Origin: a virus
Length of the DNA: 42,699 nucleotides
Strand: one strand, 5' to 3'
Virus record (IMG/VR): IMGVR_UViG_3300027712_000062
Span: 1 to 42,699 of that record
The translations under genes and the position numbers were made by a program. This document shows, piece by piece, positions 1 to 42,699 of this stretch (positions are counted from its first letter, which is position 1; each line of letters starts with the position of its first letter). The notes beneath the pieces were generated by a model. The model did no database searches. It saw only the letters and a list, made by a program, of their open reading frames with translations, and had not been told where the DNA came from.

Positions 1-1
1 T

Positions 2-319
2 GTTAAAAGTTTGGTTTTAGGAGCGTCTATGGTAATGGTTGGGGGAATGTTGTCAGGGTATGAAGAATCACCAGGTAAAATGGTTGAAAAAGATGGTGAG
101 AAATTCAAAGAGTTTTGGGGGAGTGCGTCAAACGCCCAATCAGGAAAAACAAATAGAATTGAGGGTATTAAAAAATTAGTTCCTTATAAGAACCATTCAA
201 TATTTAATAAATTGACACAAATCGAAGAGTCCTTACAAAGTGCTATATCATATGCTGGAGGAAATCCGTCTAATTTAGAGTCACTAGATATGGTTAAGTA
301 TTGTGTTAAAATGAACTAA
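2..319 (+). CDS. IMP dehydrogenase / GMP reductase family, C-terminal part
   Basis: The gene enters from the left edge, so only the last 105 residues are seen. The segment LGASMVMVGGMLSGYEESPG followed by a GEKFKEFWGSAS stretch matches the end of the TIM barrel of IMP dehydrogenase/GMP reductase, where a Gly-Gly phosphate-binding loop precedes the mobile flap. The last part (RIEGIKKLVPYK, then a helix with YAGG) resembles the conserved C-terminal end of these enzymes. Such enzymes interconvert IMP, XMP and GMP; a phage copy would adjust purine supply. The catalytic Cys loop lies upstream of the window, so IMPDH and GMP reductase cannot be separated here. It runs convergent to the next gene with only two bases between the stops. 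Confidence 0.8.
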   Translation, partial: VKSLVLGASMVMVGGMLSGYEESPGKMVEKDGEKFKEFWGSASNAQSGKTNRIEGIKKLVPYKNHSIFNKLTQIEESLQSAISYAGGNPSNLESLDMVKYCVKMN

Positions 320-321
320 GA

Positions 322-909
322 TTACCAAGTTCTACATGCCCAATATCTGGCTTTCCATCTTGGTCCAGGACTTTCGCAATGATGTCTTGCTCTAAAAGAT
401 TTTCTTCTTGCTGGATTATTCTTTTTAATTACCATTCTTTTTCCATGCGCTGATTTACCACCAAAACCAAAGTTTACTTTAACAACGTTTCCTTTGTCGT
501 TTTTTACATATACTTTGAATTTTTTAATATCTCCTTGCATTATCTTTCCGAGTTTTACGTCTCGACCTTTGTATTTCGCTTCAGATAAAAAATTTTGATC
601 TTCTATAGGAACTTCTAAATAAACAACCTGACCATTTTCCAATAAAACCTTTTTGGCCAAGTCAGACTCTACAATATATCTGTCTTCATTGTTCAAATCA
701 ATTAGATCGTAATGGTATAATTTTCTTACTTCGTTAATTAAATTTATAAATGATTTTGAATAATCTTTAAATGGTGTTTCACATAAAGGTATTTTTTTAT
801 TCAAATGATATCTTAATTGATCTGAAACTTTAACATTTTCTTTAAGTTCCATTGGGTGATTCAAAATTAATTCTAAAGATCTTCTAACAATATTTTCAAC
901 AATTCTCAT
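322..909 (-). CDS. Virion-type protein with SFRARHHC / ARYWAC C-terminal signature
   Basis: This 195-residue protein has an N-terminal helix (MRIVENIVRRSLELIL), a central LSEAKYKGRDVKLGKIM segment near residue 110, a KKFKVYVKNDKGNVVKVNFG strand pair, and a basic end with SFRARHHC followed by ARYWACRTW. From memory, this end and the preceding K-F-x-V-Y-V-K block recur in T4-like and pelagiphage-like proteins thought to belong to the head; the LSE-A site fits a prohead protease cut. The two Cys/His clusters at the end could bind a metal. It is divergent from the tagged gene at 964 and shares its upstream AT-rich element. The exact role is not known to me. Confidence 0.7.
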   Translation of the reverse strand: MRIVENIVRRSLELILNHPMELKENVKVSDQLRYHLNKKIPLCETPFKDYSKSFINLINEVRKLYHYDLIDLNNEDRYIVESDLAKKVLLENGQVVYLEVPIEDQNFLSEAKYKGRDVKLGKIMQGDIKKFKVYVKNDKGNVVKVNFGFGGKSAHGKRMVIKKNNPARRKSFRARHHCESPGPRWKARYWACRTW

Positions 910-963
910 ACTTAATGATATTTATTAATATAAATATTAAAAGAATTTCAAATTTTATAGATT
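910..963. promoter_or_regulatory. Bidirectional AT-rich element with two late-type boxes
   Basis: The 54 bases between the divergent starts at 909 and 964 contain ATATTTATTAATATAAATAT, a near-palindrome that presents the box ATATTTAT(T/A)A toward both genes. The same box lies close upstream of most tagged genes in the window. I read it as a phage-specific promoter or start-region element; no experimental link exists in the sequence itself. Confidence 0.5.
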
Positions 964-1491
964 ATGAAAATAAAAAAGTTAACAGAAAGAGATATTAACA
1001 AAATTGTTAAATCTGTTCTTAGCGAACAAGACATGTCTAAATCAAAAAAGAAAGACAAGAAACCAAGTTGTCTTCCTGAGAATGTAATTCCTTTGGATGA
1101 GATTGTTGGTAGATCCGATGAATACGCTAAATACACACCAGGAATCACAAAAAGAATCTCAGGTGTTAATTCTATGGTTGATACATTAGGTATATTAAAC
1201 AATTTAAGGTTGTTTAAAGATGTTAAGGATGGTGGATCACATTTATCGTATGAAATGATGAACCATTTGAATAAATTCAGAAATAAAAATTATTATGATG
1301 AAACTACAGGTGGTTGTCATAAAGCGATGGATAAAGTAATTGAGTTATATAAAGAAAGTGAGCATGGAACTGAATTGGTTAAAGACATTGAGAAAGTTTT
1401 AAATCTACAAACAAAAGAAGATGAATATACACCTTCTCCAAGAGCAAAAGAATACTTAAAACAATCAATAAATCTAATTAGAGGAATTTAG
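964..1491 (+). CDS. Leader-tagged cargo protein, unknown function
   Basis: The 175-residue protein starts with a leader KLTERDINKIVKSVLSE ending at Glu21 (L19-S20-E21), the class-A form shared with genes at 6529, 12634, 13617, 15225 and 15544. After a Lys-rich spacer it holds a mostly helical domain with conserved-looking Cys36 and Cys106-type positions but no motif I recognise. By analogy with T4 capsid-targeting sequences, the leader may direct it into the prohead and be clipped after E21. It is one of the few tagged genes on the plus strand, and is followed 29 bases later by the holin-like gene. Confidence 0.65.
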   Translation: MKIKKLTERDINKIVKSVLSEQDMSKSKKKDKKPSCLPENVIPLDEIVGRSDEYAKYTPGITKRISGVNSMVDTLGILNNLRLFKDVKDGGSHLSYEMMNHLNKFRNKNYYDETTGGCHKAMDKVIELYKESEHGTELVKDIEKVLNLQTKEDEYTPSPRAKEYLKQSINLIRGI

Positions 1492-1520
1492 TTAGAAGTT
1501 TATAATAAAAAAAGGTAATT

Positions 1521-1769
1521 ATGAGAAGAATTAAAAAAATTCAAAGAAATTATTGGAAACCGACACCTAAAAAATGGAGAAAAATTGGTGATACCTTATT
1601 GGCATTATCTTCTGTATTGGCAATTGGTGGATTATGGCAGTTTGATAACCTAAAAGACATATTTACCCCATTTGAAATTAAAGGGATGATCCTATCATCA
1701 ATAGTATTTGGTGTTGTTGGTAAGTTTTTAACTAATTTTTTTAAAGAAGAATCTGCAAAAACAGAGTAA
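1521..1769 (+). CDS. Holin-like small membrane protein
   Basis: An 82-residue protein with a basic N-terminus containing NYWKPTPKKWRKIGD, a first hydrophobic segment at about 25-43 and a second at about 54-72, ending in a charged tail. The KPTPKKWRKIGD start followed by two membrane spans and GKFLTNFF is a pattern I associate with small holin-like proteins of Bacteroidetes phages. The size and two-span topology fit a class II holin, which would open the inner membrane for lysozyme release. A strong terminator follows 20 bases after the stop. Lysozyme genes are not adjacent but lie at 29961 and 35962. Confidence 0.6.
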   Translation: MRRIKKIQRNYWKPTPKKWRKIGDTLLALSSVLAIGGLWQFDNLKDIFTPFEIKGMILSSIVFGVVGKFLTNFFKEESAKTE

Positions 1770-1790
1770 AAATACCCCCATTTTAACGTA

Positions 1791-1817
1791 AAAACCCCCA
1801 ATTTAGGGGGTTTTTTT
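1791..1817. terminator. Rho-independent terminator
   Basis: CCCCC-AATTTA-GGGGG hairpin followed by seven T and preceded by A residues, so it can work in both directions. It ends the 964-1769 plus-strand unit. Confidence 0.85.
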
Positions 1818-1870
1818 GTATATATAAGGACAAAAAACAACTTAAAATAAGTGTTTTTTGATAGTTTTTA

Positions 1871-2143
1871 CTACTTTTTTGTCATTTTTTTAGCAATTTC
1901 ACTCATTCTTTGATTAAAATTACCCATTTGACCACCAAAATTACCCATATTTTTATAAAAATCCTCAATATTTGGTAAATTTCCCATACTTTTCATAAAG
2001 TTTTGTGGATTTTGAGAGTTTTTTAGGTCTTTTAGAGTGAAAAATAAAGATTTTCCGTATTTTTTCCACCAAATAACCATTAAAACGGTAAAAAGTAGTA
2101 TTGAAATACCAAAAATTAATAAAGAAATAGATAAAAGTGTCAT
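1871..2143 (-). CDS. Small membrane protein with Met/Gly/Asn-rich tail
   Basis: A 90-residue protein with one strong N-terminal membrane span (about residues 3-25, ending WWKKYGK, so the tail is probably cytoplasmic). The tail repeats MGN-type units (MKSMGNLPN, KNMGNFGGQMGNFN) before a basic end. No leader and no recognised family. It is separated from the gene above by a short AT-rich stretch. It could be an inner-membrane protein of lysis or host takeover, but this is a guess from topology only. Confidence 0.6.
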   Translation of the reverse strand: MTLLSISLLIFGISILLFTVLMVIWWKKYGKSLFFTLKDLKNSQNPQNFMKSMGNLPNIEDFYKNMGNFGGQMGNFNQRMSEIAKKMTKK

Positions 2144-2211
2144 AATTTGTTTGTTTTTATGAAAAAATCGTCAATATATATAATATAATCAAGTATTTTA
2201 GTAAAAAAATT

Positions 2212-2865
2212 TTATAATCTACCCATAAAATGTTTTACAACCTCAGTTGCAAGTCTATTTACTCTATTTGTTGCTGATTGGGGAGTAATTTCTTTGTTTT
2301 TTTGTTCTAAATCGGTAATTGCCGCTGAAATCATAATATTTCTAACCATTTCTGACATTTCTAAGATTTTTTCGATTAATTCTTTGTGATTTTCGTCTAA
2401 ATCTCGTTGCATTCGGTATAATTCAAAGTATTTTGTGAGATATTCTTTTGTTTGACCCAAAAATTGACCTGATTGGAACATATTCACCACACCAAGTTGT
2501 CTAATCAGTTCTAAATACTCAACAATATACTTTAAATCGGACTTTTTAAACAATCTTGCCCACTCAACGTGAGAAATTAGGTCATCTAAGTCAGTAAAAC
2601 GGGCTTCTTGGAGGTTTTTTTGACTAAATTCAGGATCTAACATCCAAGTATCACTCTGTGGGAGTAAAGATAGGGTAGATATGACCTTTTCATCGTCATC
2701 ATACCACTCCATATTATACATATAGTCAAATTCTGACCCAAAACTAGGTTGTTGACCTATTCCTTTAACCTTTCCTTTAGTTCCTGTATCAACATCTTCA
2801 CCTGGCATGTATATTAAAACTATACGATCACCTTCTTTTAGTTTAGGATTCTGTTTTTTACTCAT
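2212..2865 (-). CDS. SH3-like-start protein with helical C-terminus
   Basis: A 217-residue protein. Residues 8-65 (KLKEGDRIVLIYMPGED, then GTKGKVKGI and a MEWYDDDEKV strand) look like a small SH3-like barrel of the DUF4314 type, a fold in which 'G-D-R-I-V-L' and 'P-G-T-x-G-x-V' are typical. From about residue 90 the chain is helical and charged, with a QEARF stretch that would be an L-Q-E-A head-protease-type site (NLQEA). No N-terminal leader. The start is set by an ATATTTATTAAT box directly before the ATG. Function unknown; a virion protein is possible. Confidence 0.6.
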   Translation of the reverse strand: MSKKQNPKLKEGDRIVLIYMPGEDVDTGTKGKVKGIGQQPSFGSEFDYMYNMEWYDDDEKVISTLSLLPQSDTWMLDPEFSQKNLQEARFTDLDDLISHVEWARLFKKSDLKYIVEYLELIRQLGVVNMFQSGQFLGQTKEYLTKYFELYRMQRDLDENHKELIEKILEMSEMVRNIMISAAITDLEQKNKEITPQSATNRVNRLATEVVKHFMGRL

Positions 2866-2879
2866 ATTAATAAATATTA

Positions 2880-5336
2880 TTATCTAATGATTGTTAGAGA
2901 TCCTGTAAATAATTTTTTTTCGTCGGTTTTTGGAACTCCAAATTGTAAAACCCAACTATATACACCATCTTGACATTTGATTCCGTTATAAGTCCCATCC
3001 CAACTTGATGAAATATCATAAGATTCCCAAATTAATTGTCCCCAACGGTTATATATTGTAAAACGAAAGTCATATGGATCAATTCCTGACGTAAAAACAG
3101 GTTTAAATGTTTGATTATACTCATTATTATCCGGTGTAAATGAATTTGGTATGTAAAATAACTCATTTGGACATAAAGTTAGTGTAACTGTGATCGTTTG
3201 TGGGTTAGAAACACATCCATTGTCCCATCTAACCACATCAAATGAGTAAACCCCATCAGAATCCCAAGTAACATTTACAGTTGGTCCTTGAATTATGTTA
3301 TTAAAGACGTTCCATTCATTATATCCAGCGCTTGGTGACACCGCACCATAGGTAATTGTTAAACTATCACCATCACAGATCTCTAAAAATTGAGTATTTT
3401 CTCCAACAACACCATCAATTACGGTATTTATTGTTGGTCTTGGGTAAACTTGAACGTTTATTGTTGTATCAAACCAACATCCTGATTGATTATAGGTATA
3501 ATTAACCGTATCAATACCAATAAAACCATTATCAGGACAATATTGACCATTCCAAACATTCATACCACTAAAATTACCACCTACTGGAGTCGCATTTAAA
3601 TTAATACAGTTGTCATATTCACAAAATGGCCCAACTTGAGTAATAACAGGAAGGATATTTAACACAAACAAGTTAAAAGTTTGAGGTGAACTTAAACAAC
3701 CCAACTGATTTGAACCAATAACCGATAATGCGTTGTTATAAAGACCCGCATTTACACCAGTGACGTTTAAGTTTATTTGATTTGTCCCTTGACCTGACGT
3801 AATATTTCCAATTGTGGAAGTCCAAGTATAAGTTAAATTGGGAAAAACACTCGAAACGTTGTATAAATTACTTGTGGAGTTATAACAAATGGTGTCTAAA
3901 CCTGTAATTGGGTTAATTGTAACCATAGGGGGATCAACAAGTGTGGTATTTTGTGTTGCAGGGCAGTTATATAAGTCATAAACCGTTACAGAATAATTTC
4001 CTGACAATAAATTTGTTGCTGTTTGTGTAGTTTGTCCATTATTCCACAAAAAAGTGTAAGGAGGAACACCACTTGTAGGGTTAACAATAGCACTTCCATT
4101 ATTATAACCGAAACAAGTTGGGTTTGTAGGTGTAATTGTAGGTTGTTGTAAAGGTGGGGGATTGTTTAAAGTGACTGATGAACTATAAGTACATCCTGCT
4201 GCGTCAATTAAATTATATGTATATGTACCAGCACATTGATTAACCAAATTAAAACCAACACCCTGACCATTCCAAGAAATATTAGTTACTCCTGTTCCAC
4301 CATTTGGTGTAATATTAATTGTCCCATCACATCCATTATTACAATGTGGATCTGAAGTTACAACTGTTGGTTGAGGTAATACGGGGGGACCTGGTACAAC
4401 TAAAACAGTATCAGGACCTAAACCTACACCAGCGTTACAAGTAGACCATCCAGCGTTACAAGAAAGATAAACAAGTTGACAAGTGTAGTTTGCTCCTCCC
4501 GGTGGTGGTGTTACCGTTATTGATGGGACATTAGTTGCGATTGGAACTGGATTTCCGACTTGAAACCAAGTTAATGTGGGTAGAACGGCAGGTCCTGATG
4601 GTGTATATCGTCTTGCATCATTAACTGCAGTCCATTGAGTTGAGTTCCGACCCGCCACTGATACTGCTAATGTCCCTGTTGAATTATGTATTCCTTGAAC
4701 TGATGTTCCTAATGCCCATTGAGGACAATTTGGTTTATTTACTAAATAATTTTCAATTATGTTGGTTGACTCATATAATACAATATGAAATGTCCCCTGT
4801 AAGTTAGTACAAGAAAACATAGGAACTCCAATCCAACTAACAGTTAATTTTCTACAAGGAGCCACTCCTGTTGTTTGATACCTTATTTGTCCTCCTACAC
4901 CTGGATTCCAATCTTGCCAAGGCCCCATTATACAGTTTTTAGGAACAACAGCATTTGCGGTTGGGATGGAAACTGATGCAAATGTAAAAGGTTGAACTCC
5001 GTTACCTAACGAAACCCAACCATTAGATCCAATTCTAAATTGAGTATACGTTTGACCATAAAAACAAAAGGTAAATCCAATATTAAATATTCCCGACTGA
5101 GAATCATCAGTTAATTGAACCAAAGTTCCATTATTAGTTTGATTAACAAATGGAATTTGACTCACATTATAGTTTGTAGTTTGATTTGGGTTTGATCCGT
5201 TACCACACTGACTTAAATCTGCTGTTAATGTTGTCGAGTTAACACCACACGGTAAAATTTGATTAGGTCCTAAATAAGGACAATATTGTGAATACACAAA
5301 AAGGGGAAATAAAAATAAGAGTAATAAATGTTTCAT
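2880..5336 (-). CDS. Secreted surface protein with SprB-like repeats and T9SS type B sorting domain
   Basis: The 818-residue protein starts with a signal peptide (MKHLLLLFLFPLFVYSQ). Residues about 80-245 form a beta-rich domain (IGFTFCFYGQTYTQF, then SNGWVSLGNG). Two SprB-like repeats cover about 325-395 and 400-470 (NPTCFGYNNGSAIVNPTSG, then YTFLWNNGQTT, then LLSGNYSVTVYD). Immunoglobulin-like segments follow. The last 95 residues from about 724 (YIPNSFTPDNN, FTIYNRWGQLIWES, WDGTYNGIKCQDGVYSW, LFTGSLTIIR) are a gliding-motility-type C-terminal domain that directs export by the host type IX secretion system. Hence it should be secreted and surface-attached on the host. Finding it among leader-tagged genes, with its own TATTTATA-type box, is unusual. 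Confidence 0.88.
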   Translation of the reverse strand: MKHLLLLFLFPLFVYSQYCPYLGPNQILPCGVNSTTLTADLSQCGNGSNPNQTTNYNVSQIPFVNQTNNGTLVQLTDDSQSGIFNIGFTFCFYGQTYTQFRIGSNGWVSLGNGVQPFTFASVSIPTANAVVPKNCIMGPWQDWNPGVGGQIRYQTTGVAPCRKLTVSWIGVPMFSCTNLQGTFHIVLYESTNIIENYLVNKPNCPQWALGTSVQGIHNSTGTLAVSVAGRNSTQWTAVNDARRYTPSGPAVLPTLTWFQVGNPVPIATNVPSITVTPPPGGANYTCQLVYLSCNAGWSTCNAGVGLGPDTVLVVPGPPVLPQPTVVTSDPHCNNGCDGTINITPNGGTGVTNISWNGQGVGFNLVNQCAGTYTYNLIDAAGCTYSSSVTLNNPPPLQQPTITPTNPTCFGYNNGSAIVNPTSGVPPYTFLWNNGQTTQTATNLLSGNYSVTVYDLYNCPATQNTTLVDPPMVTINPITGLDTICYNSTSNLYNVSSVFPNLTYTWTSTIGNITSGQGTNQINLNVTGVNAGLYNNALSVIGSNQLGCLSSPQTFNLFVLNILPVITQVGPFCEYDNCINLNATPVGGNFSGMNVWNGQYCPDNGFIGIDTVNYTYNQSGCWFDTTINVQVYPRPTINTVIDGVVGENTQFLEICDGDSLTITYGAVSPSAGYNEWNVFNNIIQGPTVNVTWDSDGVYSFDVVRWDNGCVSNPQTITVTLTLCPNELFYIPNSFTPDNNEYNQTFKPVFTSGIDPYDFRFTIYNRWGQLIWESYDISSSWDGTYNGIKCQDGVYSWVLQFGVPKTDEKKLFTGSLTIIR

Positions 5337-5399
5337 AATATAAATACGAATTTAATTTGGTTAAGTTGTTATTAAATAAAAATTGAAAGTTTAAGTTTG

Positions 5400-5594
5400 C
5401 TAATACTTAGATTTAATATCTTTCCATTCTAAATAAATTGTATGTAAAACCATAAAATTAATCAACACACAAAGTAATATTTCTAATAACCAATGCCATT
5501 TTACTTGAGTTACACAAACATGCGTACCAAACCACATAAATGATCCGTATCGATTCATTAAAGTAACATATAGGTATTTTAAAAAAACTTTCAT
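5400..5594 (-). CDS. Small membrane protein
   Basis: A 64-residue protein with a basic, aromatic N-terminus and one clear membrane span at about residues 33-54 (LLEILLCVLINFMVLHTIYL), ending in a charged KDIKSKY tail. The ATG is preceded by AATATTTATAAAA, the same type of box found before the tagged genes, which supports it being real. It lies between the T9SS-sorted protein and the divergent FKBP gene. No family recognised. Confidence 0.5.
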   Translation of the reverse strand: MKVFLKYLYVTLMNRYGSFMWFGTHVCVTQVKWHWLLEILLCVLINFMVLHTIYLEWKDIKSKY

Positions 5595-5661
5595 ATTTTT
5601 TTATAAATATTGTTTTACATATTAGTTTTTTATAATTAGTTTTTATCCAAAATATAATTAT

Positions 5662-6087
5662 ATGAAAGTAGTTGACGTAAACAGTACCGTGACTGTAAAT
5701 TACACGGGAAAATTAGAAGATGGAACTGTTTTTGATTCATCATTAAATCCTGGTCGTGAGCCATTATCTGCGACTTTGGGTCAAGGATCTTTGATTCCAG
5801 GTTTTGAAAAAGGATTAATTGGTATGACCGAAGGTGAATCCAAAATTATTAACATCCCTTTTTCTGATGCTTATGGTGAAATTAAACCTGAACTAATCGC
5901 CGAAGTACCAAGAGATAGAGCTCCTGAAGAAATTAAAGAAGGACAAATGCTTCAAACGATGACAAATCAAGGTCCTTTGAATGTTACTGTTAAAGAAATT
6001 AAAGAAGAAACTTTAATCATTGACGGTAATCATCCATTGGCTGGTAAAGATTTGACATTTGATTTGGAATTAATTTCTGTTGAATAA
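5662..6087 (+). CDS. FKBP-type peptidyl-prolyl isomerase, SlyD-like
   Basis: A 141-residue FKBP protein. VTVNYTGKLEDGTVFDSS at residues 10-27 and LGQGSLIPGFEKGLIGMTEGE at about 39-59 are the FKBP signature, followed by the insert-in-flap region (YGEIKPELIAEVPRDRAP) typical of SlyD and the closing HPLAGKDLTFDLELISV strand. It should catalyse prolyl cis-trans isomerisation and act as a folding chaperone in the cytoplasm. It lacks the His-rich metal-binding tail of E. coli SlyD. A folding helper of this type is more usual in bacteria, so it was probably captured from a host. Length and motifs are complete. Confidence 0.93.
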   Translation: MKVVDVNSTVTVNYTGKLEDGTVFDSSLNPGREPLSATLGQGSLIPGFEKGLIGMTEGESKIINIPFSDAYGEIKPELIAEVPRDRAPEEIKEGQMLQTMTNQGPLNVTVKEIKEETLIIDGNHPLAGKDLTFDLELISVE

Positions 6088-6111
6088 TTTTTTTTTTATT
6101 TATTTTTTTTC

Positions 6112-6119
6112 TATTTTTG
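6112..6119 (+). promoter_or_regulatory. Possible Bacteroidetes -7 box before 6146
   Basis: TATTTTTG matches TAnnTTTG and lies 26 bases before the ATG at 6146. No well-spaced TTG is seen upstream (the nearest is 29 bases away), and the stretch is T-rich, so this is a weak call. Confidence 0.3.
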
Positions 6120-6145
6120 TATTAAGTTACTAAAATTAAAAGGTT

Positions 6146-6493
6146 ATGACATCGAAAGTGGAAAAAGAAGCGGATTTGTATAAAGATTTGCCAACCAAAA
6201 AATTAAAAAAAATTATCAGACAATATAAGTTCTTATCTTTGTCTAACTCCGACGTTTTTAACTTTTTATTTACATTAGTTAGTTTTGGAGTTCCGTATTT
6301 TATTCTAATTGGATTTACATCTGTTAGTATTTTCTTTTTTATTTTGGTTCACTGCCTATTTTATTGGGAATTTTTATTTAAATACAAAAAATTTAAATTG
6401 GTTAGTGATGAAGATAAACAAGAAATTGATGAGATTGTAAAAATCTTGGACGATCATTTAAAAAACAGAGCAAACAAAAAACCCCTCGATTAA
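6146..6493 (+). CDS. Two-span membrane protein
   Basis: A 115-residue protein with a charged N-terminus (KEADLYKDLPTKKLKKIIRQY), two closely spaced membrane spans at about residues 37-57 and 58-76, and a charged helical tail that starts with KYKKFKLVSDEDKQEID. Both ends should be on the cytoplasmic side. No leader and no family recognised. A T-rich possible host-type promoter box lies upstream and a strong terminator overlaps the stop codon, so it is probably transcribed on its own. Confidence 0.6.
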   Translation: MTSKVEKEADLYKDLPTKKLKKIIRQYKFLSLSNSDVFNFLFTLVSFGVPYFILIGFTSVSIFFFILVHCLFYWEFLFKYKKFKLVSDEDKQEIDEIVKILDDHLKNRANKKPLD

Positions 6494-6507
6494 CAAGGGG
6501 TTTTTTT
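6477..6507 (+). terminator. Rho-independent terminator overlapping the stop codon
   Basis: CCCCT-(9 bases)-AGGGG hairpin followed by seven T. It starts within the last codons of the 6146 gene; the A-rich 5' side makes it possibly bidirectional, so it may also end the minus-strand gene at 6529. Confidence 0.85.
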
Positions 6508-6528
6508 ATTTATGAAAAATTTATTTTT

Positions 6529-7083
6529 TTATCCTCTTTTTAAATCTCTGTCAACCATTCCTTTAAGAGCCAAAACTAAACCTGAAATTACCATACCAAC
6601 ACTAATTGGTCCTGAATAATGACCTCCAGCCATTTGAACGATGTCGTGTAATTTTACCATTAGTTCACCAGCATCAGTATAACCCATTGCTTGACTAATA
6701 GCTCCAATTGCACCTGCTCCCATCATACCTAAACCTGCCCCCATCATTGCTTTTTCTCTAAAACCTTTTTTTCTGTCATCAATATTTTCAGACAAATACA
6801 TTTCAGTTAATTTTTCTGCTTGAGAGTTATCAACAAGATCTTCTAATTCTTCAATATCTTCGTCGTCCATTCTTCTTAATTTTCTTTTAAAGAAATCAGA
6901 TATTACGTTTACAACATCAGACTTTTCCATTTGAGTGTAATCACTTTCATTATCCATTTCATCATTATATGACATATCCATATCATCGTTAGATGACATA
7001 TTCATTTCTTCTTGAGTTTCAATCACAATTCTTCTAATTAATGACTGAAATTCTGATTCTGTTAGTCTAATTTTTCTTCCCAT
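6529..7083 (-). CDS. Leader-tagged protein with two glycine-rich hydrophobic segments
   Basis: The 184-residue protein has a class-A leader (RLTESEFQSLIRRIVIE, ending Glu22), then a Met/Asp/Asn-rich acidic spacer, a charged helical region (FFKRKLRRMDDEDIEELEDL), and two hydrophobic segments: a Gly/Ala-rich one at about 112-133 (AMMGAGLGMMGAGAIGAIS) and a second at about 157-174. An LSE site (97-99) lies just before the first. Glycine-zipper segments of this type can insert in membranes. If the leader loads it into the capsid, it could help DNA delivery across the host membrane; that is inference. The ATG follows an ATTTATAAATA box. Confidence 0.68.
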   Translation of the reverse strand: MGRKIRLTESEFQSLIRRIVIETQEEMNMSSNDDMDMSYNDEMDNESDYTQMEKSDVVNVISDFFKRKLRRMDDEDIEELEDLVDNSQAEKLTEMYLSENIDDRKKGFREKAMMGAGLGMMGAGAIGAISQAMGYTDAGELMVKLHDIVQMAGGHYSGPISVGMVISGLVLALKGMVDRDLKRG

Positions 7084-7143
7084 TTTTTTTATTTTATTTA
7101 TAAATATATTAATACTTTAAAAAGTTTTTTTTTTATTAGTATT

Positions 7144-7638
7144 TTACAATAAATCATTAAGATTTTTCCATTTTTTACACTTACTCTTTTTTGGTATCAT
7201 AGCTAAAATTATGATAATCAAAATAAAAACTCCGATTGCGATTAAAATACCAGGAGAAATTGCAATACCTCCAATTATGATTGCTCCAGTTACTTGTTCG
7301 TTTACCTCTCCTTTTTTTTGTGATTTCTTTAAAGATAAAAAAGTGTCTTTAACTTTTTTGAATGTGTCTTTTAATTTTGTTTTATTTTGTGGGTCATTTG
7401 CCCAATCCCAAACTTTTGATATAATCGTATCGTGTTCTTGATTTCCAGTTTTTGGTGCGGAACAAATTGGGTTTGTTTTATCTAAAACATTTTTAACTTC
7501 TATGTTAAGACCTTCAAGATCTGACAAATTTTGTATTTTACTTAAATCTGACGCTTGATCTATTTTTGTTTCTTCCTCATTCAACAATCCCATCATTTCT
7601 CTAATGGTATTTATTTCGTAAATTAAATTATTATTCAT
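7144..7638 (-). CDS. Leader-tagged protein with C-terminal membrane anchor
   Basis: The 164-residue protein begins with a class-C leader (IYEINTIREMMGLLNE, ending L19-N20-E21). A polar helical middle follows, then a second possible cut (VNE at 112-114) immediately before a long hydrophobic span at about 117-148 (IIGGIAISPGILIAIG), and a short Lys/Cys tail. The position of the second VNE just before the span could allow release of a membrane peptide. It lies two bases after the stop of the 7640 gene, so the two are probably co-transcribed. Function unknown. Confidence 0.62.
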   Translation of the reverse strand: MNNNLIYEINTIREMMGLLNEEETKIDQASDLSKIQNLSDLEGLNIEVKNVLDKTNPICSAPKTGNQEHDTIISKVWDWANDPQNKTKLKDTFKKVKDTFLSLKKSQKKGEVNEQVTGAIIIGGIAISPGILIAIGVFILIIIILAMIPKKSKCKKWKNLNDLL

Positions 7639-7639
7639 T

Positions 7640-8395
7640 TTATTTCATAATTTTATCACTCATAGGAATTTTTAATCCTTTTGTTTTACCCCAATCATAT
7701 ATCATTTTTTTTAATTCTTTAACATATTTTTCAGGTATCTGAGCACATACTCTACTTTTTCTTATGTCATAAATAGGTGTAGGTTCAGGGATTATACCAC
7801 CATCAAAATGTTTTTTATCAAATAATTTTGGAGATGTTCTCGTATTATCCCCAATGTCCCCTTTTGGATCTACAAACATAGAACCTTGACCAGAAATATC
7901 TATTGTTATGTTTTGATTTTCAGCTCTATCTGAATCCGCAACAGATGCTTTTCCTGTAACAAATTTTATGTTATTTAACCCTAAAGACTTAAGATATTTA
8001 ATTAAATTATCTCTTCGTTTTTGAGCTAGTTGAGTGTTTTTTTCTTTTGCTTGTGAAGATCCTGCAGAAAAATTACCCCAAGATGTGTTTGAAGCACTAC
8101 CATTAATTTTTGCCGTTCCTCCACCTTGATTATTAAAACTTTGTAAATCTGAAACAATTTTTTTAATTTGGGGGGCTGATGTGTTTATTTCGGCCTCACC
8201 TAATTTAAAATTTTCCTTACCATTTGCAGAAAGTTGCATTGGTATGTTTCTACCTTTTTTTCTTTCCCAAGATGCGGTATTTACATTTTGAGCATTTATA
8301 TCTGTTTGTCGAGATAGTGGAATAATTGGTTCTTCCATCAAGTTTCTAACAATTCTATCTAATTGTTTTTCAGTTAAAATTACCTTGTGATTCAT
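7640..8395 (-). CDS. Leader-tagged OmpA-like domain protein
   Basis: The 251-residue protein starts with leader ILTEKQLDRIVRNLMEE (L19-M20-E21). Residues about 62-170 look like an OmpA/MotB C-terminal domain: a FKLGEAEINTSAPQIKKIV start, a central GTAKINGSASNTSWGN strand, and the typical AQKRRDNLIKYLKSLG helix followed by NIKFVTGKAS and a NITIDISG closing strand. Such domains bind peptidoglycan noncovalently. The C-terminus has a CAQIPEKYVKELKKMI helix of unknown role. A peptidoglycan-binding cargo fits delivery at the cell envelope. The start follows GTATTTATAAAA. Domain call is by pattern only. Confidence 0.68.
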   Translation of the reverse strand: MNHKVILTEKQLDRIVRNLMEEPIIPLSRQTDINAQNVNTASWERKKGRNIPMQLSANGKENFKLGEAEINTSAPQIKKIVSDLQSFNNQGGGTAKINGSASNTSWGNFSAGSSQAKEKNTQLAQKRRDNLIKYLKSLGLNNIKFVTGKASVADSDRAENQNITIDISGQGSMFVDPKGDIGDNTRTSPKLFDKKHFDGGIIPEPTPIYDIRKSRVCAQIPEKYVKELKKMIYDWGKTKGLKIPMSDKIMK

Positions 8396-8425
8396 ATACT
8401 TTTTTTTTATAAATACTTCAATAAA

Positions 8426-8764
8426 TTATTTTTTTACAAAACAGAAAGGTTTTCCATCTTTTATTATTGTAATACCAAGTTCGTCTGAAGGTGAATTAGG
8501 ATCAAATGTTAAATCAACATTATTAACTCTCTTACTTGATTCGTCTTTTAAAGAATGTGTATTAAATGAGACCATATTCAAATCGGACTTTAAGAGTGCT
8601 GAAAAACAATCAGGAAGTATGTTTGGATCAGGAATAGGTCGTCTGTAATCCATTTTATCTGGCTGAACACCAGGTAGGTTAGAAAACTCCATTTCATTTA
8701 TCAGTTGTCCTCTTTTGTAATCAAGAAGATATTTGATTTGATTTAATTGTTCTTGGATATTCAT
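8426..8764 (-). CDS. Leader-tagged small protein
   Basis: I start this at the ATG giving MNIQEQLNQIKYLLDYKRGQ (112 residues) rather than a codon further out, because the class-C leader begins there and an ATATTTATT box sits just upstream. The leader ends I22-N23-E24. The rest is a small domain with DCFSALLKSDLNMVSFNTHS and a final strand GITIIKDGKPFCFVKK. No family recognised. It follows the 8776 gene by 11 bases. Confidence 0.6.
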   Translation of the reverse strand: MNIQEQLNQIKYLLDYKRGQLINEMEFSNLPGVQPDKMDYRRPIPDPNILPDCFSALLKSDLNMVSFNTHSLKDESSKRVNNVDLTFDPNSPSDELGITIIKDGKPFCFVKK

Positions 8765-8775
8765 ACAAATAAATA

Positions 8776-9090
8776 TCACAAAAGTAGATCTTCTAAAAAG
8801 TCGATATACTCAACTCCTTTGAAAATCATTTCTTCTGAATATCTTTCTCTAACCCAATTTGAAAATTGTTTGATAAATTCGTCACGATGAAGTGGAATGA
8901 AAGATGAAAACTCAACTTCCATTTCTCTTAAAGTTTTAACTTCTTTAGTGGAGGGATAATAAACAATCTGTGGTCTTAATTGATCGTCAATGGTGTAAAA
9001 TATAAAAACCATTTTACCAAAAATTTTTGATTCTACGGGAATTAATTCACCATATACCAAATCAAATAATTTTACACTAGCCTTTTTCAT
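8776..9090 (-). CDS. Conserved-looking small protein, unknown
   Basis: A 104-residue protein with a compact alpha/beta look: MKKASVKLFDLVYGELIPV, then KMVFIFYTIDDQLRPQIVYY and a helical half with HRDEFIKQFSNWVRERY. No leader, no membrane span, no recognised motif. It lies between tagged genes, 31 bases after the stop of the 9122 gene, and probably belongs to the same transcript. The call as a gene rests on coding-like composition, conserved spacing and absence of any competing frame. Confidence 0.55.
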   Translation of the reverse strand: MKKASVKLFDLVYGELIPVESKIFGKMVFIFYTIDDQLRPQIVYYPSTKEVKTLREMEVEFSSFIPLHRDEFIKQFSNWVRERYSEEMIFKGVEYIDFLEDLLL

Positions 9091-9121
9091 AGACTATAAT
9101 TTTAAAACAAAAAATTAAAAA

Positions 9122-9598
9122 TTAAACCTCATTAATTTCATCAATCCAATCATCATTCCAATCGCTATCAAATATATCTGATTCAATTACTTCACCTTCA
9201 TATGGTTCATATAAACCATCGGATTGCATGTCTTGTAAAATACTTTTTGTTAGTGGAATGTAACTATCAAAATTAGTTAAATAAGTTTCTTGGACTCTAA
9301 TTGTTTTATCAATAATGTGTAAAATTTCATATTTTTTTAATTCAGGTCTCTTAATTGGTTCCGTCATAAAATTTGGGTTATTAACAAATAAATACATAAT
9401 GTAAGTAACATCTTCAAATTCATTTTCTAAACCATAACTTTCCAACTCTGATTCAATAATTGGATATGCCATTTGGAATTCATTTTCATAGTCTTCTACA
9501 ATATCTTCAAGATCGGGTCCATTGATTTCTAAAGATTCGACTATAGACACTAAAATTGGTCTAAGTGCTTTATCGGGGTATTGTTCTATTTTTCTCAT
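9122..9598 (-). CDS. Acidic hypothetical protein
   Basis: A 158-residue strongly acidic protein (many Asp/Glu, ending DSDWNDDWIDEINEV). The start MRKIEQYPDKALRPILVSIVE lacks the leader signature. Predicted mostly helical with one hydrophobic helix (VTYIMYLFVNNPNF). It overlaps the upstream 9595 gene by four bases (ATGA), implying translational coupling. Function unknown. Confidence 0.6.
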   Translation of the reverse strand: MRKIEQYPDKALRPILVSIVESLEINGPDLEDIVEDYENEFQMAYPIIESELESYGLENEFEDVTYIMYLFVNNPNFMTEPIKRPELKKYEILHIIDKTIRVQETYLTNFDSYIPLTKSILQDMQSDGLYEPYEGEVIESDIFDSDWNDDWIDEINEV

Positions 9599-9996
9599 AA
9601 ATTGTTATTAATATTTTTAATTTTTTCATCGTATTCTTCATTAAATTGTATTTTAACAATTTTAATTCCTACATATTCATCACCAAAAAAATACGACAAT
9701 TCTTCACCAATTAAATAAGTCAAATGATTATTTAATCTATAATCTTTTTCTAAATTATTTTTTAAAGCTTTAAACACATGAAAAATTTTTGTGGCCCTTT
9801 CATCACCATCAATAATTTCAACTAACACATCTAAATAATCTTGATATTCACCAACAGAAATCATTCTTCTTTGACCTGTTATTACAAATTGAAATTGAAA
9901 GTTTATTTTAAGGTCAGCAACAATATCTCCGTCATAATCAAAAACCATATCTTTGATTACCTTATTTATTCTTTCTATGTGTTTTTCTGAAATCAT
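9595..9996 (-). CDS. Small alpha/beta protein with a weak leader-like start
   Basis: A 133-residue protein that starts MISEKHIERINKVIKDMVFD, resembling the ISE/ITE leaders but without a clear (L/I)xE end. The body alternates strands and helices (FQFQFVITGQRRMIS, YLDVLVEIIDGDERATKIF), like the small domains in the 24-29 kb block. It sits five bases after the stop of the 10002 gene and overlaps the next gene by ATGA. Whether the start is a degenerate leader is uncertain. Confidence 0.58.
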   Translation of the reverse strand: MISEKHIERINKVIKDMVFDYDGDIVADLKINFQFQFVITGQRRMISVGEYQDYLDVLVEIIDGDERATKIFHVFKALKNNLEKDYRLNNHLTYLIGEELSYFFGDEYVGIKIVKIQFNEEYDEKIKNINNNL

Positions 9997-10001
9997 ATAA
10001 T

Positions 10002-10862
10002 TTACTTATACTTATTTTCATAATAATGAATCAATTTATTAATTGGGTCGATTAACAATTTAGGATATTCGTTATTTAAAAAATCAATTAATTCTGAAAT
10101 AGACTTAAAACCTTTTGGGGTGTAACTTGTTTGGAAACTTTGGTTATCATAATCATCATAATTATCACCATAATCCTTGTCTTCAAAATATGAACCATCA
10201 ACAGGTGTTCTACAATTCCCATCCCAATAAGGTGTTGCAAAACCAACTAATTTGTAACCCGGGTCATCATATTCAAAAACGATATAGTCACCAAAACCAT
10301 CCCAATTTAAAACTAAATCTACAGTTCCGTCGTCAAAACTATGTTTTTTATTTACTAAATCAGTATAATTAAAAAGTATTTTAACTAATTTTTCAGCAAA
10401 ATCACAATTAATATGCATTTTTTTATCTTTTAATAAAAAAATTATTTGTTCTAAAGATAATCCTGTCAATTCTGAAATTTCTTTAAAATCCATACCATCA
10501 TTATACATTTTATAAATGAGTTTTGAATTTTTATCAAAAGTTGATTCATTAATATTTTTTTCTAAACGAGACATAAAGTAGTCCCTTATTTTTGAATAAT
10601 ATTCATTTGTAACATATCGTTGGATTTGGTTTCTTAATGTCACTTTTTCATCTCCTGTAAGTTTTGTTTGATTTGCAAGTTCATTTGCTAATTTCATTAC
10701 AACAGTGGATTCAAATGGACGATAAAGTCTTTTTTCCAAAGGAGATGGATTACCCCCTTGTAAATAACTATAAACCCCATCCATAGTTGGATCAATTAAT
10801 CTTTCGATCTCACCGATTCGTCTAATAAGACCAAGTTGATTTTCTGAAATTATAACTTTCAT
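10002..10862 (-). CDS. Leader-tagged two-part protein with internal INES site and HTH-like segment
   Basis: The 286-residue protein begins with an ITE/ISE leader (VIISENQLGLIRRIGEIE). Residues 25-103 form a helical domain (STVVMKLANELANQ). An INES sequence then occurs at about 104-107, the same junction as in the polyprotein at 25453. Right after it comes a helix-turn-helix-like segment (YNDGMDFKEISELTGLSLEQ). The C-terminal half has many aromatic and acidic residues (YFEDKDYGDNYDDYDNQS). I infer two cargo units joined by a head-protease-type site. The ATG follows a GTATTTATATAA box. No family recognised for either half. Confidence 0.62.
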   Translation of the reverse strand: MKVIISENQLGLIRRIGEIERLIDPTMDGVYSYLQGGNPSPLEKRLYRPFESTVVMKLANELANQTKLTGDEKVTLRNQIQRYVTNEYYSKIRDYFMSRLEKNINESTFDKNSKLIYKMYNDGMDFKEISELTGLSLEQIIFLLKDKKMHINCDFAEKLVKILFNYTDLVNKKHSFDDGTVDLVLNWDGFGDYIVFEYDDPGYKLVGFATPYWDGNCRTPVDGSYFEDKDYGDNYDDYDNQSFQTSYTPKGFKSISELIDFLNNEYPKLLIDPINKLIHYYENKYK

Positions 10863-10911
10863 GGTTTATAGATTTTTATTTGAAATTTTTTATATAAATA
10901 CCTTGTAAAAT

Positions 10912-10936
10912 AAAAAACCCACCTTATTGGGGTGGG
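10912..10936 (-). terminator. Rho-independent terminator of the 10958 gene
   Basis: On the minus strand: CCCACC-CCAATAA-GGTGGG followed by six T, 20 bases after the stop of the 10958 gene. Confidence 0.85.
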
Positions 10937-10957
10937 AGTTTATAGATATTATTCTAA

Positions 10958-11572
10958 TTAAGATCCAACAACAGGTGTAATTTTTGGATAATAATATTTA
11001 CAATAATCAGTAATCATTCCTTTTACATTTGGATCTGAAACTGAAACTGTTGGCATGTCTCCTTTTTTATACAATTTTTGTGAAAATTGATCATCTCGGC
11101 TAGTTGGGGGTAGTAAAGTTGCTCCTCCACCAGCACAATCATAAGTATAATCTAAATAAGATAACTTACTATTATCAAGATACATTCTTAAATCTTTGGA
11201 AACTGGGTTTGGTAAAATTTGAACAACTATTTCACCATCCCCCAAATAATTATATTTCGGAGTGGATTTACTAAACACACCATAAAGATTTGAATTTGGA
11301 ATTGCAGTTTTCCATTTTTGGGAAATTTCTTGGAATGATGAAAGTTTTGCCCCACCACCACCTGCTTGTGCGTCTCCAGGTGTGGGTCCAGTTCCATAAC
11401 CAATTTTAGTAGCTCCAGCAGGTTGTTGTTCCATAACCAATGGTTTTGAATCACCAAGTTTGGACTCCAAAAGAGCTTTAAATCTAGTGGTGTCAATTAT
11501 CTTACCACCTCTGTGTTGTTCTAAAATTCTATTTTTTTCTTCTTGAGATAAATTATTTAATAAATGTTTCAT
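10958..11572 (-). CDS. Leader-tagged secreted-like or virion cargo protein
   Basis: The 204-residue protein starts with LLNNLSQEEKNRILEQH, a variant of the SEEERxRIL leader at 16065, ending I16-L17-E18. A second possible site (VMEQQ) lies near residue 47, before a Gly/Pro-rich linker (GYGTGPTPGDAQAGGGGA). The rest is beta-rich with two or three Cys (YDCAGGGATLLPP, DYCKYYYPK). It carries an ATTTATAAATA box upstream and its own terminator downstream, so it forms a complete single-gene cassette. No family recognised. Confidence 0.6.
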   Translation of the reverse strand: MKHLLNNLSQEEKNRILEQHRGGKIIDTTRFKALLESKLGDSKPLVMEQQPAGATKIGYGTGPTPGDAQAGGGGAKLSSFQEISQKWKTAIPNSNLYGVFSKSTPKYNYLGDGEIVVQILPNPVSKDLRMYLDNSKLSYLDYTYDCAGGGATLLPPTSRDDQFSQKLYKKGDMPTVSVSDPNVKGMITDYCKYYYPKITPVVGS

Positions 11573-11622
11573 AAAAATTATTTATTTATAAATACATTAA
11601 AAAATCAAAAAAAATAGTTTTT

Positions 11623-11907
11623 TTAAACTTCGATCAAAGATTTTCTCATTTCGTTTTTGATTTTATTATCAATCGAGGAAGACAACGTTCTTTCAACCAT
11701 TGTAATTTCTTTGTTTGTGTTAGAAATTAATCTTCTAACATTAGTACTCTCTGATTCAACATTTGTTGTTAAATCTGAAATTGATTTTTTTACTTCGGTA
11801 ATTTCTTGACTTAAAGATTCCATTTTTTTAAATGCGAACCACAACAATACCAAAGAAAACATTTCAAAAACCAAAAAGGTCGATACGACATAAAAAATTG
11901 TATTCAT
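11623..11907 (-). CDS. Membrane-anchored coiled-coil protein
   Basis: A 94-residue protein with one N-terminal span (about residues 4-27, VVSTFLVFEMFSLVLLWFAF) and a long coiled coil from about 28 to the end (KKMESLSQEITEVKKSISDL and further heptads). The topology, one anchor plus a coiled coil, resembles spanin-like or membrane-scaffold proteins, but there is no lipobox or partner gene to support a spanin call. No leader. It lies between a tagged gene and the DUF2927-like gene. Confidence 0.58.
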   Translation of the reverse strand: MNTIFYVVSTFLVFEMFSLVLLWFAFKKMESLSQEITEVKKSISDLTTNVESESTNVRRLISNTNKEITMVERTLSSSIDNKIKNEMRKSLIEV

Positions 11908-11943
11908 AATAAAAAATATATTAAATTTTATTTTTTTGTAAAA

Positions 11944-12537
11944 TTATTCGTTATAAAGCATTTTAATAATTTCTTTATCAATAGATGAATATTCGGTTGT
12001 TGTTGTCCATCCCTGATAAAAAATACTTTGTGGATACTTCCAAGAATCGTTTAATAAACCAAGAGATTGGGTAAGTTCTTCTCTAAGCAAATGTTTTTGG
12101 GCCTCGATTTCTTTTGTTCGAATAACATCAACATACATAATTCCAGTGTTATTTGGGTATATCTCAAAAAATCCCCAATTGCTTTCCAATAAATTTGAAT
12201 TAACAACATTATATTTTTTTTCAAAATCTTTATAATAACCAAAATATATAAAATAATTTGCCTGATCTTTTGAGTTTACGACTTTGATCTGAATTGGGTC
12301 AATTAAAAGGTTTAATTCATTAACAATTCTATTTAATTCATCTACCAAATAATTTTGATCAGTTTTGTCAACATAGATTTTCATATCTTTTGTCCATTTA
12401 AATGGTTTTTCCATTTTACCTGAAAACTCTGAATTCATTACAACCTCATTATAATAAGATAAAACTTCGGATGAATGTTTTTGTGAAAAAAAATGAAACG
12501 ATAAGAAACAGGATAAAAATAAAATTAAATTTTTCAT
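11944..12537 (-). CDS. Secreted DUF2927-like protein
   Basis: I choose the ATG giving a good signal peptide, MKNLILFLSCFLSFHFFSQ, rather than the more distant start. The 197-residue product then has a domain whose end, HLLREELTQSLGLLNDSWKY followed by PQSIFYQGWTT and a YSSIDKEIIKMLYN helix, matches what I know of DUF2927, a family of exported proteins in which R-E-x-T-Q-x-L-G-L-x-N-D is the conserved core and which may be related to metallopeptidases. It should act in the periplasm or outside the cell. A TATATTTG box 17 bases before the ATG suggests a host-type promoter. No capsid leader. Confidence 0.68.
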   Translation of the reverse strand: MKNLILFLSCFLSFHFFSQKHSSEVLSYYNEVVMNSEFSGKMEKPFKWTKDMKIYVDKTDQNYLVDELNRIVNELNLLIDPIQIKVVNSKDQANYFIYFGYYKDFEKKYNVVNSNLLESNWGFFEIYPNNTGIMYVDVIRTKEIEAQKHLLREELTQSLGLLNDSWKYPQSIFYQGWTTTTEYSSIDKEIIKMLYNE

Positions 12538-12554
12538 AGTTGTAATTATATCTA

Positions 12555-12562
12555 CAAATATA
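12555..12562 (-). promoter_or_regulatory. Host-type -7 box TATATTTG before 12537
   Basis: TATATTTG fits the Bacteroidetes TAnnTTTG box and lies 17 bases before the ATG of the DUF2927-like gene. No clear TTG is seen 17-23 bases upstream. Confidence 0.4.
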
Positions 12563-12576
12563 ATAAATAATTTCAT

Positions 12577-12604
12577 AAAAAACCCCACCTGTAAGAAGAT
12601 GGGG
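12577..12604 (-). terminator. Rho-independent terminator of the 12634 gene
   Basis: On the minus strand: CCCCATCT / AGGTGGGG hairpin then six T, 30 bases after the stop. The same hairpin recurs almost letter for letter at 13977, 15179 and 17974. Confidence 0.88.
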
Positions 12605-12633
12605 TAATTTTTTTTATAAGATCTATTTTAGAT

Positions 12634-13590
12634 TTACTTTCGCATCGGTTGTTTCCCTTTTAAAATGTTTGGTCTTCTTTTTATAAAATTTGATTTTGTT
12701 TTTAATACGTTAGGTTTTATGTGAGAAACGGCATGTCCACCACCATGTCCTACAACACGACCAACTACTTCATGACCAAGTTGGTGTTGAGCATAATGTT
12801 TTCCTGTATGTTTTGTAAAATGTGCAATTTCGTGAGAAATTGCCTCTTCAATTTCATGTAAGAATCCTTTTAATGACCCCAAACCTGATTTCATGGATTC
12901 CAAACCTTTTGTTAAAAAAGGTAATTCTTCAGATAATAACTGAATTCCTTTAGTCATTTGTGAGGATGCTTTACTAAAAAAAGATGATGAACCTTCCATA
13001 ATTTTTGTTAAATACTCAAAAAGTTTTGGGGCTTTTTCCGCCATAGCGGCAATAAATTTTGAAGTTCCTGACTCAGCAAAAGGTGCCATTACAGATTTAA
13101 ATCCTTTTACGAACCTTTGTCCTAATCCAGCTGTTGCCAAACATATGACATCCATGATTAAATTAAACATATTTAACACACCCTTTTTTGCCCATAACCA
13201 AAGATCATAAACTGTATACAGACCCCAAAATACAGGATTTATAATTTCACCAACACCAACAATATCCAAAGCCACCGCAACTGCGGCTCCCTTAATACCT
13301 GAAGCAAACTCCCTAATTGATTCCATGTTTTGTTCAAAAGTTTGTTTTTGTAAAGTTCTTAATGCTGAAATTTCATCTCTTCCAAGTTTTATTCCTTGCA
13401 TTCCAGGAACCAAATACCACCAATCTGATTTTAGTCCCAAATATTTGTCTCCAGCAGAAATTGCTTTGTCTGCTAATTTACCGGCATCATCCCATAAATT
13501 CTCATTTAAATTTTGTTGATCGTTTTCTTCAATTACTCGTTTAACAATTCTCACTAAATCTGACTCTGTAAGTCTAACTACTTTTGACAT
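12634..13590 (-). CDS. Leader-tagged hydrophobic protein with HEIAH motif
   Basis: The 318-residue protein has a class-A leader (RLTESDLVRIVKRVIEE, Glu22) and a second LNE at 28-30. A hydrophobic stretch at about 96-155 (AAVAVALDIVGVGEIINPVF and the following Trp-rich part) resembles the membrane-interacting 'pretoxin' helices of toxin-like proteins. A helical region follows, then HEIAH at 253-257 within a His-rich tail with several HExxH-like and GHGGGH patterns, and a basic C-terminus. HEIAH could be a zinc-metallopeptidase site or simply part of a His-rich tail. It ends in a strong terminator and lies 26 bases after the 13617 gene. Confidence 0.62.
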   Translation of the reverse strand: MSKVVRLTESDLVRIVKRVIEENDQQNLNENLWDDAGKLADKAISAGDKYLGLKSDWWYLVPGMQGIKLGRDEISALRTLQKQTFEQNMESIREFASGIKGAAVAVALDIVGVGEIINPVFWGLYTVYDLWLWAKKGVLNMFNLIMDVICLATAGLGQRFVKGFKSVMAPFAESGTSKFIAAMAEKAPKLFEYLTKIMEGSSSFFSKASSQMTKGIQLLSEELPFLTKGLESMKSGLGSLKGFLHEIEEAISHEIAHFTKHTGKHYAQHQLGHEVVGRVVGHGGGHAVSHIKPNVLKTKSNFIKRRPNILKGKQPMRK

Positions 13591-13616
13591 AAGTTTTTAT
13601 TTTAAAGGAAGAAAAA

Positions 13617-13928
13617 TTAATTTAATGTTACAGGAACTTGTTTGCAATTTGACTCTGTAACCTTACCATTACTACAAGAGCATTTACATTCATATTTCTT
13701 ATTTCCAACATATTTTTGTAAAATGCCAGTATTCATAAATATTTGTTTTAACACATTTCCATCTTTTTTCTCATGAACAATTCGTCTAACCATAGGACCT
13801 CCAATAGTTTTTTCCTTATATCCTGCATTTTTAAGACAAATTGGATCAACAACTTGACTTTCTTCATTAATTACTCGTTCAACAATACGAGCTAAATCAG
13901 ATTCTGTAAGTCTTATAATTTTTTTCAT
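13617..13928 (-). CDS. Leader-tagged Cys-rich small protein
   Basis: The 103-residue protein has the most typical class-A leader, RLTESDLARIVERVINE, ending I20-N21-E22. The body is a small basic domain with six Cys (CLKNAGYKEK near 31, then YECKCSCSNGK and SNCKQ), which could be disulfide-bonded or metal-bound. A 52-base upstream stretch is repeated before the gene at 15544. The gene is followed at 26 bases by the 12634 gene with no terminator, so they are probably co-transcribed. Function unknown. Confidence 0.65.
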   Translation of the reverse strand: MKKIIRLTESDLARIVERVINEESQVVDPICLKNAGYKEKTIGGPMVRRIVHEKKDGNVLKQIFMNTGILQKYVGNKKYECKCSCSNGKVTESNCKQVPVTLN

Positions 13929-13980
13929 AACTTATTTTTTTTATTTAATTTACTAATAAATATATCGAAAATTAAAAAAA
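13929..13980 (-). repeat. Shared upstream module, copy 1
   Basis: These 52 bases before the 13928 start match 15862-15914 except for one inserted base, and continue into the leader codons, which are also similar. The module holds the ATATATTTATTA box. Confidence 0.85.
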
Positions 13981-14002
13981 CCCCACCTGTAAGAAGATGG
14001 GA
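13977..14002 (-). terminator. Terminator of the 14003 gene
   Basis: On the minus strand: CCCATCTTCTTACAGGTGGG followed by GTTTTTTT, beginning at the stop codon of the 14003 gene. Nearly the same hairpin as at 12577, with one outer pair lost. Confidence 0.8.
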
Positions 14003-14413
14003 TCAGTATATATTAGTCTTTTTATTCTTTTTTACATTAAAGTGATATTTATCATCGTATTCAGTCCCAGATTTACTAGTTTTGGTTGTCCAAAACTCAA
14101 TACAATCAATATCAAGACCCGTTTTTTCATTAACATATGAAACAAGGGTTTTAGCAAATAATTTTTTTCTTGTTGCAGCTCTTGGTATAAAATCATTTAT
14201 TTCTTCTCCGGTGTCAGAAGTAACATACATATCTTTTTTACAACCTTTTGCCCTTCCAGACTTTGTATATACTCTAAAAACAAGTTCACCATCATTTGAT
14301 TTTATAGCAATCGTATCATTTTCCCACTCATATGAAATTTTTGGACCATATAATGTATCCAACAACTTATAAATAATTCTTTTATATTGAGATTTGGTGA
14401 TTTCTATTTTCAT
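14003..14413 (-). CDS. Small protein with ITKSQY leader variant
   Basis: A 136-residue protein starting IEITKSQYKRIIYKLLDTLY, a class-B leader variant without a clean (L/I)xE end. The body is alpha/beta with strands ISYEWENDTIAIKSND and LVFRVYTKSG, and a DIDCIEFWTTKTSK end. It resembles in size and layout the small domains at 14417 and 17098. It lies three bases after the stop of the 14417 gene, so the two are coupled. Function unknown. Confidence 0.6.
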   Translation of the reverse strand: MKIEITKSQYKRIIYKLLDTLYGPKISYEWENDTIAIKSNDGELVFRVYTKSGRAKGCKKDMYVTSDTGEEINDFIPRAATRKKLFAKTLVSYVNEKTGLDIDCIEFWTTKTSKSGTEYDDKYHFNVKKNKKTNIY

Positions 14414-14416
14414 AAC

Positions 14417-14749
14417 TCAAGGATCAACAAAATTAAACACCCAAACTGCAGTCCATCTACCATCTTTCTTTGGAAATAATGAAATAAACATATCATCAAT
14501 ATCAGAAGTTATGGGAGAGTTGTCCGAATCGCCATCATGAAATGACTGTTCATGATCATTTGTTTTGATATTAAACCTATACAACGGAACTTTATATGAT
14601 TCTGGATGTCTAAACATAAATGGTTCAACTTTAACACCATCGATTCCTTCATACCAAGGATATTCAGATAAAATATTATCAATATATTTTTCAAATACTT
14701 TAATCTTTCTAAGAGATTCAACTTGATCTTCTGTAATTATTATTTTCAT
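14417..14749 (-). CDS. Leader-tagged small acidic protein (ITEDQ class)
   Basis: The 110-residue protein starts IIITEDQVESLRKIKVFEKY and reaches L27-S28-E29 before the cargo. The cargo is a compact beta-rich domain (VKVEPFMFRHPESYKVPLYR, then RWTAVWVFNF). The ITEDQ start is the same as in the 17098, 35962 and 10002 genes. It overlaps the upstream 14746 gene by ATGA and is followed at three bases by the 14003 gene, so three tagged genes form a coupled unit. Function unknown. Confidence 0.62.
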   Translation of the reverse strand: MKIIITEDQVESLRKIKVFEKYIDNILSEYPWYEGIDGVKVEPFMFRHPESYKVPLYRFNIKTNDHEQSFHDGDSDNSPITSDIDDMFISLFPKKDGRWTAVWVFNFVDP

Positions 14750-15156
14750 AAAAATAAATGAAATCCTCCGTTTAGTATCTTTTCAACATTTTGATCATAT
14801 CTTTTGTTAAACCAATCAATTATCATTTCTTCATTAGGGATAAAATCCATAATTGTTCTATAAATGTCTTCTCTAATATACAAACTTTTTGGATTATTAA
14901 TTGGTATAATTCTACTTTGTGGATCATCTGAATCCCAATAGGAACTTTTAAATGGTTCTACAACTCTAAAGACCATTTTTTTTAGATCAGGTTTATTTAG
15001 ATCAGGGGTATAATACCCAACACTAGTTTTATGAACACTTCTATTGTCTCTAATAACCATAGATTCCAAATTATCTAAGTCCAAGTCAGAAAACATTGAG
15101 TCAAAGAATTTCTCAATAAGTGTTTCGTTAATAATTCTTTTAATTAGATGATCCAT
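14746..15156 (-). CDS. Leader-tagged small protein, paralog of the 28083 product
   Basis: I start at the ATG giving MDHLIKRIINETLIEKFF, because a CTATTTATAATT box precedes it and the leader (class D, ending I9-N10-E11, with a second LIE at 13-15) begins there. The 136-residue product has a KMVFRVVEPFKSSYWDSDD region, then SLYIREDIYRTIMDFIPN and a WFNKRY end. This last block aligns by eye with SLYIPNDIFKELMSDIP and the following EEWFEDTY of the 28083 protein, so the two cargo domains are related. Function unknown. Confidence 0.62.
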   Translation of the reverse strand: MDHLIKRIINETLIEKFFDSMFSDLDLDNLESMVIRDNRSVHKTSVGYYTPDLNKPDLKKMVFRVVEPFKSSYWDSDDPQSRIIPINNPKSLYIREDIYRTIMDFIPNEEMIIDWFNKRYDQNVEKILNGGFHLFL

Positions 15157-15178
15157 AATTATAAATAGTTTATAAAAC

Positions 15179-15206
15179 AAAAAAACCCCACCTGTGAAGA
15201 TGGGGG
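15179..15206 (-). terminator. Terminator of the 15225 gene
   Basis: CCCCATCTTCACAGGTGGGG-type hairpin on the minus strand with a following T run; same family as 12577. Confidence 0.85.
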
Positions 15207-15224
15207 ATTTCTAATATATAATTT

Positions 15225-15473
15225 TTATCTTGTTTCTCTCATTTCATCAACGAATGATTTTAATCTATCCATTGCCATTAATATGTTTCCTGTAATAAAC
15301 GCCGCTTGTTCTCCGTCACCACTTTCTGCAGTTTGTTGCACTTGGTGAAGACCTCTAATAATTTTTCTATATTCCATATCAAATAACTCAGAAGAGTTTC
15401 TATAGTCTTCATTAACAACACGTTTAACAATACGTGATAAATCTTTTTCTGTTAATCTAATTACTTTTTTCAT
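15225..15473 (-). CDS. Leader-tagged small helical protein
   Basis: The class-A leader RLTEKDLSRIVKRVVNE (ending V20-N21-E22) sets the start at this ATG, preceded by a GATATTTATTAAA box. The 82-residue product is otherwise a short helical domain (FDMEYRKIIRGLHQVQQTAE, then NILMAMDRLKSFVDEM). It stands alone between two terminators, a full cassette of box, leader, cargo and hairpin. Function unknown. Confidence 0.62.
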   Translation of the reverse strand: MKKVIRLTEKDLSRIVKRVVNEDYRNSSELFDMEYRKIIRGLHQVQQTAESGDGEQAAFITGNILMAMDRLKSFVDEMRETR

Positions 15474-15507
15474 AATATATTCTTTTTTAATAAATATCAC
15501 ATAAAAT

Positions 15508-15537
15508 AAAAAACCCCACTCTTATTAGAAATGGGGT
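15508..15537 (-). terminator. Terminator of the 15544 gene
   Basis: CCCCA-(13 bases)-TGGGG hairpin on the minus strand with a T run, seven bases after the stop. Confidence 0.8.
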
Positions 15538-15543
15538 TAGATC

Positions 15544-15861
15544 TTATTTATTTTTTTTCTTATAAGGTTCAAAATCTGGTTCATAATTATATTTTTTCTG
15601 TAAACGACCCATATAATTATTAAACTCTTCGTATTCTTCATCACTTAGATTTTCCATATCTTCATCAAAAGTATTTATAAAATCATAAGCATCACCTTCA
15701 AATTCGTCTTTATCTTTTGCTTGAGTGATAATGTCTTTAAATTCTTTCTTTAATTTAGAAAGAGATAATAAATCATGATCACGGTCTGATTCTGATTCTT
15801 TAATAACTCGTCTAACAATTCTTGCTAAATCCGATTCTGTAAGTCTAACTATTTTTTTCAT
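15544..15861 (-). CDS. Leader-tagged acidic helical protein
   Basis: The 105-residue protein has the class-A leader RLTESDLARIVRRVIKE (I20-K21-E22) followed by SESD, the same E-S junction as inside the polyproteins. The cargo is acidic and helical (LSKLKKEFKDIITQAKDKDE, then MENLSDEEYEEFNNYMGRL) with a Lys-rich end. Its upstream 53 bases duplicate those of the 13617 gene, and the leader codons are similar too, which suggests cassette copying with a different cargo attached. Function unknown. Confidence 0.65.
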   Translation of the reverse strand: MKKIVRLTESDLARIVRRVIKESESDRDHDLLSLSKLKKEFKDIITQAKDKDEFEGDAYDFINTFDEDMENLSDEEYEEFNNYMGRLQKKYNYEPDFEPYKKKNK

Positions 15862-15914
15862 AACTTAATTTTTTTTATTTAATTTACTAATAAATATATC
15901 GAAAATTAAAAAAA
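15862..15914 (-). repeat. Shared upstream module, copy 2
   Basis: Near-identical to 13929-13980, one extra A. It carries the same ATATATTTATTA box and A-rich start region. Confidence 0.85.
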
Positions 15915-15986
15915 ACCATCATTCAAAAAACAAAAAACCTTTTTTTTTGTGTGAGTCATTAAATAAGTTATTATATAAAACAAAAT

Positions 15987-16033
15987 AAAACCCGAAGGGT
16001 TCGGTCGAAAAAATTCCGACGAAGTCGGGTTTT
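15987..16033. terminator. Long perfect hairpin, probable terminator
   Basis: AAAACCCGA and TCGGGTTTT form a perfect 9-bp stem around a 29-base interior that can itself fold (TCGG with CCGA). A runs on one side and T on the other allow use in either direction. It lies after the stop of the 16065 gene. Confidence 0.65.
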
Positions 16034-16064
16034 GGTTTCCGGCCCCCCACAAAAAGGAAGAAAA

Positions 16065-16712
16065 TTAAAATTTAATCTTAGATTTTATTGCATCAAGACC
16101 ATTTCCTTTAGCCTCAACCCATTTGTTTTGACCTTTTTTAGAGTAATAGTATTTTCCCCCACTTAATTTATAATCATATGAGTCATCATGAGTGGTGTTG
16201 ATCTTTTCACCTTGATTTTGTTGTGGGGATTGACCTTGTTGTTGGTTTGGTTTAGGCAAAACATTTTTATAGGATTCCAATGATGAAATGACTGTTGTTA
16301 AAAACTTTTTTTGGTTTTCAGTCATTTGACCATTATAAGTTTTAAGTTGGTTTAAAAATTCATCAAACTTTCCACTTTGACTTATTTTCCCAACAGAATC
16401 TTTAAAATTATTCATTTGACTTGCGTAAAACTTATGGTAGTATGCTCGAGTAGGTTCATCTAAATTATCATTAAATACTTCCAAACTAGAAGCTTCTTCT
16501 TCAGGTATCCCATAAATAGTTGCTATATCTTTTGTAAACTGTGATAGGGGGGTTTGAGTGTTAGGTTTAGAAGATAATTGTTTTGCCAAAGTAGTTATGT
16601 TTTGAACCTCTTTTTTTATATCTTGTGCAGGATCTACGGGTTCTTCACTAATAAGATTATACATATTAAGTATTCTACTTCTTTCCTCTTCTGAAATGAT
16701 AAATTTATTCAT
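16065..16712 (-). CDS. Leader-tagged helical cargo with YKLSGGKYYY end
   Basis: The start is placed at the ATG giving NKFIISEEERSRILNMYNLI, preceded by an ATATTTATTAAT box; the leader ends I21-S22-E23. The 215-residue product is helical to about residue 145 (VQNITTLAKQLSSKPN, NNFKDSVGKISQSGKFDEFL), then has a Gln/Pro-rich linker (PNQQQGQSPQQNQG) and a small C-terminal domain with DYKLSGGKYYYSKKGQNKW, which looks like a short repeated-strand module. The linker separates two domains. Function unknown. Confidence 0.62.
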   Translation of the reverse strand: MNKFIISEEERSRILNMYNLISEEPVDPAQDIKKEVQNITTLAKQLSSKPNTQTPLSQFTKDIATIYGIPEEEASSLEVFNDNLDEPTRAYYHKFYASQMNNFKDSVGKISQSGKFDEFLNQLKTYNGQMTENQKKFLTTVISSLESYKNVLPKPNQQQGQSPQQNQGEKINTTHDDSYDYKLSGGKYYYSKKGQNKWVEAKGNGLDAIKSKIKF

Positions 16713-16749
16713 ATTAATAAATATATTATAAAACAAAAAACCCCCTCTT

Positions 16750-16977
16750 TTATGAAAAACTTAAGTCATCCCACTTATGTTCAAAATGGGGATAATACTT
16801 CATAAAGTTAATGTGTTTATTAATAAGATCTCTTGCCCCCCAACAAAAAACGGTGGTAAACAAAATAAACATAAAAATGGATTGATCGTTGAATGATTTA
16901 ATTGAAAGGTTGATAAAGATTAAACCCCAAAAAATGTCATATAGAAAACGACAATAATATGTGATAAGATTTTTCAT
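16750..16977 (-). CDS. Small membrane protein under a host-type promoter
   Basis: A 75-residue protein with two hydrophobic spans (about residues 12-28 and 33-49, FWGLIFINLSI and IFMFILFTTVFCW) and a polar, His-rich C-terminus. No leader. The start is preceded at four bases by TATCTTTG with a TTG 20 bases further up, a full Bacteroidetes promoter, so the mRNA may begin at or next to the ATG. It is likely expressed by host RNA polymerase and thus early. Function unknown. Confidence 0.6.
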   Translation of the reverse strand: MKNLITYYCRFLYDIFWGLIFINLSIKSFNDQSIFMFILFTTVFCWGARDLINKHINFMKYYPHFEHKWDDLSFS

Positions 16978-16981
16978 ATAA

Positions 16982-17012
16982 CAAAGATAATATAAGTTCC
17001 CAGTTTTCTCAA
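16982..17012 (-). promoter_or_regulatory. Bacteroidetes-type promoter (TTG-N20-TATCTTTG)
   Basis: On the minus strand, TTG (17010-17012), 20 bases, TATCTTTG (16982-16989), then four bases to the ATG at 16977. Both boxes match the known Flavobacterium/Bacteroides -33/-7 consensus. Confidence 0.75.
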
Positions 17013-17065
17013 ATTTTTTCTGGAAATTTTTTTTTCAGTATTTGACTATAATTGAAATGGGGGGG

Positions 17066-17095
17066 TCGTGTTTTAGACCGACACGAAGTGGAGTG
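17066..17095 (+). repeat. Dispersed hairpin repeat, copy A
   Basis: TCGTGT...ACACGA hairpin with AGACCGACACG followed by AAGTGGAGTG. Related copies lie at 20144-20172 and, inverted, at 21021-21050. Confidence 0.65.
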
Positions 17096-17097
17096 TT

Positions 17098-17949
17098 TTA
17101 GAAATCCTCTTCTTTGAAATAGAGATCAATAATATTCGAAAACCTTAAACCCATTTCATCGATTCCAAGCATCTCGGGGATTTCACCATCAACATAGTCG
17201 AATCCATTCTCATCAATAAAAAATTCAAACCCCCTGTCTTGATAAAGATATTTTATACCATCAAGTTCAAAAAGATACATAGGTCCAAAATTGTTTAAAT
17301 AACGTCTAATTGAATCAGAACTAATACCATAATCAAATTCCATTGGTACATCATATGTTGAGGTTACTTGTTGAATACCATTTGTAAAATCAATACCCAA
17401 CTTGTTTTTTAAAAACTTTTTGTTTTTTTCTAACATAGAGTCATTTTCACTAATCACTCGTTTAACGATGTTAGTTAATTGTGATTCACTAATTTGACTT
17501 ACAGCGTCATAATCCCCCGAAACAATTTGGATTGGGAAGGAGTCCGTTTTACCGTTTGGAAAAACTGATTTAACTGAAAAATATGCGGTAACATTATCTG
17601 AATATATAAGAGGGTCACCGGTTAGATGAGGAAAAAACATATCGTGAATAAAGCTTATTTCATCAAATAACTCAAACTGTGTCACCATTCGAATTTTTTG
17701 ATAGTTTTTAAAATAAACCGATACAATTAATAGTGGTTTACTCTCTTCACCTCTCCACCCACCTGCGTCGGCGGTAGAACTTAATTTAACATCAATTTTA
17801 GATACCCAATCAAATTTTTCTGTTAGTTTATTTAAAAGTTTTGAATATGTTTTATATTTTTTTTCTGTCATGGAGTTATTTTCACTAATCACTCGTTTAA
17901 CGATGTTAGTTAATTGTTCGTACTGATCTTCAGTTATAATGATTTTCAT
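17098..17949 (-). CDS. Double-leader protein: two tagged domains fused in frame
   Basis: Start at the ATG giving IIITEDQYEQLTNIVKRVIS, preceded by an ATATTTATTATT box. The 283-residue protein has the leader at 5-23 and a second, almost identical leader inside (ISESQLTNIVKRVISEN, 153-169). At DNA level 17438-17481 and 17873-17916 match with one mismatch. The first cargo (24-150) is a beta-rich domain (KPLLIVSVYFKNYQKI); the second (170-283) is another small domain (MYLFELDGIKYLYQDRG). Both leaders end I-S-E. It looks like a fusion of two tagged genes; cutting at both sites would free two products. Function unknown. Confidence 0.68.
   Translation of the reverse strand: MKIIITEDQYEQLTNIVKRVISENNSMTEKKYKTYSKLLNKLTEKFDWVSKIDVKLSSTADAGGWRGEESKPLLIVSVYFKNYQKIRMVTQFELFDEISFIHDMFFPHLTGDPLIYSDNVTAYFSVKSVFPNGKTDSFPIQIVSGDYDAVSQISESQLTNIVKRVISENDSMLEKNKKFLKNKLGIDFTNGIQQVTSTYDVPMEFDYGISSDSIRRYLNNFGPMYLFELDGIKYLYQDRGFEFFIDENGFDYVDGEIPEMLGIDEMGLRFSNIIDLYFKEEDF
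17438..17481 (-). repeat. Internal leader repeat, copy 2 (coding)
   Basis: Matches 17873-17916 over 44 bases with one mismatch; offset 435 bases, exactly 145 codons, so the frame is kept. Confidence 0.92.
17873..17916 (-). repeat. Leader repeat, copy 1 (coding)
   Basis: The N-terminal leader copy of the 17098 gene, repeated at 17438-17481. Confidence 0.92.
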
Positions 17950-17973
17950 ATAATAATAAATATATGATAAAAC

Positions 17974-18000
17974 AAAAAACCCCACCTGTTGAAGATGAGG
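17974..18000 (-). terminator. Terminator of the 18025 gene
   Basis: CCTCATCTTCAACAGGTGGGG hairpin variant (one mismatch in the outer stem) followed by six T on the minus strand. Confidence 0.75.
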
Positions 18001-18024
18001 TTATAAAAACAAATTGGTTTATTA

Positions 18025-18453
18025 TTAATAAAGTTGAAACACATTTGTTCCATCCGTCGAATCCACCGCAATGTACCCAACATTCTCCACGGTATAAATA
18101 TATAGTGGTGGATATACTACCGAATAAAGTGGAGCTCTTAACAACACAACGGACCAACGACCAGTGTATCCAGCATTGATTAAACATTGTTCAGATTCTT
18201 CTTGTGTCATTTGAAGTGGGGGGTGAATAACCAAGTCATCCAAATAAGGACTATCAACAGTTTGAACTGATACTTTCCCGTGACTTGTACAATTAACCAT
18301 AATTGTTGCATACTCATCGTTTCCTCTAAAGATACAATGAATAAAACTTAAATCATTTGGTGATGATCCTTGATAAAGTTTTGCCATTTTTGTCATACCA
18401 AGAGCAGTTTCCCAACACTTGTTTAACATTTCATTAAAATTTAATTTTTTCAT
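18025..18453 (-). CDS. Untagged hypothetical protein
   Basis: A 142-residue protein starting MKKLNFNEMLNKCWETALGM, without the leader pattern. It has a short helix, then beta strands (YATIMVNCTSHGKVSVQTVD), a helix with MTQEESEQCLINAGYTG, and a beta end with VVYPPLYIYTVENVGYIAV. Its base composition is less AT-rich than its neighbours (GGACCAACG-type stretches), which may point to a different origin. It has its own terminator. No family recognised. Confidence 0.6.
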   Translation of the reverse strand: MKKLNFNEMLNKCWETALGMTKMAKLYQGSSPNDLSFIHCIFRGNDEYATIMVNCTSHGKVSVQTVDSPYLDDLVIHPPLQMTQEESEQCLINAGYTGRWSVVLLRAPLYSVVYPPLYIYTVENVGYIAVDSTDGTNVFQLY

Positions 18454-18552
18454 AGTAATAATAGTTTATATTAAATACTCAATTTTTTTTAAAAATTTTT
18501 TTTTTAGTATTAGGGGTCTATTTGAAAAGGGGGTCATGTTTATGGAAAACAA

Positions 18553-18579
18553 AAAACCCCACTTTAATGGAGGGGATTT
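18553..18579 (-). terminator. Terminator of the 18586 gene
   Basis: AAATCCCC / GGGGTTTT hairpin on the minus strand with a following T run, shortly after the stop. Confidence 0.7.
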
Positions 18580-18585
18580 AAAATT

Positions 18586-19293
18586 CTAACAATACTGTGT
18601 TTTTATTTTCTTTTTTAAACATATTAATTTAGAGTTATCGATATCAGGATATATTCCTTTAATGTAATTGGTTTGGTCTTTATTACAATAATATGGTCTT
18701 ATGTCAACACTAGTATTTTCATTTGCGGCATCCTCTAATTTTTCATACACAACTTTCCATTCTGCATCACAATTTACCGATGGATCAGGAGTTTGTTTTG
18801 TAGTGATTGTTAATGAATTAAATCCGTCACCTGCAATAGAAACTGTAATAGTTGAATTGTCAGGTAATGGTCCAATATTGAATCTCCCAAAATATTTGGT
18901 ATCCACAGAATCAGGACCTCTATTAGCCCAAGAATTTGTTACTGTCTTACCGTCTGAAGTTTTTGCATTAACAGTAACCTTCATAGCGTTACCTGATTTA
19001 TTATCAAACCAATAACTAAATGCGATATATTGAGTTTGGGGGTTAAGTGATAAGTCATTCCCCGAAAAGTCGTATCTCTTTGATTCGGATTTTCCACCAT
19101 TGTAAGAATTGATTACAGAACTAATGTTACTTTCAGGAGAATAGGCAATCGAATAAAACCCATTATAATCTTTGTATTTAACATCCGCTTGAGGTGACGG
19201 TGTTCCCCCACCTATACTCATGGGTGTTACTTGTTCCATTAAGTACATACCTCTAATGGATCTTCTTTCTTCTTCAGTTATAGTAAATTTCAT
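18586..19293 (-). CDS. Leader-tagged beta-sandwich-like protein
   Basis: The ATG chosen gives KFTITEEERRSIRGMYLMEQ, a leader of the ITEEER type ending L18-M19-E20; a longer open frame upstream has no leader and crosses a hairpin-rich stretch. The TATATTTATTA box lies 20 bases before. The 235-residue product is beta-rich with YIAFSYWFDNKSGNAMKVTV and NIGPLPDNSTITVSIAGDG, suggesting an immunoglobulin-like or lectin-like sandwich, and a C-terminal Cys-containing region (YYCNKDQTNYIKGIYPD). A carbohydrate-binding role is possible but not shown. Confidence 0.6.
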   Translation of the reverse strand: MKFTITEEERRSIRGMYLMEQVTPMSIGGGTPSPQADVKYKDYNGFYSIAYSPESNISSVINSYNGGKSESKRYDFSGNDLSLNPQTQYIAFSYWFDNKSGNAMKVTVNAKTSDGKTVTNSWANRGPDSVDTKYFGRFNIGPLPDNSTITVSIAGDGFNSLTITTKQTPDPSVNCDAEWKVVYEKLEDAANENTSVDIRPYYCNKDQTNYIKGIYPDIDNSKLICLKKKIKTQYC

Positions 19294-19545
19294 AATATAT
19301 TCTTTAGTAATAAATATACCCCCTATATAGAAAAAGGGGAATAGTTCCAATTTTTTCCCAAAAATTTTTCTAGAATTTTTTTTACGAATACTTGATAAAG
19401 GGGATTGAATCCCCCTTTCCCCTGTCAAAAAGTCATATATGGGGGGAATACGGTAGGGGGGAGGGGGCTAATAACGACATAGGCCCCCATGCCAAGATAG
19501 AAGGGAGGGAGTAGTTTGTTAATAAATAAAAAGATTATTATTTAT

Positions 19546-19576
19546 TTGGGGGTGTCAAATATATTCCTTATCTTTG
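19546..19576 (+). promoter_or_regulatory. Bacteroidetes-type promoter 1 (TTG-N20-TATCTTTG)
   Basis: TTG at 19546-19548, 20-base spacer, TATCTTTG at 19569-19576. The spacer (TGTCAAATATATTCCT) is shared with promoter 2. Confidence 0.75.
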
Positions 19577-19582
19577 TGTTGG

Positions 19583-19604
19583 TGCTTTATAAAACTATAA
19601 AGCA
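19583..19604 (+). ncRNA. Possible 5' hairpin of a small RNA
   Basis: TGCTTTATA-aaac-TATAAAGCA, a perfect 9-bp stem beginning about seven bases after promoter 1, thus at the expected RNA 5' end. No coding frame follows for 380 bases. Extent of the RNA unknown. Confidence 0.35.
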
Positions 19605-19800
19605 TAAAAAAATTCCCCACCTATTAGAAGAAGATTAGATTAAAAAACCCCTCGTTAGAAGTTCGTATGTCTTATTTGTTTTAAACCTCATCTTAATCTT
19701 TACATGTCACTTGGATCATTGATTAACTAATTCCCAACTGTGGGGAAAATAAAGTTCTACTATAAATATATTAATAGTTTAAAAAAGATCAATGATTTAT

Positions 19801-19831
19801 TTGTTTATGTCAAATATATTTCTTATCTTTG
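19801..19831 (+). promoter_or_regulatory. Bacteroidetes-type promoter 2 (TTG-N20-TATCTTTG)
   Basis: TTG at 19801-19803, 20-base spacer, TATCTTTG at 19824-19831; about 42 bases around it match promoter 1 with few changes. It can drive the gene at 19972 or an RNA from about 19838. Confidence 0.75.
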
Positions 19832-19837
19832 TATTGA

Positions 19838-19920
19838 CGGTTGAGGGATCAGAGTCGGGCTGGGGGAGCAACACCTCTTGGAGTGTAGACTCCGACCTGC
19901 TTTATATTATATATAAAGAT
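19838..19920 (+). ncRNA. Candidate structured RNA or 5' leader
   Basis: Downstream of promoter 2, CAGaGTCGG pairs with CCGACCTG (8 bp, one bulge) around a G-rich loop that can form an inner ACACCTC/GAGTGT stem; an AT hairpin CTTTATAT-tat-ATATAAAG follows. The GC-rich block stands out from its AT-rich surroundings. It could be a small RNA or the structured leader of the 19972 gene. Confidence 0.35.
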
Positions 19921-19971
19921 TCCCCAATCTTTAATTTGATTATATAAAATATTATTCTTATATTTATTATT

Positions 19972-20136
19972 ATGTCTGATATACTTTATTACTTGGGGCT
20001 AATTGTGGCCATATGTCTTGTCCCCATATTTTCGTTTATTATTATATCCATTATATTGGTGAAACGTTTCCCCAACCTTAAAGTATCAAGTTGGATTAAA
20101 AAACATATCATCACCGATCAAGATTTTGAACCCTGA
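19972..20136 (+). CDS. 54-residue single-span membrane protein
   Basis: A short open frame (54 codons) starting MSDILYYLGLIVAICLVPIF, a long hydrophobic span covering residues 5-31, then a basic segment VKRFPNLKVSSWIKKH and an acidic end. The ATG is preceded by ATATTTATTATT, the same box as the tagged genes, and lies 140 bases after promoter 2. Single-span topology with positive residues after the span suggests the N-terminus faces out. It might act in lysis or superinfection control; no family recognised. Confidence 0.55.
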   Translation: MSDILYYLGLIVAICLVPIFSFIIISIILVKRFPNLKVSSWIKKHIITDQDFEP

Positions 20137-20143
20137 GTAGTGA

Positions 20144-20172
20144 GTGTCAAAGACCGACACGCCAGTGGAGTG
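20144..20172 (+). repeat. Dispersed hairpin repeat, copy B
   Basis: GTGTC-aaagacc-GACAC hairpin, then GCCAGTGGAGTG. Shares AGACCGACACG and AGTGGAGTG with copies A and C. Confidence 0.7.
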
Positions 20173-20179
20173 ATCTCAA

Positions 20180-20488
20180 TCAACGAGCGAGACTTTGAAC
20201 TCGTGAGAGTGAATGGTCTCTAATTAACTTATTCACATCTTGTAAATCTTTATCTGACAGTGGGGAGTTGGAATGTATATACTCTATTACATCCCCCATA
20301 TCTGTGTTGATTAGTAACCAAGCTTTTTGTTTGAATCTTTTAACAGTCCCGACCATTGGGGAGGCGTTATTTACCTCAATAATTCTATATTCACAGTAAC
20401 CCGTCAATGTGTCATGTCTATAATTGACCATTATAGAACCATTATTTTCACTTACAGTTGTTTCGAATTTGTCTATTAGTTGTATCAT
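20180..20488 (-). CDS. Untagged hypothetical protein
   Basis: A 102-residue protein starting MIQLIDKFETTVSENNGSIM, with strands YCEYRIIEVNNASPMVG and a helical end (SDKDLQDVNKLIRDHSLS). No leader, membrane span or known motif. An ATATTTATTTATTAA box lies upstream, about 16-30 bases before the ATG, which supports a real gene. Its last codons run into the GC-richer stretch next to hairpin repeat B, so the C-terminus may be recently altered. Function unknown. Confidence 0.55.
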   Translation of the reverse strand: MIQLIDKFETTVSENNGSIMVNYRHDTLTGYCEYRIIEVNNASPMVGTVKRFKQKAWLLINTDMGDVIEYIHSNSPLSDKDLQDVNKLIRDHSLSRVQSLAR

Positions 20489-20609
20489 AAGGGGGAATTG
20501 TTAATAAATAAATATGTTAAAAAACTTGATTATGTCAAAATGTCAGTGTCAGTCGCTTCACAACACAATCCCCTCCCCCACTTTTATACCACAAACTCCC
20601 ACAATTCAT

Positions 20610-20627
20610 TACCACTTTCTACCACCA
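20610..20627 (+). repeat. 18-bp inverted repeat, left arm
   Basis: TACCACTTTCTACCACCA; its exact reverse complement is at 20951-20968, 323 bases away. Confidence 0.85.
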
Positions 20628-20950
20628 CTATTGGTCCTGTTGCTATGGTAAGAGTAAAAAAAACCCCTCTCTTGACCCCTACAGGACCACTTTTTTAGGT
20701 AGTTATATTTTCCAGCTAAAAAGGTGTAGTTATAGAACAATGTGCGTGGACAGTCCTTTAGGACGTTAGAATGGTATATTATATACAACTTCAACGACCC
20801 TTTAGGTGACCAACTTAACATTTGACCCCGTAAATATAGACACACTTTATAGACATGTAAACCTATGTTTAGTTCTTTCATTTTAATAAATTAACCGAAG
20901 GTTATATCAATAAATGAACCTCATCCATATACTAAATGATCTACTAAATT

Positions 20951-20968
20951 TGGTGGTAGAAAGTGGTA
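20951..20968 (-). repeat. 18-bp inverted repeat, right arm
   Basis: TGGTGGTAGAAAGTGGTA, reverse complement of 20610-20627. Confidence 0.85.
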
Positions 20969-21020
20969 CACTTATCTAAAATGTTTACTCATCTGATCAC
21001 TAAATGTCTATCTTATTTCT

Positions 21021-21050
21021 GTCACTCCACTGCGTGTCGGTCTCCGACAC
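21021..21050 (-). repeat. Dispersed hairpin repeat, copy C (inverted)
   Basis: Read on the minus strand: GTGTCGG-AGA-CCGACAC, a perfect 7-bp stem with three-base loop, then GCAGTGGAGTGAC. The best-formed copy of the family. Confidence 0.75.
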
Positions 21051-21084
21051 TTATAAATGGGGTCTTGTAATGAATGGGGGAATT

Positions 21085-21182
21085 GTACCCTATTGGGTAT
21101 GATTGTTTACTAAAGGTATTATTTTGTACCCTATCGGGTATGATTGTTTACTAAAGGTATTATTTTGTACCCTATCGGGTAC
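21085..21182 (+). repeat. 41-bp tandem repeat with palindromic heads
   Basis: Units start at 21085, 21126 and 21167, each with GTACCCTATCGGGTA (first copy with TATT in place of TATC); the last is the full palindrome GTACCC-TATC-GGGTAC. Between heads lies a conserved TGATTGTTTACTAAAGG stretch. Arrangement as in operator or iteron arrays. Confidence 0.85.
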
Positions 21183-21236
21183 AATATTATAATGTATAGA
21201 AAAATGAATTATTTATACATGAGAACCTCATCGTGT

Positions 21237-21269
21237 TAATGTAATATACATTACAGTAATGACCATTAC
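21237..21269. promoter_or_regulatory. Two adjacent palindromes
   Basis: TAATGTA-ATA-TACATTA (21237-21253) and GTAATG-AC-CATTAC (21256-21269) are perfect and share the ATTAC/GTAAT half-site. Possible binding sites for a dimeric regulator. Confidence 0.5.
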
Positions 21270-21415
21270 AATACTGTTTAGAATATGTGGTAATTAATGG
21301 GACATATCCTATATAGAAATGTAAGAGTGTAGGATAAATTTATGAGGTGAATTCTGAAACGGAGTGTAACGTAGTGGAGGACTATGAACCGAATGAATTG
21401 ATCGTATACTCTTAA

Positions 21416-21745
21416 TCAATCTAAGGTTTCCCACCATTCTGTTATTCTATCTTTAAAGTATTTTTTTACATTTGAAAACTCTTCATCATACCACGATCCC
21501 TTTATTGTTGGGTACATTAAATGTGATACTGAATTTAATAATAACTCAACAACTTCCTTTGTAAAAAAATGTAATTTGTAATCATCATCTAACACAGGTA
21601 GATATCTATAATATTTTTTTGTTGCTTGTTTTAATGCGTGACCAAAAGACTCCTCTAACTTCTCCATAGGAACTCTTCTAAGGAATCTTGGGCTAAGTCC
21701 CACCTCTTCCCTTAATATTGTTCTTATTTGTTCTTGTAGGTTCAT
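21416..21745 (-). CDS. Leader-tagged small helical protein
   Basis: The 109-residue protein starts with a class-C/D leader NLQEQIRTILREE (ending L11-R12-E13), directly after an ATATTTATTAAC box. The cargo is helical and basic/aromatic (RFLRRVPMEKLEESFGHALK, then YYRYLPVLDDDYKLHFFTKE and a WWETL end). It is the last gene of the minus-strand block before the non-coding region. A truncated copy of its leader sits upstream at 21781-21807. Function unknown. Confidence 0.62.
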   Translation of the reverse strand: MNLQEQIRTILREEVGLSPRFLRRVPMEKLEESFGHALKQATKKYYRYLPVLDDDYKLHFFTKEVVELLLNSVSHLMYPTIKGSWYDEEFSNVKKYFKDRITEWWETLD

Positions 21746-21780
21746 GTTAATAAATATTCCCCATCTTTACAAACGGAGGA

Positions 21781-21807
21781 TCAAATTATTTGTTCTTGTA
21801 GGTTCAT
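21781..21807 (-). pseudogene. Orphan leader: box, start and eight codons with no cargo
   Basis: An ATATTTATTAGAT box is followed by an ATG and codons for MNLQEQII, then TGA. The first 21 bases of the frame are identical to the start of the 21416 gene, and the bases after (ATAATTTGATCCTCC) match the 3' flank of the 25152 gene. A hairpin follows. This looks like a tagged gene whose cargo was deleted between the leader and its 3' untranslated part. A leader peptide role cannot be excluded. Confidence 0.7.
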
Positions 21808-21823
21808 ATCTAATAAATATTTA

Positions 21824-22519
21824 TCAAGGTGTTTGTTGAAGTCCTAAATCTAAATAGTCCATACGGTTATCGTAGATTCTTGGGTTTTGTGTTAAAACAC
21901 CATATATATCTTTCAAAATATTAAATAACTCTTCTTTCCAAAGGTCGTAATCAGAGTCTGTCATATCAGAAATAAAATGTCTTGGGTTCACAGGATATGT
22001 TCCTCCACCATTAAGATTAGTTTTTATTAAATTTATTATATTACCATAAACATAAATTTCAATCTCAATAGAAAAACAAGTTATTGAAGTTCTTTCATAG
22101 TCAAAGTTAAATATATAACGACTATCTTCTCCTGTAAATTTAATTTGTTGAATTTGTTTTCCATGTCTATTAATTTCTTTTCTATCTTGTTTTGATATAT
22201 AACAACCATTTGGAATGTTTTCCATCCATGAAGAATTATGACGGTATTTGAGATAGTTTGTGTTAGTTATTTCACAAAATGATTCAAACTCATCATATAA
22301 AACTTCATTTAATAAAGCTTTTCCATATGAATAATCATTTGGGTTGTCAACTTCCCATTCTATTCTTTCTCCTGTCCATTTTGGAACTAAATAAATTCCT
22401 TTAAATTCTATTGGTTCTTCGTTTAAATAATTGTAATAATAATGCTTTACAGGGTCGTTTTTAAGACTGTTTTTTTCTTCGTTTAAAACTCTTTTGATAT
22501 GTTGTCTGATACTTGTCAT
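21824..22519 (-). CDS. Leader-tagged alpha/beta protein
   Basis: The 231-residue protein begins TSIRQHIKRVLNEEKNSLKN, a leader ending L12-N13-E14. The cargo has KGIYLVPKWTGERIEWEVDN, a beta region with RYIFNFDYERTSITCFSIEI and a C-terminal helix. It overlaps the polyprotein-like gene upstream by ATGA, so it is translated from the same mRNA. Function unknown; general layout like other small cargo of this block. Confidence 0.62.
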   Translation of the reverse strand: MTSIRQHIKRVLNEEKNSLKNDPVKHYYYNYLNEEPIEFKGIYLVPKWTGERIEWEVDNPNDYSYGKALLNEVLYDEFESFCEITNTNYLKYRHNSSWMENIPNGCYISKQDRKEINRHGKQIQQIKFTGEDSRYIFNFDYERTSITCFSIEIEIYVYGNIINLIKTNLNGGGTYPVNPRHFISDMTDSDYDLWKEELFNILKDIYGVLTQNPRIYDNRMDYLDLGLQQTP

Positions 22520-24303
22520 ACAAAATATAACTTTAATTGTCCTAATCTTATAGTATCTATAATTGAGTAATTACCCACTGATGATACTATAACTTCCATT
22601 TGGTCGTTTAGATCATCAAGTTCTCCTTTTCCTACGATATCACCTAGTCTAACAGGATCTTCTTCTTCCCATCCACTATTTGAAGGGAAAGGTTTATATT
22701 CATAATATTCTCTCCATTGTTTTGCTCCCCACTCTTCATCTACTTTTAATTCTCCGTAAATTGTTAATGTGTTGGAAAATTCAGAATAACTAATATTATC
22801 TATTTCTATTTCTTTAAACCAAGAAAAACTCTTTGGTATAATTTTATTTATCACAGTTTCTATATCAGAATAATCTTCTTTTGAAGTTTTGGATTCTTTT
22901 AATGTTTTACTTTTTTTTTTAACACAATTGGGGTATCTCTTACCAAACATTGTCTTCATACCTTTTTGAGTATATCCTTTCCAACACTTTTCTGTTAGTT
23001 CTTCTTCTTTCATTTCTTGAGTCTTTCTCTTGGATGCTTCTTTTTTAGACTCAATGTATTCAAATGCGGTTCTTAATCTTTTCTTTACTTCAGGGTCTTT
23101 TGCTCTTTCTAACGCCACTCTTAATCTCTGATGTATAAGATTAATAATTTGTGATTGTCTGGCGTGTGATTTGGATTTAAAACTATCTTTGTTTAGAGTA
23201 TCAATAACATCTTGTTTTGTTTTAAACTTAACGGACACCGTATCACTTGGATTTTCATCTGTATATAATCTTCTTTCAGAACCCTTTGGTTTTTTACCAG
23301 TTCCGACCTTTGGGTCACTTTCATTAATTACTTTTTTTATTACTTTTTTTATTTGTTCTTCCAAACTTAATAAATCATCTATATCTATGTTTTTTAAATT
23401 GTCAGGAAGATCATTAACTTTTTTACTATATTCGGCATATTCTGAATCAGACTTTTCTTGTTCTTTTTCACGGTCTATTCTTTCTTTCTCTCTTTGTTTT
23501 AATTCATTACTAGCGATTTTTTCTTCTTCTTTTGACATCTCATCTTTATCAACAGTTTCAATACCCTTAGTATCTATCTTATCAATAACCCTGATCGCAG
23601 ATTTTGGAATCGGTTTATCAGTATAGATAGCACCATAGTCTGCCATTGCTTGAGGATCTTTGAAAAAATTATAATTTGGTATTTGTGTCAAATCGATTTC
23701 TAACACATAGTAATTTTTTATCTGCTCTTGTCTTTCTTTACTTAAAGAATTCCATAATGTCCAAACTATATCTTTGTGTTTGTCTTGATTTCGATATAAA
23801 TAAACCCTATCAGGATGGTTAGATAATTTACTTTCAGATTTAGGTATAAGACCTTCTTGATTTATTTTATTAAAAAAAATGTCAGGTGTTACATGATAAG
23901 CTTTGGTTTGAGTAATTTTGATCTCATCAGGCGAATGTGCCTCGTAAGTAATTTGAACATCGTCCTCACCTAAATAATCTTTAAAATTTTGTGAATATAT
24001 ACGTCCTTTCATACCTGAAAACCCAATATTGGCAGGAAACCAACCTTTCTCATCCATGAACTCATTTATCTTATCTAAAATTTCTTGATCTAAATTGTCA
24101 ACAATTATGTCAAAACTAGAATCAGAACCAAATACTCTATTAACAAATTCAACTCTATCACCATTATCTGTATTGGAATTACCCAACATATCTATTAGTT
24201 CAGATTGAATTGTCTTTATGTCTTCAGACGATGTATTGTGTAATTCTTCTTTGATTACCCCCATCATTTCTTGTATTCTTGATATTTGTTCTTGTAGATT
24301 CAT
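22516..24303 (-). CDS. Polyprotein-like: leader, ART-like module, KPKGS module, C-terminal module
   Basis: Start at the ATG giving NLQEQISRIQEMMGVIKEE (595 residues), preceded by an ATATTTATT box. Leader ends I17-K18-E19. Residues about 120-245 carry KAYHVTPDIFFNKI, EGLIP and HPDRVYLY, a pattern reminiscent of ADP-ribosyltransferase or RNA 2'-phosphotransferase folds. A charged coiled coil (250-300) follows, then a second leader, LEEQIKKVIKKVINES (314-329). The next module has KPKGSERRLYTDENPSDTVS, a SQIINLIHQRLRVALERAKD helix and CWKGYTQKGMKTMFG (440-454), elements I know from T4-like phage proteins. A third site TLKES (467-471) precedes a beta-rich last module. Cleavage after E19, E328 and E470 would give three products. 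Confidence 0.72.
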   Translation of the reverse strand: MNLQEQISRIQEMMGVIKEELHNTSSEDIKTIQSELIDMLGNSNTDNGDRVEFVNRVFGSDSSFDIIVDNLDQEILDKINEFMDEKGWFPANIGFSGMKGRIYSQNFKDYLGEDDVQITYEAHSPDEIKITQTKAYHVTPDIFFNKINQEGLIPKSESKLSNHPDRVYLYRNQDKHKDIVWTLWNSLSKERQEQIKNYYVLEIDLTQIPNYNFFKDPQAMADYGAIYTDKPIPKSAIRVIDKIDTKGIETVDKDEMSKEEEKIASNELKQREKERIDREKEQEKSDSEYAEYSKKVNDLPDNLKNIDIDDLLSLEEQIKKVIKKVINESDPKVGTGKKPKGSERRLYTDENPSDTVSVKFKTKQDVIDTLNKDSFKSKSHARQSQIINLIHQRLRVALERAKDPEVKKRLRTAFEYIESKKEASKRKTQEMKEEELTEKCWKGYTQKGMKTMFGKRYPNCVKKKSKTLKESKTSKEDYSDIETVINKIIPKSFSWFKEIEIDNISYSEFSNTLTIYGELKVDEEWGAKQWREYYEYKPFPSNSGWEEEDPVRLGDIVGKGELDDLNDQMEVIVSSVGNYSIIDTIRLGQLKLYFV

Positions 24304-24316
24304 ATCAAATAAATAT

Positions 24317-24574
24317 CTAAGAAACTTTAAATTCGCAGTTGATATAAAAATCAAATGGGAACATATTTGACATATCTTCCTCTAATTGTTTTAGTATATT
24401 TAAATCTCTACCTTTTCTTCCAAAAAACCTATGTGCCTTTTGGGCTGTATCACAACAAACAGTTATAAATATAATATGTTTCTTATCACTATATCTGAAT
24501 TTCAAATTATCATAATCATGTGGAATGATCAGTTTGAAATAGTCTAATATTAGTTTATCTAATTTATTTTCCAT
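24317..24574 (-). CDS. Small alpha/beta protein
   Basis: An 85-residue protein (MENKLDKLILDYFKLIIPHD start) with a strand pair (HIIFITVCCDTAQKAHRFFG) and a closing DFYINCEFKVS strand. The order helix, two strands, helix, strand is the same as in the three genes that follow it upstream and in modules of the 25453 polyprotein, but the leader is weak and has no (L/I)xE end. It overlaps the end of the 24559 gene by 16 bases. Function unknown. Confidence 0.55.
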   Translation of the reverse strand: MENKLDKLILDYFKLIIPHDYDNLKFRYSDKKHIIFITVCCDTAQKAHRFFGRKGRDLNILKQLEEDMSNMFPFDFYINCEFKVS

Positions 24575-24861
24575 GCTCCGTATTTATATTCTTTAACTAA
24601 TGGTGTAGTGTAGATCTTAGGGTAATTGATATACCCCACCATTAATTCGATTTTAAGATTTGGGAGATATCTCTTTAATTGAACTCTAATCCATCTAATA
24701 TCATTTTCATTATTCCACGCAGCATTTGTGTATCTTACCGTGCTTTCTTTGAGGTCTTGGGTAACAACAATACGATACGACCCATCTTCCTGTAAGGTAA
24801 TGTCTAACGGGAGGTTAACCTCATCAATAAGGGATTCAATATATTTGGATAAGTCTTTCAT
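24559..24861 (-). CDS. Small leader-like alpha/beta protein
   Basis: A 100-residue protein starting MKDLSKYIESLIDEVNLPLD; the start ends I12-D13-E14, a short class-D leader. The cargo has strands SYRIVVTQDLKESTVRY, a helix NDIRWIRVQLKRYLPN and LKIELMVGYINYPKIY. It overlaps the 24858 gene by ATGA. MKDLSKYI is shared exactly with the 24858 product, so the pair arose by duplication. Function unknown. Confidence 0.58.
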   Translation of the reverse strand: MKDLSKYIESLIDEVNLPLDITLQEDGSYRIVVTQDLKESTVRYTNAAWNNENDIRWIRVQLKRYLPNLKIELMVGYINYPKIYTTPLVKEYKYGAWKIN

Positions 24862-25097
24862 GATATATATTCAATTCGGACATTAATAAGATATTTTATA
24901 CTATCGTTTAAGAAGTAAGTATTCATTATACTTGATACCAATTCTTTAATAATTTTTTTGACAAAGTCAATTTCATATCTAAGATCTCTAAGGTATATGT
25001 CAATAACATAAATTTTTCCGTTGTAATAGACTCTGTAATCAGCACCTAAATCTGTATCTTCGAGAAGACTTGATATATATTTGGATAAATCTTTCAT
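24858..25097 (-). CDS. Small leader-like alpha/beta protein, paralog of 24559
   Basis: A 79-residue protein with start MKDLSKYISSLLEDTDLGAD (L11-L12-E13). Strands DYRVYYNGKIYVIDIYLRDL and a helix FVKKIIKELVSSIMNTYF follow, then YLINVRIEYIS. The same helix-strand-strand-helix-strand layout as in its neighbours. Probably the first gene of a three-gene coupled unit (24858, 24559, 24317). Function unknown. Confidence 0.57.
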   Translation of the reverse strand: MKDLSKYISSLLEDTDLGADYRVYYNGKIYVIDIYLRDLRYEIDFVKKIIKELVSSIMNTYFLNDSIKYLINVRIEYIS

Positions 25098-25108
25098 TAA
25101 CGCTAAGA

Positions 25109-25141
25109 TAAAAAAAATCCCCCAATTTCACAAGTGGAGGA
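25109..25141 (-). terminator. Terminator of the 25152 gene
   Basis: On the minus strand, TCCTCCACTT pairs with AATTGGGGGA (one mismatch, one G-T pair), followed by eight T. The 5' flank AATAATTTGATCCTCC is shared with the orphan leader at 21781. Confidence 0.8.
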
Positions 25142-25151
25142 TCAAATTATT

Positions 25152-25424
25152 TTATGGTGTTTTAAGTTCATATTCGTTATATTCATAACTAATCATACAG
25201 TTGTCCCAATCTAAATTCAGGTAGTCTCTTAAACCATTCATAAGATCGTGCCTATCAATACCTTTGTTGATTGTCGCCCATAATCCATCAGTTGGTTTTA
25301 AATCAACCACAATACGAACCTCATATCTTTTTGGTGAGTTAGTCACTTGGACCTCGATATCATCTCTATGTGAAAGATGATTATATACATATTGTTCTAT
25401 TACTTTTGAAATGTCTTTTACCAT
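25152..25424 (-). CDS. Small alpha/beta protein with host-type box at the start
   Basis: I start at the ATG giving MVKDISKVIEQYVYNHLSHR, since TATATTTG lies six bases before it and the longer frame adds only a hydrophobic stretch. The 90-residue product has strands DIEVQVTNSPKRYEVRIVVD and a helix NKGIDRHDLMNGLRDYLN, then CMISYEYNEYEL. It belongs to the same small-domain family as 24858 and 24559 but lacks an (L/I)xE leader end. Ends in a good terminator. Function unknown. Confidence 0.55.
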   Translation of the reverse strand: MVKDISKVIEQYVYNHLSHRDDIEVQVTNSPKRYEVRIVVDLKPTDGLWATINKGIDRHDLMNGLRDYLNLDWDNCMISYEYNEYELKTP

Positions 25425-25430
25425 TAATGG

Positions 25431-25438
25431 CAAATATA
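25431..25438 (-). promoter_or_regulatory. Host-type -7 box TATATTTG six bases before ATG
   Basis: TAnnTTTG match directly upstream of the 25424 start. No TTG at the expected distance, so weaker than 16982. Confidence 0.35.
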
Positions 25439-25452
25439 ATAAAATTATTTGA

Positions 25453-28077
25453 CTAATCCCGATAACCATTTTGAATTGTTTCCATCATCCAAGAAATGAT
25501 TGATAGTAACTCGTCATTAGTTAGGTTGTTAATTGTTGTTAGATATTGGTCTTTTTGTTCTCTATGCCCATATTCATCAAGATGATATTCCCACATTTCA
25601 ATGGCAATAGAATCAGCATCATGTACTAATATGTCCTCAACATATTTGGTATCACTTAATGGTATTTGAACATTAAAAATAGAACCATAATTTTCATCAT
25701 ATCCGCCACCATGTTCTAAAACAAATTCTCTAATATATTGTTTTAATAGTTCTTTGGGATTATCTATATGTTTTAACAATGATCTAACTTGATTGAAGTC
25801 TAATCCTGTCATTTCAATAAAGTCATATAGTCCGTCTTTCTCTAATAGTTTGATTAAAGATTTTTCTTTAATTGAAGATTCATTTAGAGGTTTCCACTTA
25901 CAATTTGGTGATGCATATGAACCAACATAAAAATTATCTATTGGGAGATAATCTTTGATTGTTTCTTTAATATCTCGTCTTAATTTACTAACATAATGAC
26001 TCATACCAATAACAGCAAAAAACTTCTCATTCAATTCTTCCGTTCCCATATTTAAATCAATAAGATACATGTCATCTTCTTCATTATACAAAACTCTAAT
26101 ATCACAAACACAATCTTCGTCTTTGAATGGTTCTACAAGATCTTTAATAATATTCAAATACTTTGGTTGTTTTTCTTCTGATTCATTTATATCTCTATCG
26201 AAATGTATGTAATATTTGAAGTCCATAGGAAATACCTCCAAGTCTTCCATAACTTGTTTCCCAACTCTTTTAATAACAGAGTTAATTCCTCCACCCAATT
26301 TAATCGAGTCTTGAACATTAAAGAATATATTAACAATAACATCATCGTGTGTGTCATCATAATACACAGTAAATTTTTTAACACTTGGATATTCGTTGGA
26401 GTTTAAATAATCTTCTATTTTTTGAACTAACTTATTAAACTTTCTTTCTTGTTTAGATTCGTCAGATTCGTTTATAACATTACCTTCATCGTCATAGTCT
26501 ATTTTTTGAACATCAATAAAAAAGTCTGCATTCTTATATTTCCAATCCCAACCTGCTGCCCACCATGGAGATAAAATAATACCATCTCCTGTCATTTCTT
26601 TAATCTCATCTTGTATTCTATGTGAAAACCAATTATCGTAGTTTGCCGCAGTATCTTCCACATCATGATAGATTTTGATAAGTGGTTTTCCTTCATAATT
26701 TGTATCAACTTCAATAAATTCAACCTCATCGAAAAGACTATAAATCATTTCTTTTACTAACTTAAGTTTTTTGTCTTCTGATTTATTTTCTGATTCCATC
26801 AGTTTATCATCGTAGTTAAAGAAATTTGTATCTTTACCTGAACCTTCATAGATAAGTTTGATTGCCTCTTTAGGTATGTCTTGAAAGGTTACTATATGTT
26901 TTGACCTTGATTCATAATGTCTATCTTTATACCACTTAACATTTGGTATTTTTGTTGTGTCAATCTCCCAAACATCGTCGTCATATGTTGAATCAAACCA
27001 AGCCCTTTTGTTTGATGAGTTGGTTGCAAATATGGCAGGAATACATTTTTCACCATATCCTGCATATATTTTATAACATTCACCAGCACGAACTTTTAAT
27101 CCCTGTTCTTCAATTTTATTTCTAAACATAGGATTTGATTGATGATAAACTTTTTCTTTTGGTGTTATTTCTTTTCCTGCTGGACTATATTCTTTGTCTT
27201 CTGTTTTACTTTCTCTTAGATAAATATTTTCTTTATCGTCACACTTTGGTGTTTGTTCTCCACGAACACCAATTACTACTCCAGTATAGTTTGCAATTTC
27301 TTTTGAAATGTCCTCTAAAACATCTAAATACATTTGTCTTATACCTTGTGTCATGGGCCAAAGTTTTGTTCCGTAACCACCAATAAATAAAACTGTAACT
27401 TCAGGTATATTAAAAACTTTGTTTAATGTTATTTCATAAGAACAAATAAGATGATTATATTCAGGAAGTATCATATCTTCCATAATCATTTTTACTATTT
27501 TGAAAAGTTTTTTTACATCCCTTTCACTTTCGTTTAAACTTTCAGACTCACCATAAAGTTTATTATGGATGTTTTTAACTTCAAAGTCCTCGTTACTAAA
27601 ATCATAACCATAATCTATCGAATTAATGTCTTGACCATTTATTTCTGCAACCGTAAGGTAATTTGTATTGAATATCCTACCATCATTAAATTTACTTTCG
27701 AACCCACTATGTTGTGCCTCATCCACTAAATACTTAATCATCTCTTTGAAAACTTCGTTTTCTTCGGATGTTAATTTGTTTTCATCATATAAAACATTTA
27801 TTTCGGGCCAGTGGTTAGTGTTATGAACATTACTACGTCTACCAATTATTTCATACTCTAAAGGAAATTCCAAATATCCTACATAATAAAAAGTAACTAT
27901 TCCTGTTAGTTTCTCAAATAAAGAACTAAATTCGGGATCTCCTTTGAATATTCTTTTAAGGTTTTCTAACCCTCCAACCATATCAATAGCATCAAAGATA
28001 CCATTATCTTCGATAACTTGTTTCAACTCATGTTGAAGTCTATTTTCTTTTAAGATATGTCTAATCAGTTCTCTCAT
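25453..28077 (-). CDS. Polyprotein-like protein: leader plus seven modules joined by (L/I)xES sites
   Basis: The 874-residue protein starts with the class-D leader RELIRHILKEN (cut after E11). Six internal junctions follow: LNES 181, LRES 287, LMES 426, INES 535, INES 630 and LNES 731, each (L/I)-x-E-S. Cutting after each Glu gives segments of about 172, 106, 139, 109, 95, 101 and 141 residues. Segment 3 has KVYHQSNPMFRNKIEEQGLK and IPAIFATNSS, ART-like as in 22516. Segments 2, 4, 5 and 6 share a helix-strand-strand-helix-strand layout and resemble the free small proteins nearby. Segments 1 and 7 share a VIEDNGIFDAIDMVGG / LLEKDGLYDFIEMTGL motif. Junctions are followed by Ser/Glu/Lys-rich linkers. 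Confidence 0.72.
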   Translation of the reverse strand: MRELIRHILKENRLQHELKQVIEDNGIFDAIDMVGGLENLKRIFKGDPEFSSLFEKLTGIVTFYYVGYLEFPLEYEIIGRRSNVHNTNHWPEINVLYDENKLTSEENEVFKEMIKYLVDEAQHSGFESKFNDGRIFNTNYLTVAEINGQDINSIDYGYDFSNEDFEVKNIHNKLYGESESLNESERDVKKLFKIVKMIMEDMILPEYNHLICSYEITLNKVFNIPEVTVLFIGGYGTKLWPMTQGIRQMYLDVLEDISKEIANYTGVVIGVRGEQTPKCDDKENIYLRESKTEDKEYSPAGKEITPKEKVYHQSNPMFRNKIEEQGLKVRAGECYKIYAGYGEKCIPAIFATNSSNKRAWFDSTYDDDVWEIDTTKIPNVKWYKDRHYESRSKHIVTFQDIPKEAIKLIYEGSGKDTNFFNYDDKLMESENKSEDKKLKLVKEMIYSLFDEVEFIEVDTNYEGKPLIKIYHDVEDTAANYDNWFSHRIQDEIKEMTGDGIILSPWWAAGWDWKYKNADFFIDVQKIDYDDEGNVINESDESKQERKFNKLVQKIEDYLNSNEYPSVKKFTVYYDDTHDDVIVNIFFNVQDSIKLGGGINSVIKRVGKQVMEDLEVFPMDFKYYIHFDRDINESEEKQPKYLNIIKDLVEPFKDEDCVCDIRVLYNEEDDMYLIDLNMGTEELNEKFFAVIGMSHYVSKLRRDIKETIKDYLPIDNFYVGSYASPNCKWKPLNESSIKEKSLIKLLEKDGLYDFIEMTGLDFNQVRSLLKHIDNPKELLKQYIREFVLEHGGGYDENYGSIFNVQIPLSDTKYVEDILVHDADSIAIEMWEYHLDEYGHREQKDQYLTTINNLTNDELLSIISWMMETIQNGYRD

Positions 28078-28082
28078 TTTTA

Positions 28083-28721
28083 TTATCCTCTTAATCTATC
28101 ATATTCATCATTACGAAGTTTTTCTAAATATGTTTTTTCAATCCATCCTGGACTTTCTTCTTCTTGTTTCATTATATCATCTCTTTTGAAAAGTGTGGTT
28201 TTAAGAATATGTTCTATCATATCCTCCTCAGTCACATCATCAGGTTTTGTCATTGGTGGAACACAAATTTGAGCGTCTCTATTATCTATTTTAAATTCAG
28301 AAATATAAATGTCATTTCTACTCATCTTACTTTGAATTTCACCTAAATAAGTGTCTTCAAACCATTCTTCAAAAAGGTATTTTAAGTAACTTGCTCTTAC
28401 AGGAATATCAGACATCAACTCTTTAAATATGTCATTTGGAATATAAAGTGAACCTGAATCAAAATCTCTTTCTTCAGTTTTTCTTCTGTCGTCATATATA
28501 TCACTATTATCTTCAAAAAATAATATAAGACTCATTATTTCTCTACCATTTTTACAAAATTCAAAGTCATGTCTTGTTTCCCAAGATTTACTGTAATACA
28601 TTTTTACACCATCAAAATAGTCGTTTAACCATCTATAAACAAGTTGTTCTACCTTTGGTGTAGGTTTAGAATATTTTCTAGTAACCTCATCTTCTAATAT
28701 TAATTTAATTAAATTTCTCAT
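28083..28721 (-). CDS. Leader-tagged protein, paralog of the 14746 product
   Basis: The 212-residue protein starts RNLIKLILEDEV (I8-L9-E10). The cargo has PKVEQLVYRWLNDYFDGVKM, REIMSLILFFEDNSDIYDD and SLYIPNDIFKELMSDIPVRA; the last block matches SLYIREDIYRTIMDFIPN in the 14746 product. A Lys/Glu-rich end follows with QICVPPMTKPDDVTEEDM. It overlaps the upstream gene by ATGA and lies five bases before the polyprotein start, so it belongs to the same coupled mRNA. Function unknown. Confidence 0.62.
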   Translation of the reverse strand: MRNLIKLILEDEVTRKYSKPTPKVEQLVYRWLNDYFDGVKMYYSKSWETRHDFEFCKNGREIMSLILFFEDNSDIYDDRRKTEERDFDSGSLYIPNDIFKELMSDIPVRASYLKYLFEEWFEDTYLGEIQSKMSRNDIYISEFKIDNRDAQICVPPMTKPDDVTEEDMIEHILKTTLFKRDDIMKQEEESPGWIEKTYLEKLRNDEYDRLRG

Positions 28722-29155
28722 CTAAATTTAAATCTATCTGGATCTAATGTTTTTATATCGTTAAATTCATCTTTGGCCGTTAAATGCTCAGGAAGCATTT
28801 CATAAATGTCATTTAATTCTTGTTTTAGTTTTTTATAATCTTCAAACATTTCGTCACTTGTCATTTCATTTCTAATATTTAATATTGAAACAGCATATGG
28901 ATAATCTTCGTTAGATAATTCATTTTTGTTTCTTTTGTGATAGTCGCTTAAGTCACTATTATAAAATTCTTTTAGTTTTTCTATATCACAAATAATATTA
29001 ATATCAATTGAAAAATTACCATAAATACCTAATTCCCATCCAATGATAAATGGATAAGATTTTTTTAGAATTTTTATAGCAAGATTAATTCCTTTGTTTA
29101 AAGTTTCAGAATCATCCGTTTCTTCTTTTAATATTTGTCTAATCAAATCTTTCAT
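28718..29155 (-). CDS. Leader-tagged small protein
   Basis: The ATG overlapping the upstream stop (ATGA) is taken as start, giving MKDLIRQILKEETDDSETLN, class-D leader ending L9-K10-E11; a GTG one codon earlier is less likely. The 145-residue product has a strand-rich middle (GWELGIYGNFSIDINIICDI) and a long helix (FEDYKKLKQELNDIYEMLPE). Part of the four-gene coupled series 29912-28083. Function unknown. Confidence 0.62.
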   Translation of the reverse strand: MKDLIRQILKEETDDSETLNKGINLAIKILKKSYPFIIGWELGIYGNFSIDINIICDIEKLKEFYNSDLSDYHKRNKNELSNEDYPYAVSILNIRNEMTSDEMFEDYKKLKQELNDIYEMLPEHLTAKDEFNDIKTLDPDRFKFR

Positions 29156-29478
29156 CACATTACTTTATCTAAAAACCTTTTAATAGTTCTAACTATTTTT
29201 TGTCTATATGGATCATTCTCATTTGAAAAATTATTAATAGGTTCAATAATCTCATAATCATTTAAAATATTTATAATTTCCAAAATATTACTTTTTTTAC
29301 TTCTCCAAGTAGATAGTTGATAATAATCACCTCCGATCTCTAAGTATAAGTTTTTAAATTTTAAATTTTCACCTAAATCCAATTCTTTTATTTTATATCT
29401 TCTCAAAAGAAAATTCAAAACATTTTGGTCAATTTCCTCAGTTTCTTCTTTTAATATATGTCTAATTAACTCTTTCAT
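29155..29478 (-). CDS. Leader-tagged small protein
   Basis: The 107-residue protein starts MKELIRHILKEETEEIDQ; RELIRHILKE and KELIRHILKE are almost identical in the 25453 protein, so the leaders were copied. The cargo has LEIGGDYYQLSTWRSKKSNI and a basic helical end RQKIVRTIKRFLDKVM. Start overlaps the upstream stop by one base. Function unknown. Confidence 0.62.
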   Translation of the reverse strand: MKELIRHILKEETEEIDQNVLNFLLRRYKIKELDLGENLKFKNLYLEIGGDYYQLSTWRSKKSNILEIINILNDYEIIEPINNFSNENDPYRQKIVRTIKRFLDKVM

Positions 29479-29912
29479 TATGCGTCGTATTCGTCTTGAA
29501 ATATTATAAATTCTAATGTTATCATAAATGGATCATCACCATCAGTCCGCCATTTCATACCAATTGGCATGCAACTCAATGTCCAATCATTGTCAGGTCC
29601 TCTTTTAATTAAACCACCTTTTTTAGTAAAAGTAAATTGTCTATTAATTTCATAAACTTCGTCTTCTAAAAGATCAATTCGTCTTCCAAGAGCGCCAAAA
29701 TCATGGTCTTCAAAGTATGATTTTACCGTAAGTTTTCCTTCAATATAAGGGTATTTAGGGTTAAATTGGATTTCACTTATTTCTACAGAATCAACATCAG
29801 AAGAAAGACTACTTTCAAAAATATATTGGAATTTTTGCATTGATTTTCTAAATCTTTGTTCAAGATTATTTTCCTCATTTTCTTTTAATATTTTTCGAAT
29901 AATGTTTTTCAT
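29478..29912 (-). CDS. Leader-tagged small beta-rich protein, first of a coupled series
   Basis: The 144-residue protein starts MKNIIRKILKENEENNLEQR (L9-K10-E11), preceded by GATATTTATAAAA. The cargo has VDSVEISEIQFNPKYPYIEG, a GALGRRIDLLEDEVYEINRQ helix and DPFMITLEFIIFQDEYDA at the end. It heads the run 29478, 29155, 28718, 28083, 25453 with overlaps or tiny gaps, so a single mRNA is likely. Function unknown. Confidence 0.63.
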   Translation of the reverse strand: MKNIIRKILKENEENNLEQRFRKSMQKFQYIFESSLSSDVDSVEISEIQFNPKYPYIEGKLTVKSYFEDHDFGALGRRIDLLEDEVYEINRQFTFTKKGGLIKRGPDNDWTLSCMPIGMKWRTDGDDPFMITLEFIIFQDEYDA

Positions 29913-29960
29913 TTTTTATAAATATCATTAAAGATAAAACCAACAAATTAATTAAAGTTT

Positions 29961-31451
29961 TTAACTGATTTGTCTGATAGCACTTTCTACTTTGTCTTGG
30001 TTTTTTAACCTCGTGTTTTTTCTATCTTTAATGGCCAATTCAATTAATTGTTGATCTGATAATCCATTTTTGATTCCATTTTCCAAACTTTCCGCGAATT
30101 TTTTGAAGAATCCTGGTCCATTCCAACAAGCATATGACATATGAAGAGTCAAACCTGGTATCGATTCAATTTTTTCTTTAGTTTTTGGATCTTTTACAAA
30201 ATTTGACATATTTCTATCAAAAGATCTTTTCATTATTTTAACTGCCAGATTTTTCAAAATTTGTTCTTTGTCTCCACCTCGATATAACCATTTCCATTCT
30301 TTACAAAAGTTATCCATGTTTGACCAAGTAGTATTTGATCCAAAACCATTTGACTTAGCTCCAGCACCATATTTTTCTCCGTCTATAATTTGAAAAAATT
30401 CTTTACCTTCAGGTGATGACTCAATATTTCCATTGTATCTGTCCAATCCAAACATCGTTTCTGTAGATTTTCCCATATTACTACCAGAATGTTTACAAAA
30501 TGGATTCCAATATCCACCCTCAAACTTATCAATTACCGTTTTGGTAATATTTTCAAAATTTGACAAATCAACATTAGATAATTTGTTTTCATCAGATTGA
30601 CTTTCTTTACATATCTTTTGAACGTCAGATACGTTAAATTCATTTTTTCCTGTTTTTTCTTCCATAGCGCTTTGAGTTTTAGGTCCAAAATATCCATCCT
30701 GAGTTATACCCAAGCAACCTTGTACTTGATATATAATTCCGTTAGTATTTGGAGATTTATAATTAGTTCCGACATCTTTACAACCTTTTTTAAAATTTGG
30801 TCCATCGCAATCAGAATATTTTTTATTTTCATTAGATATTTCACTATCCATCGATCCTCCACCAACATATGACATATCGTTACTTGTTTCTATTTCTGTA
30901 GGTTCATCTGTTCTATTATATTCACCTTTCCCTTCGTGTGAAGGATATTTTTTTGGTAAAGAATATTTGAAGAAAAATTGTCTAATATAAACACCAGTTG
31001 GATTTTTGAAATCTAATACTAATTTAATATTTTCTGCACCCTTTCTTTCAAGTTTTCTAACCATATCATCTACTTGTCCTTCAGCTCTTTTGTCTGCAGT
31101 GTTACCAGCAGATCCTCTTGTTGAAATTCCCATATAAGCAATTCCATCTTTACTTTCATCAATTGTTACTTCCCAACTAACCTTATAATTAGTGGAATCG
31201 ATATTAATTTTAATATCTTTGATGTCAGGATTAATTCCCGAATCGTAAACATTTTTTAATTTTTCTTCAATTTTTGTTGAAATTCTTCCACCAAAACCAT
31301 CTGATTTTCTTCTTTCAAATGAGTGTAAAGCATCCGCATCTCCTTTTGGAGCAATATAACTACCTGTAACTTTAATTGGTAATGAGATTTTTTGTTCATT
31401 TAACAATCCCATCATTAATTTCATTCTTAGAATTTGTTCGTTAATTAACAT
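29961..31451 (-). CDS. Leader-tagged peptidoglycan-binding, lysozyme-like protein
   Basis: The 496-residue protein has the class-C leader INEQILRMKLMMGLLNE (L17-N18-E19). Residues 28-165 form a domain with GSYIAPKGDADALHSFERR and RAEGQVDDMVRKLERKGAEN that recalls OmpA-like folds. Residues 232-282 contain VQGCLGITQDGYFGPKTQSA, a peptidoglycan-binding (PG_binding_1) motif. From about 303, IDKFEGGYWNPFCKH and then TMFGLDRYNG resemble a lysozyme/GH108-type fold with Glu311 as candidate catalytic acid. It should bind and cut cell wall. Unlike an endolysin it has a leader, so it may be delivered inside the particle. It precedes the DHH gene's stop by two bases. Confidence 0.72.
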   Translation of the reverse strand: MLINEQILRMKLMMGLLNEQKISLPIKVTGSYIAPKGDADALHSFERRKSDGFGGRISTKIEEKLKNVYDSGINPDIKDIKINIDSTNYKVSWEVTIDESKDGIAYMGISTRGSAGNTADKRAEGQVDDMVRKLERKGAENIKLVLDFKNPTGVYIRQFFFKYSLPKKYPSHEGKGEYNRTDEPTEIETSNDMSYVGGGSMDSEISNENKKYSDCDGPNFKKGCKDVGTNYKSPNTNGIIYQVQGCLGITQDGYFGPKTQSAMEEKTGKNEFNVSDVQKICKESQSDENKLSNVDLSNFENITKTVIDKFEGGYWNPFCKHSGSNMGKSTETMFGLDRYNGNIESSPEGKEFFQIIDGEKYGAGAKSNGFGSNTTWSNMDNFCKEWKWLYRGGDKEQILKNLAVKIMKRSFDRNMSNFVKDPKTKEKIESIPGLTLHMSYACWNGPGFFKKFAESLENGIKNGLSDQQLIELAIKDRKNTRLKNQDKVESAIRQIS

Positions 31452-31453
31452 AA

Positions 31454-33043
31454 TTATCTATTTTCAGGTCTAAATCTATATGGATTTGCTTTAATTGCTG
31501 ATTTTGGAAAATAAGTCCCTTGTCCTTGTCGTCTGGCATTTTTTAATGATCTACCATATTCATTCATTTCCACTTCAAAACCAGGTTCGTATCGTTCATC
31601 ATTTGATTGTTTGATCTTATCTCTTAAGGTTACAAAAAACTCTCTACCCAATTTTTTCATGAATTTAACATATTCAGCATCCTCACCATCTTTTTTCTTA
31701 TAGTATTTACTAACGGGAGGTCTTTTTGATCTATCTAAATAACTTAATCCTGAAATGTTAGTAATACATTTGTGTCCACCACTATTGGCAAGAATCAAAT
31801 CCCAAGCAGAAATTGTTATTTTATCTAATACTTCACGTTGTTTGTCTGTCAAAGAACTAAATGGTTTTGACATAATAGACTCCAATATTTTCATATAAGA
31901 TTCCGATCCTTCTGATTTGTCAAATGAATTTGGATAAAGAGCCATAAAGTCTTTGAATGTGAACCCAACAGAACCTTCACCAAAATCTTTGCTATTTTCA
32001 GATATCCATTTAATTGTTGATAAAGGTATTTTCTTATCTTTTAATTCTGGTTCAAATTTCTTCAAAACCTCATCTTTAACTTCACCCAAATTAACACCTT
32101 TTAATGCTCTATCTTTTTTAAATGGGTTACAAGAAGCTTGAATCATTCCCATAGGCCAAACAAGAAGTAAAAAGTCGGCATCAGGATTGTTTTTGAATGG
32201 TGTATAACGATCATAAGATCCTAAATCAAAAACATTACCACCACCATATTGAGCTATAATACCATCAATAACTTTTACATTTGGAGAAGTTTTTTGTCTT
32301 TCAACATATGATTCTTTATTTTTTTCTAATTGTCTTATATCTAAATGACCATTGTTTTTCATCCAATCCTTAATATTCAAAAGAATGTTCAAAAGTGATG
32401 GTTTTGAGTTTAATACCAATTGTCTTAAAAACCCTTTTTTGTTCTTAAACGCTAATAACAATTTATTGGCAACAAGTCCCATCATTTTTTTGTTTCCTTT
32501 AACATCTCTTTCTCTATCTACTTTAAATAGATAATTCATAACCTCATCTGGTGTAATATCGTATTTGGCGAAATCTGCAGAGTCAACCATATTAATCAAT
32601 TCAATATCTTCTTGAGTGAAAATATCTTTTGGTGATAATACTTGAGAAATTGTTTCAACGTTGGATCTTGATGGTCTAAAACTTGTTGCAGTTCCACTTT
32701 CAACACCTGCTTGTGTGTCATGGTGATCTGTATGAATAATATACATTGGTTTTCCGTGAGCAAAATCAACCAATACTGGCATAATTTCACCTTCACCTTC
32801 AGGTTTTTTAACCGCAAATTCTTTATCTCCGTATTGAATTGTTTCAGCATCAACAACTTTGATTCCGTTTTTTTCCAAATAGTCTTTCATCGCCAAGGCA
32901 GTTGTTACACCATCTAAATCCATATGAAAATAGATTTTAGCCATTTGGTATCTTTTTGCCAAATCATTGATGCCTCTAATACCACTCTCATTTAATAATT
33001 TTGTGGTTTCTTCTTTTATTATTCGTCTGATTATATTTTCCAT
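31454..33043 (-). CDS. Leader-tagged DHH-family phosphoesterase
   Basis: The 529-residue protein starts MENIIRRIIKEETTKLLNES, a class-D leader with two sites (I-K-E11, L-N-E19). Residues 36-45 IYFHMDLDGV, then LVDFAHG (91-97), HTDHHDT (104-110) and NMVDSAD (151-157) are the four metal-binding motifs of DHH phosphoesterases. A GGHKC segment near residue 430 may correspond to the DHHA1 part. The family includes RecJ, NrnA, GdpP and related nucleases and cyclic-nucleotide phosphodiesterases. With a leader it could be delivered to the host, where it might degrade short RNAs or signalling nucleotides; that role is inference. All motif residues look intact. Confidence 0.82.
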   Translation of the reverse strand: MENIIRRIIKEETTKLLNESGIRGINDLAKRYQMAKIYFHMDLDGVTTALAMKDYLEKNGIKVVDAETIQYGDKEFAVKKPEGEGEIMPVLVDFAHGKPMYIIHTDHHDTQAGVESGTATSFRPSRSNVETISQVLSPKDIFTQEDIELINMVDSADFAKYDITPDEVMNYLFKVDRERDVKGNKKMMGLVANKLLLAFKNKKGFLRQLVLNSKPSLLNILLNIKDWMKNNGHLDIRQLEKNKESYVERQKTSPNVKVIDGIIAQYGGGNVFDLGSYDRYTPFKNNPDADFLLLVWPMGMIQASCNPFKKDRALKGVNLGEVKDEVLKKFEPELKDKKIPLSTIKWISENSKDFGEGSVGFTFKDFMALYPNSFDKSEGSESYMKILESIMSKPFSSLTDKQREVLDKITISAWDLILANSGGHKCITNISGLSYLDRSKRPPVSKYYKKKDGEDAEYVKFMKKLGREFFVTLRDKIKQSNDERYEPGFEVEMNEYGRSLKNARRQGQGTYFPKSAIKANPYRFRPENR

Positions 33044-33985
33044 TTATGTTGGAAGTTTTTTTCCTTTATCGTGAGTTTTTTCACTTTCTACTTTTATTTT
33101 TATTTTGGCTTTATATCCTTTTGGTAATTTAGTTTTTATACCTACCAATTCACCCATTTCGTTATCCATACGGACTGTTACTTCTTTTTTATCCAAGTTT
33201 AACATGATTTGTCCTGTTGTTTGCATGTTATACATGTTTTTGGTTCTATATGGATTTAAAAATGGATCCTTATCGTATTTTTGTTTTAATCTATCAATAA
33301 CTTCAGTATCATTTTTTACATCCTCTAAATGTTTTTTTGCCAATTCTAACCTCATGTGTGAAGATTTTTTCTTTTCACCTTTTGTGTACCCAACAGTTTT
33401 ATGGTAAACACCATGATTAGTTCTAACTAAAACTTTTTTTTCTTTTTTTAATTTTTTTATTATTGGTGAATGTTTAGATGTCATTTCAACAACATATATA
33501 TTATTTGAATCTGAAACAAAAGTTTCTCCTTTTAGTCCAACATTTTTTTTATCATCCGCACTATACCCAACAATTGATTTGATTGCCTGAGGTAATGTTT
33601 TTTTTGTGAGAGCATTTCTTATTTTTTCACCATCATATGATTTTCTTTTGGTTTCAGTTGCGTCATTTTGTTTTCTTTTTTTCTCAACCTCTTTACCTTC
33701 TTTTTCGTCTTGAGAAACCATTAAACTTGAATTAACAATTCCAATTCCAAATTCATTCATACCTTCACTCCAATCAGTATCTATATCTCTCCAATATACA
33801 ACTTCAACATCCTCAACAATTTCATGGATAATTTCAACACGAGCTTTATATCCTCTGTCTCTGTTTTTTGCTAAAACAACACCATCATCAATTCTTACTG
33901 CAGCAATCGTACACTCTTTTATTATATTATTTTGTGTTTTATATTCATAAACCTCATTTAATATATTTCTGATTAGATTTTTCAT
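33044..33985 (-). CDS. Leader-tagged Ntn-hydrolase (C45/C69-like)
   Basis: The 313-residue protein starts MKNLIRNILNEV, class-D leader, with a second site N-N-I-I-K-E at 19-24. Cys25 follows immediately: ECTIAAVRIDDGVVLAKNRD is the start of an Ntn-hydrolase of the acyl-CoA:6-APA acyltransferase / C69 dipeptidase type, whose catalytic Cys must be N-terminal. Later parts have GIGIVNSSLMVSQ, GLKGETFVSDSNNIYVVEM and VLVRTNHGVYH, fitting the family. A head-protease cut at I-K-E/C would expose the nucleophile. Start is one base before the DHH gene's end and is preceded by GTATTTATAATAA. Substrate unknown; amide bond hydrolysis is expected. Confidence 0.75.
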   Translation of the reverse strand: MKNLIRNILNEVYEYKTQNNIIKECTIAAVRIDDGVVLAKNRDRGYKARVEIIHEIVEDVEVVYWRDIDTDWSEGMNEFGIGIVNSSLMVSQDEKEGKEVEKKRKQNDATETKRKSYDGEKIRNALTKKTLPQAIKSIVGYSADDKKNVGLKGETFVSDSNNIYVVEMTSKHSPIIKKLKKEKKVLVRTNHGVYHKTVGYTKGEKKKSSHMRLELAKKHLEDVKNDTEVIDRLKQKYDKDPFLNPYRTKNMYNMQTTGQIMLNLDKKEVTVRMDNEMGELVGIKTKLPKGYKAKIKIKVESEKTHDKGKKLPT

Positions 33986-34023
33986 TTATTATAAATACTT
34001 CATTAAGATTAAATATTTTTTAT

Positions 34024-34031
34024 TATATTTG
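34024..34031 (+). promoter_or_regulatory. Host-type -7 box TATATTTG four bases before GTG
   Basis: TAnnTTTG followed by four bases and the GTG start of the UvrC gene; same spacing as at 16982 and 37259. Upstream -33 box unclear. Confidence 0.5.
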
Positions 34032-34035
34032 TATT

Positions 34036-35310
34036 GTGATTACAGAAAAACTTTCAAATATTCCCCAATCTAGCGGCTGTTACCTTTTCAAAAACAAAAA
34101 GGATCAGATCATCTATGTTGGTAAATCAAAGTTTCTTCCAAAACGAGTCAAGTCTTACTTTCAAAAAAACCACAAGGATCAGAAGACTTTGTCTTTGGTA
34201 AATGAGATTGTTGATGTTGAGTTTATGACCACTAATGATGAGAGTCAGGCTTTGTTATTGGAAGATGAACTTATCAAATCACACAAACCAAAATACAATA
34301 TTAAAGCAAAAGATGACAGGTCTCGTCGTTGGTTTATTACTTTAAGTTCTGATGAATTTCCAAGACTTTTGGTTTGTAATCCTTCTAACTTTACTGGTGA
34401 AATTCTTTTGGAATGTACAAGTTCCAATTCTTGTTATGAGATTTATGAAATGGTTCACGACATTTTCAATCTAAGATCTTGTTCTTATAACTTAACTGAA
34501 GAAAATATCCAAAATGAAAAGTTCAAAACTTGTTTGGAGTTTCATCTTGGTCGTTGTAATGCCCCTTGTGTTTCCTCGATCATGAAGTTTTCTTACTTGA
34601 AGATTGTAAGTGAAATGAGATATGTATTTTCTTTTCAGTTTGACAAAGTTAAAAGTCGTTTGAAAAAGTTTATGAAGTATCACTCAGACAATATGGAATT
34701 TGAATTGGCTAATAACTTCAAAAATAAAATGGATGTTGTTGATTTGTTGGAAAAAAAACTTGAAACATTTAGAGTTAGAAAGTATTGTGATGTTGCAAGA
34801 TCTTTCAAAGAAGAATTTGGTTTATTGAATGTTCCAACTTTGATTGAAGCATTTGATAACTCTCATACATCTGGTGATTGTCAGGTATCTGCTCTTGTTC
34901 GTTATAAGAATGGTAAAACTGATAAGTCAAACTATCGTAAGTTTAACATCAAAACCGTTGAAGGTCCTGATGATTATGCATCTTTTGATGAGGTGTTAAA
35001 TCGCAGGTTTAAACGACTTTTGAATGAAAAACAAGAGTTACCCTCACTTGTTATTATTGATGGAGGTAAAGGTCAGTTGGGTGTTGCAAAAAAAGTATTT
35101 GAGGATCTTGGTTTATTGAATCGAATTGATTTGATCTCCATTTCAAAAGACGACAAACACAGATCATCAACAATCCACAAGATTGATGGGTCAAGTTATG
35201 ATATCCCAAGAAGTGACTTTGGGTTTTTATTGGCCGAGATTCAAAATGAAGTTCACCGATTTGTTATTACTTTTCACCGTAAAAAACGAAGTAAATCTGT
35301 TATAGGATAA
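34036..35310 (+). CDS. uvrC: UvrC-like excinuclease without the HhH domain
   Basis: The 424-residue protein starts at GTG. Residues 9-90 are the GIY-YIG nuclease (SGCYLFKNKKDQIIYVGKSK); CLEFHLGRCNAPC at 166-178 is the UvrC Cys region; a UVR helix (about 203-241) follows; the RNase H-like nuclease has FDNSHTSG (Asp274), VIIDGGKGQLG (Asp342) and FVITFHRKKRSKS (His414). Both active sites look intact. The HhH2 DNA-binding end of the roughly 600-residue bacterial UvrC is missing. It could repair phage DNA or attack host DNA. It lies alone on the plus strand within minus-strand genes, lacks a leader, and overlaps the 35300 gene end to end by 11 bases. Confidence 0.92.
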   Translation: MITEKLSNIPQSSGCYLFKNKKDQIIYVGKSKFLPKRVKSYFQKNHKDQKTLSLVNEIVDVEFMTTNDESQALLLEDELIKSHKPKYNIKAKDDRSRRWFITLSSDEFPRLLVCNPSNFTGEILLECTSSNSCYEIYEMVHDIFNLRSCSYNLTEENIQNEKFKTCLEFHLGRCNAPCVSSIMKFSYLKIVSEMRYVFSFQFDKVKSRLKKFMKYHSDNMEFELANNFKNKMDVVDLLEKKLETFRVRKYCDVARSFKEEFGLLNVPTLIEAFDNSHTSGDCQVSALVRYKNGKTDKSNYRKFNIKTVEGPDDYASFDEVLNRRFKRLLNEKQELPSLVIIDGGKGQLGVAKKVFEDLGLLNRIDLISISKDDKHRSSTIHKIDGSSYDIPRSDFGFLLAEIQNEVHRFVITFHRKKRSKSVIG

Positions 35311-35962
35311 ATTGATTGTTATAATAGGTTGCAATCCAATCGGCCTTTAATAAAGGTTCTTGATTTAATATTGAGTCAACACTCAAATAATACATTTCAG
35401 TTTCGTAATAAGTCTCTTTATTATACAAATAATTGTCTATGTATTCTTCAACTGCATCCCTAAAATCAGTTTTTTCTCCATTTAAAGTTGCCCATATTGG
35501 TTCTACTTTATTGTCAATATAATAAGTTTCACTATCGTCCCAACCTAATTTCATACCAACAGACTTTATATTAATCACATACTTTTTATACCCAATAAAT
35601 GGGGTTCCTGTTGTAAATTCAATTTTTCTTAAAGAGTCGAAAACTTTTTGTATTTTGTTTTTTGTTTCGTTGTTGAGATAAAATTTAGGTGTATCATTCC
35701 ATGAAACTTCAGGAGTAAATCTATAAGTTACATATTCTCCAAACTCTTGAACTATATACATAATTTCCTCTTCTACAATCGAATAGAAATAAGAAACTTT
35801 ATTTGGATTTTCTATTTTAAATTCAATCGGATAATAAGGTTTATTATGTCTTTTTGATATTATTTCTTCCCCAACTTTAACAGGAATACATTTTAATCCG
35901 TGAAGATCAATTTCATCTCCCGCAAATCTTTTGAATAATTTTAATATTTTTTCTTGATTCAT
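35300..35962 (-). CDS. Untagged hypothetical protein
   Basis: A 220-residue alpha/beta protein starting MNQEKILKLFKRFAGDEIDL, with HNKPYYPIEFKIENPNK, YVTYRFTPEVSW and a YKKYVINIKSVGMKLGWDD strand region. The start has no (L/I)xE leader although the first helix is similar in length. It shares its start base with the stop of the 35962 lysozyme gene, so it is translationally coupled to it. The end overlaps the UvrC gene. Function unknown. Confidence 0.6.
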   Translation of the reverse strand: MNQEKILKLFKRFAGDEIDLHGLKCIPVKVGEEIISKRHNKPYYPIEFKIENPNKVSYFYSIVEEEIMYIVQEFGEYVTYRFTPEVSWNDTPKFYLNNETKNKIQKVFDSLRKIEFTTGTPFIGYKKYVINIKSVGMKLGWDDSETYYIDNKVEPIWATLNGEKTDFRDAVEEYIDNYLYNKETYYETEMYYLSVDSILNQEPLLKADWIATYYNNQFIL

Positions 35963-36870
35963 TACACAAACATTTTATACTCAGTTTCACGTCTTTTTTT
36001 AAGACCTGGATACTTTTTAAATAAATGAGAACTAGTATTTAAGATTTGTTCTCTTGCCCCTTTTAAATCACCCTTTTTTACCATTTGAATAAAATCACTT
36101 CTTCTGAACCCTGATCTTCCCATATTAAAAATTAAAGAAATCATGGCGTCATACATCGACTGAGTTATTGGTATTTTTATTCCATCTATTTCCCAATCAT
36201 TTAGTATTTCATTCAAATGTCCTTCAGCAACTTTGATGTCATCTTTTAATAGTATTTCAGCTTGTTCGTCAGTAATTTTTGTTCTACCTGATCTTATTTT
36301 ATTATATTTTGGTAAAAAATCATAACCTTCATTTTCATTAGGAAATATAGCATGACCATAACCGATTGTATATGCACCATCACCAAGATTATAAGCAGTT
36401 AAAACAGGATTTCCTCCAACACCTTCTTTTTGTTTTAAATGATTAAATAAACCTTCCGACGATTTTCTAATTATTTGAGGTGTTATTTTTTTAATGATTT
36501 CTTTTTCTTTTTTAACCGCCGTTTGAATTGGTGGTTCAAGATAGTTTTGAATTTGACTTATGGAAAATAAACCCAAAAAAGAATAAAGAACATATCTTAA
36601 TATCTTCTTTTTTAGATCACTTGGTAATGATTTTATTTTGTCTTTTAAAACTGAAATATATTCCAAAGCTTGTTCTTTTGTTTTTACCCATTCTTTTGAT
36701 TTGTCAATATCTTTTTCTATATCATCAAAGTTCCACTCCATATCAGGTTCAGTTTTACCATCATCTTCCGTAATTAAAGACAACTTGAAAACAAGATCAT
36801 CAAGAACTTGTTCATAAATTAATTTAGATTGTATTGAGATATATTGATCTTCGGTTATTAAAACTTTCAT
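35962..36870 (-). CDS. Leader-tagged GH24 (T4-type) lysozyme
   Basis: The 302-residue protein starts VLITEDQYISIQSKLIYEQ (leader ending I18-Y19-E20), preceded by an ATATTTATTAAT box. Residues 21-90 are charged helix; 91-112 (RYVLYSFLGLFSISQI) is moderately hydrophobic. The lysozyme domain spans about 137-302: LKQKEGVGGN with Glu149 as the catalytic acid, then AYTIGYGHA (T168, H173), an ITDEQAEILL helix and IFNMG near 250. The catalytic Asp (T4 Asp20) would be near 161-164 (Y-N-L-G-D), with a one-residue shift. It cuts peptidoglycan. The leader suggests packaging in the particle, as in tail- or head-carried lysozymes, not a classic free endolysin; this is inference. Confidence 0.85.
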   Translation of the reverse strand: MKVLITEDQYISIQSKLIYEQVLDDLVFKLSLITEDDGKTEPDMEWNFDDIEKDIDKSKEWVKTKEQALEYISVLKDKIKSLPSDLKKKILRYVLYSFLGLFSISQIQNYLEPPIQTAVKKEKEIIKKITPQIIRKSSEGLFNHLKQKEGVGGNPVLTAYNLGDGAYTIGYGHAIFPNENEGYDFLPKYNKIRSGRTKITDEQAEILLKDDIKVAEGHLNEILNDWEIDGIKIPITQSMYDAMISLIFNMGRSGFRRSDFIQMVKKGDLKGAREQILNTSSHLFKKYPGLKKRRETEYKMFV

Positions 36871-36891
36871 ATTAATAAATATAAAAGAATT

Positions 36892-37254
36892 CTAAACATA
36901 CTGAATCTTTGAAATACAAACCTCATTAATTCCAAAAAACTCTAATTCGTCTAATAACAATTTTTCATTAGACCAATTTCTAAGTCGATCATTTAATCTT
37001 CTTTTATTACTTCCAATATAAAAAGGAAATCTTGTGTTTTTCAAATCCACTTTGACATCAACTTCATAACAATATCTTATTTTATTATTGCTAGACCATA
37101 TATGATTATATTTTCTAATATTAGTTAATTCAATTTCAACTTCATCTCTCCAAATTTTTCCACAAAATGAAATTGTTTTTTTCTTTAAAAGTTTTTTAAC
37201 TCTTTTAATATGATCGTCTTTAATTATATGTCCTGATTTAAGTTTGTGTTCCAT
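36892..37254 (-). CDS. Untagged basic protein under a host-type box
   Basis: The 120-residue protein (MEHKLKSGHIIKDDHIKRVK start) is basic, with two Cys (ISFCGKIWRDEVEIEL, CYEVDVKVDL) and RFPFYIGSNKRRLNDRLRNW, a segment resembling a GIY-YIG-like core (F-Y-I-G) without the first strand motif. I cannot confirm a nuclease. TATCTTTG lies four bases before the ATG. It lies between the lysozyme and the glycosyltransferase run. Function unknown. Confidence 0.55.
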   Translation of the reverse strand: MEHKLKSGHIIKDDHIKRVKKLLKKKTISFCGKIWRDEVEIELTNIRKYNHIWSSNNKIRYCYEVDVKVDLKNTRFPFYIGSNKRRLNDRLRNWSNEKLLLDELEFFGINEVCISKIQYV

Positions 37255-37258
37255 AAAA

Positions 37259-37266
37259 CAAAGATA
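37259..37266 (-). promoter_or_regulatory. Host-type -7 box TATCTTTG four bases before ATG
   Basis: TAnnTTTG directly upstream of the 37254 start, same four-base gap as at 16982 and 34024. No clear TTG upstream. Confidence 0.45.
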
Positions 37267-37277
37267 AGAAAAAAATC

Positions 37278-38234
37278 TTAACTACGATATATTTTTTTAA
37301 GATTTTCAAGTTTTGCCTTTTTTAATGCACTTTCTAAAACTGAAATTTGTTTAGTGGAAGTTATTTGATTGATTTTATTGTAATCAATTGTTTTTATTTC
37401 TTTTGGTTTTATTTCCTTTGGTCCATTTTGAAAAATAACATTTAACATTTTATGTTTTTTTTCTTTAATGTCCTGTTCTAAACTAATTTCGTCAATCACA
37501 TCTTCGACTATTGGATCTGACAAAGTTTGAGTTTCTTTATCATAAATCTGATAACTTCCAGTTTTTAATTCGTCAAGAATTGGTTGGTTTTTTTTGTTTT
37601 TACTTAAAGTAAAATATCTACCCCTAAGTTGTGAAGCATATCCAGTGTCAGGTCTCATTGTTAAACTTTGAGAATGTAACCTCCTATGAAATAAAATTTC
37701 AGGTGTTAAATAAACTTTTCTTTTAGCACCATATAATCTACCCATAAAGTCTGAATCAGCAGCTACTTTCCACCCTTCAAACCCATTCATCGCCAAAAAT
37801 AACTCTTTTTTTATACCAAAAACTCCCTCACCATATAAATTATGTCCTTCTATGTATTCTCTTTTACCTTTTTTATCTTCAAAATTGACAAATTTTGGTT
37901 TAACACATTCAAAATTATTTAACTTTTCACTAACAATTTTTAATAAGTCTGGCATCATAACATCATCTGAATCAAAGAAAAAAATCTTATCGTATTTAGA
38001 TAACTCAGTTAAAGTATTTTTTATAATATACGGACCATAATTTTCAATAAAATAAAAAAATTTAAAGTTGTCGGGGTAATTTCTTCCCTTCACATAAGTT
38101 AAAGTGCTAACACAACTATCAATACCAAATAAAACTTCATATTCACCATTAAAATTGTTTTTTAAAATTGAATTAATTAACTCATCAAGAAAATCAACAG
38201 AATTGAAGGTGGGTATTATAATACTTAGACTCAT
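37278..38234 (-). CDS. Family 2 glycosyltransferase
   Basis: The 318-residue protein has a GT-A fold start (LSIIIPTFNSVDFLDELINS), a DSDDVMMPDL metal/nucleotide site near residue 93, and AADSDFMGRLYG with a LFHRRLHSQSL acceptor region. Residues beyond 215 are a Lys-rich tail with TIDYNKINQITSTK, shared in part with the 38231 product. It overlaps that gene by ATGA. It should transfer a sugar from a nucleotide donor; acceptor unknown (phage DNA base, host surface glycan or virion glycoprotein). Confidence 0.82.
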   Translation of the reverse strand: MSLSIIIPTFNSVDFLDELINSILKNNFNGEYEVLFGIDSCVSTLTYVKGRNYPDNFKFFYFIENYGPYIIKNTLTELSKYDKIFFFDSDDVMMPDLLKIVSEKLNNFECVKPKFVNFEDKKGKREYIEGHNLYGEGVFGIKKELFLAMNGFEGWKVAADSDFMGRLYGAKRKVYLTPEILFHRRLHSQSLTMRPDTGYASQLRGRYFTLSKNKKNQPILDELKTGSYQIYDKETQTLSDPIVEDVIDEISLEQDIKEKKHKMLNVIFQNGPKEIKPKEIKTIDYNKINQITSTKQISVLESALKKAKLENLKKIYRS

Positions 38235-39148
38235 CTGTTTCTTTTTTTATTTTTAGATCCAATTTTACTTAAAAATTCAGCATTAGTTTTTGGGTTATGT
38301 GATGTGTTTTCGGGTGTTTTAGAAACAATAGATACATGTCTTTGACCATTGAATATTTGATTTACTTTATCATAATTAATTTGTTTTTTTGTATTCTCTA
38401 AAGTTTTTTTGATTTGTATTTCTTCTCGTTCTTGTTTAATTGACCTGATAAAATCATCTTTATTTTCATTTTGTGGATTAAAAATTTCATTGACAATTTT
38501 TGTTTGTATACCATCAGATTTTGATTCAGTATCATAAATTGTTGATTTTTGAGGTTGATACTTTAAAAAATCACCTGAATGAGTTATACAGATCATTTCA
38601 ACATTATTTTCAATACAATATTTCCCAACCCAAATATCCGCCATATTTGGATACAAGAAAAAATCTATTGGTATTTTCATCAAATTGGTATGAAAACACA
38701 TTACACCTGTCCCTCCAAACTGAACTAAAACATTTTTTCTTTGTGGTTTAAGACAATGATAATTTTCAGAATAAGAATTATAATATGAGTTTATCGGAAA
38801 TGATGTGAAGTTTCTACCATGTAGAGTTATAACTCTTTTATTCGAGTATTCTTTACATCTACTTACCATATAATTCACATAATTAGGAGGATATATTAAA
38901 TCATCATCAATTGTTAGATAATAACCATCCGACTCCATTAATTTACCAAATTTTAAAGCATCACCATAACTATTGTCGGAAAAAAATAAATTTATCTTAT
39001 TATCTAATAATTTTTCAGGTATCTCACCTATATGATCATTTAAAAAAATATTAATCTCGTCGCATTGATCATATATTGAATTTATTGTATTTACTAAACT
39101 ACCAACTCTATTATATGATGCAACATTAACTATAGTTTTTTCACTCAT
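38231..39148 (-). CDS. Glycosyltransferase (GT-A, family 2-like)
   Basis: The 305-residue protein opens with KTIVNVASYNRVGSLVNTIN, a GT-A start, and has YLTIDDDLIYPPNYVNYMVS (DDD metal site near residue 77), a TLHGRNFTSFP region and VQFGGTGVMCFHTNL. The tail INYDKVNQIFNGQRHVS resembles that of the 37278 enzyme. Overlaps both neighbours by ATGA. Catalysis of sugar transfer is well supported; the donor and acceptor are unknown. Confidence 0.75.
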   Translation of the reverse strand: MSEKTIVNVASYNRVGSLVNTINSIYDQCDEINIFLNDHIGEIPEKLLDNKINLFFSDNSYGDALKFGKLMESDGYYLTIDDDLIYPPNYVNYMVSRCKEYSNKRVITLHGRNFTSFPINSYYNSYSENYHCLKPQRKNVLVQFGGTGVMCFHTNLMKIPIDFFLYPNMADIWVGKYCIENNVEMICITHSGDFLKYQPQKSTIYDTESKSDGIQTKIVNEIFNPQNENKDDFIRSIKQEREEIQIKKTLENTKKQINYDKVNQIFNGQRHVSIVSKTPENTSHNPKTNAEFLSKIGSKNKKRNR

Positions 39149-39936
39149 AAAGTAATAAGTTTATTTTTTTTTCTTTCGACTTTATTCATTTTAGACTCGT
39201 GATTTCCGTGATTGACTAATGAGTTTTTGACGTGATATAAAAATTTACCACCACTATTTAATCTTTGGGTTATTTGATGTCCCACACCAGAACTTATATT
39301 TGGATTATTAACCCATCTACTTTCATTAATTTTATCAATCCTATAATTAAGTGATTCAAAGAATTTTTTTTCACAAATAAAACATAAATCATTCCATTGT
39401 GTTTGTAAAAACTCACCAAAATCTTTAGGATTACTATACCCCCAATGTGATCTATTGATCCTATCATCTGTGAGTATACTTAAACATATTTTTTTTGTTG
39501 ATGTTATTGAATCGTAAATACGTTTAGATTCATCAAAAAAATCATTAACCAAAGAAACGTCATCAGGAAGATAAATAAAATACTTTGAGTTTACATTTTT
39601 AACAAAGCTAAATGTTGCGTTAAAAGTAACATAATATTTTCTTTTCCCCATATTCGGGAACATTCCAATTTTAACAACATCTCTATTAGTAAAATCCAAT
39701 TTTTCGGTGCTCCCATCATCAAAAATAACATAATATTTTCTTTTCCCCATATTCGGGAACATTCCAATTTTAACAACATCTCTATTAGTAAAATCCAATT
39801 TTTCGGTGCTCCCATCATCAAAAATAACAACAAGAACTTTATAATTTTTTTTATTAGATTCGATATCATCTAATAACTTATATAACATTTCAGATCTATT
39901 ATATGTAGTAATTAAAACACAAAAATCATATTCCAT
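39145..39936 (-). CDS. Glycosyltransferase with a 33-residue internal duplication
   Basis: Start at the ATG giving MEYDFCVLITTYNRSEML (263 residues); a GTG two codons earlier is less likely. GT-A start, VIFDDGSTEKLDF motif, then an exact second copy of 33 residues (about 38-70 and 71-103), then YFIYLPDDVSLVNDFFD (metal site) and SGVGHQITQRLNSGGKFLYH. Without the repeat the enzyme would be 230 residues. The duplicated part contains the DDGS substrate-binding loop and would insert an extra strand-loop unit, so activity may be altered. It lies two bases after the 39939 gene. Confidence 0.75.
   Translation of the reverse strand: MEYDFCVLITTYNRSEMLYKLLDDIESNKKNYKVLVVIFDDGSTEKLDFTNRDVVKIGMFPNMGKRKYYVIFDDGSTEKLDFTNRDVVKIGMFPNMGKRKYYVTFNATFSFVKNVNSKYFIYLPDDVSLVNDFFDESKRIYDSITSTKKICLSILTDDRINRSHWGYSNPKDFGEFLQTQWNDLCFICEKKFFESLNYRIDKINESRWVNNPNISSGVGHQITQRLNSGGKFLYHVKNSLVNHGNHESKMNKVERKKNKLITL
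39627..39829 (-). repeat. Exact 99-bp tandem duplication in a coding region
   Basis: 39627-39725 and 39726-39824 are identical, with five more matching bases; 99 bases is 33 codons, so the frame is kept. The lack of any difference indicates a very recent event or an assembly error. Confidence 0.95.
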
Positions 39937-39938
39937 AA

Positions 39939-40559
39939 TCACCCATTTAATATTGAATTACATTTATTAATAAAATACACATCTTTTTTACCGAATCTTG
40001 ATTCAAAAGCATGATATGTGTTATTACTGTAAGTAGTTCCATAACCAAAACTATGATGTCCATCAAGATCAAAATTAACTATCTCAGCGTGATTTGGTAA
40101 TAATAAATTAACAGGTAATCCTTTTTCTTTTGCAATGTGTGAAAGTTCTCCGCCACAATCAGATCTTTGGGTTGTATTAAATGATGGTCTACCTAAAATA
40201 TTATAAGTTTCAATACTAAAAACTAAAAATGATGGTGCTGCATAAATAAACTTATTGTGTGGTGTTTTTAATTTAGGAGCAACTTGAGCATTTCCAAATA
40301 ATCCAATGTTATTTTTTGCCCAATCAACCGCAAGTGGTATTATTTTTTTATTTAATGGAATTGCATCAATATCAAATAAAACAATAATTTTATCAGGATC
40401 ATTTACATTTTTCAAATAATTATCAACAGCGTCTCCATGTGTTGTCCAGTTATCAACCATTATTTGATTTATTGTAAAACCATATCTTTCAAAAACTCTT
40501 CTTTGTAAATCAACAATTAATGGTTTTATTTTTTTGTCGTAAAATGTTATAATTTCCAT
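39939..40559 (-). CDS. Glycosyltransferase-like protein
   Basis: The 206-residue protein has IIVLFDIDAIPLNKKIIPLA near residues 58-77, where D-x-D is typical of GT-A metal sites, then GLFGNAQVAPKL and FIYAAPSFLVFSIETYN and RSDCGGELSHIA. The layout fits a small nucleotide-sugar-dependent transferase. It lies between a GT9-like and a GT2-like gene with end-to-start spacing of 0 and 2 bases, so it belongs to the same operon. Specificity unknown. Confidence 0.65.
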   Translation of the reverse strand: MEIITFYDKKIKPLIVDLQRRVFERYGFTINQIMVDNWTTHGDAVDNYLKNVNDPDKIIVLFDIDAIPLNKKIIPLAVDWAKNNIGLFGNAQVAPKLKTPHNKFIYAAPSFLVFSIETYNILGRPSFNTTQRSDCGGELSHIAKEKGLPVNLLLPNHAEIVNFDLDGHHSFGYGTTYSNNTYHAFESRFGKKDVYFINKCNSILNG

Positions 40560-41306
40560 CTATCTTAAATATTCTTTTATTTCTTCTAACCAATTTTCTT
40601 TTTGAGAGTATTTTGTGTTTTTACCAGGATTTTGATTTTTAATAAATGGTGTATCTTTCCAAAGAATTAAAATATCTTTATTCATTGCACCTGCACAATG
40701 AGCCAATCCAGTATCGTTTGAAATAATTTTTTTTGCATCCCTTACTAATGATAAAGATTTTCTAATATTACCTATTTCTATCTTATCACATATTTTTTCC
40801 ATCCATGGATTTTGTTTCATATCTGATTCAGATCCTGTAAAATAAATTGGTAAACCACTATTCTCTTTTACTGTGTTGAATATTTCTTCAGGAATTTCTT
40901 TCTTACCATACCATTTGGGTTTTGGGTCATTGTCATTAAGCGATAATCCACCTAAACCATTCAATAATAACAAATAATCTTCATCATTCTTTGGTATCTC
41001 TATTGCGGTATCAACATATGTGTGATATTTTTCAGACCATTTTTCCCCAATCATTAATTCAAATGTATATTGGTAGTCAGGGACATTTAAGTTAATCATT
41101 TTTGATGAGAATGTTGGCGGTCTATGTAATCTACCAATATGATTCATAAAATCACAATCAATAAAACATTCTTTAACGTAAGGTATGGTAAAATAAACAT
41201 CAATTTTTTGACCAATTTTTTCAGATAACTTTTTTATTCCAGGTGTTAACATTATAAAATTACCTAAAGCATATCCTGAATTTTGTTCGATTAAAGGTCT
41301 TTTCAT
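40560..41306 (-). CDS. Glycosyltransferase family 9 (heptosyltransferase-like)
   Basis: I start at the ATG giving MKRPLIEQNSGYALGNFIML; the longer frame adds an AT-rich, unlikely stretch. The 248-residue product has the GT9 N-terminus (GNFIMLTPGIKKLSEKIG), a central LLLNGLGGLSLN strand and IPIYFTGSESDMK-type and IISNDTGLAHCAGAMNKDIL motifs; D-T-G-x-A-H-x-A is the hallmark of GT9 enzymes. GT9 members usually transfer heptose or related sugars to lipopolysaccharide core, so host surface modification is a plausible job. First gene of the minus-strand transferase operon; divergent from 41390. Confidence 0.82.
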   Translation of the reverse strand: MKRPLIEQNSGYALGNFIMLTPGIKKLSEKIGQKIDVYFTIPYVKECFIDCDFMNHIGRLHRPPTFSSKMINLNVPDYQYTFELMIGEKWSEKYHTYVDTAIEIPKNDEDYLLLLNGLGGLSLNDNDPKPKWYGKKEIPEEIFNTVKENSGLPIYFTGSESDMKQNPWMEKICDKIEIGNIRKSLSLVRDAKKIISNDTGLAHCAGAMNKDILILWKDTPFIKNQNPGKNTKYSQKENWLEEIKEYLR

Positions 41307-41389
41307 ATTTTTTATTATAATATATTTCTTTTTTATATATACAAATAAAAAACTTTTTACATTAAAAATAATTAAACTAATATTCATTT

Positions 41390-41971
41390 ATGTTAAATAT
41401 TGTTGCAGTAACTTATAACCATAAAGAATCCTTGAAGTGTTTTATTAATTCAATAAAAAATCAAACTAATAATAATTGGACACTTTTTATTATTCACGAC
41501 GGGTTAAACCATCCTCTTAGAGAAGAATTAACTAATGAAAATTATTTAAACGATAAAGTAATTTTTATTGAACATCCAATAAGAACTCAAAATTATGGTC
41601 ATATACTACGTAAGTGGTCATTGGAAAATTTAGACTTAAATGGTAGAATATTGTTAACTAATGCCGATAATTATTATACACCTAATTTGGTTGAGGAAAT
41701 ATTAAAGTATGATGAAGATTTCATATATTTTAACGTGGTTCATTCTCACCGTAACAAAAATAACCATAATAAGGCTAGTTACGGTTTTATGAACACAAAA
41801 TTAGAACAAAGCAAAATAGATATGGGTTGTGTTGTGGTAAAATCTGAAATAGCAAAAAAAGTAGGTTTTAATTCAACATCATATGAAGCTGATTGGCATT
41901 ATTTTGATGGAATATTAAAAACTAACCCAAGTATTTTAAAAATTGATAAAGTTTTATTTGTCCATAATTAA
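41390..41971 (+). CDS. Family 2 glycosyltransferase
   Basis: The 193-residue protein is a compact GT-A enzyme: LNIVAVTYNHKESLKCFINS, WTLFIIHDGLNHPL, then ILLTNADNYYTPNLVEEILK (DxD-like N-A-D-N site) and SYEADWHYFDGIL. It lacks a C-terminal extension. It stands on the plus strand, divergent from the operon of five transferases, with 83 bases between. It should take part in the same glycan pathway. Confidence 0.78.
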   Translation: MLNIVAVTYNHKESLKCFINSIKNQTNNNWTLFIIHDGLNHPLREELTNENYLNDKVIFIEHPIRTQNYGHILRKWSLENLDLNGRILLTNADNYYTPNLVEEILKYDEDFIYFNVVHSHRNKNNHNKASYGFMNTKLEQSKIDMGCVVVKSEIAKKVGFNSTSYEADWHYFDGILKTNPSILKIDKVLFVHN

Positions 41972-41977
41972 TTAGAC

Positions 41978-42286
41978 TTATTTCTTTTTCTTTCTTCCCT
42001 GACAATGTGCTCTTTGACTAAAACCTTTTGGGTTATTACAATTGATTGATCTTTTATGTTTTTCAGACCACTTTTCTTCAATTGGTTCTTTAGATAATTT
42101 GTTCTTCCAAAACTTGAATAGGTTTTCTTTATCGTATTTTTTCTTCTTTTGATCCCACCCACAATCATGACAAAGAAAGGCGTGTGAATCACCATTTTCT
42201 TTTTTCCAAGAGTTTTCACACTTTTCGCATTCAATCTTTTCGTTGAATATTCTATCTGCCTGTTTTTCTGATATTAGTATTTTCAT
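41978..42286 (-). CDS. Leader-tagged zinc-ribbon protein with NNPKGFSQRAHC end
   Basis: Start at the ATG giving KILISEKQADRIFNEKIE, an ITE/ISE-type leader; the ATG overlaps the upstream stop by one base. The 102-residue product has ECEKCENSWKKENG and FLCHDCGWDQ, two CxxC pairs forming a zinc ribbon, then a basic helix and CNNPKGFSQRAHCQGRKKKK. From memory this last motif occurs in other phage and environmental proteins, often at the C-terminus. Zinc and basic content suggest nucleic-acid binding. The gene runs convergent to 41390, six bases apart. Confidence 0.65.
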   Translation of the reverse strand: MKILISEKQADRIFNEKIECEKCENSWKKENGDSHAFLCHDCGWDQKKKKYDKENLFKFWKNKLSKEPIEEKWSEKHKRSINCNNPKGFSQRAHCQGRKKKK

Positions 42287-42588
42287 TAGTAACAATCTTC
42301 AACTAAGTCGTTATATATTTCAACTAAATAGTTATAGTATTTGTTGTCTATATAGTTTTCTACCTCATTTCGAATTTCAAACATATCATCGCTTGGATAT
42401 TCATATTCTTCATCTTCATCATCATTATAATAAAAATGAATTCCCTGTCCAATACAAAAATCGGCGTAGTCGTCTTTATCTTCAAAATCACAAGGATCTT
42501 GTATTTCTGTTTGATATTCTATTATATCACCAATCTTTTCTATCTCTACTCCTCGTCTAAGTAATCTAATAGATATCTCTTGATTCAT
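42286..42588 (-). CDS. Acidic hypothetical protein
   Basis: The 100-residue protein (MNQEISIRLLRRGVEIEKIG start) is acidic with a very Asp/Glu/Tyr-rich middle (YYNDDEDEEYEYPSDDMFEI) and a helical end. The first helix could be a leader variant but lacks an (L/I)xE end. It overlaps the upstream partial gene by ATGA and the downstream zinc-ribbon gene by one base. Function unknown. Confidence 0.58.
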   Translation of the reverse strand: MNQEISIRLLRRGVEIEKIGDIIEYQTEIQDPCDFEDKDDYADFCIGQGIHFYYNDDEDEEYEYPSDDMFEIRNEVENYIDNKYYNYLVEIYNDLVEDCY

Positions 42589-42699
42589 AACTGAATTGGT
42601 TTTTTTGTCTTATTATCATAAATAGTAAAAGGTGTTGCGATTATAACCCAATCAACATATTCATAGTCCTGATCATAAGATTTTTCATTTGCTTTAACT
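42585..42699 (-). CDS. C-terminal end of a gene cut by the window edge
   Basis: The last 37 codons of a minus-strand frame (ending VDWVIIATPFTIYDNKTKKP, then IQL and TGA) that overlaps the 42588 start as ATGA. Too short to recognise; the overlap style matches the rest of the block. Confidence 0.5.
   Translation of the reverse strand, partial: VKANEKSYDQDYEYVDWVIIATPFTIYDNKTKKPIQL

Follow-up and report, generated by a model that had tools for sequence, protein, structure and literature searches.

Gene and domain architecture

Positions 2880 to 5336 of the window, the complete stretch of 42,699 bases of a virus record that was analysed here, are occupied by a single open reading frame (ORF) that runs from 5336 to 2880 on the minus strand, starts with ATG and encodes 818 amino acids. 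The position given for this gene in the first-pass annotation was right, while its strand has been corrected to minus. The gene, its parts and its surroundings are listed below.

2880..5336 (-): gene for an exported protein with a type B sorting domain of the type IX secretion system (T9SS); ORF, Pfam/NCBIfam matches and relatives
5289..5336 (-): signal peptide, residues 1-16 by inspection; mature start predicted at Q-Y-C-P
4392..5288 (-): Cys-rich conserved N-terminal domain, residues 17-315; conservation and AlphaFold pLDDT of 93
3153..4391 (-): stalk, residues 316-728, with SprB repeats (best 400-436), PKD_6 (472-547) and further Ig-like beta domains
2883..3152 (-): type B T9SS C-terminal sorting domain (CHU_C / TIGR04131), residues 729-818
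5339..5346 (-): TATTTATA box, putative promoter element, common upstream of window ORFs
5662..6087 (+): FKBP-type peptidyl-prolyl isomerase, divergent neighbour that adjoins the gene in close relatives too
2212..2865 (-): 217-aa ORF directly downstream, phage context, synteny kept in close relatives
964-1491, 6529-7083, 7640-8395, 13617-13928 and 15544-15861, among others, and 12467-12838 of the tail-lineage contig L028: ORFs with an N-terminal tag

The gene had been described as encoding a complete T9SS substrate, and the signal peptide-like start, SprB repeats and type B C-terminal domain (CTD) on which that description rested were all recovered. By inspection, the N-terminus MKHLLLLFLFPLFVYSQYCP resembles a Sec signal peptide (MKHLLLLFLFPLFVYSQ), as is expected of type B cargo; equivalent starts occur in 49 of 50 phage homologues, and the Q[YNF]CP mature start is kept in 49/50. 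At the extreme C-terminus, where type B cargo carries its sorting domain, residues 729-816 match the Pfam family CHU_C ('Type IX secretion signal domain') above cut-off with an E-value of 9e-13, and the NCBIfam model TIGR04131 ('T9SS type B sorting domain') scores 36.2 bits (cut-off 35). Pfam matches in the stalk comprise SprB repeats in two stretches (E 7e-12) and PKD_6 (E 1e-9). These domain matches are far beyond chance. The SprB repeats are few, differ in number among orthologues and are absent from two of them (L048 and L051), a pattern that does not bear out SprB-like movement on the gliding tracks of the host. Cysteine makes up 3.4% of the mature protein and 0.8% of the other window ORFs, as would be expected if folding takes place outside the cytoplasm.

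The N-terminal domain is the best conserved part of the protein, with a mean pairwise identity of 77% as compared with 63% for the CTD. It matched no Pfam family above cut-off and no PDB sequence, and the whole protein had no match in PHROG. AlphaFold predicted the domain confidently as an all-beta fold (pLDDT 93, pTM 0.88), while the full-length model was poor (pTM 0.31). A fold search with the domain model gave no PDB match at E <= 0.001 and three matches at this threshold in BFVD, the best being A0A6J5P7T5 with a TM-score of 0.51. When dN/dS was computed domain by domain on the 25 closest pairs, values were 0.055-0.173 for the N-terminal domain, 0.075-0.313 for the stalk and 0.044-0.233 for the CTD. 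These ratios point clearly to purifying selection on all domains, and its action on the CTD suggests that sorting matters to the phage.

Promoter-like box and N-terminal tags

The first-pass annotation had also noted a box at the start of the gene. TATTTATA does lie on the coding strand, two bases before the ATG, and its 21 copies in the window exceed the 9.6 expected, a number reached in none of 100 shuffles. The core TATTTAT was found within 45 nt upstream of 23/59 ORFs on the coding strand and of 5/59 on the opposite strand, and it also precedes some head-gene ORFs of another of the phage records (L207 in G002); it may be a late promoter element of these phages. The exact box precedes only 7 of 26 orthologues, so that it is weak as proof of co-regulation.

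The gene had further been said to be flanked by tagged genes. Its direct neighbours, the 217-aa ORF and the FKBP-like isomerase, carry no obvious tag, and the nearest tagged ORFs of the window begin at 964 and 6529. A tag of the type MKKIVRLTESDLARIVRRVIKE, which ends in [I/L/V]xE, is common to many window ORFs. A head maturation protease (phrog_207) is encoded in G002. It is a guess that the tag represents a T4-like signal for capsid targeting and cleavage.

Phage context

A search for homologues on other phage contigs, proposed as a check when the gene was first described, was productive: a direct scan of viral contigs returned 55 loci, mostly full length and 58-78% identical, and a profile scan with the N-terminal domain placed relatives on at least 199 viral contigs. 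While no capsid or terminase gene was found in the window itself, among 18 large records (17 long contigs plus the window) a Gp23-type (T4-type) capsid gene exceeded the cut-off in 13 and a terminase in 14, and all 18 contained the CTD. The gene thus occurs on the same contigs as capsid and terminase genes, and in one lineage a tail module surrounds it, as would be required of phage-borne T9SS cargo. Its neighbours in the window, namely the FKBP gene, the 217-aa ORF and the ORFs at 1871, 1521, 964 and 322, are found in the same order in six relatives (L002, L004, L006, L009, L012, L013). Elsewhere, the window encodes a DUF2927 protein with a signal peptide-like start (11944-12588), a UvrC-like nuclease (34036-35310), an endolysin-like ORF with a tag-like N-terminus (35962-36870) and a glycosyltransferase-like gene cluster (37278-41971).

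The terminases of these records fall into groups A (G001, G002, G003, G005, G007, G015), B (G008, G011, G014) and C (G010). Across groups, identity is 24-31% for the terminases and 64-76% for the N-terminal domains. Within group A, the N-terminal domain often diverges more than the terminase (78% versus 89% identity for G001/G003), so that the similarity across groups does not reflect slow evolution. Terminase and N-domain distances are correlated (Mantel r 0.58, p 0.007); despite this correlation, vertical descent alone was rejected, since it does not account for the values seen across lineages. From these distances, transfer of the gene between phage lineages is very probable. In the phage collection, the N-terminal domain was found in no named isolate and only in LR745206, a metagenomic phage of 634,780 bp, while LR756502 and the fecal fragment MT839536 have CTD-like sequence. 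The closest cultured relatives include the Flavobacterium phages vB_FspM_immuto (terminase 27%, capsid 40%). By eye, LR745206 also encodes elongation-factor-G-like and glutamyl-tRNA-synthetase-like ORFs (L145, 12196-14151 and 5514-6371), and a GltX-like ORF is present in G009 (L209, 2-1117).

Probable origin from Bacteroidota chromosomes

The N-terminal domain is also encoded at 80 bacterial loci detected by tblastn, nearly all of them in Bacteroidota metagenome-assembled genomes (MAGs), with identity of up to 63%. These copies are embedded among ordinary chromosomal genes, and the sole match to the window neighbours among the 80 loci is one FKBP gene. Chromosomal homologues such as L065-L076 share the N-terminal domain and CHU_C CTD with the phage protein, and one of them (L066, 817 amino acids) is of nearly equal length; they differ in their separate clade, their chromosomal context and their stalk domains (PKD_4 in L066 rather than SprB/PKD_6). 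One homologue (L069) lies on a contig titled Candidatus Competibacteraceae, in an assembly that has PorP_SprF genes; this contig probably comes from a Bacteroidota MAG that was binned wrongly.

Two trees, one of 115 and one of 114 sequences, both quick searches with midpoint rooting, placed every viral row in one clade with SH-aLRT support of 99. The first tree used the best 80 of 199 viral hits, picked by the phage profile, and the second included viral sequences retrieved by a bacterial query, and so largely meets the concern over biased sampling in the first. Sampling bias as the source of the single viral clade was rejected, since the clade persisted when the viral scan was repeated with a bacterial member. 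The simplest reading of the trees, and not a proof, is a single capture from a Bacteroidota host.

The existence of homologues on Bacteroidota chromosomes could suggest that the gene reached the window by chimeric assembly or host contamination, and the first-pass annotation would have given up a phage origin had the region been joined to a host chromosome. Such a junction was not observed: the phage flanks are repeated in contigs assembled independently, the gene is linked to capsid, terminase and tail genes, the viral copies cluster in a separate clade and the bacterial copies sit among chromosomal genes. Chimera or contamination was rejected on the basis of synteny, the viral clade and the linkage to capsid and terminase genes; it is highly improbable and, given the conserved flanks and this linkage, excluded in practice. 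The proposal that the substrate is phage-encoded is therefore strongly supported, with some 200 viral contigs behind it.

Insertion site in the tail lineage

In one lineage, the gene lies within the tail module, in the order sheath, tube, the gene, a 123-aa tagged gene, baseplate hub and an 801-aa gene, as read from 71 loci, some of which overlap. When the tube protein served as an independent query (best 80 of 599 relatives, 69 of which had enough downstream sequence), the gene was present at 7/69 tube loci and absent from 62/69, where the hub gene mostly comes next. A clean empty site was found in L276, whose tube is 97% identical to that of L028: the former reads tube, terminator, TATTTATA, tag gene, while the latter reads tube, terminator, the gene, AATATTTATAATAGT, tag gene. 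Being an extra gene between structural genes that close relatives lack, the gene has the properties of a moron, and by this comparison it is best regarded as an accessory insertion in the tail lineage. The empty sites in close relatives speak against an essential part of the virion. A different signal-peptide cassette occupies the same tube-adjacent site in L281.

The first two ORFs of this cassette in L281 lie at the tail-tube site, and cassettes of this second secreted type were also seen at L208/L211/L217/L219 (G004, G016), L209/L215 (G009) and L210/L216 (G010). They are runs of adjacent ORFs that all have signal peptides of their own: a Gly-rich ALK_LTK_GRD-like ORF (in L281, another ORF, of 205 amino acids), a PKD_6 ORF of 188 amino acids and a CHU_C ORF of 189/190 amino acids. 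The upstream pieces end in GPI[NS]HN or TPI[SQ]HN. The arrangement resembles the chain of the window protein split at its domain borders into separately exported genes.

Predicted export and surface display

Type B proteins are held at the cell surface by PorP-like barrels (PMC9143113). The PorP_SprF profile matched none of the 18 phage records, while in the positive control, Bacteroidota assemblies carrying chromosomal homologues (putative hosts), it matched 10/10, with 5-20 matches each. Thus, a phage with this gene would rely on its host for both secretion and anchoring. The conserved signal peptide, purifying selection on the CTD and the lack of a phage PorP/SprF all indicate that the host T9SS and a host outer-membrane partner would be used. 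The type A sorting domain Por_Secre_tail exceeded the cut-off in 5/18 phage records, in other large proteins (L212 in G002, L213 in G005, L214 in G007, and also G006 and G013), one of which has a cohesin domain; with type A cargo beside type B, the T9SS cargo of these phages is not limited to a single protein.

The sequence features make it probable that the protein is displayed on the host surface by way of the host T9SS, and within the proposed course of events display has the firmest support. Expression would take place in the phage cycle, probably late and from the gene's own short promoter, after which the signal peptide would direct Sec export and, to judge from sequence and Cys content, the protein would fold with disulphide bonds outside the cytoplasm. 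In a step modelled on known type B proteins, the CTD would then direct it into the host T9SS for passage of the outer membrane, and a PorP/SprF-like barrel would hold it, the barrel being assigned to the host because the phages encode none. The N-terminal domain would be presented outward on the SprB/PKD/Ig-like stalk, and the surface of the infected cell would be changed to the benefit of the phage.

Possible consequences for the infected cell

The first-pass annotation had suggested superinfection exclusion, host aggregation or glycan masking as possible benefits of display. Superinfection exclusion, through receptor masking or displacement of SprB/RemA-type adhesins, is ranked as the most likely effect, ahead of adhesion or aggregation, and is put forward tentatively. 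Cellulophaga baltica and related flavobacteria become resistant to phages through mutations in gliding or T9SS genes, and SprB and RemA may be phage receptors (PMC13288928); for F. columnare, a location of the phage receptors within the gliding machinery has been suggested (PMC7345892). Such a link between gliding and resistance would fit exclusion or receptor displacement. The alternative that the protein is an adhesin or fitness factor, by which infected cells stick together, to particles or to polysaccharide and progeny are placed near new hosts, agrees with an architecture typical of Bacteroidota adhesin-like surface proteins; with no fold match for the N-terminal domain to set beside this, it is possible and rather doubtful.

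Two further explanations place the benefit elsewhere. A virion-associated adhesin, which is part of the tail or binds it after export and aids adsorption to hosts or surfaces, would account for the co-directional position between tail-tube and baseplate-hub genes in tail-lineage contigs, but close relatives lack the gene at that very site, it is not beside tail genes in the window's own lineage, and a selected signal peptide and T9SS CTD make no sense for assembly in the cytoplasm; this role is unlikely. Slightly less probable still is a T9SS decoy, in which the type B CTD would compete for the translocon or for PorP/SprF partners and block display of host adhesins while the N-terminal domain matters little. 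Since the phages have no PorP/SprF of their own, the protein would have to compete for the host copies, and SprB and RemA are possible phage receptors (PMC13288928); however, a decoy needs just a signal peptide and CTD, and it is the N-terminal domain that is best conserved.

Display with exclusion or receptor displacement leads to a broader proposal, likewise held short of even confidence: that this phage-specific family of T9SS-displayed proteins may be a cassette exchanged among deeply divergent large Bacteroidota phages, remodelling the infected-cell surface by means of PorP/SprF-type anchors of the host. Should display take place as predicted, Bacteroidota phages exploit secretion and gliding machinery that belongs to the phylum itself and whose loss renders flavobacteria resistant to phages. 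With the conserved N-terminal domain there is one candidate for expression and testing in a laboratory Flavobacterium, for which no phage need be isolated first.

Relation to known systems

Alteration of the host envelope by phages is known, with well-studied examples from other phyla. The moron genes lom and bor of lambda, a temperate phage of Enterobacteriaceae, have products in the host envelope; they resemble the present gene as accessory genes amid structural genes with a host-envelope product, which is predicted here, and differ in that they are not homologous, belong to a temperate Enterobacteriaceae phage and have no T9SS. The closer parallel in architecture is with SprB and the type B proteins of Flavobacterium johnsoniae, which share SprB repeats, the type B CTD and probably the same route of export and anchoring (PMC9143113). 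SprB itself is a 669-kDa gliding adhesin with sprF adjacent (PMC9143113), whereas the phage protein is about one-tenth of this size rather than a giant many-repeat protein, has SprB repeats in two stretches that some orthologues lack, and has no cognate sprF beside its gene in any of the 18 phage records.

T9SS cargo of phages is itself not new. Proteins with BACON domains and T9SS sorting domains are encoded near head genes of Bacteroidota phages from the gut (PMC6949934); they are like the window protein in their sorting domains and differ in the BACON domains, and spread, insertion site and origin were not demonstrated there. Cryophage likewise encodes proteins with T9SS sorting domains that are thought to exploit the host T9SS, but these are type A CTDs on variable enzymes and other proteins (an endoglucanase, GH39 and a PA14 protein) that vary between variants of one phage (PMC7468147), whereas the window protein has a type B CTD and belongs to one conserved family found across several deep lineages. 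In the open-access papers searched, no type B cargo was found that forms one phage clade, spans deep lineages and occupies a defined site. While phage T9SS cargo as such was already known, its type B form, present in several deep phage lineages, appears to be new.
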